The translations under genes were made by a program, and so were the position numbers. Shown here in pieces: positions 1 through 48,066 of a stretch of DNA of 48,066 nucleotides. This DNA is from Candidatus Paceibacterota bacterium. Lineage in GTDB: Bacteria > Patescibacteriota > Minisyncoccia > Minisyncoccales > RBG-13-42-11. The stretch covers positions 1 through 48,066 of the forward strand of contig JADHYE010000002.1 in NCBI GenBank assembly GCA_016782605.1, in the 5' to 3' direction. Below the pieces are notes generated by a model. It was not told the DNA's origin. It saw only the letters and a program-made list of their open reading frames with translations, and did no database searches. Position 1 is the first letter of the stretch. Every line of letters starts with the position of its first letter.

Positions 1-3000
1 TCTGTACAACCCAAAGCTCCATCCTCTGTGGTGAGATTCCATGCAACTGTGGTGTATGTTCCTGCTGTGTAAGCAGTACTGGTTGACCAACCTACATCAG
101 GTTCACAGGATAATGAGTAGCCATCAGATCCTTGAGAGTAAATCTTCAAGGTTAATGCTACGCTGTTGGTGTATTGAGCGTCGTTGTTAATAAAGATTGA
201 CTGTTCAACAGGAGCTGTTGTGTCCACTGTTACAGCTGCGCTAATCGTAGAAACCGTGCTTTCATTGCCAGCTCCGTCAATTGCAGTATAGGCATAGTAA
301 TAAGTGCCATCAGTCACAGTATCTGAATAATTGATCTCGCCAACCGTATTAATTCTGTTTGCGTCAATAGCAGCTACTGTATCAGTGGCAGTTCTGTAAA
401 TCGCGTAAGAAGTAGCTCCAGTGATTGCTGTCCAAGTAATTGTTACCTGGTCCTCTCCTGCAGTGTTGGCAAGAGTAGGAGCTGCGCTTGCATCCCAGGC
501 AGTGTTAACCCAGAAAGTTCTTTCTGTACTCCAGTCTCCGTTCCCAGTCAAATCAATACCTCTTACTCTCCAGTAGTATTGAGTGGCAGTAGTCAAAACA
601 GAATCAACTGTAAAGGTGGTTGCGGTACCTGTCGCCGTGTTCCCACCTCCTCCATGCAAGGCTGAAAAAGTGTTTGTAGCAGAAACCTGTACTTCATAAT
701 CTGTTTCATCACTTCCCAAGTTCACCCAAGTCAAGTCTGGAGTGGTGCTAGTAGTCACAAAACCATTTGCAGGAGAAACCAGAGTCGGAGCATTTGGTTT
801 TTCATTATATGGAACGACTGTTGCGCTTAATTGAGTAGCAGCGCTTGTTACGAAAGAATTGACTGATCCAGACGAGTCAGGCGAATAAATTGTAGCAAAT
901 ACTACCGGGTCTGACGGATCAGAAACTCTAAATTGAATATAAGTGGTAGCTGCAATTCCTGCAAAATAGTATTCGCCGCTTAAACCGTTACCAGCAACAT
1001 TCGCACCAGTTCTGGCACAATTGCCAGAAGGATTGGTGCAGGTGCCGATAACCCAAGTACAAGTGCTGGGATTAGCAGTAGCACAAGTATAAATATCAAC
1101 TTGAGCATCGGTTATAGGACTAGTTCCGCCGTCTTGGACTGTAACTTTAATGCCGGAAACCAAATTCACATCTAATGTAAGTAGAGGAGCGAATAACTGA
1201 TCATTCATTGTTCCTGCATCGCTTAACCAGTTCTTAGTTATATAGCCATCCTTTGTGTATTGGAAATCCCTTGTCGCTGCTAAATTTACATATGCCCTGT
1301 AATAACCATTTTGAACACCTGCTGCACCATCAGTATCATATGACTTTGTTGTTGACATCCAGGCAGCATCAGCATTGTCATAAATCTCAACCTTAACATT
1401 CTCTATCTTGGTCGTGCCTGAATCATAATCTTCACCCATTGAGCCTGTTAATTTACCATCAAGAGTTAGAGTATCTGAATCTCCAGCAACAGCTGCTGAA
1501 AAAACAGAATAAGAATAATAATTAAACCCTGTATCAACATCCTTTATCTGAAGCATATAATCTGTGCCAGCAGTCTTCTCAAAGTAAATAGTATAATCTG
1601 GATTAGAAACTGCTAAAGGCTCAACTGTTTCACTGCTAACTGAGGTACAAGTATCAAATGCTGAAAAACTGGGCAGGGTAATGCCTTCGCATACGACAAC
1701 TAAATTGCTACCACTATCATTAATATCAGCATGGGTATCACCTGATACTCTATTAACATCAAATGTGCTGGCTGATGGAATAGCAATTACTAAACTATCA
1801 GCAGCGCTGCCTTGGGTCCTGGTAAGTAGTTTGGTAGGTGTGTCATTGTAGGCATCAATGCTCCAAGACTGACCACCTACACCAGCAATATCATCATAAT
1901 ATATCTCATAGTCCACATTATCAGCAGCAGAGTTAGCACCAATCGCAGCCACTGTTGCTGCAGCATAAGGGGTGGCAGCATTGAGAACCTCCCTAATAGA
2001 GGCAACTCCTGTTGTTAGTTTACCTGACAGTTTATTGGTTACATCCAGAGTAACATCTTCTCCTGTCCAGTTAGCTATAGCCCCAGTCTTGTCTAATCTC
2101 CAAGAATTCTTATTAGCCACAGTTCCTAAATCAGTAAAGACAACATCAACAGTAGCTGGACCAGCTGAGGCATTGAAATAGACCCAATAAGTATCAGGCG
2201 TTCCTTCGGCCATCTCGCTTTTTGAATTTAGAACACTAGCTGGATTTCCATTGTTCCAATCTGCATAAACATTTATCTTATTGCTGGTGTTTACAGTATA
2301 AGCATCGTCGTGGATATTGCCAGAGAGCTTGGCTACATGATAGGTATCATCAGCTGTAAAGGTAAGGGTTTGGGTATAAAGAACCTGGGTGGCCCCAACC
2401 TCTGTCTGGACATCAGTATCACCAGTACCAGTCATATAAATCTTATATGCATTGCCGGCAATAGTAGCTGACATATTCCAGTCAGTAGAACCATCGTCAT
2501 CAAACTCAATTGTAGTAATGTCAGTAGCTAAATTACCTTGTAGCCTATCATCAATATTATAGGTGATATTGCTTCCACCTGCTCCATTATTGTTTATTTC
2601 AGTATTGACACAGGAAACATAATCAGTACCATCCACCCTGGAGTTAATCCTTAGGGTGATGTAATTAGGTGCTACGCTAACATCCTCAAAATAGACAATA
2701 TAGGTGCCGGCCTGAGGTCCATCAAGGGTTGTGTCACTACTAGCCTTTGTTGTTGAACAATCATAAGCATCTACTGTAGCAGTTTTATAAATCTCAATCT
2801 CGTCTTCGGGATCACCTGTTAAATCTGCATGCGTAGTACCGCTGATCTTATCAACCCAGAAAGCAGTAGCAGTACCAGTATTTTTTGTGCCTCTGGTTAA
2901 CAAGGCATTAGCAAAGCTGGCATCATACGCCTTATATGTAAAGTCAGCTCCTGATTCAGTGTTGTCTACATATATATCAAAAGCAGCAACAGTGTCGTCT

Positions 3001-6000
3001 CTGTAGGTATAGTTTGAGGTCTTGGAAATCTCAAATCCCAAGATATCAGCGTGAACAGTGGCAGCCACTTTATTCTTCGGCTCGTAGGTTCCTGTAGTTC
3101 CAGCTGTCTGGGTAAAATCATTTACATAAAAGAGAACCGCTGTTTCAGCTGCGTTATAAACCCTAAGGTCTATCACTCCTGCAGGCACCTCATAGAATTG
3201 AATATCAGTTGCGGAATAATCTCTTACTTCTGAAGACAGAACAGCGGCACCATCCTCCCATACCTGCAATCTACACGCATCTCCTGCTCCTACGCCGCAA
3301 ACGGTTCCTCCGCCAACATTAACCAGGTCTGCATAAATATTCCCCACTGCCCAATCAATTGCAGCTACATCCAAAGTGGTGTCAGCTGCATTAGTAACTG
3401 TTTTTGAACTTGCCAATTCAAGTGTGAGCAAATTAGCGGTTGATGAAAAAGTTACATCGTGAGCACCGCCTTGGCTCGGAACATATAACTTATAAACATT
3501 AGCAGCAAAGGCGAGTGTGAACGGATCAGTGCCAGCAGTGTAAGCATCGTTATCGTTAACATCTAAAAATACACCGCCTGCTGTTGATATTCCAGTTGGC
3601 ACGGTACCCGTCACTAAAGTATCATAATTAACATTTTCTGTTCTGTCAGCTCCAATAGCGCCGGTAGTCGCCTCACAAGATATGTAAGAGCCATCAGTAA
3701 TCTTCATATAAAAATCATTAACAGCTGTGCCAGCAGCGTCGTCGTATTTGGTAACAGCATACCCAACATAAACGTCGCTACCCGGAGTTATGTCAACTGA
3801 TTTGATGTTGGTATCAGTAGTACAATCATTAGCTTCGTAAAGATGGAGTGTTTTGGCATTCAAATCAGTGTGAACATTACCATAGAATTTTCCGATATCA
3901 AGAATCTGATCAGCGTCAACTGCGATAGGATAAGTATAGGTAAAGATTGTTGCAGGAGAAACATCTATGAAAGTCAATACTGGGGTTTCGCCATTAACCA
4001 CATAAGTATAATAGACACTGCTTCCTGCTGCACCGGAGATAAAGCTGGTAGAAGTAACTGGAGTCGCAGTTATAGAAGCAACCTCATCAGGAATATTACC
4101 TGATATCTTTCTGAAGGTTCTGTCAGCTGCAGCCAAAGCTAATCGTTCCAAAATCTTGGTTGCAAAAGTGTCGTCAGTATAAATATTGTAGGCATAGCTA
4201 TCAGAAGCTGTCTTTTCTGCCAAATCAACATATATGGTTCTGGCGCTAGCGCCTACTAAGGTTTTATCACGATAAGTAAATGAGTCGCCTATCATTTCTG
4301 CTCCTCGATTATTGTCTGGAATAGTCAGGACGACTTTCGTGTTCGGCTCAAAAGTATAAGGGGTTGCAGCTGCTACGGTTTTGTTGTAGACATAGAATAT
4401 TTTACTATTATCCTCTTCTAATTGAACCTCTATGTTTGCAGCTAAACCAGCCGGTACTTCAAAATATTGGTTATAAGGAGCTCCTTGCATATTTACTGTT
4501 TCTGAAGAAAGATCTGTTGTGCCGTCAGCTGCGTCATAAACTACCAAAGTGGAAGTGCCAGGCGTTCCTCCTATTTTTAAATCAGCACTAACATTGCCTG
4601 TCGTTCCGGTAACCTTTGCCACATTAATTATCTGGCTTGTGCTCAAATCTTTTGTACGGATTAACAAAATATCTCCGCATGTCTGGTCTGTACCATCAAA
4701 AATCACATAATCTGATGTATTAGTGGAAACAGTATAAAGAACATAATTGTTAGAACTAAAGTCAGTGGTATAGGCATCACCAGCATCATTTACCGGATCA
4801 TAGTCAGACCCTTTGTCAGGATCAATGACCACCGCAGCAACGCCAGTTACCCGCTGACCAGAAACCTTGGTTGCCGGGTCGTGGTTAGCTTTGGCCTGAT
4901 TGGTCAGGGTAAAGTGGTTACCACAGGTGTTATAGGTATTGTCATCAATGAGTTTTAAATAATAGTTAGCACCAACCTCTTCAAAATAAATCTCATAAGT
5001 GCCATCGCCCGCGCCTGGTCGCACTGTGGCAGAACTTTCTTTAGTAGTACAAACAGTGTCACTATAAACTTCAACAGCATCAGTAGTTCCGTTTCGCAGA
5101 TCGCTATGAGCTGTACCAGTAACTTTACCCACATCTATAGCTGCTGTAGCTGTCAAATTAACAGCTGTTTCTCGATAGACCTCATTACCACTCTTTTTAA
5201 ATATAACTATTTCAGTAGCCGAACAAGCAGGCATATAAATATCGTACATATAGGTATCATGCAGAGCAACTGTTTTGAATATTGCATCATCGTTAGGCGC
5301 GCCTAAACCAGCAACATTACAACTTGTCTGGATGTCATCAATATCACTTGGCACACCGCCTAGAGCATCATTTAAATCAACTAAAACATCATAAGCACCA
5401 GCCCCGGTGAAAAGCGCTTCGTCAATACTAAGCCAATGAGTGGTTCCATTGGCAGCTGTTTCAATCTGGACATGAATATCATTAGTTACTTTGGCGCCAT
5501 CGTAATAAATAATGAAATCGTCGTCTAGGGCATCGCCGTCAGGATTTCCGTTCTTTATTTCAAATCCCATTCCAGCCGAAGTGTCATCAGTTAAAGTTTC
5601 AGCCGTACCTGCATCATCATAAATCGTAAACTCGGCAGCAGCCAAATCTGCTGCGGCAATCGCATCGCCGGTAACCTTCGTATCGGGGTTATAAGCAATC
5701 ACGATTCCGTAATTATCGCTAGCAGAAGTAACGTCAATCACATACCCTGTTTTCTTGGTGGTAACGGCATCGGTATAAGTACAATTATCACCAGTGCTGT
5801 CAAACACTGCGGTAATGGTGCTTGGAGGTGCATTTCCTACACTATCATTAGCCTGTTCAAAGGCATAGTATTGAGCATATTGATTAGTTGCTGCATTCAT
5901 TTGTTTAGCAGTATTGTTGTATTGAGTTCCCCCAGCCTCAGTACAAATTGCTATGTAATAGTTATCTAAATCAGCGTGCGCAGAACTATCGCCATTGGAA

Positions 6001-6458
6001 ATCTTACCCAAAGAAATATTTCTGGTCTGGCTGATAGCAAAATCCGCAACATTATAAATATCAATTACATTATTGGAATTGTCGCAGAAATAGACATAAA
6101 GGACAGCTCCGGTAGTAGAAGCCTCTGTGACTGTAATAGAATAATCTGTGTCAGTGCTAATATAGGTTGTATCTAAGTTTCCGCTAATAGTACCCCATAA
6201 TGCGCTGCCATAAAAAACTTCACCGCCATCTGCTATGCCATCGCAACCGCTATCCTGGGTAGCATTATAGGAATAGATATTAACCCCATCGCTAAAGGTA
6301 TTTGGCAGGTTACCTTGAAGAGTAGAGTCTGCTGCCTGTGCGTTAATAACGCCGACAAAAAAAGCTAACGCTAAAATCGTCAGCCCTAAACCTAAAGAAA
6401 ATATTTTTTTGCTTATCATAGTTTTTTTGTTTTTTGTTTGATTAATTGTGTTATTCAT
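1..6458 (-). CDS. Giant secreted modular surface protein (3' end outside window)
   Basis: The minus-strand frame is open from an ATG at 6458 to the window edge, giving at least 2150 residues; the stop lies outside. A second in-frame ATG at 6419 directly precedes a signal peptide (MISKKIFSLGLG..., hydrophobic core, ending near AQA). Most of the protein is a tandem array of about 18 divergent modules of roughly 80-105 residues. Each opens with a motif like K-[IV]-[ST]-G-x-x-H-A-D-L (clear copies near 5969, 5098, 3861, 3043, 2821 and 1726), followed by a short beta-rich stretch, often with a Cys-Thr-Thr motif, and a Y-x-[IV]-Y-F-E strand. The tail has two fibronectin-III-like domains (about residues 1880-1980 and 1982-2075) and a further Ig-like start. 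No catalytic motif was seen. By inference it is a surface adhesin or coat protein. The upstream gap 6459-6597 holds only an AT-rich leader with a possible TATAAT at 6550-6555. No Shine-Dalgarno is visible. Confidence 0.9.
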   Translation of the reverse strand, partial: MNNTINQTKNKKTMISKKIFSLGLGLTILALAFFVGVINAQAADSTLQGNLPNTFSDGVNIYSYNATQDSGCDGIADGGEVFYGSALWGTISGNLDTTYISTDTDYSITVTEASTTGAVLYVYFCDNSNNVIDIYNVADFAISQTRNISLGKISNGDSSAHADLDNYYIAICTEAGGTQYNNTAKQMNAATNQYAQYYAFEQANDSVGNAPPSTITAVFDSTGDNCTYTDAVTTKKTGYVIDVTSASDNYGIVIAYNPDTKVTGDAIAAADLAAAEFTIYDDAGTAETLTDDTSAGMGFEIKNGNPDGDALDDDFIIYYDGAKVTNDIHVQIETAANGTTHWLSIDEALFTGAGAYDVLVDLNDALGGVPSDIDDIQTSCNVAGLGAPNDDAIFKTVALHDTYMYDIYMPACSATEIVIFKKSGNEVYRETAVNLTATAAIDVGKVTGTAHSDLRNGTTDAVEVYSDTVCTTKESSATVRPGAGDGTYEIYFEEVGANYYLKLIDDNTYNTCGNHFTLTNQAKANHDPATKVSGQRVTGVAAVVIDPDKGSDYDPVNDAGDAYTTDFSSNNYVLYTVSTNTSDYVIFDGTDQTCGDILLIRTKDLSTSQIINVAKVTGTTGNVSADLKIGGTPGTSTLVVYDAADGTTDLSSETVNMQGAPYNQYFEVPAGLAANIEVQLEEDNSKIFYVYNKTVAAATPYTFEPNTKVVLTIPDNNRGAEMIGDSFTYRDKTLVGASARTIYVDLAEKTASDSYAYNIYTDDTFATKILERLALAAADRTFRKISGNIPDEVASITATPVTSTSFISGAAGSSVYYTYVVNGETPVLTFIDVSPATIFTYTYPIAVDADQILDIGKFYGNVHTDLNAKTLHLYEANDCTTDTNIKSVDITPGSDVYVGYAVTKYDDAAGTAVNDFYMKITDGSYISCEATTGAIGADRTENVNYDTLVTGTVPTGISTAGGVFLDVNDNDAYTAGTDPFTLAFAANVYKLYVPSQGGAHDVTFSSTANLLTLELASSKTVTNAADTTLDVAAIDWAVGNIYADLVNVGGGTVCGVGAGDACRLQVWEDGAAVLSSEVRDYSATDIQFYEVPAGVIDLRVYNAAETAVLFYVNDFTQTAGTTGTYEPKNKVAATVHADILGFEISKTSNYTYRDDTVAAFDIYVDNTESGADFTYKAYDASFANALLTRGTKNTGTATAFWVDKISGTTHADLTGDPEDEIEIYKTATVDAYDCSTTKASSDTTLDGPQAGTYIVYFEDVSVAPNYITLRINSRVDGTDYVSCVNTEINNNGAGGSNITYNIDDRLQGNLATDITTIEFDDDGSTDWNMSATIAGNAYKIYMTGTGDTDVQTEVGATQVLYTQTLTFTADDTYHVAKLSGNIHDDAYTVNTSNKINVYADWNNGNPASVLNSKSEMAEGTPDTYWVYFNASAGPATVDVVFTDLGTVANKNSWRLDKTGAIANWTGEDVTLDVTNKLSGKLTTGVASIREVLNAATPYAAATVAAIGANSAADNVDYEIYYDDIAGVGGQSWSIDAYNDTPTKLLTRTQGSAADSLVIAIPSASTFDVNRVSGDTHADINDSGSNLVVVCEGITLPSFSAFDTCTSVSSETVEPLAVSNPDYTIYFEKTAGTDYMLQIKDVDTGFNYYSYSVFSAAVAGDSDTLTLDGKLTGSMGEDYDSGTTKIENVKVEIYDNADAAWMSTTKSYDTDGAAGVQNGYYRAYVNLAATRDFQYTKDGYITKNWLSDAGTMNDQLFAPLLTLDVNLVSGIKVTVQDGGTSPITDAQVDIYTCATANPSTCTWVIGTCTNPSGNCARTGANVAGNGLSGEYYFAGIAATTYIQFRVSDPSDPVVFATIYSPDSSGSVNSFVTSAATQLSATVVPYNEKPNAPTLVSPANGFVTTSTTPDLTWVNLGSDETDYEVQVSATNTFSALHGGGGNTATGTATTFTVDSVLTTATQYYWRVRGIDLTGNGDWSTERTFWVNTAWDASAAPTLANTAGEDQVTITWTAITGATSYAIYRTATDTVAAIDANRINTVGEINYSDTVTDGTYYYAYTAIDGAGNESTVSTISAAVTVDTTAPVEQSIFINNDAQYTNSVALTLKIYSQGSDGYSLSCEPDVGWSTSTAYTAGTYTTVAWNLTTEDGALGCT

Positions 6459-6597
6459 GTTTTTTTTGTTTTTACCGCGAAGATTGATTTTTACTTGAAA
6501 TCGACCTGCAAGCAAAAATAATTCTGCGGCTTTAAAAGTTAATTAATTTATTATATATATGTATTCGACAATTTATAATTTATTACTTTTTATTATT

Positions 6598-6726
6598 TTA
6601 TTTGATTCCTAATTTAATTTCAAGTCTTTTCAATCTTCTATTTAGTTCAACCAATTTTTCTTTTAACTGTTTATCATAATATTTGGCCTTTGGAACTAAA
6701 TTTTCTAAAGTAATTTTCTTGGGTAT
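6598..6726 (-). pseudogene. Relic of a small coiled-coil protein gene
   Basis: A 42-codon stretch without a usable ATG is bounded upstream by a stop at 6727-6729. It reads like the two ends of small CPR coiled-coil proteins: it begins near KITLENLVPKAKYYDK and ends KRLEIKLGIK before TAA. Its last residues resemble the end of the neighbouring 98-residue protein (ADKLGIKLEY), so it may be a degraded paralogue. An extended -10 box lies just upstream, consistent with a former gene. It could instead be a short non-ATG ORF. Confidence 0.4.
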
Positions 6727-6736
6727 TTATTTGTTT

Positions 6737-6745
6737 ATTATAGCA
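6737..6745 (-). promoter_or_regulatory. Extended -10 promoter element (TGCTATAAT)
   Basis: The minus strand reads TGCTATAAT here, a perfect extended -10, placed before the relic at 6598-6726 and just after the end of the 98-residue gene. No good -35 is visible. The same TGCTAYAAT form occurs at 7113-7121 and 11116-11124. Confidence 0.45.
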
Positions 6746-6754
6746 CAAGAACAA

Positions 6755-7051
6755 TTAGTATTCTAATTTTATTCCCAGTTTATCGGCAATCTGGTGAAGC
6801 CATTGTTCGTGCCGGTCAACCTTATGAGCTAGCATTACCATTTCTTGAGCAAAAGCGTCCACTTTCTTAGCATAAGCGTCAATGGCGCTCAGCAAATTAT
6901 TAACATCTGATTTATCGGCTTTATTTTCATTCAACTCTTGTAATTTCTCCTCTATATTAACAAGTCTCCCGTCTATAATAACAAATTTCTTATCTATGCC
7001 AATAAATTTACCGTCCAAATATTGAATTAATTCAGAAAAATCTTGCTTCAT
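6755..7051 (-). CDS. Small coiled-coil protein, unknown function
   Basis: The product is 98 residues with no signal peptide or membrane segment. Charged heptad-like sequence runs almost end to end (FIGIDKKFVIIDGRLVNIEE, then KVDAFAQEMVMLAHKVDRHE), so a long coiled coil or trimeric stalk is likely. The ATG at 7051 has no Shine-Dalgarno; two TATAAT boxes (7054-7059 and 7064-7069) lie directly upstream. Small proteins of this style are common in CPR genomes but no function can be assigned from sequence. A degraded relative sits immediately downstream. Confidence 0.7.
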   Translation of the reverse strand: MKQDFSELIQYLDGKFIGIDKKFVIIDGRLVNIEEKLQELNENKADKSDVNNLLSAIDAYAKKVDAFAQEMVMLAHKVDRHEQWLHQIADKLGIKLEY

Positions 7052-7063
7052 AGATTATAACAA

Positions 7064-7097
7064 ATTATACCACAGGTGAATATAACTTACCCTGTGG
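7064..7097 (-). promoter_or_regulatory. -10 box abutting a 7-bp palindrome (possible operator)
   Basis: A perfect inverted repeat, CCACAGG at 7070-7076 and CCTGTGG at 7091-7097, touches TATAAT (minus strand, 7064-7069), 12 bases upstream of the ATG at 7051. It would cover the spacer and -35 region of that promoter, so a repressor site is plausible. If transcription instead starts at the upstream box at 7113-7121, the repeat would form a leader hairpin. Confidence 0.4.
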
Positions 7098-7112
7098 AAA
7101 ACTCATTCATTT

Positions 7113-7137
7113 ATTGTAGCACAAAAATTATTGTCAA
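7113..7137 (-). promoter_or_regulatory. Possible upstream promoter of the 98-residue gene
   Basis: The minus strand carries TGCTACAAT (7113-7121), an extended -10, with TTGACA at 7132-7137. The 13-base gap between hexamers is too short for a classical pair, so the extended -10 would have to act largely alone. It would give a leader of about 55 nt containing the 7070-7097 hairpin. Confidence 0.3.
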
Positions 7138-7151
7138 GCTAAGTTTGGAAT

Positions 7152-8855
7152 TCACAATTCGCTGTTTACCGCTATCCTGGTCAAAGGGCCAAAATAGCCT
7201 GTCTGGATTATTCCTTTCTTTGCCTGGTATTTTTGAACAGCAGAAAAAGTTAAAGAAAAGAAATTGCCAGTAACTAACCCTTCAGGATAAATACTGCTTC
7301 CCTGCGATTTTAAAAACTCCTGCAAACAAGAAACTTCCTGATTGCTTCTCATCCCGAAGTAAAGGTTGTTTCCAAAACTCTGGCATGAAGAAAAGTTCGT
7401 TTGTTCTTTACCTTGCGAAGCTAAAAAAGCGTTAATGGCTGCTTGCACTCTGGCAATCTCAGCTTGCAAGTAAGATATCTGGTCAAGAAGGCTTTGGATC
7501 AAAACATCATTATCAGCTGCCGCTTCTTTTGTCTTTATTTCCAGAGAAAAAGGATAAGAAGGTCCGCTAATCGTAAAATCAGTTTCTTTCTCCTGGACAG
7601 AAGGCACTATGGTCAAAGAAAAGTATTTTGAGCTGAAATCGGAAATGAATATCTCCTCTTTTCCATCCTTATCCAATTCCAAAGATTCAACAAAGCATTT
7701 ATTGTCAAAATCGCAGACAACATAAGGAGCCTTAAAGTTGACTCCTTCGCCGGCGTTAAACTTTAAAGCGAGGCTTCCCTTTCCTCCGAATATCTTCTGC
7801 CACTTGGCTGACCAGTCCTTAATCTGGTTGTAAGTGATTAAAGTGCTTTCTGCAGATGTTGGAATGAAATTGGTTTCTGGAGTAATCCTAAGATTCTTCA
7901 GATTGCTGTTTTTATAGCAGTAGCTGCTTCCCAAAGAGCAATCATTAACCAAAACAGCTACTGACCAGTCGCTGAAAATCTGCGAAAAATCAGTTTGAAA
8001 GCCGTTTTTCTGCAAAGCGTAATTTACGGACTCAATGCCAATTTTCGAAGAAAAAATGGAGTCCTGCAATATTTTTATTCCGTAATGGTCAATTAAATAC
8101 TGAACAAAAACGTTCAAAACGCCGTAGCTCTCAATTTCTCCTTTCCATTCAGTCAAGGAAACAGAGGGGTTGTCTAGAAAAGATTTCACTCTTTTTTGAA
8201 GATTGGATCCTTCGTAAATGTCATCGTACCCCAAAAGAGTGGGAGCGTATTCAGCCCTGGCTTCGTTGAGCCAGACATCGTCCGTAACGTTCCTCAATCT
8301 GTCTTTCTGGTTAAAGGTAATTAAATGAACGAATTCATGTGCTAAAAAACTTTTAACAAAGGAAGTAGTGATATATTGAGTATTAAGATAAACCATCTCT
8401 CTTTCGTTTGAGCTGTATATCTGAGGCTTGTAGTATTCGTCATGGTTGCGGAAATATCCTCCGGCTCCCCTTTCCATTTCATGAATCAAAACAGTGATTC
8501 TGCTGTCATTGTCGATTCCAGGATTCCATTCAGAACTAAAAGCAGAAGTTAAAGTAGGATAGATTTTATTTTTAAATTCTTCTCCCAAATTGTATAAAGA
8601 AACTCTAATGTCATTCTGATCCGCCGAAGAACGGCTTTCCCACCAGGGCTCTTCAATGTAAAAATAAAGATTGTCGGAAGTGCGGATTAAAATCGCCTCA
8701 ACGCTTCTTCTGGCATATAAATCATACGAGCTTTCAATGTAAAAAGATTGTGCTTCTGTTTGGGCGTTTACTCCAATAACAAAAACATTTCCTAAAATTA
8801 AGAACGAAAGAAAGAAAAATAAAAACTTTGTCTTGCAAATCCTTTTCATTATCAC
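7152..8855 (-). CDS. Secreted zinc metalloprotease with peptidoglycan-binding domain
   Basis: The protein has 567 residues (GTG at 8855; the ATG two codons later, at 8849, is equally plausible). An N-terminal signal peptide is rich in Phe/Leu and ends near VNAQ. The zinc motif HEFVH is at residues 173-177, and WLNEARAEY (195-203) supplies a likely third ligand, Glu198 or Glu202, as in gluzincin peptidases with an M30-like arrangement. A predicted coiled coil (about 455-485) links to a C-terminal peptidoglycan_binding_1-like domain (about 495-565, ending in YFGPLTRIAVN). The enzyme is probably secreted and held on the wall; its substrate is unknown. A TATATT-rich stretch directly upstream may be its promoter. 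The gap to the next upstream gene is 37 bases. Confidence 0.8.
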   Translation of the reverse strand: MIMKRICKTKFLFFFLSFLILGNVFVIGVNAQTEAQSFYIESSYDLYARRSVEAILIRTSDNLYFYIEEPWWESRSSADQNDIRVSLYNLGEEFKNKIYPTLTSAFSSEWNPGIDNDSRITVLIHEMERGAGGYFRNHDEYYKPQIYSSNEREMVYLNTQYITTSFVKSFLAHEFVHLITFNQKDRLRNVTDDVWLNEARAEYAPTLLGYDDIYEGSNLQKRVKSFLDNPSVSLTEWKGEIESYGVLNVFVQYLIDHYGIKILQDSIFSSKIGIESVNYALQKNGFQTDFSQIFSDWSVAVLVNDCSLGSSYCYKNSNLKNLRITPETNFIPTSAESTLITYNQIKDWSAKWQKIFGGKGSLALKFNAGEGVNFKAPYVVCDFDNKCFVESLELDKDGKEEIFISDFSSKYFSLTIVPSVQEKETDFTISGPSYPFSLEIKTKEAAADNDVLIQSLLDQISYLQAEIARVQAAINAFLASQGKEQTNFSSCQSFGNNLYFGMRSNQEVSCLQEFLKSQGSSIYPEGLVTGNFFSLTFSAVQKYQAKKGIIQTGYFGPLTRIAVNSEL

Positions 8856-8892
8856 AATATATATATTATCAAATTACAGAATTTTGAAAACA

Positions 8893-11109
8893 CTAATGAA
8901 TGAAAATTGCCCGGTATGATTCGTATTCAGAATCCAATTCTAAAGCTTTCAAAAAGAATTCTTTTGCTTTTTCTTTTTCTTCAAGGCTGAAATAACCAAC
9001 AGCAACATTAAAATAAGTGTCTGCATCCGGCCCCCTTTCCTCTAAATATCTCTTTGCCATATCAACTATTTTCTGATACTCTTTCAATTCTTCTGCCACA
9101 ACCATATAGCGGCTGTATTCTGCTTCAATTTCGCAAAAATCATAACCTACCTCTCTTGCTTTTTCATACTGTTCCATTGCTAACTCATATTTATCTGCAA
9201 CAAAGTAAAAATGTCCTAGGGTTAAATAAGGGAAATAATCCTGGAAATGTGTCCTATCAACATAATCTTTAATTAATTTCTCTCCCTGCTCAAACTTTCC
9301 CTGCGAAATCAGAACCTGGGCCAATTCGCTGAAATATTCAACTCTTAAGTCAGAATGTGCGAATCCTTTTTCAAGAATAGCTACTGCTTTTTCCGAATCA
9401 TCTCTATCCAGTTTCTCAGAACCCAGACGATAAAGCCTGCCTAAAAGATAATATATCTGCTGTTCAGAAGGCCGATTCTCAGCAAACCTTTCAAGCTCTG
9501 GCACAGTGAGATCATAAATGTCTTTCACCGTCTGAAGGTCTGCCGGGCTTGTCGTTTTGTCCACCTCGTAATCCAAAACCTTTAAAAACTGCCAGCCTCC
9601 TCTTTTCCGCACTTCCCAGAAAGTGTAGGGTGACTGTACTTCAAAAGATTTTTCCAAAAATGGCTTGGCTTCCTTGTACAAACCATTTTCCGTCAGATTA
9701 TAAAACTTCAAAAGCGCAGCATTGGCTTTGTAGGGTAAAAAACAAGTGGTAAAAATGGCAAAAAATGCAAAGATGCCGGCAAGAACTAAAACAAACAAAG
9801 GAACATTTCTTTTTCCACTATTTCTCTCTGGCAAATCTTCTTTTGAAAAGCTGCATTTAAATACCAAAAACGCTAAAAACGGGAAAAGGCCGAGATATGC
9901 GGCAAAAACGTCAAAAAGGAAAAGCCCCTGCACAAAGTAAGCTAAAAACAAAGAGGCCAAAAGAAAAGAAAGAATCTTTTTTTCTCTATATATCTTGAAA
10001 ATTAGATAAGCTGTGACAATCAACCAGAAAAGATAAAAAGAAAAAAGCACTATGCCGCCCGTTGCCAAAACTTCAAAAACATTGTTGTGCGCCCTGTCAA
10101 ACCAGGTTTCTCCCCTGCCTATTCTGTAGTCATAATACTTGTTGGAAGCAGCTCCAAAGTTCTCAGGGCCGTAGCCGAAAACAGGCTTTTCCTGAAATGC
10201 TTTCAAAGCAATTTCCCAGGTTAAAAGACGCTCTCTGGTAGAACCTGTTTCCCAGATATCTGTGACTGCTGTTACGCGCGACAAAAGAGGCTTGCTTTTG
10301 ACAAAATCACTCTCTTTGGCGGAAAAAAGCAAAGCTATTGAACTTAAGCCGATTAACAGAGAAATAGCGCATAAAACAGCTACTTTTTTGTTTTCGCCTC
10401 TTAAAAATAAAACGGACAGCAGGCAAAAAAGAAAGATGCCAGCTGCCAGCCCGGCATAAGCTCCCCTAATCTGGGTGAAAATTAAAGTAAGGACAAAAAA
10501 GCCGGCTGCTGCAATAAACAAATTATTGATAAAACGGCTTTCAAAAAACTTCCTTTCAGCCACTATTAAAGAAAAACCAATAGCAAAAATCAAAAAAGCG
10601 GCAAAATAAGCCGGATTGCCGAAAACTCCCTGCAACTGACCTTGAATACTGTGATTCAACCAAGAATAGCAGGAAAGTAAAAAAGCAACAGCAACAAAAA
10701 CTGAAAAAAACATTTTCCAATCCTGCTCTTTCTTAAAAAGAGAAACCAGCATTAAAAAGTACAAAAGCCAGAAGCCGTATTGTAAAACGCCTTCTCCCCT
10801 TTCAATACTGGAGAAGAAAGAATATGCAGGGTCAACACCGAAAAAAGAAACAAAAATCTGGGCGATAAAAAACAAAACTAAAGCAATTACCAAAATATTC
10901 TTAAAATTTGGGCGGCTTGCCCCGAGCGAAGTCGAGGGGCATTCTCTTTCTTTTAATATCAGCCAAACCCAAAAGAAAAAAGCAAGCATTACCAAAAGAC
11001 GGAAAACGTAAATCTTGCCTGAAACATAAGGAAAGTAAAGAGAGCTTGCTTTTAAAAAAGGAGTGATAGCGATAACGGATAAGAGCAAAAACTTTGTCAC
11101 TGATTTCAT
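8893..11109 (-). CDS. O-antigen ligase/polymerase-like (Wzy/WaaL) membrane protein with TPR tail
   Basis: The protein has 738 residues. The first about 450 hold roughly ten hydrophobic segments, with the Wzy_C-type loop around residues 280-345 (RERLLTWEIALKAF, then FGYGPENFGAASNKYYDYR and FDRAHNNVFEVLATGG). That pattern is typical of O-antigen ligases and polymerases, which transfer or polymerise lipid-linked glycans outside the membrane. The C-terminal about 200 residues are TPR-like helix pairs. A palindrome is read in frame near residues 57-67 (CPSTSLGASRP), in the loop after the second hydrophobic segment. A TACAAT box six bases before the ATG predicts a leaderless mRNA. It likely acts in surface glycan or glycoprotein assembly; ligase versus polymerase cannot be decided. 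Confidence 0.8.
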   Translation of the reverse strand: MKSVTKFLLLSVIAITPFLKASSLYFPYVSGKIYVFRLLVMLAFFFWVWLILKERECPSTSLGASRPNFKNILVIALVLFFIAQIFVSFFGVDPAYSFFSSIERGEGVLQYGFWLLYFLMLVSLFKKEQDWKMFFSVFVAVAFLLSCYSWLNHSIQGQLQGVFGNPAYFAAFLIFAIGFSLIVAERKFFESRFINNLFIAAAGFFVLTLIFTQIRGAYAGLAAGIFLFCLLSVLFLRGENKKVAVLCAISLLIGLSSIALLFSAKESDFVKSKPLLSRVTAVTDIWETGSTRERLLTWEIALKAFQEKPVFGYGPENFGAASNKYYDYRIGRGETWFDRAHNNVFEVLATGGIVLFSFYLFWLIVTAYLIFKIYREKKILSFLLASLFLAYFVQGLFLFDVFAAYLGLFPFLAFLVFKCSFSKEDLPERNSGKRNVPLFVLVLAGIFAFFAIFTTCFLPYKANAALLKFYNLTENGLYKEAKPFLEKSFEVQSPYTFWEVRKRGGWQFLKVLDYEVDKTTSPADLQTVKDIYDLTVPELERFAENRPSEQQIYYLLGRLYRLGSEKLDRDDSEKAVAILEKGFAHSDLRVEYFSELAQVLISQGKFEQGEKLIKDYVDRTHFQDYFPYLTLGHFYFVADKYELAMEQYEKAREVGYDFCEIEAEYSRYMVVAEELKEYQKIVDMAKRYLEERGPDADTYFNVAVGYFSLEEKEKAKEFFLKALELDSEYESYRAIFIH
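10919..10940. repeat. In-frame palindromic element in the Wzy-like gene
   Basis: The arms are GCCCCGA and TCGAGGGGC around GCGAAG. On the coding strand it reads as CPSTSLGAS. It resembles GC-rich palindromes scattered through many uncultured bacterial genomes and contrasts with its AT-rich surroundings. Confidence 0.6.
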
Positions 11110-11115
11110 TTAAAT

Positions 11116-11124
11116 ATTGTAGCA
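11116..11124 (-). promoter_or_regulatory. Extended -10 (TGCTACAAT), leaderless start
   Basis: The minus strand reads TGCTACAAT, then six bases, then the ATG at 11109. A start 6-8 bases downstream of the box would put the first nucleotide at or next to the start codon. Confidence 0.5.
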
Positions 11125-11138
11125 GAATAAAGGAAAAA

Positions 11139-11168
11139 CAAAAAGCTCCGCCGAAGCGGAGGCTTTTT
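11139..11168 (-). terminator. Rho-independent terminator after the S-layer-like gene
   Basis: The minus strand shows an A-tract, then GCCTCCGC, a TTCG tetraloop and GCGGAGC, followed by TTTTTG. It lies about 75 bases after the stop of the 11242-13263 gene and separates it from the Wzy-like gene. Confidence 0.8.
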
Positions 11169-11241
11169 GTCTTGTTAACAGAGCACACAAGGAACGCCCG
11201 CAACAAGAAACGAAAACTTTACAAGAAAGTTTAAACTGCGA

Positions 11242-13263
11242 TTATCCTCTAAGCTGTAAGTACGCGTCGGTTGTCCTGAATGTGTCAAGACCCCATGTCC
11301 AGGTGTTAGCAGGAGTTGCAGCAGTTGCTTCGGTTGTACCCCATTTAAGGTTTACGAGGTATGCGCGAGCAAAAGCAGCTGCACCATCAGTCTGTAACAT
11401 AGCTGTCATCTCAAACCATTTTGTTTCACCGGCTGTAACTAACCAAGAATCTGTTTTCTCAGTTGCGTTGCTGGTGAAAGTAAAGGTAGGAGCTGCTGTG
11501 TTTCCAGTAGAACTAGCTATGATACCGCTGGAAGCTGCTGCTGCAGCGTACTTGGGTACGTAGATATCTGCACCCTGAGCAGTCACATTGATCTTAATCT
11601 TAGCTTCTGCTTGCTGAGGTGAAACGCTTCCTGTAGGAGCTGTAATTGGTGTGATGGAAGTGCTTACCAGAGCCAAACTTGGAGCTACGGTGTATAAGTA
11701 AGTCGCACCACCTACAATATCTGAACCGGTCTCGACTACAGCTGCGAATGTCAAAGTGTCTTCAGCAGTGATTCCGTTATCGAAATCCAAAGTGACTGAA
11801 GCTGCATTGCCTGCTGTGTCAGTGGCTACGGCGTCACCTTTCACAACCAATGTCTTAGTAATATCCTTGTTAACTCTTAAGGTAAGGTTTGTGAATGTAG
11901 CAGCGGCTGTACCTGCAGTAGCTGTAGCGGCCAACAGAGTGGTACCGTCATAAAGCTTTAGTGCTCCAAATGCTGTGTTAGCGTCTACCAAGGCAACAAC
12001 TACCTGCCTTATAATGGCATCGTTGTATTTTGCCTTGACGTTAGCTCTTAACAATTCAATGTCCTCTGTTGTTTCTGTGTCGCTAATTATGGCTGCCTTG
12101 GCTAGCGGGTTGTCAGCACTGGCTGAAACCTCAAACTGAGCAGCAATGCCACTCGATACGATAAAGGTTCTGGCTGTTAAATTAGCTAGCGGAGCGTACT
12201 GAGACAAACCAGCTCCATCAATACCACGTAATGCGTTAGCATTAATGCTGTAATTGACGGTTACTGGACCAGCTGTGCCCGCAGGCAACTTAACATCAAT
12301 CTTTATAACAAGAGCTACGATTGCGTCTTTTGGAATAGTCAAGTTCAAGCCGTCAATACGAACCACATAAACTACACCAGGAACCACCTCAATGGTGTTA
12401 GCCTGGGTTACGTCAAAAGTGGCTAAGACAGTTGTGCCGTCAGTAACAGTTATCTTTGAAACATAAAGCCATGGTCTGTCAACGAAATTGACGTCAATAC
12501 GATTGACCGTTACGTCAGAACTTATGGCTTTTACGTTAAGACTTGCTACTGATACATCAGCTGTTCCAGTGTAAACAGTCTGTCCAGTAATCGGGCTGGC
12601 AGCTGCTGTTGCTGAAATACTACCCTCTACACCTCCGGTTGGAGTTGTCGGTACTACAGTGGCGCAAGATACGCCCGTTGTTGGGCTGAAGCCTGCGGTT
12701 GATGTACAGCCATCTGGAAGCGTAGTTGTCGGAGTTGTTGGGTCTGTCGGAGTTGTCGGAGTTGTTGTACCTGCTGTCAACATTGCGTTTAATTTAGCTC
12801 TTGTTGAAGCGCCAACAAAACCTGTTCCTGCAGTCAATCCCAACGGAGTCAAAATATCAGCTGCATACTTGTCTTGGAACTTAACAACACCTGCTTTGGT
12901 TAAAGCACCAAAGTAAGTTGTTTCTGCCCCAGGAGAGCCTACTCCAGTGGCAGCAACTTGAGTTGCTACATCAGTGTTCAATAATGCCTGAAGGCATTGA
13001 ACGTCAGCACCAGTAGAACCAATGGTCAAATTAACAGTAAAGGTTACACCAGCACAAGCTGCCGGAGTTCCGGCTGCAGCTGCTGTTGCTCCTGTTAATG
13101 TTGAATATTGAGCCATTAACGTGTTCAACTGATCTTGCAGTGTCTGAATGCTAGCCAAAAGCTCTGCTTCAGTTGTAGCTGAAGCAACTCCAGGACTGAT
13201 CATCCAAGCAGCACAAGTAACTGTGGTTACAATCGCGACAATTTTCTTTGTTAAATTATTCAT
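11242..13263 (-). CDS. S-layer-like secreted protein with peptidoglycan-binding domain
   Basis: The protein has 673 residues, Ala/Thr/Val-rich and poor in charge. A signal peptide ends near VASA (about residue 30), followed by a short helix (LLASIQTLQDQLNTLMAQYS). A peptidoglycan_binding_1-like module spans about 75-165 (GADVQCLQALLN, YFGALTKAGVVKFQ, VGASTRAKLNAML). A Thr/Pro linker at about 170-190 leads to a long beta-rich region. The layout matches the abundant cell-surface proteins proposed as S-layer subunits in Parcubacteria. It has a good promoter (13360-13388), a leader of about 95 nt and a strong terminator, all signs of high expression. It follows the ECF sigma/anti-sigma pair on the same strand, so control by that sigma factor is possible, although the promoter looks sigma-70-like. 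Confidence 0.8.
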   Translation of the reverse strand: MNNLTKKIVAIVTTVTCAAWMISPGVASATTEAELLASIQTLQDQLNTLMAQYSTLTGATAAAAGTPAACAGVTFTVNLTIGSTGADVQCLQALLNTDVATQVAATGVGSPGAETTYFGALTKAGVVKFQDKYAADILTPLGLTAGTGFVGASTRAKLNAMLTAGTTTPTTPTDPTTPTTTLPDGCTSTAGFSPTTGVSCATVVPTTPTGGVEGSISATAAASPITGQTVYTGTADVSVASLNVKAISSDVTVNRIDVNFVDRPWLYVSKITVTDGTTVLATFDVTQANTIEVVPGVVYVVRIDGLNLTIPKDAIVALVIKIDVKLPAGTAGPVTVNYSINANALRGIDGAGLSQYAPLANLTARTFIVSSGIAAQFEVSASADNPLAKAAIISDTETTEDIELLRANVKAKYNDAIIRQVVVALVDANTAFGALKLYDGTTLLAATATAGTAAATFTNLTLRVNKDITKTLVVKGDAVATDTAGNAASVTLDFDNGITAEDTLTFAAVVETGSDIVGGATYLYTVAPSLALVSTSITPITAPTGSVSPQQAEAKIKINVTAQGADIYVPKYAAAAASSGIIASSTGNTAAPTFTFTSNATEKTDSWLVTAGETKWFEMTAMLQTDGAAAFARAYLVNLKWGTTEATAATPANTWTWGLDTFRTTDAYLQLRG

Positions 13264-13359
13264 TTTTAGAATTTGAATTTAATGATAATTTATTTCAATC
13301 GCGTCGACCATTTATCTCCGCGACCTTACGTATTAGTCACGAGATTCGCGAATTTTCTA

Positions 13360-13388
13360 ATTTTAACACAATAAAAAACTAACTTCAA
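13360..13388 (-). promoter_or_regulatory. Promoter of the S-layer-like gene
   Basis: The minus strand has TTGAAG (13383-13388), a 17-base spacer ending TGT, and TAAAAT (13360-13365), so the -10 is also extended. It predicts a leader of about 95 nt, unlike the leaderless genes nearby. The leader contains the short palindrome TTCGCGAA. Confidence 0.65.
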
Positions 13389-13398
13389 CTTTGTTAAT

Positions 13399-14094
13399 TT
13401 ACTGTTGGTTTACCAGATAAAACTCCAAAGCTTGCTGATAATCGCCTAGCTCAAAAAGCTCTTTCATCTGGCTTAATATCTCCTGTTTTTCTTCGGTTAA
13501 AGTTCTAGTTTCCAAATCTTGAATTAAGCTTTCAGTCAGGTTTATATAAGCATTGTCTAGCTCTTCAGAATCAATCTGGACAGCCAGAATCTGCTCGGCA
13601 ATCTGTTTATTCTTGCCTAATTCTGCCAAACTTTCAAGGGTCTTTTGGTCTGAACTGGATAAATTCTTAACTGCTTCAGAAATACTGGCCTGAACCTCAG
13701 TTATGGCCTGGGGCAGGTTTTTGACCTGATTGTTTTCAGCAATTCTGGTTAATTCTTCCAGTCTTTTATCAGCCAAATTAAAGCTGAAGTCTGTTTTTCC
13801 TTCATCCGATACAAAAAATGACTGGCTTTTTTCAGTAATCTTTTTAATTGAGTACAAAAAGCTGCCAGGCACGGAATTCTGTGAAAAACCGAACAATCCA
13901 AACAAAACAAAAACAGAAACCAGACCCGCTAGGGCTGGCTTAAAATAAGGGAAAAAGGTAAATCCCGGCGTTTCGCTTGCCCTGAGCCCGGGCGAAGGGC
14001 CTAAAATCTGAGTTTTAACAGAAAGAACCCAGTCTTTTCTGGGTTTAATTTGGCGCAATTCCTGTATTTTGCCAATGAGTTCTTTCTCTGTCAT
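13399..14094 (-). CDS. Putative anti-sigma factor, DUF5667-type membrane protein
   Basis: The protein has 231 residues: a short cytosolic N-terminus (1-45), one membrane segment (about 52-70, LAGLVSVFVLFGLFGF), then VPGSFLYSIKKITEKSQSFF and a helical extracytoplasmic part, the DUF5667 pattern. The gene starts four bases after the ECF sigma stop, so the two are surely co-transcribed. By inference it holds the sigma factor at the membrane and releases it on an envelope signal. No zinc-binding anti-sigma motif (HxxxCxxC) was seen, so inhibition would work differently. A GC-rich palindrome is read in frame in the N-terminal part (GPSPGLRASETPG, about residues 32-44). Confidence 0.7.
   Translation of the reverse strand: MTEKELIGKIQELRQIKPRKDWVLSVKTQILGPSPGLRASETPGFTFFPYFKPALAGLVSVFVLFGLFGFSQNSVPGSFLYSIKKITEKSQSFFVSDEGKTDFSFNLADKRLEELTRIAENNQVKNLPQAITEVQASISEAVKNLSSSDQKTLESLAELGKNKQIAEQILAVQIDSEELDNAYINLTESLIQDLETRTLTEEKQEILSQMKELFELGDYQQALEFYLVNQQ
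13979..14000. repeat. In-frame palindromic element in the anti-sigma gene
   Basis: Outer arms are GCCCT and AGGGC around a GC-rich centre containing CCCGGG. It is read in frame as part of GPSPGLRASE in the cytosolic segment. The composition differs sharply from the flanks. Confidence 0.6.
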
Positions 14095-14098
14095 AATA

Positions 14099-14614
14099 TT
14101 ATGACGTAAAATGGTCGCTTTTATTACACCTCTCTCTCAGGCTTTTTAAGGCCCTACAAAGCATGACTCTAGTAGCGTCTTCTGTCTTTTTTGTCATTTT
14201 AGCGATTTCCGATACGGACAATTGGTCCAAATAGTGCCAGATAATCATATTCTGGTAATCTTCCTTTAAATCTGCCAAAATTATCTTAATTTGGTCCATA
14301 TCGGAATTTATAGCTGCGTTTTCCTCTATTCTCTGGCTAGGGTCAATAATCGGCACTATTTCTGGCGAAACAAACTGTGTCCTGGCCTTTTGCCTGTAAT
14401 GATCAATGACTAAATTGCGGGCTATCCGATATAAAAAAGCAGAAGGATTTTCAATATTGGGGTTGTTCTTATACGACTCCCATCCCTTTAAAAAGGTTTC
14501 TGAACACAAGTCCTGAGCAATGTCCTCAGAACTTACCTTTACAAATATAAACCGATATATTTTATTGATATATTGGTCGTAGATTTTTCCGAATTCTTTT
14601 TTATAGTTCGCCAT
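14099..14614 (-). CDS. ECF-type RNA polymerase sigma factor
   Basis: The protein has 171 residues. Region 2 lies at about 10-80, with DIAQDLCSETFLKGWESY and FLYRIARNLVIDHYRQKAR, the -10 recognition and core-binding helices. Region 4 lies at about 110-165, with LSVSEIAKMTKKTEDATRVM and LCRALKSLRE, the -35 recognition helix-turn-helix. The length is normal for the family. It is followed at once by the DUF5667 gene, the usual sigma/anti-sigma order. A TATAAT nine bases before the ATG and a palindromic operator just upstream suggest regulated, nearly leaderless transcription. The likely role is an envelope-stress or surface-protein regulon. Confidence 0.9.
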   Translation of the reverse strand: MANYKKEFGKIYDQYINKIYRFIFVKVSSEDIAQDLCSETFLKGWESYKNNPNIENPSAFLYRIARNLVIDHYRQKARTQFVSPEIVPIIDPSQRIEENAAINSDMDQIKIILADLKEDYQNMIIWHYLDQLSVSEIAKMTKKTEDATRVMLCRALKSLRERCNKSDHFTS

Positions 14615-14623
14615 ATCTGATAG

Positions 14624-14629
14624 ATTATA
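14624..14629 (-). promoter_or_regulatory. -10 box of the ECF sigma gene
   Basis: TATAAT on the minus strand, nine bases before the ATG at 14614. The palindrome at 14639-14657 covers the spacer and -35 zone. Confidence 0.55.
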
Positions 14630-14638
14630 CTTACAGAA

Positions 14639-14679
14639 GGTAGGACAATGTCCTACCAGTTATATATGTATGTCCTACC
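14639..14679. promoter_or_regulatory. Palindromic operator plus half-site before the ECF sigma gene
   Basis: GGTAGGACA and TGTCCTACC flank a single central base (14639-14657), a perfect 9-bp inverted repeat. A third copy of TGTCCTACC is at 14671-14679. Its core AGGAC/GTCCT also occurs in the palindrome at 15305-15327 ahead of the HTH regulator gene, so both are candidate sites for that regulator. Confidence 0.55.
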
Positions 14680-14684
14680 CCTAC

Positions 14685-15251
14685 CTATGATTCAATAGTC
14701 TTAATCTGGTAAAAAGTATTGTTCCTTTCGCCAAGTCTTTCAATCTTTCCTTTGCCCAGCATATTTTCAAAATCTCGTCTCAAAGTTCTTTTACTGATAT
14801 CGGGCAGAATCTGCTTTACCTGCCAGACCTGGGCTCTGCCGTTTTCTTTCAAAAACTCAATTATCTTTTCCTGCCTGGGCGAATGATAAGCTTTAACAAC
14901 AACAGGATTATCCTTGCCCTCCGACTCGGCCTTCGTAGCCGAAGCTACTTCGGCGAAGGAGGCAGCTTTAGCGAAGGAGGGTTTTTTCTTGTCTTGTTTT
15001 TTCTTTTTCAACTCTCCAACCAAATTAGCATATTCTCGCTTAATTGCCAATATATCAGAAGGGTTTACCCAGTTCTGAACCAAAGCCACCTCAAAAAAGT
15101 TGTCCAAAGCCTCAAGATCCTTTTCATTGGGCTTGATCAAAAAATCATCAGCCAACTCCCTCATCTTATATCGCAATGGCTCTTTTTTAGGAAAAAACAA
15201 AGTTAAGTGGTAAAGCTTGTTAGTTAGTTGTATCAAAAACTCTCTATTCAT
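14685..15251 (-). CDS. DeoR-type helix-turn-helix transcriptional regulator
   Basis: The protein has 188 residues from the ATG at 15251. An upstream in-frame TTG at 15293 is rejected because it overlaps the -35 box. The N-terminal about 85 residues are a helical domain I do not recognise. A linker of Lys and Ala carries an in-frame palindrome (KKPSFAKAASFAEVAS...). The C-terminal winged helix (about 135-185) has RQEKIIEFLKENGRAQVWQV, then ISKRTLRRDFENMLGKGKIE, a DeoR-like reader head. A palindrome sits upstream of its own promoter and a related one upstream of the next gene, the ECF sigma factor, suggesting autoregulation and control of that operon. The ligand is unknown. Confidence 0.75.
   Translation of the reverse strand: MNREFLIQLTNKLYHLTLFFPKKEPLRYKMRELADDFLIKPNEKDLEALDNFFEVALVQNWVNPSDILAIKREYANLVGELKKKKQDKKKPSFAKAASFAEVASATKAESEGKDNPVVVKAYHSPRQEKIIEFLKENGRAQVWQVKQILPDISKRTLRRDFENMLGKGKIERLGERNNTFYQIKTIES
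14917..14981. repeat. 65-bp in-frame palindromic element in the HTH regulator gene
   Basis: The outer arms are CCCTCC and GGAGGG, with nested inner repeats built from GCCGAAG/CTTCGGC-type units. It is translated as PSFAKAASFAEVASATKAES and sits exactly in the linker between the two domains. The GC-rich composition is unlike the flanking codons. Confidence 0.65.
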
Positions 15252-15264
15252 AGAACGTTCTTTT

Positions 15265-15293
15265 AATATATCAGAAATTAAAAAAGAGGTCAA
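15265..15293 (-). promoter_or_regulatory. Promoter of the HTH regulator gene
   Basis: The minus strand has TTGACC (15288-15293), a 17-base spacer and TATATT (15265-15270). It is followed by a perfect 10-bp palindrome AGAACGTTCT (15252-15261) touching the ATG. This fixes the start at 15251. Confidence 0.65.
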
Positions 15294-15304
15294 AAGTAAG
15301 CGAC

Positions 15305-15327
15305 TTGTTGAGGACTGTCCTCAACAA
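15305..15327. promoter_or_regulatory. Perfect 11-bp palindrome upstream of the regulator promoter
   Basis: Arms TTGTTGAGGAC and GTCCTCAACAA flank one central base, 11 bases before the -35 at 15288-15293. It also lies right after the stop of the 15333-19358 gene but lacks a T-tract, so an operator fits better than a terminator. It shares GTTGAGG/CCTCAAC arms with the 21-bp repeats at 18244, 18295 and 20234. Confidence 0.5.
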
Positions 15328-15332
15328 TCTTA

Positions 15333-18300
15333 TCAAGGCAGCGGCAAAATACATTCTCCGTCTTTTTTAATGTAGCAGTAGAAATTTTGGAAACTGTTAT
15401 TCTCAAGAATATTCTGATCCTGACCAGTAATAGTAATCGCCGTTCCCTTTGATATTTCACTATTGTCAAAAATACAGTTTCTTACACTGGAACTTGAGTT
15501 TTCCAAATAAACAGTGTGGCCCGAGGGACCATCATTCTCAAAATAAATATCTTCTAATACAACTCCTGTTTCCACAACATGGATTACTCCTCGATAATAC
15601 TCTGAAGGCTTGGGAATTCCCCCGTATCTAATCCTCGCATTTTTAATTAGAGATCCTTCATTGTTTTGATAAAAATATACCTTATTCCAAAATAAAGAAC
15701 TTGCTTGCGTCGCGCTACCGTCGTTATTAGTATCTCCACCATATTCATCGTCAGTTATCGAAGTAAAAATGATTTGTTTATCTAAGGACCCTTGAGCAAA
15801 CAATTTTCCTTCTATATTCAAGCTCTTTCGCTCTTCAAATTTTATTACTACTCCTGGCTCAATAATTAAATTGCCGCCGTCAGCCACTTGAAAGTTTGCA
15901 ATATAAGGAAAATCAGTATTCGGATAAAGCGTCCAATCTTCGGCAATTGAATTAAAAAGATAAATGCCGTTTAAAAAATTGTCTTTTCCGGTATTATCTT
16001 TCAGAATCGGGTAGCCATCTCCGACAAACAAAGCACCCTGACTATATTGAATTGCTTCAAAATAGTTTTCAGTAACTTCTGCTTTACTTCCTCCTCCAAT
16101 AATTATTCCACTATAAGTATTTTTAAAAATTGATTTTGCAATTATTGGCGCTCCTCCTGAAATATTTATTACTGAACCTGAAGGACCATTTTGAACTGTT
16201 ATATTCTCTACCTGACTGTAAGAGTCAATTAGCTTCAATCCAGAAACGTTAAAATTCTCCAAAATGGAGTTTTTAAAAATAATTGAAGTTGAATCAACTA
16301 TTATAATAGAAGAATTACTTTCTTTTTTGCCTCCGTGTCTAATTTGGCAATAATCAAAAATAGAATTCTGGCTGGAGGGGGTAAAATAAATTTGGCCCCA
16401 CCAGCCGAAAGATCCAGAAATATCCATGTTAGAAGTGAATATAATAGGGTTATCTTCTTCTCCTTGCGCGATAAGAGTCCCTTCAATAAGTAGATTACTA
16501 TTATAGTAAGACCACGCTGAGCCACCCCTATCATTGCCTTTAAATTTAAGAATAACACCAGGCTCTATAATAAGAGTTTTTTCTTCTGGCACAACAAGGT
16601 AAAAAATTCCACCAGAATTTGTGCCGATGAGATACGGATTCCCCAATTGAGTAAGAGTAATTTCATTAAATTCTTCAAACCTTAAGGTCTCTGCGCCAAT
16701 ATAAGTCTCAGATGCCGAAAGGCTATTCTCCGTGCCCGGAGTTCCATTTATAAAATTATTGTCTGCATCATGCCCATTATACTTTACAAGATTATTATTC
16801 CCCCAGTTGGCGGAATCGGATCCGTATTCGTTAGAATTAATACGTTCCATTGTTCGTTTTGTATCACTGTTGCCAGAAAACCAATCAGAAGAACAATCAA
16901 CTAAATCAATCAGGTTGCCAAAACTATCCCATAACTCTAATCTTTCACCACCATCCCCTAAATCACCAACATAAATTAAATCAGCTGAAATGTTACTTAT
17001 AGTATTATCATCCGTTCTTTCTATTAAATAATAATCATTGGCTGGAATGCTTGATGTAGAAAAAGTGATATCTGGGCTACCGTCAGAAGAAACCAAACGC
17101 CAACCAGTAATATCAATAGTTGAAGTTGTATTATTATAAAGCTCAATCCATTCGTCATTTGCCGAACTATTTGTTCCCATCCAGGCAATTTCATTAATAA
17201 CTACTCCTAAAGTCGTAGATTCTTCCTCCTCTTCCTCCTCTTCCTCGCCCGGTTCAGATTCAAGACTTTGATTTTGAGTTTTGGGAGTTGGATTTTGAAT
17301 TTCAAAATCATTTTGATTATTGTCAGTATCAATGTAAGTTTGGGTAGTGGTTGACCATTTTCGACCGATGCTTTGGCTCGGTGAAGGATTAAGAGCTGAA
17401 CTATTTCCTTCGGCTGGTAAACTCCTAAATTCAATAATATCCATCCCAAATCCAACCATATCTATAATGTCAGTATCAGAAGCATTTTCGATTTTTTCTT
17501 GATTTACTACCAAATAAATCGTGTTATTCTTGGCTAAACTGAAAGTCTTATGAGTCATATCAGCCAAATTCAATAAATTTTGATCGGTACTACTGGCGTA
17601 AACAATTAAAAAATATCCTTTAGCTGGAATTGTATTATTCGATTCAAAGTTCTTTTTATAAACGGTGGTGCTATTACAATAAGTTTTTTGAATTGACCAC
17701 TGAGAGATGTCAACTTCTTCGTTATCAGGGTTATAAAGTTCGATAAATTCATCATCACTACTTGAAGCGCTTTCAATTTGAATTTCAGAAATTAAAATTT
17801 TTGGATAAGACAGTGGGGATGACTGCGGCGTGGCGCCAGTGGAAGTCATCCCGGAACCGACATAGGTTAAATCAACATAAGCGCAATCCTGATTTATTAT
17901 GTTTTGTAGAGTCTTTTCTCCAATACCACTAACCCTTAATAAATCAGCAAGAGAATAAAACGGTCTTGCTTCTATTATTCTTTGAGCTAACACCGATCCA
18001 ATACCGGTTATTTTTTGCAACTCTTCTTTTGGGGCAGCATTTATATCAACAAAACAAACATCTTCTCCTTCAAAATCTTCTTTTTCTTCATCGTTTTCTT
18101 CGTCAGTTTCGTCAATTTCCTCCTCAATCTCTTGTTGTTTTTCTTCCATTAATTCGGCGAACTTTTGAGTAAGGATATCTATTTCTTCTGCAATATCATC
18201 TAACATCTCTTGCATTTCTTCCAATGTCGGTGTCGTCTCTGTCTGTTGAGGAGAGGCCTCAACAGTTTCTTCATTAACTTCTTCTTTTTTAGATTGTTGA

Positions 18301-19358
18301 GGAGAGGCCTCAACAAGTCCTTTATTGGTTTCAATTACTGTTAAATACCCTGATGCTTTATTATCTAAAGATTGCTCTTCTGCGGTTGGCAGGATTTTGC
18401 TTATATTGGCTGGAGAAAAATTAATAATTTCAGATAAAAATGATCTTATCGTATCCCAAATGCCGCTTAATATTGGAGTTTTTTCAACGGTTTTAGTTAT
18501 CAGTATTTCCACTTCCTTGATTTTGTTTGTTATCGGCTTTAATAAATACTTTTCACAAAAACTTAGGGGTTTAATTCCCGAGTCAGGCACTTCCGATGGA
18601 AAATCAATTTGCACTAATGGACTACCAACCCATTGATAATTTTCTACAGGCCCGCGAATATCAACTATAAAAGGAGGAAGTTTTCCTTCTACGAAATGAG
18701 GGGTTCCTATCATACCCCAAGCTCCTTCAGATTTCGGTGGATCAATGGGTTGCGGCGAGTAAAATCTAATTACTAAATTTCCTTGCTTATTATCTAATGG
18801 TTGATAAATTAGAATATACTGAATAATAATTTTCTGTTTATTTTCTCCCTGAGAAATATATTCATATTCTATAGCACCAGGTGTTATTCTAATTTCATTT
18901 TCAAGTAAAAAATTAATCCCATATGCAACTGCTTTCTCAACACTTTCTTTCTCTAGTTCATTTAAAATTACTGATGGATCTTGCGTTAAAAAGAGTTTGG
19001 TTATTTTTGTTGCGTTTTTTATTATCGCCCAACTAACTTGTATGGGAGCGTCCACTAAAAGATGATTTAATAACTGTATTCTTACAATTTTTCGAAGAAT
19101 TAAAGGAACTAAAGTTTCTTGATTAGTAGCCGATGTAGAACTTTCCCTATAAATCCAATCTGTCGTAAATATTTGATTTAATGTAAACAATAAATTTTGA
19201 ACATCTTTTTCGGGTAATTCTAAATATTTACCAATTTCTTCGGCGGTGATATTATCCAAATCATACCCTAAACAAGTATTCGGTAAAACTAAAAACCCCG
19301 CTAAACAAATTAGCGTAAGAATATAAAAAAAACGGCTGTTTTTCAGAAATTTTTCCAT
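15333..19358 (-). CDS. Secreted ComEA-HhH, lamin-tail and beta-helix surface protein
   Basis: The protein has 1341 residues. A signal peptide (about 1-31) is followed by an unrecognised N-terminal region to about 345, then two copies of VEASPQQ (about 348-371) encoded by palindromic repeats. A Glu/Asp-rich coiled coil lies at 380-435. A ComEA-type helix-hairpin-helix lies at 436-491 (DINAAPKEELQKITGIG, then LLRVSGIGEKTLQNI). Two lamin-tail domains lie at about 535-680 and 725-860 (NEIAWMGTNSSANDEWIELY). The C-terminal part, about 885-1340, is a parallel beta-helix of PbH1-like repeats (LIIEPGVVIKF). HhH modules bind DNA and lamin-tail domains occur in surface proteins and nucleases, but no nuclease motif was seen. 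It may capture DNA or anchor on the cell surface. Confidence 0.8.
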   Translation of the reverse strand: MEKFLKNSRFFYILTLICLAGFLVLPNTCLGYDLDNITAEEIGKYLELPEKDVQNLLFTLNQIFTTDWIYRESSTSATNQETLVPLILRKIVRIQLLNHLLVDAPIQVSWAIIKNATKITKLFLTQDPSVILNELEKESVEKAVAYGINFLLENEIRITPGAIEYEYISQGENKQKIIIQYILIYQPLDNKQGNLVIRFYSPQPIDPPKSEGAWGMIGTPHFVEGKLPPFIVDIRGPVENYQWVGSPLVQIDFPSEVPDSGIKPLSFCEKYLLKPITNKIKEVEILITKTVEKTPILSGIWDTIRSFLSEIINFSPANISKILPTAEEQSLDNKASGYLTVIETNKGLVEASPQQSKKEEVNEETVEASPQQTETTPTLEEMQEMLDDIAEEIDILTQKFAELMEEKQQEIEEEIDETDEENDEEKEDFEGEDVCFVDINAAPKEELQKITGIGSVLAQRIIEARPFYSLADLLRVSGIGEKTLQNIINQDCAYVDLTYVGSGMTSTGATPQSSPLSYPKILISEIQIESASSSDDEFIELYNPDNEEVDISQWSIQKTYCNSTTVYKKNFESNNTIPAKGYFLIVYASSTDQNLLNLADMTHKTFSLAKNNTIYLVVNQEKIENASDTDIIDMVGFGMDIIEFRSLPAEGNSSALNPSPSQSIGRKWSTTTQTYIDTDNNQNDFEIQNPTPKTQNQSLESEPGEEEEEEEEESTTLGVVINEIAWMGTNSSANDEWIELYNNTTSTIDITGWRLVSSDGSPDITFSTSSIPANDYYLIERTDDNTISNISADLIYVGDLGDGGERLELWDSFGNLIDLVDCSSDWFSGNSDTKRTMERINSNEYGSDSANWGNNNLVKYNGHDADNNFINGTPGTENSLSASETYIGAETLRFEEFNEITLTQLGNPYLIGTNSGGIFYLVVPEEKTLIIEPGVILKFKGNDRGGSAWSYYNSNLLIEGTLIAQGEEDNPIIFTSNMDISGSFGWWGQIYFTPSSQNSIFDYCQIRHGGKKESNSSIIIVDSTSIIFKNSILENFNVSGLKLIDSYSQVENITVQNGPSGSVINISGGAPIIAKSIFKNTYSGIIIGGGSKAEVTENYFEAIQYSQGALFVGDGYPILKDNTGKDNFLNGIYLFNSIAEDWTLYPNTDFPYIANFQVADGGNLIIEPGVVIKFEERKSLNIEGKLFAQGSLDKQIIFTSITDDEYGGDTNNDGSATQASSLFWNKVYFYQNNEGSLIKNARIRYGGIPKPSEYYRGVIHVVETGVVLEDIYFENDGPSGHTVYLENSSSSVRNCIFDNSEISKGTAITITGQDQNILENNSFQNFYCYIKKDGECILPLP
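18244..18264. repeat. 21-bp palindromic repeat, copy 1
   Basis: Arms TGTTGAGG and CCTCAACA flank AGAGG. It is identical to the repeats at 18295-18315 and 20234-20254 and is read in frame as VEASPQQ. Confidence 0.75.
18294..18316. repeat. 21-bp palindromic repeat, copy 2
   Basis: Same 21-bp core as copy 1, with one extra paired base on each side. It is read in the same frame, also giving VEASPQQ, 17 codons from copy 1. Confidence 0.75.
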
Positions 19359-19463
19359 TAAAAATTTATGGAAATATCAACTTTCTTTATTGAATTTGTT
19401 TTTATTTTTCAAAGAACTATGTTGTTACCTCTCTATAGCCGAGGTTCGCTCTGATAAAAAGAA

Positions 19464-20153
19464 CTATTGAATAGAAATTGCTTCTAAAAAACCTTCAAAT
19501 TCTTTATCGCATTCATCTGAAAATAATACTTCTTCAAAAATATACACTTTATCCTTGGTTGGAATTTTAATAGTGATGTATTTACCAATAGCTTCTCTCA
19601 ATATAGTAGTTTCCTGTAGGGCTTCTCTCTGGGCTATTAAAATTGCTGCAATCCCTCTTTCATGCATATCTTCTTTTTCTTCTGACGAGGCTTCTTTATA
19701 AAAGTCTATCATGTCTTTTACTTCTTTTGCTCCTATATAAGGATACATCACAAAATCTTCGCCATAATGTTTAACACGTCTTTCTTTTAGTCGGCTAATT
19801 TGTATTTCGACTAGACATCCCTGTGGTGAATGATAATTAAAGTCTTTAGAATATAAAATTACATATCGTTCTGACTCCATTCCAGTCATATCCATTCCTA
19901 TTTTTGCATTCCACTCTGTAGGAATTTTTATTTTAAATCCGTCTTTTTGATTTACAATAAATTTTTCTCCGGAGGCCTCTAATATAGTATAATCTTTGGC
20001 TAACGCAATCATTTTCTCTAATTTTCTATTTTCTAGAAAATTTTCTATTTTATCTTCTTGCCAGCAAAAAAATAATCCTCCGACAGCAAGGATTGAAACA
20101 AACACAAAAACAAAAATAACTTTTTTATTTAAAAATTTCTTAAAATTTGGCAT
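19464..20153 (-). CDS. Membrane-anchored or secreted protein, unknown
   Basis: The protein has 229 residues. A basic N-terminus and one hydrophobic segment (about 12-30, IFVFVFVSILAVGGLFF) form a signal anchor, followed by Cys30 and a charged helix. The remainder has the pattern of a small extracytoplasmic domain (GFKIKIPTEWNAKIG, then ERYVILYSKDF), somewhat like PsbP/DUF1795-type folds, but I do not recognise a family with confidence. The gene has its own promoter (20162-20190) with the -10 eight bases before ATG, and stands apart from the chaperone operon upstream by a palindromic repeat. Confidence 0.6.
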   Translation of the reverse strand: MPNFKKFLNKKVIFVFVFVSILAVGGLFFCWQEDKIENFLENRKLEKMIALAKDYTILEASGEKFIVNQKDGFKIKIPTEWNAKIGMDMTGMESERYVILYSKDFNYHSPQGCLVEIQISRLKERRVKHYGEDFVMYPYIGAKEVKDMIDFYKEASSEEKEDMHERGIAAILIAQREALQETTILREAIGKYITIKIPTKDKVYIFEEVLFSDECDKEFEGFLEAISIQ

Positions 20154-20161
20154 GTTTCCCT

Positions 20162-20190
20162 ATCATACACGTCCTAAAATAAAAAAACAA
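20162..20190 (-). promoter_or_regulatory. Promoter with start-proximal -10
   Basis: TTGTTT (20185-20190), a 17-base spacer and TATGAT (20162-20167) on the minus strand, eight bases before the ATG at 20153. Predicts a leaderless or nearly leaderless mRNA. Confidence 0.5.
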
Positions 20191-20233
20191 GCTTTCTATT
20201 GTGGAAAACTAAAATGAAGTTCTCTGTTTAGCC

Positions 20234-20254
20234 TGTTGAGGAGAGGCCTCAACA
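20234..20254. repeat. 21-bp palindromic repeat, copy 3 (intergenic)
   Basis: Identical in sequence to the two copies inside the 15333-19358 gene. Here it lies just after the stop of the pseudoprotease gene. It lacks a downstream T-tract on the minus strand, so it is not an obvious intrinsic terminator. Confidence 0.75.
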
Positions 20255-20257
20255 GAT

Positions 20258-20989
20258 TTACATCCCCATAAATTCCCTGATCTTGGTAACAGGAATAGCG
20301 CTGACGTTGCCTTTGGAATTAATTGTATTTATCCCCAATATCTCCCCCTGGATGTTGAACAACGGACTGCCAACCAAAAGCACGCTTTCTGTAATATTTG
20401 TTTGTATTGAATCCTGGTCAAAGCTTTTGACAATTCCTTCATTAACCGTTTTTTCGACCTGCTGGACCCCGTCTTTGACCGAACCAAAAGTAATACCGAC
20501 CAAAAATACCCTTTCCCCCAGTTTAAACTTGTCCAAAGAAGCAAAACCAACTGTAGTTAAAGAAGAATCAGCCAATTTCAGCAAAGCCAGGTTTTCCTGC
20601 AAATCCCTTTTTAAAACCTGGAAAGAAATCTCTTTGCCATCCAAGAAAAAACTAAAAACTGCGCCTTGCGGTACTAATTCTGCCAAAGTAACCATTAAGC
20701 CGTCCGAAGTGACAATTAATCCTGAACCCTGCAAAACAGTGCCGTACTTGTTTTTGGTTTTGATGCCGACAACTGTCTTTTCCACTCTTTCAATCGCATC
20801 CACCAGAGCAGTGTTTTCCTGGATATATACCTGGTTTGTCTCTGTCAGATAAACAGGGTTCTTTTCCAGGCCGTACTCGTAAAAAAGCGGCCTTTCAATG
20901 AAATAAGGCCAGAGGATCTGGTCAGCGAAAATACCTCCGACTATCCCGACCACGAAAACGCCGACAATTATTAAAAGCTTTTTTGACAT
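20258..20989 (-). CDS. HtrA-like protein with degenerate catalytic triad (probable pseudoprotease)
   Basis: The protein has 243 residues: an N-terminal membrane anchor (about 5-25) and a trypsin-like fold, with no PDZ domain. Compared with HtrA, the His motif TNxHVV is TLAELV (His absent), the Asp motif DIAVL is ENLALL (Asp to Asn), and GNSGGPL is LVGSPL, keeping a Ser but not the oxyanion-hole glycines. Hydrolysis is therefore unlikely. The start overlaps the ClpB stop (TAATG), so it is translated with clpB and htrA. By inference it may be a membrane scaffold or substrate-sensing partner for HtrA. Confidence 0.75.
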   Translation of the reverse strand: MSKKLLIIVGVFVVGIVGGIFADQILWPYFIERPLFYEYGLEKNPVYLTETNQVYIQENTALVDAIERVEKTVVGIKTKNKYGTVLQGSGLIVTSDGLMVTLAELVPQGAVFSFFLDGKEISFQVLKRDLQENLALLKLADSSLTTVGFASLDKFKLGERVFLVGITFGSVKDGVQQVEKTVNEGIVKSFDQDSIQTNITESVLLVGSPLFNIQGEILGINTINSKGNVSAIPVTKIREFMGM

Positions 20990-23673
20990 TATTGTATTAA
21001 CACTTTATCTTTTCTAATATTCTTTTCGACTAAATCCTTGTCAATCCTGAAAACAATATTATCATCTTCCATATCAACCAGAATACTGTCTCTTGCTTTA
21101 ATATCGCCGGAAACTATTTTCAAAGCCAAAGGGTCCAAAATCATTTTTTGAATCACTCTTTTCAGAGGCCTGGCTCCCAGATTCTGGTCAAATCCTTTTT
21201 CAGCCAAGAATTCCTTGGCTCTCTCTGTAGTCTTTATATTAATGCCCTTTTGATTGAAACGCTCGGTAATATTGGCCAATTGCAAATCAACTATCTTTTT
21301 TATCTCCGGCTTCCCGAGATAGTTGAAAATAATGATGTCGTCAATCCTGTTCAAGAATTCAGGCCGGAAATTATCCTTCAAAGCTGACATCACTTTTTCT
21401 TTTAAATCGCCTTTCCACTCTTCACCCTCAATGAATCCCAAAGAAGCTTCCCTGGCAATAATGTCTGAACCGACATTGGAAGTCAAAATCAAGATAGCGT
21501 TCTTGAAAGAAGCTGTCCTGCCTTTGGCATCAGTCAGCCTGCCATCTTCTAAAATCTGCAAAAGAATGTTGAAAACTTCAGGATGGGCTTTTTCAATTTC
21601 ATCCAGCAAGATTGCGCTGTACGGCCTTCTCCTGATTTTGTCTGTCAACTGGCCTCCTTCCTCGTACCCGACATAGCCAGGAGGAGAACCGATCATCCTG
21701 GAAACAGTATGCTTTTCCATATACTCTGACATATCCAAACGGATCAGAGCGCTTTCATCGTTGAAAAGAAACTCAGCCAAAGCTTTGGCAATTTCTGTTT
21801 TGCCAACGCCTGTCGGGCCCAGGAATATGAAAGAGCCCAAAGGCCTGTTTTCTTCTGAAATGCCGGCTCTTGCCCTGCGGATAGCGTTGGAAATGGCGAT
21901 AATTGCCTCTCTCTGGCCGATAACTCTCTTAGCAAGGATATCTTCCATCTTTCCCAATTTCTTCACCTCTTCTTCCAAAAGACGGGTAACCGGAATTCCT
22001 GTCCAACGGGAAACAACCTGGGCCAAATCCTCTTCTGAAACCTCTTCTTTTAAAATAGGCCGCGACTTCTGGAACCTGGTCAGCTTTCTTTCAGCTGATT
22101 TTAATTCTTTCATGAGACCAGGCATTTTCCCGTATTTCAATTCCGCCGCCTTCTGTAAATCAGAAGAAGTCTCAGCCCTTTCTGCTTCAAACCGCAAATC
22201 CTCTATCTCTCTTTTAAGGTTTTTGATTTTAGCGATTATTTCTTTTTCCGACTGCCACTTAGCCTCAATTTCTTTTGCCTTTTCTTTCAAGTCAGCCAGT
22301 TGCCGGATAAGCACTTTTCCTTTTTTCTCGTTTTTTGACGTCACCTGCTTTTCAATTTCCTTTTTCTGGATTTCTCTTTTCAATTCTTCAAGCTCTGTGG
22401 GTTCTGACTCAATTTCCAATCTGAGAGAGCTCATTGCCTCATCCATCAAGTCAACTGCTTTGTCAGGCAAAAACCTGTCAGTAATGTAGCGATCCGCCAA
22501 TTCAGCAGCTATCACTAAAGCTGAATCTTTTATCTTCACTCCGTGGTGAAGTTCGTATTTTTCCTTAATCCCCCGCAAAATAGCGACCGTATCTGAAATG
22601 GTCGGTTCTGAAACGTAAATCGGCTGGAACCTTCTTTCAAGCGCCGGATCTTTTTCAACGTATTTCTGATATTCCTTCAAAGTGGTTGCTCCAATAGCTT
22701 TCAACTCTCCTCTGGACAAAGCAGGCTTTAATAAATTGGAAGCGTCAATTGCTCCTTCAGCTGCTCCCGCTCCCACTAAAGTATGCAGCTCGTCAATAAA
22801 CAAAAGATATCTGCCTGCAGCCCTGTTTAATTCTTTCAAAAGCGCTTTGACCCTGTCTTCAAATTCTCCCCGGTATTTCGTACCAGCCACCAAGGCTCCT
22901 AAATCCAAAGCAATGATTTCCTTGTCTTTCAAGGATTCCGGAACCTTATTAGAAATTATTTTCTGAGCCAGTCCTTCGACAACTGCTGTTTTGCCAACGC
23001 CAGCTTCACCAATTAAAACAGGATTATTTTTAGTCCTTCGAGACAAAACCTGCATTAGCCTGCGGATTTCGTTTTCCCTGCCGATTACCGGGTCCAGCTT
23101 TCCCTGGCGGGCCAGCTGAGTCAAATTCCTGGCGTACTTTTCAATAACCTGATATTTTGATTCCGGTTCAGGATCAGTTATTCTCTGACCTCCGCGAATC
23201 TGAGCCAAAGTTTTCAAAGCGGTATCATAATCAATTTTGCCGATTTCCAAGGAAGTAACGCCTCCTTCCGGCTGCAAAAAATTAGCTTTATCCAGAATTT
23301 CCTTTGCTTTGCTTTGTATATCCAGCAAAGACAAAAACAAATGTTCGACTGAAATATATTCATCCCCCATTTTAACTGCTTCCTGCCTGGCCCTTTCCAA
23401 AACCCTGGCCATATCCTGAGTCAAATACAATTGGCCGAAAACCTGGGGAGCGGCGATTGTCGGAATCTTTTCCAAAGAGACTTTCACCTTTCTTTGCAAC
23501 CCTTCAATGTCAGCGCCTAATCTCTGCAGTAAATTCAAAACCACGCTTCCTTCCTGGGAAAGCAAAGCATGCAAAAGATGCAGGGAATCTATCTGCTGCT
23601 GGTTTCTTTCCTGGGCGGCAGTCTGCGCCTGCAATATAGCTTCCTGAGCTTTGTGGGTAAAATTGCCGTTCAT
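20989..23673 (-). CDS. clpB: ClpB-type AAA+ disaggregase
   Basis: The protein has 894 residues from the ATG at 23673 ([13 protein letters not shown], the usual ClpB opening). An upstream in-frame TTG at 23718 would overlap the htrA end and lacks support. The N-terminal Clp repeat domain spans about 1-145. NBD1 has Walker A GEAGVGKT at 222-229 and Walker [11 protein letters not shown] long middle coiled coil lies at about 395-520. NBD2 has Walker A GPTGVGKT at 619-626 and Walker [12 protein letters not shown]. The coiled coil marks ClpB rather than ClpC or ClpA. It threads aggregated proteins using ATP, normally with DnaK. It is placed between a membrane HtrA and a pseudoprotease in one operon, an unusual setting suggesting linked envelope and cytosolic proteostasis. 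Confidence 0.93.
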
Positions 23674-23683
23674 AGTGGTAATA

Positions 23684-24988
23684 CTAACTGCTGCTTCTTT
23701 CTCCCAAAACAGCTTCAATAATTTTTTCCTGGTCGTTCCTCAAAACCTTCAAAACAATACTGTCTCCGGGATTATACTTCATAATAATTTCAGATAAAGA
23801 ATTGTCAACAGTAATCTTTTCGCCATTAATCTCCAAAATTATGTCATCTTCTTTCAAACCTGCTTTTTCAGCGCCGGAACCAGATTCAATCGCTGGCTCT
23901 TCATTTAATCCCTTTGTCAGCCAGGCGCCATAATCCGAACCCAGATCATTCTCCTTTTTGATCTTTTCTGTTATTAAAACATATCTGACTCCCAAAAAAG
24001 GATAAACAATCTTGCCCGAAGCTTTAACCTGCTCAATGCTCCTTTTTGCCTGATTGACAGGAATGGCAAAACCAATGCTCTGGGCCTGCTCAACCATGGC
24101 AGTATTGATGCCAATTACCTCCCCTTTCAAATTCAAAAGCGGACCCCCGGAATTCCCTTTATTAATAGCTGCATCTGTCTGGATAACGTCTTCCAAGGAT
24201 TCGACAAAACCGCTTGATTCCTCGCCAAAAGCAGTAATTGTTCTGCCCAAGCCCGAAACCACGCCGACTGAAACCGTGTTTTTAAATTCGCCCAAAGCAT
24301 TGCCGATAGCCACCACTGTCTGGCCGATTTGGATATCGCCTGAACTGCCGAGCGTTGCTTTGGGGAAAACCTCTCCTGCTTGCTGATTTATCCGCAAGAC
24401 AGCTATGTCTTTGACAGGATCCCGGGCTAAAACTTTAGCCGGATATTTTTTGCCATCACTGGTAAAAACAGTGTATTCAGCCTCTGTATCAAGAACAACG
24501 TGCTTATTGGTCAAAACCATTCCGTCTTCAGAAACAATAAACCCTGTTCCCCAGCCGATGTCCTTTTTTTCTGTTCCGTTCTGGCGTAATCCAGGGACCT
24601 GAACTTCAAACTCTTTTCCGAAAAAATCTTCAAACTCCTCAAAAGGATTATATAAATATTGCTCCATTATCGGAACGTCTTTGCTGATAACAATGCTGAC
24701 GACTGCCGGCGAAACGTCGTTGACCACTTTAATAATCGCCTGCTCCTGGCTGGTCTGGAGAATGTATTCTTTTTCAATCACTGTCTTCACTTCCAGGAAA
24801 TCAATGTTCAAATCAGAAAGATAATTATAGAAAAGACCGTAAGAAACCATTCCGGCCAAAAAACCGAAAAAAGAAGAAAGAAAAATAATTAAAACCACAG
24901 ACCACAAAGCCCTGTTTTTAAAAAAGTTAGACAGCTTTATCCCGGAAAACTTTATTGAATTTAATTTCGGAGATTCGTAAGGATCCAT
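23684..24988 (-). CDS. HtrA/DegP-type membrane-anchored serine protease
   Basis: The protein has 434 residues. A cytosolic N-terminus of about 27 residues precedes a membrane segment (about 28-55), then a trypsin-like domain with a complete triad: His163 (LTNKHVV), Asp194 (DIAVLRI) and Ser280 (GNSGGPL). One PDZ domain lies at about 335-430 (AGLKEDDIILEINGEKI). It degrades misfolded envelope proteins outside the membrane. It has its own promoter box eight bases before ATG. clpB follows 10 bases after its stop and then the degenerate HtrA-like gene, so the three form an operon. Confidence 0.92.
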   Translation of the reverse strand: MDPYESPKLNSIKFSGIKLSNFFKNRALWSVVLIIFLSSFFGFLAGMVSYGLFYNYLSDLNIDFLEVKTVIEKEYILQTSQEQAIIKVVNDVSPAVVSIVISKDVPIMEQYLYNPFEEFEDFFGKEFEVQVPGLRQNGTEKKDIGWGTGFIVSEDGMVLTNKHVVLDTEAEYTVFTSDGKKYPAKVLARDPVKDIAVLRINQQAGEVFPKATLGSSGDIQIGQTVVAIGNALGEFKNTVSVGVVSGLGRTITAFGEESSGFVESLEDVIQTDAAINKGNSGGPLLNLKGEVIGINTAMVEQAQSIGFAIPVNQAKRSIEQVKASGKIVYPFLGVRYVLITEKIKKENDLGSDYGAWLTKGLNEEPAIESGSGAEKAGLKEDDIILEINGEKITVDNSLSEIIMKYNPGDSIVLKVLRNDQEKIIEAVLGERSSS

Positions 24989-24996
24989 ACAAATAG

Positions 24997-25002
24997 ATTA
25001 TA
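24997..25002 (-). promoter_or_regulatory. -10 box of the htrA-clpB operon
   Basis: TATAAT on the minus strand, eight bases before the ATG at 24988 and five bases beyond the stop of the preceding GT2 gene. Predicts a leaderless mRNA. Confidence 0.5.
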
Positions 25003-25006
25003 TACC

Positions 25007-25720
25007 TTATTTATCTTTTTTTGAATAATGGCCGAACCGATAATTGAAAATATCCGATCTGACTGCTTTTCCGGAAAGCGCATAAAGGCTGCAAAGAAAG
25101 TATTTTAAAATTGTTTTCAGATAGCCGTCCTGTTTAAACCTTCTCAAAGTAATGAATATTTTGGCTGATTTAATTATGCCGAACCTACCGAATTTTGAGG
25201 CCTTTCTGGTAAAATAATGGTCTTCGGCAATCTTTATGCTTTCGTCAAACCCGCCCACTTTCTCAAAGATTTCTCTTTTGACCAAAATGCCCATGGCGCC
25301 ATTGGCCAAAAACCCCTGGGCAATGACAATCGGCTTATTATAAAAAATATCAAAACCTATTTTAAAAAGAAGACTCTTTGTCCGTGGAACCAAACAATAT
25401 GAAGCAATTCCTAATTTCCTTTTTTCAAATTCAGAGATAGAATTTTCCAGAAACTTTTCCGATAAAAGTATGTCTGCGTCTAAAAACAAAAATAAGTCTC
25501 CCTTGGCAACTTTTGCCCCAGCATTTCTGCCGACAGCCGGCAACCCGCCCTTGATAACACTACAGCCGAAAGACTGAGCAATTTCAATCGTTCTGTCTTT
25601 TGAACCAGCATCTGCCACAATCAATTCATAGTCTAAAGAAAAATTCTGCTCTTTAATCGACCGCAACAACAAGGGCAGATATTTTTCTTCGTTCAAAGCC
25701 GGAATAATAATGGACAACAT
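25007..25720 (-). CDS. Family 2 glycosyltransferase
   Basis: The protein has 237 residues in a GT-A fold: SIIIPALNEEKYL at the N-terminus, VADAGSKDRT, then the metal-binding FLDADILL (about residues 78-85), and a later acceptor-site motif KIAEDHYFTRK (ED, about 165). It transfers a sugar from a nucleotide donor, most likely to a lipid or surface glycan at the cytoplasmic face. The C-terminal hydrophobic stretch (LKTILKYFLCSLYAL) could attach it to the membrane. It starts three bases after the stop of the glycoside-hydrolase-like gene, in the same operon as EamA and a GT-B enzyme. Confidence 0.88.
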   Translation of the reverse strand: MLSIIIPALNEEKYLPLLLRSIKEQNFSLDYELIVADAGSKDRTIEIAQSFGCSVIKGGLPAVGRNAGAKVAKGDLFLFLDADILLSEKFLENSISEFEKRKLGIASYCLVPRTKSLLFKIGFDIFYNKPIVIAQGFLANGAMGILVKREIFEKVGGFDESIKIAEDHYFTRKASKFGRFGIIKSAKIFITLRRFKQDGYLKTILKYFLCSLYALSGKAVRSDIFNYRFGHYSKKDK

Positions 25721-25723
25721 AAA

Positions 25724-26710
25724 TTAAAACAATTTTCTAGCCTCTTCCCATATTTCAGGCTTATTCTGCTTCTCTTTCATCCAGTACCACCATTCAGCTC
25801 CCCAAAGATAAACTTTCCTGAATCCTGTTTTTCTGATAGATTCAATATTCTTCTTAAACTGCGACAAATTCATTGTTTTTTCCTGTTCTTCAAGAGATAC
25901 TTCCTGCAAAGCCGCGGTGGACCCCCACGGCTCTGCCTGCATTTCAACGCAAATCACTTCCTTATGAAACAGCTTCTCAATAATTTTCGCCTTCCTGGCG
26001 TAGAAAGTCGGAGGAAAAGGATAAGTGATGTACATTTTCAGCTGGTGGAACCAAACCTTTTTGTACCAGGTAGTGCCGACAATATCTCCTAATCTGGCTG
26101 AGGCTACCCAGAAAGAGCCTTCTCCACTATCAGTTATGACAACCGGTCTTTTGGGATCTAACGATTTAACCAACTCTATTTCTTTTTTTAAAAAATCAGA
26201 ATCAACCCATAGGCATTCGCCAAAAGGAAAGAAAGGCTCGTTTTCCACCTGCCAAGCCCAAATAGCTTCAGAATCCCTGTAGCGTAAAACAATGTTTTCA
26301 AGCAACTTTAAAATTCTCTGCTGCTGCTCTTCTTTGCTCAAATTCTTTGCCCACTCTGGCAAATGGCATTCTGGCCAGCGCGGCGCTTTCATGCCAATGA
26401 CCAAAAGCAGCTGGACTTTGTTTTCTTCAGCTATCCTTACCTGCCAATCCAAATCTTCAAAAAGATAATTATCCTTTTCCGGCTCAATCAAATCCCAATA
26501 AGCGCCCAGCTTCAAATGTTTAACGTTCAAATCGTCAATCAAAGCCAAATACGTTTCCTGCCAGTCCAAGCCCAAAGACTGAGCCTGCTTCTGGGAAAAA
26601 TTAGCTCCCCAGACAATGCCTTGGGTCGGTTCTCTTTTACCGACAAAAAGATAACAGGCAAAGACCAATAATAGAATTAAAATTATGAGGAAAAACATTT
26701 TAGTCTTCAT
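25724..26710 (-). CDS. Membrane-anchored glycoside-hydrolase-like protein (clan GH-A)
   Basis: The protein has 328 residues. An N-terminal signal anchor (about 5-23) precedes a TIM-barrel-like sequence. WAWQVENEP (151-159) carries the Asn-Glu of the GH-A acid/base site (Glu158), and VICVEMQAEPWG (252-263) supplies a likely nucleophile (Glu256). This fits GH5/GH39/GH42-like beta-glycosidases, but the exact family is not assignable. Its start overlaps the EamA stop by four bases (ATGA). Together with the two neighbouring glycosyltransferases it suggests trimming or remodelling of a surface glycan. Confidence 0.75.
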   Translation of the reverse strand: MKTKMFFLIILILLLVFACYLFVGKREPTQGIVWGANFSQKQAQSLGLDWQETYLALIDDLNVKHLKLGAYWDLIEPEKDNYLFEDLDWQVRIAEENKVQLLLVIGMKAPRWPECHLPEWAKNLSKEEQQQRILKLLENIVLRYRDSEAIWAWQVENEPFFPFGECLWVDSDFLKKEIELVKSLDPKRPVVITDSGEGSFWVASARLGDIVGTTWYKKVWFHQLKMYITYPFPPTFYARKAKIIEKLFHKEVICVEMQAEPWGSTAALQEVSLEEQEKTMNLSQFKKNIESIRKTGFRKVYLWGAEWWYWMKEKQNKPEIWEEARKLF

Positions 26711-27618
26711 TTTGTTACCAATAGCGCCAATCCCAAAACGATCAGCAAAATGGCGATTACTCTTTGAATAATAATTCTCTTGGAAAAAGATTCCTTTAAA
26801 ACATGGGGAAACTTCCAGGAAATGAAAATGCTCAGAATCAGCAAGAAAGCATACTGTACTCCCTGTAAAGCGTTGATAAAAGCAACAGAGGCTAAAGGAA
26901 CCAGAGCTATCGCCCAGTTCTGCAAAATGCCGGCTCCTGCTCCCACTGTCTGGTTAGCGGCGACAATTGCCAAAGACTTTTTCTGAAGCCCGTCTTGAGG
27001 AGCAAATATCTGCTTTTTAACGTCAGGCCAGATAATAAATAAAAACAAAGCCAGCAAAGCGCCTCCCAGCCTCGTCCAAATCAAACCGTTCAAAAACGGC
27101 TGTTCCAAATAAACGTACTTTGTCATGACAAAATACAAAGAAAAAAGAAAAGCAGACAATAAGGACAATTTTAAGCCTTTCACATTAATTGATTTTTCCC
27201 TTTCAAAAGTGATTAGAACGCTGCCGAATATCAATATGGCAAAAGAAACAATTTCATAAAAAGACAATGTTTCTTTGCCGAAAGAAAAAAGGTAAATCAG
27301 GAAAAACGTAAAAATGGGCGTTAAGGCGCCTACGGCCGGCACCACCTGGGAAACATTGAATTTCTGCAAAGCTTTGAAAAACCAAAAAAGCGCCAGGACA
27401 AAAGAAGCGCCTGCCCCAAAACTCAACAAAAGCTGAAAAAGGGAAGGAACGTAAAAATCAACAAAAGGAATGAGGAAAATTAAAAATATACCGGCAATAC
27501 CGATAAGAAAAGCGTAAACCTTTGGATTAGGAATGGAACTGACCAAAAGATACTTATCCACCAAAAAAACCACAGCCATTATAAGATAAGCGACGATTGT
27601 AACGGTTAGCCAAAGCAT
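26707..27618 (-). CDS. EamA/DMT-family transporter
   Basis: The protein has 303 residues and about ten hydrophobic segments in two halves, the duplicated EamA layout of the drug/metabolite transporter superfamily. The second half has LVPLASVAFINALQGVQYAF, the typical proline-containing helix before the last pair. Its substrate cannot be told from sequence. The operon position between a GT-B enzyme and a glycosidase suggests export or flipping of a sugar-linked compound or precursor. It starts five bases after the preceding stop. Confidence 0.85.
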   Translation of the reverse strand: MLWLTVTIVAYLIMAVVFLVDKYLLVSSIPNPKVYAFLIGIAGIFLIFLIPFVDFYVPSLFQLLLSFGAGASFVLALFWFFKALQKFNVSQVVPAVGALTPIFTFFLIYLFSFGKETLSFYEIVSFAILIFGSVLITFEREKSINVKGLKLSLLSAFLFSLYFVMTKYVYLEQPFLNGLIWTRLGGALLALFLFIIWPDVKKQIFAPQDGLQKKSLAIVAANQTVGAGAGILQNWAIALVPLASVAFINALQGVQYAFLLILSIFISWKFPHVLKESFSKRIIIQRVIAILLIVLGLALLVTK

Positions 27619-27623
27619 ATTTT

Positions 27624-28937
27624 TTAATTGGAAGAAATTGCTTCTGCTATTTTAAACGTTCCTGATTTTTCCCCTTCGACAAAGCCCTGCATGGCTGCTT
27701 CTGCCAAATAGCCTTTTTCCAACCAGTCAAAAAGCCATTGATTGATATAATTCGGATTTTCCTGCAAAAGCCCGAAGCCTGATTTTAAAAGCCACCTCTT
27801 ATTGAATTCTTCCTGGGAACCGATAGTGGGAGCAATGATCATCGGCAGACCCAAAACAGAATAAAAGGAAAGTTCTGATGGTTTTGTCCACAAGATATCT
27901 GTTTTTCTCAAAGCCTGGTTGAATTTTGCAAAATAGTTATTAATATCTTTGGCAAAAATAATTTCAGTTCCAAACCCCTTAGTATTCTTTTCAAAATAAT
28001 CTTTGACTTTCTCTTTGGTACCGGCAACCAAAATAACCCTAATTTCTTTTCTTTTTATCTTCTCTGCCAGCTTCTTAACGATTTTAACCCCGATTTCCTT
28101 CTGCGCGCCCGCTCCCCCGACAGCAAACATCAAGGTCAGAATATGGTCTGATTTTGCAGGCAAACTGCCCAAATAACTTTGAATCAAAGGCTCATAATGC
28201 CTGGAAAACCTTTTCCCAAGGTCAAGATTTAAAAGCCGGAATTTTAAATCATTTTTCAATGTTTCCAAATTCTCACTACCTGTATTCTCTGAGGGCAGGG
28301 GGTAGCCGGTTAAAACAACATTCTCTTCTTTAACTCCGTAAAGCTTCAACCTGTCAGCCACCCTTTCTGTCGGAACGAAATATTTGATTCTGCTTTTTTG
28401 GGGATCAAAAGGAGCCCAGGCCCGGGAAACATCAGCATCGCAAACAATGCAGAAAATATCGCCAGGATAATCAAAATATTCAGCCATAAAAGCCGGCACG
28501 AAAAAAGTACTGACAAAAGGAATATCTTTTCCAGAAGAAGACAATTTTTCAATAAAGTGCTTGCCCCAGCCTTTTTTAATCAATGAGAAGGTCTGCTTCA
28601 ATTGAAGGCTTGGCTTGGATAAGGTTTTGTTAGGATAAAAACTGAGGATTCTCTGGAAATAATCAAAAACAAAAAAAATGAACTGGCCGATTAAAGGAAT
28701 TTTCTTGAATTTTGAAACGAATTCATAGCTTTTTCTTGTCGTTTCCCAAATCTTTCTGTCTTTTTCTGGAATACCGGGATAATCATTGGCATTGACAACC
28801 TCTCCCTCAAAAGCCAAACCCCTCAGAGGATAAGCTGTCCTCTGGTGGCCGTAGCCCATGTTTACGGAAACAATCCAAGCCCCATTGGAAAATCTTTGAT
28901 TTCTAACGGGGTAAACTTTTTTGTTTGTCTCTGGCAT
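27624..28937 (-). CDS. GT-B-fold glycosyltransferase (MGDG synthase/MurG-like)
   Basis: The protein has 437 residues. The N-terminal part has IVSVNMGYGHQRTAYPLRG, the Gly-His loop seen in processive diacylglycerol glycosyltransferases and MurG. The C-terminal half has FAVGGAGAQKEIG and WTKPSELSFYSVLGLPMIIAP, the nucleotide-sugar site of this GT-B group. By inference it glycosylates a membrane lipid or similar acceptor on the cytoplasmic face. A 32-bp palindrome is read in frame at residues 9-19 (YPVRNQRFSNG), directly before the first beta strand. TATAAT lies eight bases before the ATG, so this gene probably begins the four-gene sugar operon. Confidence 0.75.
   Translation of the reverse strand: MPETNKKVYPVRNQRFSNGAWIVSVNMGYGHQRTAYPLRGLAFEGEVVNANDYPGIPEKDRKIWETTRKSYEFVSKFKKIPLIGQFIFFVFDYFQRILSFYPNKTLSKPSLQLKQTFSLIKKGWGKHFIEKLSSSGKDIPFVSTFFVPAFMAEYFDYPGDIFCIVCDADVSRAWAPFDPQKSRIKYFVPTERVADRLKLYGVKEENVVLTGYPLPSENTGSENLETLKNDLKFRLLNLDLGKRFSRHYEPLIQSYLGSLPAKSDHILTLMFAVGGAGAQKEIGVKIVKKLAEKIKRKEIRVILVAGTKEKVKDYFEKNTKGFGTEIIFAKDINNYFAKFNQALRKTDILWTKPSELSFYSVLGLPMIIAPTIGSQEEFNKRWLLKSGFGLLQENPNYINQWLFDWLEKGYLAEAAMQGFVEGEKSGTFKIAEAISSN
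28880..28911. repeat. 32-bp palindromic element inside the GT-B gene
   Basis: Arms CCCCATTGGAAAATC and GATTTCTAACGGGG around TTT. The right arm matches the ends of the elements at 38529-38630 and 43491-43552. It is translated in frame as PVRNQRFSNG. Confidence 0.75.
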
Positions 28938-28945
28938 GTTCTTTT

Positions 28946-28951
28946 ATTATA
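28946..28951 (-). promoter_or_regulatory. -10 box of the sugar operon
   Basis: TATAAT on the minus strand, eight bases before the ATG at 28937 and lying between the comEC stop and this gene. Predicts a leaderless mRNA. Confidence 0.5.
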
Positions 28952-28959
28952 TCTCATTT

Positions 28960-30456
28960 TCAGTATTTGAGAAATTTCAGCTTCTGGTTTTCCTGCGTCC
29001 GCCAGACTATCATTACCAAAACAGTATAGGAAACTAATAAAAATAGCCAGTGAACGTTTTCAAATCTCAAAGAAGCAAAAGGAAACCTGGAAAACATGTC
29101 TATAATCCTGGTCAGATAAGCCAGAGATAACCAGACCGGGAAAGAAAGCAAAACTGCTAAAGGCCAAAAAACCATCCCGGCCAAACCGAAAACAAAAATC
29201 AAAATGGTGATCAACGCCAAAAAAGGAACTATCAGAATATTGGCAATAGGAGAAACTAAAGGCATGTAGCCGAAATTATAAATTAAAATCGGCAGAGTGA
29301 AAACTTGGGCAGAGAGAGTAGCCTCAAGCGTGGTTTTTAAAGGAAAAAATCTGAAATTCGGAACCTTCTTCAAAATCTCAGAAAAAACTGGCTGTAGACA
29401 AACCATTCCCAATATGGCCAGAAAAGACAATTGGAAACCAACGTCCAATTCCAGAATCAAAGGATTAAAAAGCAGCATGATAACTGCCGCAAAAACAACC
29501 GCTCTTGAAGAAACATTCATCCTACCCAAGTACTGGCAAAGCAAGAACAATCCAGCCATAATGCCTGCCCTGACAGCAGAAGCCGGAGCGCCGATCATTA
29601 AAATGTAAAGAAGCAGCAAAACGATTGAAAGGTAAAAAGCGTGTTTTCTCCAAAGGCCGAAAGAAAGAAGAAAGCTCAAAATGACTACTGAAATAATGGT
29701 TGTATTCATTCCGGAAACTGCGGCAATATGCCTGGTGCCGGTAAAATTCAGCTTGTCCTTCCATTCCTGAGAAATGTTGTTTTCATCTCCGAAAGCCAAG
29801 GCTTCCAACAATCCTTCCTGGGGTAGGGGAATCAATTTGCGGCTGATTTCCTTGAATCTGTTTTTAAAAGAAAAAAGGGGCTCCATGATAGGATTACCGA
29901 AACCAGAATCTACAAGCTCTATTTTGGGAAAGCTCATTACAGAATAGATCTTGTCTTTTTTAAGATAATCCTGATAGTTAAATCCTTCAAAAACAGGAGG
30001 TGATTCCAGACGGCCTGCAATCACCAGTTTGTCTCCGTATTGGTATTCAGGATAACGCCAGCTGGTAACCAAAACATAGCCTGAAATGCTGAATGGCTCT
30101 CCGTTAATTTCCAGTTCCTCACTCTTAACTTTTATCTTTATACTTTTTTCCCTTACATCGGGCTCGTCATCAACCATACCCATTAAAGTCACTTGCTGTT
30201 CCTGGTCATTATACTGTCTCATTTCATTGTCAAAAGCCATTAATTCAGCTTTTCCATGCCACCAAGCCCCAAAAACCAAAAACAGAATGCAAAAACCCAC
30301 GACAGCAACATAACGCCCCCAGAAAACAGATATGAGCATAATCGATAAAACCAAAACAAAACCAAAATGCAAAAAATTAAAAGAGAAAAGAGAATTTAAA
30401 AAAATGCCTCCGATAAACGAAAGGCAAATGAAGAAAAATGTACGAGATTTACTCAT
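28960..30456 (-). CDS. comEC: ComEC/Rec2-type DNA uptake channel protein
   Basis: The protein has 498 residues with many hydrophobic segments. An N-terminal OB-like soluble part lies at about 80-165 (VTLMGMVDDEPDV), then the Competence domain with ALAFGDENN and NFTGTRHIAAVSGMNTTII (about 225-260), the signature of ComEC. The C-terminal metallo-beta-lactamase nuclease domain of full-length ComEC is absent, as in shorter family members. It forms the inner-membrane channel for single-stranded DNA during uptake. It starts three bases after the ftsZ stop. The ComEA-like HhH domain at 15333-19358 could act in the same route. Confidence 0.88.
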   Translation of the reverse strand: MSKSRTFFFICLSFIGGIFLNSLFSFNFLHFGFVLVLSIMLISVFWGRYVAVVGFCILFLVFGAWWHGKAELMAFDNEMRQYNDQEQQVTLMGMVDDEPDVREKSIKIKVKSEELEINGEPFSISGYVLVTSWRYPEYQYGDKLVIAGRLESPPVFEGFNYQDYLKKDKIYSVMSFPKIELVDSGFGNPIMEPLFSFKNRFKEISRKLIPLPQEGLLEALAFGDENNISQEWKDKLNFTGTRHIAAVSGMNTTIISVVILSFLLSFGLWRKHAFYLSIVLLLLYILMIGAPASAVRAGIMAGLFLLCQYLGRMNVSSRAVVFAAVIMLLFNPLILELDVGFQLSFLAILGMVCLQPVFSEILKKVPNFRFFPLKTTLEATLSAQVFTLPILIYNFGYMPLVSPIANILIVPFLALITILIFVFGLAGMVFWPLAVLLSFPVWLSLAYLTRIIDMFSRFPFASLRFENVHWLFLLVSYTVLVMIVWRTQENQKLKFLKY

Positions 30457-30459
30457 CTA

Positions 30460-31392
30460 CTAAAACCCAGTAGTAATCACCGTCACTTTTATCTCTCCCT
30501 GCTTTAATTTTTCATCCTGCACTGCGCCGAATATTATCTTAGCTTCAGGATTTACTTCTCTGGTAATAATTCTGGCCACCTCGTCAATCTCAGAAAGAGA
30601 AATATCTTTTCCTCCAGAAACATTAAATAAAACGCCTTTAGCTCCCTTAACCGATATATCCAGCAAAGGAGAGTTAATGGCAGCCAAAGCTGCTTTTTCC
30701 GCCCTGCCCTCGCCTTGGGCCGTACCTACTCCGAAAAGAGCGGAACCTGCATCCTTCATAATTGCTTTAACGTCAGCGAAATTAACGTTAATGATTCCGG
30801 GCAACAGAATTAAATCTGAAATTCCCTGGACTGCCTGTCGAAGAATATCATCGCACACCCAGAAAGCATTGACCAAAGAAGTCTTACTATCTAAAAAGGA
30901 AAGAAGCTTGTCGTTGGAAATACAAATCAAGGTGTCAACGTTTTCTTTCAAACGCCTGATGCCGTTTTCCGCCATTCTCTGCCTGACCTGGCCTTCAAAA
31001 GAAAAAGGCTTGGTTACCACAGCTAAAGTCAAAGCGCCTGACTCTTTTGCGATTTCAGCTACTACCGGGCCAGCTCCTGTCCCTGTACCGCCGCCTGCGC
31101 CGTAAGTGATAAAAACCATATCAGACCCTTTTAAAACCTCTGCAATTTCCTGGCGATTTTCTAAAGCTGATTTCCTGCCGATTTCAGGATTCATGCCAGC
31201 TCCCAAACCTTGGGTTATTTTTCTGCCGATTCTCAGCTTCACCTCTGCCCTGGCTCTGGCCAAGTCCTGCGCGTCAGTGTTAATAGCAACCAACTCAACG
31301 CCTTTTATGTCGCATTTTGCCATCCTGGAAACAGCGTTCAAACCCGAACCGCCAACGCCGACAACTCTTATTTTTGTACTGGTCTTCTGCAT
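30460..31392 (-). CDS. ftsZ: Cell division GTPase FtsZ (short form)
   Basis: The protein has 310 residues. VGVGGSGLNAVSRM and the tubulin signature GAGGGTGTGAGP (about 97-108) mark the GTP site. The T7 synergy loop reads INVNFADV where most FtsZ have N-x-D-F-A-D, so the first loop Asp is Asn while the second Asp is kept. The protein ends at the close of the second domain (KVTVITTGF) with no linker or C-terminal peptide, the part that normally binds FtsA. It lies five bases after ftsA, so filament formation at the division site is the expected role. GTPase activity could be altered by the loop change. Confidence 0.92.
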   Translation of the reverse strand: MQKTSTKIRVVGVGGSGLNAVSRMAKCDIKGVELVAINTDAQDLARARAEVKLRIGRKITQGLGAGMNPEIGRKSALENRQEIAEVLKGSDMVFITYGAGGGTGTGAGPVVAEIAKESGALTLAVVTKPFSFEGQVRQRMAENGIRRLKENVDTLICISNDKLLSFLDSKTSLVNAFWVCDDILRQAVQGISDLILLPGIINVNFADVKAIMKDAGSALFGVGTAQGEGRAEKAALAAINSPLLDISVKGAKGVLFNVSGGKDISLSEIDEVARIITREVNPEAKIIFGAVQDEKLKQGEIKVTVITTGF

Positions 31393-31397
31393 AAATA

Positions 31398-32618
31398 TTA
31401 AGGTATGAAGTTTTTAATTGCTTTTTTAAGTTTGCTGCCAATTCCGCTTGAGCCCCCTTCAAATCCCTGCCAGCTGCTTGATTCTTCCAAATTAGCTCCT
31501 CGCAAAATTAATCCGCAAACAGTGGCATAGCTCAGATCGTCTTCCAATTCAGGAAAAGAAGAAATCTTTCCCATGCGGCAAGGCAGTTTTAATTCCTTCC
31601 TGGCTAATTCCACGATCTTTGGCAGTTTTGTTCCGCCGCCGGTCAAAACAACTCCGCCGGCCAATGGCTCCTGCTTTGAAAATTGCTTCAATTCTTTTTG
31701 CACTTCTCCGAAAATCTCTGAAACCCTTGCTTCAATAATATTGCTTAAAGCTTTGTGCGAAAAAACCAAAGGCTCTTCTCCTTCAATGTTGATTTTTTCC
31801 TTTTTTTCTTTCCCTTTTGAAAAACAACTGCCCAGCTTCAGCTTTATAGTTTCAGCAGTATCAATATCCGTTCTTAAGCCGACAGTAATATCTGAAGTTA
31901 TATTGGCTGAACCTATCGGAAAAACAGCCAAGTCAGCCAAATCTCCTTCTCTGAAAACAGCCAATTGGGAAGTGCCAGCGCCAATGTCCAAAAGAGCTGT
32001 TCCTATTTCTTTCTGCCTTTGCGAAAGAACAGCTGAAGCTGCAGCTATTGAAGAAGGAATTACATCCAAAACCTGCAGATTAGCGTCCAAAACCGCCTGG
32101 ACCAAATTGTTTTTGTAAGGGACGAAACTGCTTAAAATCAAAACTTCTGTTTCCAGCCTGCTGCCCTGTAAGCCTTCAGCAGATTTAATCTCCCCTATAC
32201 CGTCAACAATGAATTCCTTAGGAACAGTTTCCAATGGTTCGTTGTTCGAAGGCAGGGCCACAGCTTTAACAGCTTCCTGCAAAACCCTTTCTACGTCCTC
32301 CCTTGAAATATTTCTGTCAGCCCGGGAGACAGCTACCATTCCCCTAGAATGGGTGCAGGAAAGATGGCTGCCGCCGATATTAATGAAAACTGAATTGATT
32401 TTCTGGCCTACTTCGCTTCTTGCTTTATCAACCAAAATCTGAATAAGTCTGGAAACCCGTTCTGTATCAATGACAACTCCTCTTCTGATGCCCAAAGAAG
32501 GCTCTTCTCCCTGAAACAACACCTCAAAATCAGACTCATCATCCTTTTTCGAGGCAACCAATAATTTAATATTGCTTGAGCCTATGTCCAAGCCTGTTAT
32601 GATTTGCGCTTTAGCCAT
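31398..32618 (-). CDS. ftsA: Cell division protein FtsA
   Basis: The protein has 406 residues of the actin/Hsp70 fold: phosphate-1 loop GLDIGSSNIKLLV (about 9-21), SHDS-like 1C domain following, phosphate-2 ALLDIGAGTSQLAVF, and the adenosine motif GGVVLTGGGTKLP. The end IGSKLKKAIKNFIP is a clear amphipathic membrane-targeting helix. It tethers FtsZ filaments to the membrane. Its start lies inside the end of ybeY (22-base overlap) and ftsZ follows at once. Confidence 0.93.
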   Translation of the reverse strand: MAKAQIITGLDIGSSNIKLLVASKKDDESDFEVLFQGEEPSLGIRRGVVIDTERVSRLIQILVDKARSEVGQKINSVFINIGGSHLSCTHSRGMVAVSRADRNISREDVERVLQEAVKAVALPSNNEPLETVPKEFIVDGIGEIKSAEGLQGSRLETEVLILSSFVPYKNNLVQAVLDANLQVLDVIPSSIAAASAVLSQRQKEIGTALLDIGAGTSQLAVFREGDLADLAVFPIGSANITSDITVGLRTDIDTAETIKLKLGSCFSKGKEKKEKINIEGEEPLVFSHKALSNIIEARVSEIFGEVQKELKQFSKQEPLAGGVVLTGGGTKLPKIVELARKELKLPCRMGKISSFPELEDDLSYATVCGLILRGANLEESSSWQGFEGGSSGIGSKLKKAIKNFIP

Positions 32619-32995
32619 AAATTCAAATAATAGTTTTCTTTTTCCCCCATTATTGCAGCTTGTTTTTTGGATTTCTCGTGCTCGTATCCCAAAAGATGCA
32701 AAACAGAATGAATTAAAACTTTAGCTAATTCGGTTTTAAAAGGAAAACTAAATTTCTTTGCGTTTTCCCTGACTTTTTTTAAACAAATGACTATTTCTCC
32801 TGAATCATCATATAGAAAGGATAGAACGTCTGTCACTTTATTTTTCTTTCGGTATTTCCTGTTCAATTCCTTTATTTTAACGGGACTAACCAGAACAATG
32901 GATAAATCCAATTTCTTCTTATTCAAGACAATTTTAGCAACTTTCTTTAAAAAAGTATAATCAGACGAACTAACTAAATTATTTATTTCAATCAT
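32597..32995 (-). CDS. ybeY: Endoribonuclease YbeY (16S rRNA maturation)
   Basis: The protein has 132 residues. The metal-binding motif H-x3-H-x5-H is present as HSVLHLLGYEHE (about 107-118), and NKVTDVLSF precedes it as in the family. It is somewhat shorter than most YbeY proteins, with a brief N-terminus. It takes part in 16S rRNA 3'-end processing and ribosome quality control. It overlaps ftsA by 22 bases, so the two are translated from one message. Confidence 0.9.
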   Translation of the reverse strand: MIEINNLVSSSDYTFLKKVAKIVLNKKKLDLSIVLVSPVKIKELNRKYRKKNKVTDVLSFLYDDSGEIVICLKKVRENAKKFSFPFKTELAKVLIHSVLHLLGYEHEKSKKQAAIMGEKENYYLNLWLKRKS

Positions 32996-33044
32996 ACTTA
33001 CTCTAAAAAATAAAAGTTATTTGAGGTTTCACGCACATAATTTT

Positions 33045-34022
33045 CTATCCGGACAGTTGCACTGAATCAATAAAGTACTCATTAAAAATAGCTTTTACGA
33101 TCATAGTTTCTACTAAACCGTTAGGGGTTTTTTTAGGCCACATTTTTACTATAAATTTGTAATCTGTCCAACTTATAGCTTCAATTTTTAATATTCCAAA
33201 ATCTGGATAAAGCATTCCTACCTCTCTCGAAAAATTAGGATTAATTAAAACTAATTCAGAATCTGATTTTAAAAACTGTTCCCTTGCATTCTCGGTAAGA
33301 TAAATAAGTGCCTGTTCTTTATTCATATTAAAACGGGATTCCATAAAACCTTTTACTGTTTCTACCGCTGATTTAGAAACCATATTTAAAATTAGCTCAA
33401 CCTCCGCCCAAGATTCTTCTCCGTTCATCTCTCCGACCCAAGCTGTATGCTCTTTCTCAATATTTGATAAATCTAAATAGCCAGTATTTAATATGGGTAA
33501 ATAATTTACAGCAACAGATCCAATTGCTTCTTCGTTTGGATTAGCTACTTCTACCCAACTTATATCAAATACGCCTGATTTTATCTCGCCAAAAGGGACT
33601 GTAAACCCTTCTATTTCTCCCGAGGCTAACCTATAAGTTCCGATATAGCCTCCGCGAGAATCTATTGTAAAATTTATTGCATTGGGCAAATAAGAGGAAT
33701 TCCAATTATAAGAAGTAATTTTAATCTCCCCATCTGCAATTAAAGGATCTCCAGGAGTTTTAAAAGTTACACACCTATTATTAGGTTTGTTCAATTTATT
33801 AAATAATTTATAAGTATATTTATGCTCCGAAATTAATGGAACGATATCTGCACATTCTTCTTCTATTATTGATATTGGACCAGATGTTGATGTTGTAGAT
33901 AATAAAGTTGGCACTGTGGTAATAGTTTTCGTTGTCCTCAAATACTGCCAAGCTAAAATCCCTCCGATAAGAATAACAGCAATAATTACTAAAATCCAAA
34001 TTTTAGAAAAACTTTTTGGCAT
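33045..34022 (-). CDS. Membrane-anchored protein, unknown
   Basis: The protein has 325 residues from the ATG at 34022. An upstream in-frame TTG overlaps the yqeY stop and is less likely. There is an N-terminal signal anchor (about 8-27, IWILVIIAVILIGGILAW), a Thr/Ser-rich linker, then an extracytoplasmic beta-rich domain (about 50-210) and a C-terminal alpha/beta part (about 215-325, VETVKGFMESRFNMNKEQAL) with the look of a small stress- or lipoprotein-type domain. I do not recognise the family. It is the last gene of the hisS-yqeY run, with 49 bases before ybeY. Confidence 0.6.
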   Translation of the reverse strand: MPKSFSKIWILVIIAVILIGGILAWQYLRTTKTITTVPTLLSTTSTSGPISIIEEECADIVPLISEHKYTYKLFNKLNKPNNRCVTFKTPGDPLIADGEIKITSYNWNSSYLPNAINFTIDSRGGYIGTYRLASGEIEGFTVPFGEIKSGVFDISWVEVANPNEEAIGSVAVNYLPILNTGYLDLSNIEKEHTAWVGEMNGEESWAEVELILNMVSKSAVETVKGFMESRFNMNKEQALIYLTENAREQFLKSDSELVLINPNFSREVGMLYPDFGILKIEAISWTDYKFIVKMWPKKTPNGLVETMIVKAIFNEYFIDSVQLSG

Positions 34023-34027
34023 AGATT

Positions 34028-34507
34028 TCAATCATTTTTCGGAGCTAAAAATTCTTTAACGATCTGGCCAACTAAGTTACCGTCAGCCTTTCCTTTGACC
34101 TGAGGCATCAATTCTTGCATCACTTTTCCCATATCTTTCATTTCGGAAGCTCCGATCTTTTCAATCGCCTCTTTAACCAGTTTTCTGATATCTTCTTCTG
34201 GCATCTGCTCTGGCAAATAGGCTGATAAAATAGCCAGCTCTTCTTTTTCTTTATTTGCCAAATCCTTCCTGTTGCCTTTTTCAAACTCAACGATTGATTC
34301 TTTCCTTTTCTTGGCCTCAAAAGCAATAACTTCCATTGCTTCCTCGTCGGTCAATAAAGCCTCTTTTTCTTCTTTGCTTTTAAATCTCTTTTCCTTCTCT
34401 TTATTCAAAAAAGCAGCTAAAAGCTGCCTGAAAACAGAAACCGCCAATGGCTTATTGCCCTTAATGGATAAATTAAGTTCTGATTGGATTTTTTCTTTTA
34501 GGCTCAT
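34028..34507 (-). CDS. YqeY/GatB-like domain protein
   Basis: The protein has 159 residues, all helical, matching the YqeY family: MSLKEKIQSELNLSIK at the start, TDEEAMEVIAFEAKKRKES in the middle and LVGQIVKEFLAP at the end. It resembles the tRNA-binding tail of GatB. Its function is not settled; it is often found next to rpsU, as here, with three bases between the genes. Confidence 0.88.
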   Translation of the reverse strand: MSLKEKIQSELNLSIKGNKPLAVSVFRQLLAAFLNKEKEKRFKSKEEKEALLTDEEAMEVIAFEAKKRKESIVEFEKGNRKDLANKEKEELAILSAYLPEQMPEEDIRKLVKEAIEKIGASEMKDMGKVMQELMPQVKGKADGNLVGQIVKEFLAPKND

Positions 34508-34510
34508 AGA

Positions 34511-34747
34511 TTATTTTTTTTCCAAGCCGAATTTCCTGAGCTTTTCGTATTCCTTTGTAAGCTTTTCCCTTCTTAAGGCAGCTCTTTTTTTCATTGTTTC
34601 GCTTTTCGGTCTGCGGAAAAAACGGCCCCTTCTCGCCCTGAGCAAAACGCCGCTTTTTTGCACTTTTTTGGTAAAACGGCGAATCAGGCTTTGAGAGTTT
34701 TCTCTACCTTGTTTTTCCACTTCAATGACCATTTTTTTTCTGCTCAT
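34511..34747 (-). CDS. rpsU: Small ribosomal subunit protein bS21
   Basis: The protein has 78 residues, very basic. VIEVEKQGRENSQSLIRRF followed by RRPKSETMKKRAALRREKL is the bS21 pattern. An inner Met at residue 6 is an alternative start. bS21 sits near the 16S 3' end and helps mRNA engagement, of interest here because few genes show a Shine-Dalgarno. It is followed by yqeY and preceded by a HIT gene, each with three-base gaps. Confidence 0.9.
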   Translation of the reverse strand: MSRKKMVIEVEKQGRENSQSLIRRFTKKVQKSGVLLRARRGRFFRRPKSETMKKRAALRREKLTKEYEKLRKFGLEKK

Positions 34748-34750
34748 ATG

Positions 34751-35089
34751 TTAAATATTTCTCATTGGGATTTCCCCTTTCCATCCGCCCAAAAGATGAA
34801 GATGGATGTGCGGGATATGCCCGGTTTTTCCGACGTTAAAGATAAATTTGCAAGCATGGAAAATATTCTCTTTAATGGCAACTTTTTTAGCGGCTGATAT
34901 GACTTGAGATAAAAGAGCCAAATCCTTGTCATCAAATTCCTCCTTCCACTCCAAATGTTTTTTAGGAATGAAAAGATAGTGAATGGGCGCTTCAGAAGAA
35001 ATGTTCTTAAAGCCCAATACTGTTTCGCTCTCAAAAACAATATCTGATGGTTCTTCCTTGTTTGCAATTCGACAAAATACGCATTCCAT
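34751..35089 (-). CDS. HIT-family nucleotide hydrolase
   Basis: The protein has 112 residues. The histidine triad is HIPHIHLHLLGG near the C-terminus, with the catalytic middle His in HLHLL. The N-terminal MECVFCRIA opening is typical of the HinT group, with two Cys that may bind zinc with later residues. It hydrolyses nucleoside phosphoramidates or adenylated compounds. It lies three bases after the hisS stop. Confidence 0.9.
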   Translation of the reverse strand: MECVFCRIANKEEPSDIVFESETVLGFKNISSEAPIHYLFIPKKHLEWKEEFDDKDLALLSQVISAAKKVAIKENIFHACKFIFNVGKTGHIPHIHLHLLGGWKGEIPMRNI

Positions 35090-35092
35090 ATA

Positions 35093-36397
35093 TTAATGTT
35101 TGCTTTTTAAACGCTTTTGCATTTCTTTGACAGTTCTTTCCAATTTTATTGTTTCCTGCTTGCCTGTTTTCATATCTCTGATTATGATCGTACCATCCAG
35201 GCTTTCTTTCTGTCCCAAAAGCAAAGTGTATTTCGCTTCCAGCTTGTCAGCCATTCTTAATTGGGCTTTTAAAGAATCCTTGCCGAAAGACTCTGCCACC
35301 TGAATCTTAACCTTTCTGAAGTCTTCCAAAAGCTTCAAGCTTTTTCTTTTAGCCATGGTGCCGAGTTGGGCCAAGAAAATCGTAGCGGTAGCTGGCTTTA
35401 CACCTTTCATTTCTTTGCTCTTCATAATGCTGACCACCCTTTCTATGCCCATAGCTCCGCCGACAGCTTTCGTTTCTTCGCCTCCCAGCAGTTTGATTAA
35501 TCCGTCGTAGCGTCCGCCTCCGACCAAAGCTCTTTTTAAAGAAGATTCTTTTTCTTCTGCTTTTTTCGGAACCTCAACGAAAATCTCAAAAGCGGTTTTA
35601 GTATAATAATCCAATCCCCTGACCAGATAAGGATTCAAGCGGTAAGGCAATTCGGTCTCGTCGAGAAACTCCAGAACTCCTTTAAAATGGCTATGGCATT
35701 CTTCGCAAAGATGGTCGATAAGCTGGGGCGCCTGGCTGACTATCCTCTGGCACTTTTCCTCTTCGCAATCCAATATCCTTAATGGATTTTCTTTCAATCT
35801 GCGACGGCAATCCACACACAAAGAAGCATCCCTTGATTTAAAATAGCTAACCAGAAGCTTTTTGTAATAAGGCCTACACTGATTGTCTCCTATGCTGTTT
35901 ATTTCAACAATTAAGTTTTTTATCTTCAATTCGCTCAGAATATTGTAAAAAATTTGGATAGTCTGGGCGTCAAGCACTGGATTGTCGTCTCCGATAATTT
36001 CAACGTTCAACTGGTTGAACTGGCGGAATCTGCCTGCCTGGGGATGCTCGTACCTGAATACCGGACCAATTGAATATAGTTTAACTGGCTGAGGCAAAGA
36101 CTGCATGCCGTGTTCCAGATAAGCCCTGACAATGCCAGGAGTGAATTCCGGCCTCAAAGTCAGATGGTCTCCTCCTTTTGTCCTTAAAGTGAACATCTGC
36201 TTCTGGACAATATCAGTTGTCAATCCTGTTCCTTTTTCGTAAAGAGCTGTATCTTCCAAAATCGGAGTATCTATCTTTTGAAAACTGTAAAAGTTAAGCA
36301 CTGTTTCACAGGCATTGTAAATCTTTTGGAAATATCCCTGGTCTTCTGGCAAAATATCGTGCATGCCTGTTGGCGCTTGGAATTTTAGTTTTTTCAT
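35093..36397 (-). CDS. hisS: Histidyl-tRNA synthetase
   Basis: The protein has 434 residues. Class II motif 1 lies near the N-terminus (GMHDILPED), motif 2 around FRYEHPQAGRFRQFNQLNVE, and the histidine-binding LVRGLDYYTKTAFEI at about 255-270. Motif 3 is AVGGAMGIERV. A C-terminal anticodon-binding domain follows. Two Cys pairs (CVDC, CEEC) in the middle may bind zinc. It charges tRNA-His. The ATG lies directly beside a 142-bp inverted-repeat element whose target duplication CATA includes the start codon complement, so the promoter must lie in or beyond that element. Confidence 0.95.
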   Translation of the reverse strand: MKKLKFQAPTGMHDILPEDQGYFQKIYNACETVLNFYSFQKIDTPILEDTALYEKGTGLTTDIVQKQMFTLRTKGGDHLTLRPEFTPGIVRAYLEHGMQSLPQPVKLYSIGPVFRYEHPQAGRFRQFNQLNVEIIGDDNPVLDAQTIQIFYNILSELKIKNLIVEINSIGDNQCRPYYKKLLVSYFKSRDASLCVDCRRRLKENPLRILDCEEEKCQRIVSQAPQLIDHLCEECHSHFKGVLEFLDETELPYRLNPYLVRGLDYYTKTAFEIFVEVPKKAEEKESSLKRALVGGGRYDGLIKLLGGEETKAVGGAMGIERVVSIMKSKEMKGVKPATATIFLAQLGTMAKRKSLKLLEDFRKVKIQVAESFGKDSLKAQLRMADKLEAKYTLLLGQKESLDGTIIIRDMKTGKQETIKLERTVKEMQKRLKSKH

Positions 36398-36398
36398 A

Positions 36399-36540
36399 CC
36401 CGGTAGTAGAAATTCGACAATTAAATTATTAAATTGTCAAAATTCTCTTTTATAATTGATTAATTAAATTATTTTTGTATATGCCCTGTAGGACTTTTGG
36501 TTTTTCTTCGAAAAAACCCAGTCGAATTTTCACTACCGGG
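36399..36540. mobile_element. 142-bp inverted-repeat (MITE-like) element at the hisS start
   Basis: The left end CCCGGTAGTAGAAATTCGAC and the right end GTCGAATTTTCACTACCGGG match at 18 of 20 positions. CATA flanks both sides (36395-36398 and 36541-36544), an apparent target duplication. Inside are two nested hairpins, GACAATT/AATTGTC on the left and GGTTTTT/AAAAACC on the right, and no ORF. On the minus strand TTGACA with a weak TCGAAT 17 bases later could drive hisS, so the element may bring a promoter. No transposase is in the window. Confidence 0.7.
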
Positions 36541-36548
36541 CATATGAA

Positions 36549-37106
36549 TTATTGGCTTGGTGAATATGCCGGCGTTTCTATTTTTGCTGAAGCGCTCACT
36601 GGCCAAGCCTTAATCCAGGTTCGGCCAATGATATCTTCCCTAGACAAATTTCCCCATCTTCTTGAATCTGCTGAAACAGCCCGGTTGTCGCCCAAAACAA
36701 AATAATCGTCTTCTTCAAGAATTATTTGCTGGCTTCCGGCAGTAAAAACAGAAGAGGAAAGATATGCTGACTCGTCCAAAACCCTACCGCCTTCCTCATT
36801 GTAAATAACAACTTTGCCGTCACCTATTTCTATTGTTTCTCCGGGCAAACCGATGATTCTTTTAATATAACGCTGGGAAGGATCATTGGGATATTTGAAA
36901 ACAATCACTTCTCCTCTTAAAGGATCCCTGAACCTGTAAGAAATTTCATCAATAATAAGATAATCACCGTTCTCAAAATTGGGCTCCATTGACTGACCCC
37001 TAACGAAAAACGGCTGAAAAATAAAATAGCGGATGGGAATAACGATCAGCAGAGCCAAAATGACTATCTTGCTGATCTCCCACATGAATAGCAAAAAAGA
37101 CTTCAT
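36549..37106 (-). CDS. lepB: Signal peptidase I
   Basis: The protein has 185 residues: one N-terminal membrane segment (about 8-27), catalytic Ser in RGQSMEPNF (Ser39) and Lys in RYIKRIIGLPGE (about residue 80). The later boxes are VLGDNRAVSADSRRWG. It cleaves signal peptides of the many secreted proteins in this window. It is divergent from pth, with an extended -10 nine bases before its ATG. Confidence 0.93.
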   Translation of the reverse strand: MKSFLLFMWEISKIVILALLIVIPIRYFIFQPFFVRGQSMEPNFENGDYLIIDEISYRFRDPLRGEVIVFKYPNDPSQRYIKRIIGLPGETIEIGDGKVVIYNEEGGRVLDESAYLSSSVFTAGSQQIILEEDDYFVLGDNRAVSADSRRWGNLSREDIIGRTWIKAWPVSASAKIETPAYSPSQ

Positions 37107-37115
37107 ACTTTTCTA

Positions 37116-37124
37116 ATTATATCA
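37116..37124 (-). promoter_or_regulatory. Extended -10 of lepB (TGATATAAT)
   Basis: The minus strand reads TGATATAAT with nine bases to the ATG at 37106. Paired divergently with the pth promoter about 30 bases away. Confidence 0.55.
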
Positions 37125-37150
37125 GAATTTTTATGATTATCAATAGATAA

Positions 37151-37159
37151 TGTTATAAT
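37151..37159 (+). promoter_or_regulatory. Extended -10 of pth (TGTTATAAT)
   Basis: The plus strand reads TGTTATAAT, then eight bases, then the ATG at 37168. Predicts a leaderless mRNA, as for lepB. Confidence 0.55.
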
Positions 37160-37167
37160 ATAAGATT

Positions 37168-37728
37168 ATGGTATTGATTGTTGGCCTGGGAAATCCGGGA
37201 GAAAAATACGAAAAAACAAGGCATAATGTCGGCTTTAAAACGATAGATAAAATCGCTGAAATTTTTGATTTCCCAATCTTTACTTCCAAACCTATTTTCA
37301 AAGCTGAAATTTCAAAAGGAACGTACGATAATAAAAAGATTGTTTTAGCCAGGCCCAAAACCTTCATGAATCTTTCGGGACAAACAGTAAAACTGCTGGT
37401 TAAAAGCTTAAAAACTAAAGATTTAATCGTTATTCACGACGATATCGACATTCCTTTGGGTAAGATAAGAATCGCCGATAACCGGGGAGCAGCCAACCAT
37501 AAGGGCGTAGAATCAATAATCAACGAACTAAAAACAAAGAGCTTCATAAGATTACGCATCGGTATAAAGCCGAAAACAAAGATTAAAGCTTTAGACAGAT
37601 TCGTTCTTCAAAAGTTTAATAAAGAAGAAGAAAAGATTGTAGAAGAAGTTATTAAAAAAGCCGCCGAAGCGGTTGAAACAATAGTGAGTAAAGGACTGCA
37701 AAAGGCGATGAATACATATAACAAATAA
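37168..37728 (+). CDS. pth: Peptidyl-tRNA hydrolase
   Basis: The protein has 186 residues with GLGNPGEKYEKTRHNVGF at 6-23, carrying the substrate-binding Asn and the catalytic His20. The DDIDIPLGKIRI segment holds the catalytic Asp (about residue 93), and RGAANHKGVESI follows. It frees tRNA from prematurely released peptidyl-tRNA. It is transcribed toward the GGDEF gene, with a hairpin between them. Confidence 0.94.
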   Translation: MVLIVGLGNPGEKYEKTRHNVGFKTIDKIAEIFDFPIFTSKPIFKAEISKGTYDNKKIVLARPKTFMNLSGQTVKLLVKSLKTKDLIVIHDDIDIPLGKIRIADNRGAANHKGVESIINELKTKSFIRLRIGIKPKTKIKALDRFVLQKFNKEEEKIVEEVIKKAAEAVETIVSKGLQKAMNTYNK

Positions 37729-37732
37729 AATA

Positions 37733-37762
37733 GCGGGGCAACGATTCGAACGTTGTCCCCGC
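37733..37762. terminator. Strong hairpin between convergent pth and GGDEF genes
   Basis: GCGGGGCAACG pairs with CGTTGTCCCCGC with one bulge and a seven-base loop. The minus strand continues TATTTTATTT, so it fits best as a terminator for the GGDEF gene. The plus-strand T-tract is further away. Confidence 0.75.
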
Positions 37763-37767
37763 CCAGT

Positions 37768-38268
37768 TTACTTCTTGCTTTTTTTATCGCGATACATGCG
37801 TTCTTCAACAAGCTCAATCATAGATTCCAAACCATACTCGTGATCAAATCTAGACCCAGCCATTCCCCATGAGAATTTTGGAAATACTTCTTGAATACGC
37901 TGGATAATACTCATACTAGCTATTAAATTTACATCTAATAGAAGTAGAATAAACTCGTCTCCAGCATCGCTATGCCACCTTGCGCAAATGTCTAAAGGAC
38001 GAATATTTGCGAATATGGCTTGAGCAAATTCTTTAATTGCCATATCCCCAGCCCTATGCCCCCGTGTATCGTTGATCAATTTCAATCCGTCCATGTCAAG
38101 CATCGCCAAGGAAACTATTTGATTGTCTCTTTCGGCACGATTTAGTATCTTGCCAGCTATCCGCAGAAATTCTTTCCGAGTCATCGCGCCCGTTAGGGGG
38201 TCGCGAATCTCTATTATCTCGGGATTACGAAAAGCCACAGAAGCAGCTTCGATTCTCTTTTTCAGCAT
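37768..38268 (-). CDS. GGDEF-domain protein with altered active-site signature
   Basis: The protein has 166 residues from the ATG at 38268, which has a good Shine-Dalgarno (AGGAAGG). An upstream TTG at 38301 is rejected. The domain shows DPLTGAMTRKEF, SLAMLDMDGLKLINDTRGHRAGD (the metal-binding Asp and Asn are present) and, at the signature, RWHSDAGDEF: the first Gly is Ala and three residues are inserted compared with canonical R-[YF]-GGDEF. RPLD upstream resembles the inhibitory RxxD but is displaced by the insertion. It has no sensor domain or membrane segment. It may be a weak cyclase or a binding protein for c-di-GMP or GTP. It is preceded by a structured leader and strong promoter. Confidence 0.8.
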   Translation of the reverse strand: MLKKRIEAASVAFRNPEIIEIRDPLTGAMTRKEFLRIAGKILNRAERDNQIVSLAMLDMDGLKLINDTRGHRAGDMAIKEFAQAIFANIRPLDICARWHSDAGDEFILLLLDVNLIASMSIIQRIQEVFPKFSWGMAGSRFDHEYGLESMIELVEERMYRDKKSKK

Positions 38269-38306
38269 TGTTCCTTCCTTATAGAATAATATTAAGAGCA
38301 AAAATA

Positions 38307-38471
38307 TTTCGCCCTCGAGTCTACCTGCAAGCGTTATGAATCAGGAACAAAAGTCCAAATCCGTAACCTAGGGCACTAAGTTAAAGGAGGGATAACTTAG
38401 AATCCATCCTCCTGTTATCTCTAAAAGAGAGAACAGGGTTAAGCCACTGGCAGGCAGACTGTAAGGCGAAA
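38307..38471 (-). ncRNA. Structured RNA/leader of unknown class before the GGDEF gene
   Basis: The minus strand folds with a closing helix TTTCGCC/GGCGAAA (7 bp), a 4x4 internal loop, and AGTCTGCCTGC with GCAGGTAGACT (11 bp including one G-U). The G-U pair would be an A-C mismatch on the plus strand, supporting minus-strand transcription. Inside are TAACC/GGTTA, a hairpin CCTGTT...AACAGG, and a hairpin CTAAGTTA...TAACTTAG whose loop (CCTCCT) can pair with AGGAGG just upstream, a pseudoknot. The promoter at 38501-38528 starts transcription near 38494. It ends 38 bases before the GGDEF ATG. It could be a riboswitch-like leader or a free RNA; a T-run follows the closing helix. It does not match c-di-GMP, cobalamin or 6S motifs that I know. 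Confidence 0.6.
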
Positions 38472-38500
38472 CTTTGACAAAAAACAACGATATATTATAT

Positions 38501-38528
38501 ATTATACATAATTGAATGAATTTGTCAA
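38501..38528 (-). promoter_or_regulatory. Near-consensus promoter of the structured RNA/GGDEF unit
   Basis: TTGACA (38523-38528), a 16-base spacer and TATAAT (38501-38506), both perfect, on the minus strand. The -35 touches the end of the element at 38529-38630. Confidence 0.8.
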
Positions 38529-38630
38529 CCCCGTTAGAAATTTTACATTTGTAGGTATTTAGAACAATTATTTATTATTCTTAAAATTAACTATTGGGTA
38601 ATGCCTATGGATCAAAAATTTCTAACGGGG
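38529..38630. mobile_element. 102-bp inverted-repeat (MITE-like) element at the mfd start
   Basis: CCCCGTTAGAAATTTT (38529-38544) and AAAATTTCTAACGGGG (38615-38630) are perfect 16-bp terminal inverted repeats. TCAA flanks both sides directly (38525-38528 and 38631-38634), an apparent 4-bp target duplication. The interior is AT-rich without an ORF of its own. The right arm is read as KFLTG at the beginning of the mfd frame. Confidence 0.7.
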
Positions 38631-40583
38631 TCAATGATAGAAAGACTTTTAATTTGTAGTATCACCCCCTACTTTTTGGGAAAGGGGAACTTTTGGCTTA
38701 AAGAAAACCTTGACAAACTCCTGGAAGCGAAGAAAACCCAAGCCTTTTTCCAAGACAATATCCTCTTTCTAATGAAAAACCAGAAAAACAACCTTTCTGA
38801 GACCCTAAGGAAACTTGACGAAATGGGATACGAAAGGGTTTGGCAGGTTTCAGAACCGGGAGAATTCTCGCAACGAGGAGGAATTGTTGATGTTTTCCCC
38901 GTTAATTCAATGAAAGCAGCAAGATTGGAATTCCTGGGAAACAAAATTGAAAATATAGAACAGCTTCCCATAGAAATCAAGGATGAAAAATCAGCAAAAG
39001 AGATTTTAAAAAAGAAATTGAAATCGCAAAAGCTTTTTTCCGATTTAAAGGGACTAAAACCCGGAGAATATTTAGTTCATCTGGACCACGGCATCGGAAT
39101 TTACTTCCAGCAGATAACAATTGATAACCAGCAGTATTATCAATTGGAATATGCGCAAGGCGATAAATTATATGTGCCATTGGGGCTGGAAAGAAAACTG
39201 TCAAGATACGTTGGTTTTATCGAACCGAAAATCTCCAGATTAAGCTCCTCTCTTTGGCAAAGGGTAAAAAGAAAGATAAAAGAAGAGACGGAAAAACTGG
39301 CCAAAGAGCTTTTAGAAATCTATGCTAAAAGGGAAATTGCCACCCGTCCGTCTTACTTACTAGAAGAAGAAATCCAACAGCATTTGTCAGATACTTTCAA
39401 ATACGAGGAAACACCTGACCAATTACAGGCTATTGAAGACATTAAAAAAGACATGGAAAAGCAAGAGCCAATGGACAGAATTGTTTGCGGAGACGTAGGC
39501 TTTGGTAAAACTGAAGTGGCTTTAAGGGCAATAATAAAAGCGGTAATTTCTAACAGGCAGGCAGTAATGATCTGTCCCACAACCATTCTGGCCAATCAAC
39601 ATTTCCAGAAGTTTCAGGAAAGATTAGGAAGCTTGCCGATAAAAATAGCGTTGTTGTCACGGCTACAAACGAAAAAAGAACAAAAACAAATAATTGAAGA
39701 ATTAAAGACCGGTAAAATTGACATTGCCATCGGCACTCATCGTCTTTTATCGAAAGATATTGATTTTAAGAATCTCGGACTTTTGATTATTGATGACGAA
39801 CAAAGATTCGGCGTAAAGCAAAAAGAGAGATTAAAAAAAATGAGGACTTCTCTGGATGTTTTGTCGCTATCTGCCACGCCTATCCCCCGAACACTATATA
39901 TGGCGCTTTCTTCGCTAAAAAACATCAGCTTGATTCAAACGCCTCCTGTCGGACGCTTACCAATTAAAACTTTTCTATCGCCATTTAAAAAAGAAATCAT
40001 TAAAAAAGCGATTGAAAATGAAATCAAAAGAAAAGGACAAATATATTTCCTTTACAACAGGGTGGAAACGATTGAAATGATAAAAGAATCGTTAAAAGAA
40101 CTATTTCCCAAAGCAAGATACGCTATCGCCCACGGCAGAATGAAAGAAAAAGAACTGCTTAAAACTATGGATGATTTTCAAGACAAAAGAATTGACGTTT
40201 TAGTGGCAACGACTATTATTGAAAACGGGCTGGATTTACCGAATGTTAATACGCTGATTGTGGCTGACAGCACTCGTTTAGGCCTTTCTCAGGCGTATCA
40301 GATAAGAGGAAGGATCGGCCGTTCTCATATCCAGGCTTTTTCCTATTTCCTTTACCCCAACAAATTGTCTCCTTTAGCTAAATTAAGATTAAAAACTTTA
40401 AAAGAGGCAGAAGAATTGGGCTCTGGCTATAAAATAGCTCTGAAAGATTTGGAAATACGGGGAGCGGGCAATATCTTGGGCAAGGAGCAATCAGGCAGCA
40501 TAAACCGTGTGGGTCTTAATCTCTATTGTCAAATGTTATCAGAGGTTATTGAGAAGCTAAAAATTGCCAGACCTGCCCCGTAG
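38601..40583 (+). CDS. mfd: Transcription-repair coupling factor Mfd, truncated at both ends
   Basis: The protein has 660 residues against about 1100 for typical Mfd. The N-terminal UvrB-like region is mostly missing; recognisable sequence begins near SITPYFLGK and GYERVWQVSEPGEFSQRGGI. The CarD-like RNA-polymerase-binding domain follows (EYLVHLDHGIGIY, about 155-215). The helicase part has Walker A GDVGFGKT at 297-304, DDEQR, LSATPIPRTLYMAL and the translocation motif through GRIGRSHIQAF. The last part ends RGAGNILGKEQSGSINRVG, then stops in a palindrome, with the C-terminal regulatory domain absent. The first codons lie in a MITE-like element, so the true start is unsure (38601 or ATG 38634). 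It could be a streamlined translocase or a decaying gene. Confidence 0.8.
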   Translation: MPMDQKFLTGSMIERLLICSITPYFLGKGNFWLKENLDKLLEAKKTQAFFQDNILFLMKNQKNNLSETLRKLDEMGYERVWQVSEPGEFSQRGGIVDVFPVNSMKAARLEFLGNKIENIEQLPIEIKDEKSAKEILKKKLKSQKLFSDLKGLKPGEYLVHLDHGIGIYFQQITIDNQQYYQLEYAQGDKLYVPLGLERKLSRYVGFIEPKISRLSSSLWQRVKRKIKEETEKLAKELLEIYAKREIATRPSYLLEEEIQQHLSDTFKYEETPDQLQAIEDIKKDMEKQEPMDRIVCGDVGFGKTEVALRAIIKAVISNRQAVMICPTTILANQHFQKFQERLGSLPIKIALLSRLQTKKEQKQIIEELKTGKIDIAIGTHRLLSKDIDFKNLGLLIIDDEQRFGVKQKERLKKMRTSLDVLSLSATPIPRTLYMALSSLKNISLIQTPPVGRLPIKTFLSPFKKEIIKKAIENEIKRKGQIYFLYNRVETIEMIKESLKELFPKARYAIAHGRMKEKELLKTMDDFQDKRIDVLVATTIIENGLDLPNVNTLIVADSTRLGLSQAYQIRGRIGRSHIQAFSYFLYPNKLSPLAKLRLKTLKEAEELGSGYKIALKDLEIRGAGNILGKEQSGSINRVGLNLYCQMLSEVIEKLKIARPAP

Positions 40584-40607
40584 GAAACCGAAGGTTTTCC
40601 TTCGGGG
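40576..40607. repeat. 32-bp palindromic element at the mfd 3' end
   Basis: CCCCGTAGGAAACC and GGTTTTCCTTCGGGG around GAA. It contains the mfd stop codon. In the +2 frame it reads PVGNRRFSFG, close to PVRNQRFSNG of the 28880-28911 element, so the two belong to one family. Confidence 0.7.
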
Positions 40608-40656
40608 TACTTTCTGAAGCAGTTGAGAAAATTAGACACAGCTAAATTAAAAAAGC

Positions 40657-40684
40657 TTGTATTTTTAAAAAACAATGCTAAATT
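40657..40684 (+). promoter_or_regulatory. Candidate topA promoter
   Basis: TTGTAT (40657-40662), a 16-base spacer ending TGC, and TAAATT (40679-40684), an extended -10, 12 bases before the ATG at 40697. Confidence 0.4.
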
Positions 40685-40696
40685 AAAAAAACGTTC

Positions 40697-42766
40697 ATGC
40701 AACTTATAATTGTCGAAAGCCCTACTAAAGGGAAAACACTTGAAAAATTCTTAGGCTCACAATACAGAGTCTTGTCTTCTTACGGCCACGTTAGGGATTT
40801 ACCCAAGACTAAGTTTGGCATTGATGTGGAAAATGACTTTGCTCCGACATACATCATTATGCCAAAAGCCAAAAAAAACGTAGAGCTTCTGAAAAAAGAA
40901 ATTAAAAAGGCAGATTCTGTAATCCTGGCTACCGATGAAGACAGGGAAGGAGAAGCAATCGCCTATCATCTGACTCAAGCTTTGGATTTAAAAGATCCAA
41001 AAAGAATTGTTTTCCACGAGATCACCAAATCAGCAATTAAAGAAGCTTTGGAAAATCCCAGAAAGATTGATATGGCTCTGGTTGACGCCCAGCAAGCCAG
41101 AAGATTTTTAGACAGAATAGTCGGATACAAACTCTCTCCTTTTTTATGGAAAAAAGTGGCCAGGGGCCTGTCTGCTGGCAGAGTCCAGTCAATAGCCGTA
41201 AAATTGGTAGTTGAAAGGGAAGAAGTAATAAAGAACTTCAAGCCCCAGGAATACTGGACTATCATTGCCCTGCTAAAGAAATCTTCTGCCTTGAAACAAA
41301 TATTTGAAGCTTTTTTAATCAAAAAAGACAACAAAGTTTTAGACAAACTGGAGATATCAAACAAAAAAGAAGCAGATAAGATTGTCAAAGACTTAAATGA
41401 GGTAGAGTATAAAATATTAAATATTGATGAAAAAGAAACAAAAAGAAATCCTTTGCCGCCTTTTACCACCAGCACTTTGCAACAAACAGCCTGGCAGAAA
41501 TTCAGGCTTCCGGCAAAAATAACAATGCGAATCGCCCAGGGCTTGTATGAAAAGGGTTTCATTACCTACCACCGAACCGACTCTTTAAATCTTTCAAACC
41601 AATCGCTCTTTTCCGCTAAAAAATTCATTATTGACAATTGCGGAGAAAAATATTGGCCGGGATTCCCAAGAAAATACAAAACAAAAGCAAAAGGCGCCCA
41701 GGAAGCCCACGAAGCAATAAGGCCCAGTTACCCTGACAAATCCCCTGAAAAATTAAAACTAGGCGAAGAGGATAAATCCTCTTCTTCAGCCGTCGCTGCG
41801 GCTCGGCTTTACGATTTGATCTGGCGAAGATTCGTCGCCTGCCAAATGAGCCAGGCAATCTTTGATTCTACGACCGTGGACATTTCAGCCAAAAACCATA
41901 CTTTCCGGGTTAACGGACAGATGCTAAAATTTGACGGGTTCTTGAAGATTTATCCGATCAAATATGAAGAAAAAGATCTGCCGTCTTTAAAGAAAGATGA
42001 GGTTCTGAAATTAGTAAAATTAGACCCTTCACAGCACTTTACCGAACCGCCTGCCCGCTACAACGAAGCAACCATCATCAAGACCTTAGAAGAAAACGGA
42101 ATAGGCAGGCCCTCAACCTATGCTCCAATTCTTTCCAATATCCAGGATAAAAACTATATTGAAAAAGACGAACAAAGAAGATTTAGGCCGACTGAAATCG
42201 GAACAGTGGTCAATAACCTTTTAGTTGCCCATTTCCCTGAAATCGTTGATATCGGTTTTACAGCCAAAATGGAAGAAGATTTGGACGAAATCGCCCAAAA
42301 AAAGAAAGAACTTGTACCGGTAATCAAAGAATTCTACAAACCATTCGAAAAGAACCTTAAACAAAAATATGAAGAGGTTTCCAAAAAAGATATCACTGAA
42401 AAACCGACGGAAAAAACCTGCCCAAAATGCGGCGCCCCTTTGTTGATACGAATCGGCAGATACGGAGAATTCTACGCCTGCTCCAAATTCCCGAAATGCC
42501 GTTATACCGAATCCTTAGAAAAAAACAATCTCGGAGTCAAATGTCCGAAATGCAAAAATGGGAAAATCGTTGAAAAGAGAACCAAAAAAAGAAAGATATT
42601 CTATGGCTGCGACCAATTCCCCAAATGCGACTTTGCCTTGTGGGATAAACCGACCGGAGAAAAATGCAAAAAATGCGACTCGCTCATGGTAAAAACGATA
42701 AGGTGGGGAGAAAAATGCTCGAATAAAGAATGTGACTTTAAAATTGAAAAAGAAAGAAAACTTTGA
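40697..42766 (+). CDS. topA: DNA topoisomerase I
   Basis: The protein has 689 residues. The TOPRIM domain has IVESPTKGKTLEKFL at the start and LATDEDREGEAIAYHL (metal-binding acidic triad). The catalytic Tyr is Tyr291 in GFITYHRTDSLNLS. The C-terminal part carries three Cys4 zinc ribbons: CPKCGAPLLIR...CSKFPKC, CPKCKNGKI...CDQFPKC and CKKC...CSNKEC. It relaxes negative supercoils by a type IA strand passage. A short palindrome is read in frame at about residues 357-363 (EEDKSSS) in a surface loop before LYDLIWRRF. The tRNA-Leu gene follows 19 bases after the stop and is probably co-transcribed. Confidence 0.96.
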   Translation: MQLIIVESPTKGKTLEKFLGSQYRVLSSYGHVRDLPKTKFGIDVENDFAPTYIIMPKAKKNVELLKKEIKKADSVILATDEDREGEAIAYHLTQALDLKDPKRIVFHEITKSAIKEALENPRKIDMALVDAQQARRFLDRIVGYKLSPFLWKKVARGLSAGRVQSIAVKLVVEREEVIKNFKPQEYWTIIALLKKSSALKQIFEAFLIKKDNKVLDKLEISNKKEADKIVKDLNEVEYKILNIDEKETKRNPLPPFTTSTLQQTAWQKFRLPAKITMRIAQGLYEKGFITYHRTDSLNLSNQSLFSAKKFIIDNCGEKYWPGFPRKYKTKAKGAQEAHEAIRPSYPDKSPEKLKLGEEDKSSSSAVAAARLYDLIWRRFVACQMSQAIFDSTTVDISAKNHTFRVNGQMLKFDGFLKIYPIKYEEKDLPSLKKDEVLKLVKLDPSQHFTEPPARYNEATIIKTLEENGIGRPSTYAPILSNIQDKNYIEKDEQRRFRPTEIGTVVNNLLVAHFPEIVDIGFTAKMEEDLDEIAQKKKELVPVIKEFYKPFEKNLKQKYEEVSKKDITEKPTEKTCPKCGAPLLIRIGRYGEFYACSKFPKCRYTESLEKNNLGVKCPKCKNGKIVEKRTKKRKIFYGCDQFPKCDFALWDKPTGEKCKKCDSLMVKTIRWGEKCSNKECDFKIEKERKL
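41765..41784. repeat. In-frame palindrome in topA
   Basis: GAAGAGGAT and ATCCTCTTC, a perfect 9-bp inverted repeat around AA. It is translated as part of EEDKSSS, followed by an Ala-rich stretch (AVAAA) from the adjoining GC-rich GCCG...CGGC unit. It sits between conserved topA blocks. Confidence 0.55.
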
Positions 42767-42785
42767 TAATCTTAAATGAGAATTT

Positions 42786-42872
42786 GCCTGGGTGGCGGAA
42801 TTGGTTTACGCGTACGACTCAAAATCGTATAAGAGCAATCTTGTGTGGGTTCGAGTCCCACCCCAGGCACCA
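42786..42872 (+). tRNA. tRNA-Leu (anticodon CAA)
   Basis: The acceptor GCCTGGG pairs with CCCAGGC. The anticodon stem TACGA/TCGTA encloses loop CTCAAAA with anticodon CAA. A long class II variable arm (AAG...CTT) and a T-arm GTGGG-TTCGAGT-CCCAC are present. Discriminator A and an encoded CCA end it at 42872. It reads UUG leucine codons. Confidence 0.95.
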
Positions 42873-42878
42873 ATTTTA

Positions 42879-42907
42879 AAATCCCCTATTTGAATAAGGG
42901 ATTTTTT
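42879..42907. terminator. Terminator after topA and tRNA-Leu
   Basis: AAATCCCCTATT pairs with AATAAGGGATTT with a short loop, followed by a T-run on the plus strand. An A-rich left arm means it may also stop the converging sua5 message. Confidence 0.75.
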
Positions 42908-43490
42908 ATTCCCTCAAAATCTTCGGCTGAGAACTGGTATTATCAATCACTTTTGAGGGTTTAGCTAATTTTAATTTACCAGCAGAAATTATTAAATCGG
43001 GCTTGTCTTTCTTAAATTGCTTGATTATTTCTTTTACGTCCATTAGCGGCTTTTTGCCCGAAATATTCGCTGAAGTTTGAACAAGGGGTTTTTTGATTTT
43101 TCCAAGTAGCTTATTCAATAAAGCATAATTAGGAATCCTAAGGGCAATAGTATCTTTATTAACGCCGTATATCTTTATTTTATTTCTTCTTTTTAAAACT
43201 ACTGTTGTTTTACCGGGCCAAACAGATTTTAAGAATCTTTCTTGCTTTTTGTCTATTATAGCAAGTTTTTTCGCCGTTTTCAGATTGCTTATAAAAATCG
43301 GCAAAGACTTTGTTTTTTTTCTTTTTTTAATTTTGAAAATCTTTTCAACTGCTTTTTCATTCGTCGCGTCAGCCATCAATCCGTAAACAGTATCTGTCGG
43401 GAAAACAACAATTCCGCCTTTTCTCACTATCTCAACTGCTTTTCTAATTATATTTGAGAAAGTTTTTGATGAAAGATTTAAAATTTCCAT
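42906..43490 (-). CDS. tsaC: Threonylcarbamoyl-AMP synthase (Sua5/YrdC/TsaC)
   Basis: The protein has 194 residues with GGIVVFPTDTVYGLMADA near the N-terminus, KKRKKTKSLPIFI in the basic ATP/RNA site, and PLVQTSANISGKKPL in the C-terminal part, the YrdC core. It makes threonylcarbamoyl-adenylate for t6A37 on ANN-decoding tRNAs. It lacks the extra Sua5 domain, so the short TsaC form fits. The ATG at 43490 touches a palindromic element, and no Shine-Dalgarno is seen. Confidence 0.92.
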   Translation of the reverse strand: MEILNLSSKTFSNIIRKAVEIVRKGGIVVFPTDTVYGLMADATNEKAVEKIFKIKKRKKTKSLPIFISNLKTAKKLAIIDKKQERFLKSVWPGKTTVVLKRRNKIKIYGVNKDTIALRIPNYALLNKLLGKIKKPLVQTSANISGKKPLMDVKEIIKQFKKDKPDLIISAGKLKLAKPSKVIDNTSSQPKILRE

Positions 43491-43552
43491 CCCGTTAGAA
43501 ATTTAATAGTTTTATTTATCCCATTAGATTTCCGTAAAGAATTTCTAACGGG
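43491..43552. repeat. 62-bp composite palindromic element at the tsaC start
   Basis: Outer arms CCCGTTAGAAATT (43491-43503) and AATTTCTAACGGG (43540-43552). An inner copy CCCATTAGATTTC (43520-43532) pairs with the same right arm, so it looks like a palindrome that gained an extra arm. It shares arms with the elements at 28880 and 38529. Its left edge touches the tsaC ATG. Confidence 0.7.
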
Positions 43553-43594
43553 ATTCATTTTTTTATTCTATCATTTTTTGAATTTAAAATGAAA

Positions 43595-43623
43595 ACTGGG
43601 GACCCTTATTCAGAATCCCCAGT
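43595..43623 (-). terminator. Terminator of the repeat-rich secreted protein gene
   Basis: ACTGGGGA and TCCCCAGT form a perfect 8-bp stem. On the minus strand it is followed by TTTTCATTTT, 22 bases after the stop. Confidence 0.8.
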
Positions 43624-43645
43624 ATTTGGAGTTTTTGTATTCAAA

Positions 43646-44188
43646 TCAATTGGGTGGCGAAGTGTAGCCGAAGAAGGGCACCATTCGATAGAGAGTAACC
43701 GATCTGTACTTTGTAACGGTCCGGTACTTTGTTAACTCCCTATACTGAGTGACAGTCCTTTCTTTCGTAACCTCTTTATGCTTTGTAACTGTCCGGCTCT
43801 TCGTTACTTCCCTAAATCCAGTCTCCGTACAATAATTTGTGCAGTAGATTGGTGAACATTCAGGTTCCGGAGGGGGCGGTATTGGAGGATGTCCCGGAGG
43901 GGACGGCCATGGTTTTGGATTACAATTCCGTCCACAAGCATATATACCACAGGCTACTTGATATGAGTATGGTTCGTATTCGGTATAATACTCTGTAGCA
44001 TCGTACGGTTCATCTTCGGTATAGGTTTCCGTTACCTGGTAGGGATCTGGAACCGTATAAGCCTCTTGGACATCATAAGGCTCCTGGACAATATAGCTTT
44101 CTTGTTTTATCGGAACACAAAAGCCAACTGTCAAAAGAAGAGCCAATGCCACTAAAACTACAATAGTCCAGCTAGCTCCCGAAGTCAT
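43646..44188 (-). CDS. Secreted or membrane-anchored protein with acidic and basic repeats
   Basis: The protein has 180 residues. A signal anchor lies at about 7-24 (WTIVVLVALALLLTVGF), with Cys24 at its end but no clean lipobox. Residues 30-75 repeat an acidic, Tyr-rich unit (QEPYDVQEAYTVPDPY, TEDEPYDATEYYTEYEPY). A Cys/Pro-rich centre (about 79-122, PPIPPPPEPE) follows. Residues 125-168 repeat a basic unit (REVTKSRTVTKHKEVTKE, YRTVTKYRSVT). The two halves have opposite charge and the same seven- to eight-residue period. The gene has a strong promoter, Shine-Dalgarno GGAGGT and a terminator, so it is probably well expressed. I do not recognise a family. Confidence 0.75.
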   Translation of the reverse strand: MTSGASWTIVVLVALALLLTVGFCVPIKQESYIVQEPYDVQEAYTVPDPYQVTETYTEDEPYDATEYYTEYEPYSYQVACGIYACGRNCNPKPWPSPPGHPPIPPPPEPECSPIYCTNYCTETGFREVTKSRTVTKHKEVTKERTVTQYRELTKYRTVTKYRSVTLYRMVPFFGYTSPPN

Positions 44189-44268
44189 TTCGCACCTCCA
44201 TTTATTTTTTTTCTAGAGCTATCAATAACTATTACATTCCCTATCTCTCCTTTCAAAGAAACTGATTT

Positions 44269-44296
44269 ATTATACTAAATCAGAGCTTTTTGTCAA
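44269..44296 (-). promoter_or_regulatory. Near-consensus promoter of the repeat-rich protein gene
   Basis: TTGACA (44291-44296), 16 bases, TATAAT (44269-44274) on the minus strand. The leader of about 75 nt ends with GGAGGTGCGAA before the ATG at 44188. Confidence 0.8.
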
Positions 44297-44325
44297 TGGT
44301 TAAAGAAATTAAAAAATAATAAATA

Positions 44326-44356
44326 GAGCCCTGCTTTTGGTTATATAGCAGGGCTC
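44326..44356 (-). terminator. Terminator of the small-ORF transcript
   Basis: GAGCCCTGCT and AGCAGGGCTC form a perfect 10-bp stem with an 11-base loop. The minus strand continues TATTTATTATTTTTT. Confidence 0.8.
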
Positions 44357-44472
44357 GCTCGAAATAGATGGCGAAATGCTCAGGCTTGCACCAGGGCTTG
44401 TAGAATGGCTATCTATTTAAGTCAAGCCGCATTCAATAAGCACCACCTCCTTTAAATAAAAAGTGCTTTGGA

Positions 44473-44607
44473 GAAACAGTCCTGCCTACAAATAGGATAT
44501 CTCCTCTGCTTCTGTCTTCCCTTCTAAAACTGAGACAGGACTGTTTCATGCACCGAGGCAGGGAAAAACCCTGCGGACAATGAACTGTGGGTCAAGTCAA
44601 TTGACCC
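44473..44607 (-). other. Hairpin-rich 3' segment of the small-ORF transcript
   Basis: Three perfect inverted repeats lie in tandem: GAAACAGTCCTG/CAGGACTGTTTC (44473-44484 and 44536-44547), GCAGGG/CCCTGC (44558-44563 and 44569-44574), and GGGTCAA/TTGACCC (44589-44595 and 44601-44607). They lie between the 42-residue ORF and the terminator. An AAAGGAGG sequence at 44447-44454 (minus strand) leads to no convincing ORF. The 300 bases here are otherwise without a supported gene and may be a functional RNA. Confidence 0.45.
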
Positions 44608-44635
44608 GTGCCAGCAAATGTAGCTAAGTGTTGCG

Positions 44636-44764
44636 CTACTGCTGCTGGCCCAGATGTCCAGAACCACGGTGGCCCGGAATAGCCAGGGCGCCGTCCTTCT
44701 TGGCATCACCGGTATAATGACCATAAAAGACTGCCATCTCTATAGGGTCTCTTATGTGCCTCAT
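44636..44764 (-). CDS. 42-residue small protein, unknown
   Basis: The ATG at 44764 is preceded by a strong Shine-Dalgarno (AAAGGAGG, 4-5 bases away) and a promoter at 44810-44838, both better than most genes in this window. The protein begins MRHIRDPIEMAVFYGHYTGD and ends GSGHLGQQQ: hydrophilic, Gly/His-rich, with no signal peptide or membrane segment. A 66-residue ORF in another frame overlaps it but lacks these signals. Function unknown. Confidence 0.55.
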   Translation of the reverse strand: MRHIRDPIEMAVFYGHYTGDAKKDGALAIPGHRGSGHLGQQQ

Positions 44765-44809
44765 TTACCCTCCTTTCTGTCCTAATCAAGAATATTGGAC
44801 TATATAATC

Positions 44810-44838
44810 AGAATATTAAAAAAACAAACTCTTGTCAA
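44810..44838 (-). promoter_or_regulatory. Promoter of the 42-residue ORF
   Basis: TTGACA (44833-44838), 17 bases, TATTCT (44810-44815) on the minus strand. It would start an RNA near 44803 that ends at the 44326-44356 hairpin, about 480 nt. Confidence 0.55.
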
Positions 44839-44849
44839 TATAAGAAAAT

Positions 44850-46100
44850 TTATCTTTTAATTCCTTTGAATTCGGTATAAAAAGTAGTCTTATCCTCTAT
44901 ATTTTCAAAAACAACGGAATTCGGCCCGATTAAGCAGTCAGAACCGATTAAAACGCCGGGCATCAAAGAGCACCTGATGCCGATTTTAGTGTTTTTGCCG
45001 ACAATCGCTCCCAAGGACTTCAATCCAGTGGCTATTTCCGGTTTAACCATAACTTCTCCCCTGTCAATCCTGACATTGGCAGTAATCATTCCTGCTCCAA
45101 CAAGACATCCTTCTCCCAAAACCGAATCGCCAAAATAACCAGAATGAATGGTTACGCTTTGCTGGAAGATTGTTCGAGCCACTTCAACAAAAGCACCGAT
45201 TAAAACATTGTTTTCTAAATTGGAATAACCACGAATCAAAGAATTGTTGCCGATAATGCTATTGGCCCCTATATAGCAAGGCCCTTTAATGGTTACATTT
45301 TCAAAAATCCTAACATTTTCACCAATATATACATTTCCTTCAATAATTACATTTTTCGCAACCTTAGCTGATTTCTCAATTTTCGGCTTCAAAAGCTTAT
45401 CAAATAAATACTTTTCGATAATAAATAAGTGCCATGGATATTTCAAAAAAGGAATATCTTCCTCTTTTTCCTGCAAAATAACTAATCTGACATCATTGTT
45501 CTTTATATATTCAGAAAGCGCTGCTTCAAAATTATACTTTCCTTGTCCCGCCTTCTCGAAAGTCTGAAAAAAATCTTTTGATAATAAATAAATACCGGAT
45601 ACTTTAATGTCTGAGGGCGCTTCTGATAATTTTGGCTTTTCGATAATCTCTGTAATTTTATCTCCGCTTACTCTTGCCATGCCGAAAAGTTCAGGAGTTT
45701 TTGTCTGCTGGCCGGCTAAAACAGCTTTTGCTTCCCCTAATTTTGATATTAATTGATTAAAAACGTCTGAACACTCAACCATTTCAGCGTTTAAAACTAT
45801 AAAATTATCTCTTATCAAATCTTTAGCCTGCCATAAAGCATCTCCCATGCCATTGGCTTCAGCTTGGATTATGTAAGTTATTTTGCATTTAGGAAATTGA
45901 TAATCAGAAATTTCTTTTTCAACTGCCATTTCTTTATCCTGCACAATTATAATTTCATTTATGCCTGATTTAATTAATCCATCTATCGTATACCAAATCA
46001 AAGGTTTCCCCATTATTTTAATAAGAGATTTATGCTTTCCGTTTAGCGGCCAGAAACGAGAAGATTCGCCTGCCGCCAAGATTACTGCTTGATATTGCAT
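44850..46100 (-). CDS. Sugar-1-phosphate nucleotidyltransferase with left-handed beta-helix (GlmU-like)
   Basis: The protein has 416 residues. The N-terminal pyrophosphorylase domain has [15 protein letters not shown] and the Lys-containing [14 protein letters not shown]. The C-terminal half, from about 255, is hexapeptide repeats of a left-handed beta-helix ([20 protein letters not shown], then [19 protein letters not shown]), as in GlmU and related bifunctional enzymes. It makes a nucleotide sugar, UDP-GlcNAc or a hexose analogue, and the second domain may be an acyltransferase or only a trimer scaffold. It starts four bases after a phosphohexomutase gene, the preceding step of the same pathway. 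Confidence 0.85.
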
Positions 46101-46104
46101 AATT

Positions 46105-47550
46105 TTAATAAGTTTTTTTCTTCTTATGTAAGTCAGCTGTCCTATAGCTTAATGGCCTGGAAAACATTGGAGCGCCGATATTCTTAATTAATTCCTTTCT
46201 CTTTTTTTCCATTAAATTACGGGTTTTTGCCTCCACCACCAGCTTGATTACCGGTTCAGTGTTGGACGGCCTTACTAAAAACCACCAATCATTAAAATCC
46301 ACCCTTAAACCGTCCTGTTCTGAAATCTTACCTGTTTTATACTTCTTTTTCAATTCTTTGATTTTCCCCTCTTTTGCTTTTGTTTCAAAATATATTTCGC
46401 CAGAATGAAAATACTTTTGAAGAGGTTTTATCAGTTCCGATAAAGTTTTTTTGGTTTTTTTCATTTCATTTACAATCTTTAAAAATACAAAGAATGGAAC
46501 TTCGTAAAATAAGTTTTGCCCCAAATAATAATGGCCAGTTAATTCCCCGCCAAAAAAAATATTATCTTTTCTCATTTTTTCTTTTATTAAAGCATGTCCA
46601 ATTTTAAAATGGATAGGAACACCACCCTCTTCTTTAATAACTTCCTTTAAAACGTTACTTGACCGAATATCATAAAGAATTTTTGGCTTATTTTTCCCTT
46701 TCCATTCCTTTAATATAATCTTAGCCATTAATGCCGTTATTAAATCTCCCCTGATCGGATTGCCTTTTTCGTCAATGAATATGATTCTGTCAGCGTCTCC
46801 ATCTAAAATAATGCCAAAATTAGGCCTCTTTTTTCTGACTAAAGAAACAATATCCTTTAAATTATTTCTAAAAGAGGGATCAGGAACATGGTTGGGGAAA
46901 TCGCCATCTGGTTTGCAATAAATAGGATAAACTTTAATGCCTATTTTTTTAAGAACTTTGAGAAAAATGGGGCCGCCCATTCCATTCCCAGCATCAATTG
47001 CAACAGATAATTTTTTAAATATTTTTTTATTTATCTTATTTAATTTAAAAACAGAATTTATATAATCTTTTTCAATGTTTTTCTTAGTGATCTTGCCCTT
47101 AAATAAGGGTAATTTTTCTTTTTGAAAGGCTTTCTTTGCTAATTGATCTCTTATCCAAAAAATTCCAGTTTCGCCAGAAAGGGGAATGGTTTTCTCGCGC
47201 GTTAATTTGAAACCATTAAAAGGGTTGGGATTATGCGAAGCGGTAATAATTATTCCTCCATCAAGTCTCAAATGAGAAACGGCAAAATAAAGAGCAGGAG
47301 TTATTATTAAGCCTAAATCAATAATATTGCATCCTTCATGAATAATTCCCTTTGAAAGCCCTCGAAAAAGCTCTGGAGAAGAATAACGAATATCTTTTGC
47401 TATTCCAACGGTTAATGTCTTCTTTTTTGATTTTTTCCGCAAAAAATGAATAAAGTAACGGCCAACCTGATAAGCCATTTCTTCATTAATATCCTGAGGA
47501 TATATCCCCCTGATATCGTAAAGACGAAAAATTTCTGGATTAATTTTCAT
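46105..47550 (-). CDS. Phosphomannomutase/phosphoglucomutase family enzyme
   Basis: The protein has 481 residues of the alpha-D-phosphohexomutase family. The phosphoserine loop is TASHNPNPF with Ser105. The metal loop is DGDADR (250-255). The sugar-binding [10 protein letters not shown] and the phosphate-binding RPSNTEP (near the end) are present. It converts hexose-6-phosphate to hexose-1-phosphate for the adjacent nucleotidyltransferase. The specificity (mannose, glucose or glucosamine) cannot be told. The N-terminus [15 protein letters not shown] is typical of PMM/PGM. Confidence 0.92.
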
Positions 47551-47571
47551 TGAAAGTCTAATCTAATTAAT

Positions 47572-48066
47572 TTATTTCAACAATCTTAAAATAGCTTTAT
47601 GGGCCTTAATATTAGAAGCTAAAATCAAACAATCGTTTGCTTCTCTTAATTGAAGCGGATTTCCTTTCAAATCAGTATATTTTCCGCCAGCTTCTTTTAA
47701 AATAAGCAAACCAGCAGCAATATCTCCTATTTTGGGCGGTATTCCAAGAGCAATATATGCCTCAAAAGCGCCTGAGGCTACATAAGAAAGTCCGAGGGGA
47801 CCACAACCAAGTGCCCTAACGCGATAAGAATTCAAATTAAGCTTTGTCAAAATCTTTGAATTTTTATTAAATTTATTGCGCGACATGCCACAACTTGGCA
47901 ATTCAGCAAAGATAAAACTATCTTTTAAATTGCTTTTACTGGAAACTTTGATTCTCTTGCCGTTCAAATACGCACCTTTATTTTTAGCTGCGTAAAACAT
48001 TTCTTTTGTCATTGGATTATAAACTAATCCGAAAATAATTTCATTCTTGTGTTGTAAAGCTATTGA
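47572..48066 (-). CDS. Inositol monophosphatase family protein (5' end outside window)
   Basis: The frame is open to the right edge, so the N-terminal part, including the first metal motif, is missing. In the window are ALQHKNEIIFGLVYNP, then MTKEMFYAAKNKGAYLNGK, and the second motif GDIAAGLLILKEAGG with the catalytic-site Asp kept (usually W-D-x-A-A-G). The family removes phosphate from inositol-phosphate, fructose-bisphosphate or PAP. An internal Met at 48012 is not the true start. It precedes the phosphohexomutase gene by 21 bases and may belong to the same operon. Confidence 0.85.
   Translation of the reverse strand, partial: SIALQHKNEIIFGLVYNPMTKEMFYAAKNKGAYLNGKRIKVSSKSNLKDSFIFAELPSCGMSRNKFNKNSKILTKLNLNSYRVRALGCGPLGLSYVASGAFEAYIALGIPPKIGDIAAGLLILKEAGGKYTDLKGNPLQLREANDCLILASNIKAHKAILRLLK

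Follow-up and report, generated by a model that had tools for sequence, protein, structure and literature searches.

Organization of the locus

The window, by which we mean the whole 48,066-nt stretch of DNA analysed here, carries a minus-strand promoter and structured RNA between the genes for peptidyl-tRNA hydrolase (pth) and an mfd-type helicase, with a GGDEF gene attached downstream of the RNA (Table 1). The original prediction had placed a near-perfect promoter and a structured RNA on the minus strand of this segment, and each of these points held. The promoter matches the consensus at 12 of 12 positions, and the 195-nt minus-strand sequence folds with a minimum free energy (MFE) of -74.9 kcal/mol, as compared to -44.5 +/- 4.1 kcal/mol for its shuffles (z = -7.5; 0 of 200 shuffles were as stable). 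The fold of the plus strand is weaker relative to its own shuffles (z = -4.8), and a covariance model of the RNA, R1, scores the minus strand at 154 bits and the plus strand at 28 bits. The minus-strand match of R1 to the window (154.2 bits, E = 2e-37) spans the model from end to end (1-174), but R1 was built from eight sequences that include the window's own, and all covariance E-values given here are rough owing to a shortened calibration. Behind the consensus promoter lies a minus-strand RNA with a strong fold. The segment that was originally delimited is real, but its 3' limit had to be moved, as the RNA reaches position ~38303.

Table 1. Features of the RNA locus and of the genes that flank it (window coordinates).
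Feature	Position	Strand	Remarks
mfd-type helicase	38601..40583	+	5' side, divergent; DEAD/Helicase_C/CarD_TRCF_RID
Promoter, TTGACA-16-TATAAT	38501..38528	-	Top-scoring site within 4 kb
Predicted transcription start	~38494	-	Placed from the promoter
Structured RNA core	38303..38473	-	Limits from the covariance model
P1 closing helix, 5' arm, AGUUUCGCCUUACAGUCUGCCUGCCAG	38447..38473	-	27/27 pairs with two-sided changes, 94% of cells paired (37-member alignment)
P3 optional hairpin, CCUGUUCUCUCUUUUAGAGAUAACAGG	38411..38437	-	13/13 pairs covary where present
Competing hairpin, GGAGGAUGGAU...AUCCCUCC	38386..38412	-	Hides the loop; window family only
P4 hairpin	38376..38402	-	Presents the invariant loop; 7 pairs, every one with two-sided changes
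Invariant loop, AUCCCUCCUUU, core CCCUCCU	38383..38393	-	84/84 members
P5 variable hairpin	38333..38368	-	9 pairs, every one with two-sided changes
P1 closing helix, 3' arm, CUUGCAGGUAGACUCGAGGGCGAAAUA	38305..38331	-	27/27 P1 pairs covary (37 members)
GGDEF gene, preceded by AAGGAAGG	37768..38268	-	Attached downstream, lineage-specific; PF00990, E = 2e-23
pth, peptidyl-tRNA hydrolase	37168..37728	+	3' side, convergent; PF01195, E = 6e-62

Two other features of the window were observed. A dispersed repeat, TTTCTAACGGG(G/A)T, occurs at positions 28900-28912 (+), 38528-38540 (-) and 38619-38631 (+), with variants at 43489-43501 (-) and 43542-43554 (+); its first 11 bases are present in 15 copies in 424 kb of the window's genome, and two inverted copies lie between the RNA promoter and the mfd start. 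The 180-aa product of 43646-44188 (-) begins with a hydrophobic stretch and contains many recurring short motifs (EPYDVQEAY / TVTKYR); it has no Pfam match, and its gene is preceded by GGAGGTGC.

Distribution of the RNA family

BLAST searches of 99 relatives returned partial matches that share the same architecture when placed side by side; the matches in L005, L011 and L012 covered the promoter only and were left out (by eye, the RNA of L011 resembles RNase P). R1 detected the RNA in 33 of the 247 genomes of the order, with E-values reaching 1e-41. Each of these genomes holds one copy, save for weaker echoes on the opposite strand and one marginal second match, and the 61-nt match in G008 is doubtful. 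Two further models were built from compact members: R2, a compact model, was positive in 40 of the 384 class genomes searched, and R3, a class-wide model, detected the RNA in 35 of a phylum-wide sample of 323 genomes and, when run on the order again, in 29 of 247, including two that R1 had missed (G053 and G148). The iterated covariance searches yielded 84 good examples, one per genome, of which 29 are in the order and 55 outside it. The resulting frequency, ~10-14% of the genomes sampled in the order, class and phylum, is a lower bound, because strict filters apply to searches of more than 40 genomes.

The description of the RNA as undescribed withstood a scan of Rfam 15, as no family matches the window at its gathering score and open thresholds bring up only a meaningless lncRNA match (E = 3.2); five relatives were scanned with an open threshold and likewise gave no match. 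Among the open-access papers searched, we found none on a structured RNA, on 6S RNA or on loss of the anti-Shine-Dalgarno sequence in this group. We rate the RNA as a new family of a known general kind, namely a regulatory RNA with a C-rich loop, and consider an earlier description possible.

Covariation within the helices

The closing helices of the original prediction are present as P1, which in the window comprises about 27 bp with small interruptions, whereas the two inner hairpins proposed within it became three (P3, P4 and P5), with P3 missing in many relatives. In many members, the spacers on either side of P4, towards P1 and towards P5, contain GGCGAAA ... GAGUAGCC, which would leave room for a short helix, P2, and for an internal loop that by eye resembles the loop-E motif. 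Two members (L040:1501-1747 and L041:1497-1748) have extra large hairpins on the junction, which bring the RNA to ~250 nt.

Compensatory changes in the helices had been put forward with the original prediction as its own test, and they are abundant. In an alignment of 37 members that was fitted to the model, and is biased towards it, two-sided changes are seen at every one of the 44 consensus pairs, and pairing is kept in 92% of the cells. Shuffled data gave at most 32 such pairs and 65% of cells, with 0 of 500 shuffles reaching the observed covariation, and when the structures were slid by 1-3 columns in the 37-member alignment pairing was 40-46%. A count within the order alone found two-sided changes at 54 of 57 pairs, again in an alignment fitted to and biased towards the model (29 members), and RNAalifold already recovers 28 of 47 pairs from a plain MAFFT alignment of eight sequences. 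These data also bear on the idea that the segment is a chance fold or a DNA palindrome and not an RNA. A long, near-perfect inverted repeat does score on both strands, as a palindrome would; however, the conserved loop is strand-specific, the helices covary on both sides while the slid controls retain half the pairing, and the promoter, the synteny and the single copy per genome are conserved. In our view the covariation refutes this idea, which is now hardly credible.

An invariant loop and a hairpin that may mask it

The stems of the RNA change freely, and its sole invariant sequence is the CCCUCCU loop of P4, which occurs in 84 of 84 members across the order, class and phylum (one position is kept in 83 of 84); the pattern used to extract the loop required most of these letters, and every candidate satisfied it. 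In 79 of the 84 members the loop is predicted to be unpaired (median 0.98), and it is predicted to be hidden in the window (L026), L025 and L003. In the window the competing hairpin gives an MFE of -74.9 kcal/mol, as compared to -68.2 kcal/mol with P4 forced. What had been read as a possible pseudoknot between AGGAGG and CCTCCT is, in the window, a nested hairpin in competition with P4. The accompanying proposal, that folding masks one of these elements, stands for the window's family, where the loop is predicted to be hidden at all three loci just named; in 79 members it is predicted to be exposed. We also considered AGGAGG-CCTCCT pairing as a trait of all members and rejected it, because the partner CCUCC is conserved but AGGAGG is not, and the pairing is confined to the window's family. 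As modeled, the competing hairpin appears to be a local addition in that family and is a candidate on/off switch.

Conserved gene order and variable attached genes

From the window to other classes, the RNA occupies a conserved place at nearly every locus, mfd/dprA/topA < RNA > pth, with pth on the 3' side in nearly all cases and mfd, dprA or topA on the 5' side (gene names at loci outside the window were assigned by eye from sequence). The features of an independent transcription unit recur at this place. A simple pattern finds a TTGACA/TATAAT-type promoter there in 60 of the 84 members (24 of 29 in the order and 36 of 55 outside it), and simple scans predict an intrinsic terminator with no attached gene bearing a Shine-Dalgarno (SD) site at 34 of 84 loci (27 of 55 outside the order, where the terminator lies close behind P1, and 7 of 29 within it). 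Because, outside the order, a terminator often follows the RNA with no gene attached, the RNA is, judged from its sequence context, an independent ncRNA gene, whose transcription we infer. An independent RNA had been the second of the two natures originally proposed, and it is this one that its own promoter and the predicted terminators favor.

In most relatives, the position of the GGDEF gene is taken by a different gene or by none. Pfam confirms an attached GGDEF gene in only 3 of the 84 members (the window, L049 and L052), to which the originally proposed link with GGDEF genes is thus reduced. A CDP-alcohol phosphatidyltransferase is attached in L032 and L037 by Pfam, and in L033 a similar one by eye; the gene attached in L036 encodes a CAP-like protein at E = 0.001, just below the curated cut-off, and four other attached genes that were tested have no Pfam match. 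As the attached genes vary in this manner, GGDEF is not the regular partner of the RNA, though three families of the order have it in this position. When named genomes were searched with GGDEF as the guide, the only GGDEF genes recovered were distant ones from Clostridia and rhizobia, and the RNA did not come up.

The first of the two natures, a ligand-sensing leader, corresponds to a cis-acting riboswitch or attenuator that controls the attached gene and of which the ncRNA-like copies would be degenerate forms. It would account for the close placement of the attached genes in the order, as 15 of 17 have a strong SD and a start that lies 13-40 nt past the RNA, and for the masking hairpin in the window's family. 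A riboswitch leader belongs to the 5' UTR of the genes of one pathway, whereas the genes attached here are unrelated (GGDEF, CDP-alcohol phosphatidyltransferase, CAP-like below the cut-off, unknown small proteins) or absent; outside the order, roughly every second locus has a terminator followed by the convergent pth, with nothing for a leader to control, and nonetheless keeps the loop, and no pocket-like conserved core is seen in the RNA, only the one strongly conserved loop. We regard a leader of this kind as improbable.

Loss of the 16S anti-Shine-Dalgarno and remaining SD sites

The sequence CCUCC is the core of the anti-Shine-Dalgarno (anti-SD) in 16S rRNA, and its presence in the loop was the reason for examining the 16S rRNA genes. 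In the window's genome, the 3' end of 16S rRNA reads GGATCACTACATTTCTAA where GGATCACCTCCTTTCTA is expected (L054, L065; G000:C4), and within the order CCUCC is absent after GGAUCA in 30 of the 31 genomes whose 3' end could be read. In the one exception, G190, helix 45 of the 16S rRNA is built differently, and the sequence may derive from a foreign contig. Most other orders of the class retain CACCTCCTTTCT, among them about 14 RNA-positive genomes (one of these, G419, by a marginal match). The anti-SD has also been lost in several other clades of the class (e.g. G274, G318, G259, G303, G457, G498 and G537), and several clades with this loss gave no match to the RNA. Among 28 RNA-negative genomes of the order, the pth locus shows no such RNA in 27 and a weak one in G016; in G061, whose contig ends 72 bases past pth, and G012, whose pth frame was not recovered, the negative comes from the model search alone. 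Since the RNA coexists with an intact anti-SD, it is older than the loss and is no simple substitute for it. A simple replacement of the lost 16S anti-SD was rejected on this ground and because the order also contains genomes in which the anti-SD is lost and the RNA is absent.

Sites that could pair with an anti-SD are scarce. In 424 kb of the window's genome, AGGAG or GGAGG lies at a usable distance from 6.9% of long ORFs (24 of 349), which is near chance, as permuted control motifs do so at 5.1 +/- 1.4%; two sampled relatives with an anti-SD are likewise SD-poor. By comparison, a strong AAGGAGG-type SD precedes 15 of the 17 RNA-attached genes of the order (Fisher p about 2e-14, a rough value because the ORF criteria of the two counts differ). 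Elsewhere in the window's genome, outside the window, a minority of genes have a perfect AAGGAGG despite the 16S rRNA without an anti-SD (e.g. L076, L078, L080, L082, L086 and L089), and many of them are small and, by look, lineage-specific. Two readings compete for the SDs of the attached genes: they may be retained because the loop of the RNA pairs with them, or the genes may be recent imports with canonical SDs. Against the first, the attached SDs often read AAGGAGGUGA or continue as GGAGGUGA, the complement of the normal 16S tail, and not as GGAGGG, such that AAGGAGGUGA fits the standard 16S anti-SD better than the CCCUCCU loop; moreover, SD-bearing genes occur in G084, a genome without an anti-SD in which no RNA was found and where 7 of 15 AAGGAGG sites precede starts. 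Against the second, the SD rate is far higher than in other genes.

A more radical interpretation is a split anti-SD, in which the RNA gives SD recognition to the ribosome in trans in the order whose 16S rRNA is without CCUCC, the free RNA directing ribosomes to, or away from, a limited number of messages that bear an SD. The loss in 30 of 31 readable genomes, the retention of CCCUCCUU in the RNA and the AAGGAGG kept by the attached genes and a few others are what it would predict. It conflicts with the age of the RNA, which predates the loss and accompanies an intact anti-SD in about 14 genomes, with its detection in just 33 of 247 genomes of the order and its absence from the pth locus of most RNA-negative ones tested, and with genome-wide SDs that are near chance even where the RNA is present. 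We consider it very improbable.

Comparison with known RNAs and proposed mechanism

Pairing of C-rich regions with SD sites is established for RoxS/RsaE and FsrA of the Firmicutes, which bind several mRNAs at their SD sites in a species that does not rely on Hfq as the hub (PMC8216469). Like the present RNA they are independent sRNA genes, but they differ from it in that it has a long P1 and a junction, a single CCCUCCU loop, synteny with pth, no Rfam similarity, and hosts whose 16S rRNA may be without an anti-SD. EcpR1 of the Rhizobiales also presents a conserved loop on a structurally conserved hairpin, which pairs over the ribosome-binding sites of its targets (PMC4414408), although its loop is its own (UCCGCCGCAUCU), its fold is another and it belongs to another phylum. 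The CCUCCU core is shared with the 3' end of 16S rRNA, where AUC-CCUCCUU resembles AUCACCUCCUU; in contrast to that free tail, the present RNA is a separate gene that carries the core in a hairpin loop, has C where 16S rRNA has A, and retains CCUCC where 16S rRNA has lost it.

Our preferred explanation, to which as a whole we assign a probability of about 0.5, is that this is a regulatory RNA, old within the phylum and about 120-250 nt long, whose exposed anti-SD-like loop base-pairs with purine-rich stretches where mRNAs start. We infer the pairing partner and the direction of regulation as follows. The long P1 would close the junction, from which P4 would rise to present CCCUCCU; the loop would then pair in trans with purine-rich sites of the type AGGAGG(G) near the starts of messages and thereby block, or perhaps adjust, the initiation of translation in the manner of C-rich sRNAs such as RoxS. 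Read-through into the attached gene (GGDEF in the window) would allow action in cis on that gene's SD-like site, and in the window's family the competing hairpin would hide the loop and so create an on/off state. The exposed conserved stretch that marks C-rich SD-targeting sRNAs is found here, as CCCUCCU is invariant and predicted to be exposed in 79 of 84 members. In the genomes sampled, sites of extended complementarity, AAGGAGGG, are few before starts and are not enriched over other AAGGAGGN, and the pattern of attached SDs could in part stem from imported genes that still carry their former SDs.

The main rival is a housekeeping RNA that works through a protein, since a loop that binds a protein would be expected to be invariant just as much as one that pairs with mRNA. 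CCCUCCU could bind, for example, a factor that otherwise handles the 3' end of 16S rRNA, whose sequence GAUCACCUCC the loop resembles, or the whole RNA could serve RNA polymerase in the role of 6S RNA. A single copy per genome, a near-consensus promoter, a fixed place across the phylum and a loop that stays invariant while the stems change freely would all agree with such a function, as would retention of the RNA in genomes that have neither an anti-SD nor an attached gene (L042, L044, L047 and L051). The 6S family (RF00013) has no match at E <= 1 in the 12 RNA-positive genomes searched and is found in 6 of 14 control genomes; this absence of a recognisable 6S RNA leaves room for a 6S-like role, though the anatomy speaks otherwise. 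Both RNAs are single-copy and similar in length, with a long closing helix and a strong promoter of their own, but 6S RNA is a rod with a central bubble, whereas the present RNA has a junction with hairpins and an exposed hairpin loop and is without similarity to it or, also below threshold, to any other Rfam family. In addition, the RNA is undetected in most sampled genomes and not seen at the pth locus in 27 of 28 RNA-negative ones, unlike an essential housekeeping RNA, and a candidate protein is lacking. We judge a protein-dependent housekeeping function to be possible but rather unlikely.

As a widespread, uncatalogued, single-copy RNA, the family provides a concrete regulatory RNA, on our preferred explanation, for a phylum that is known mostly from genomes. 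The lineages that have lost the 16S anti-SD and keep the loop core offer a test of CCUCC-type sequences apart from classical initiation. A split anti-SD, if true, would mean that mRNA recognition has moved from the ribosomal RNA to a separate RNA gene.
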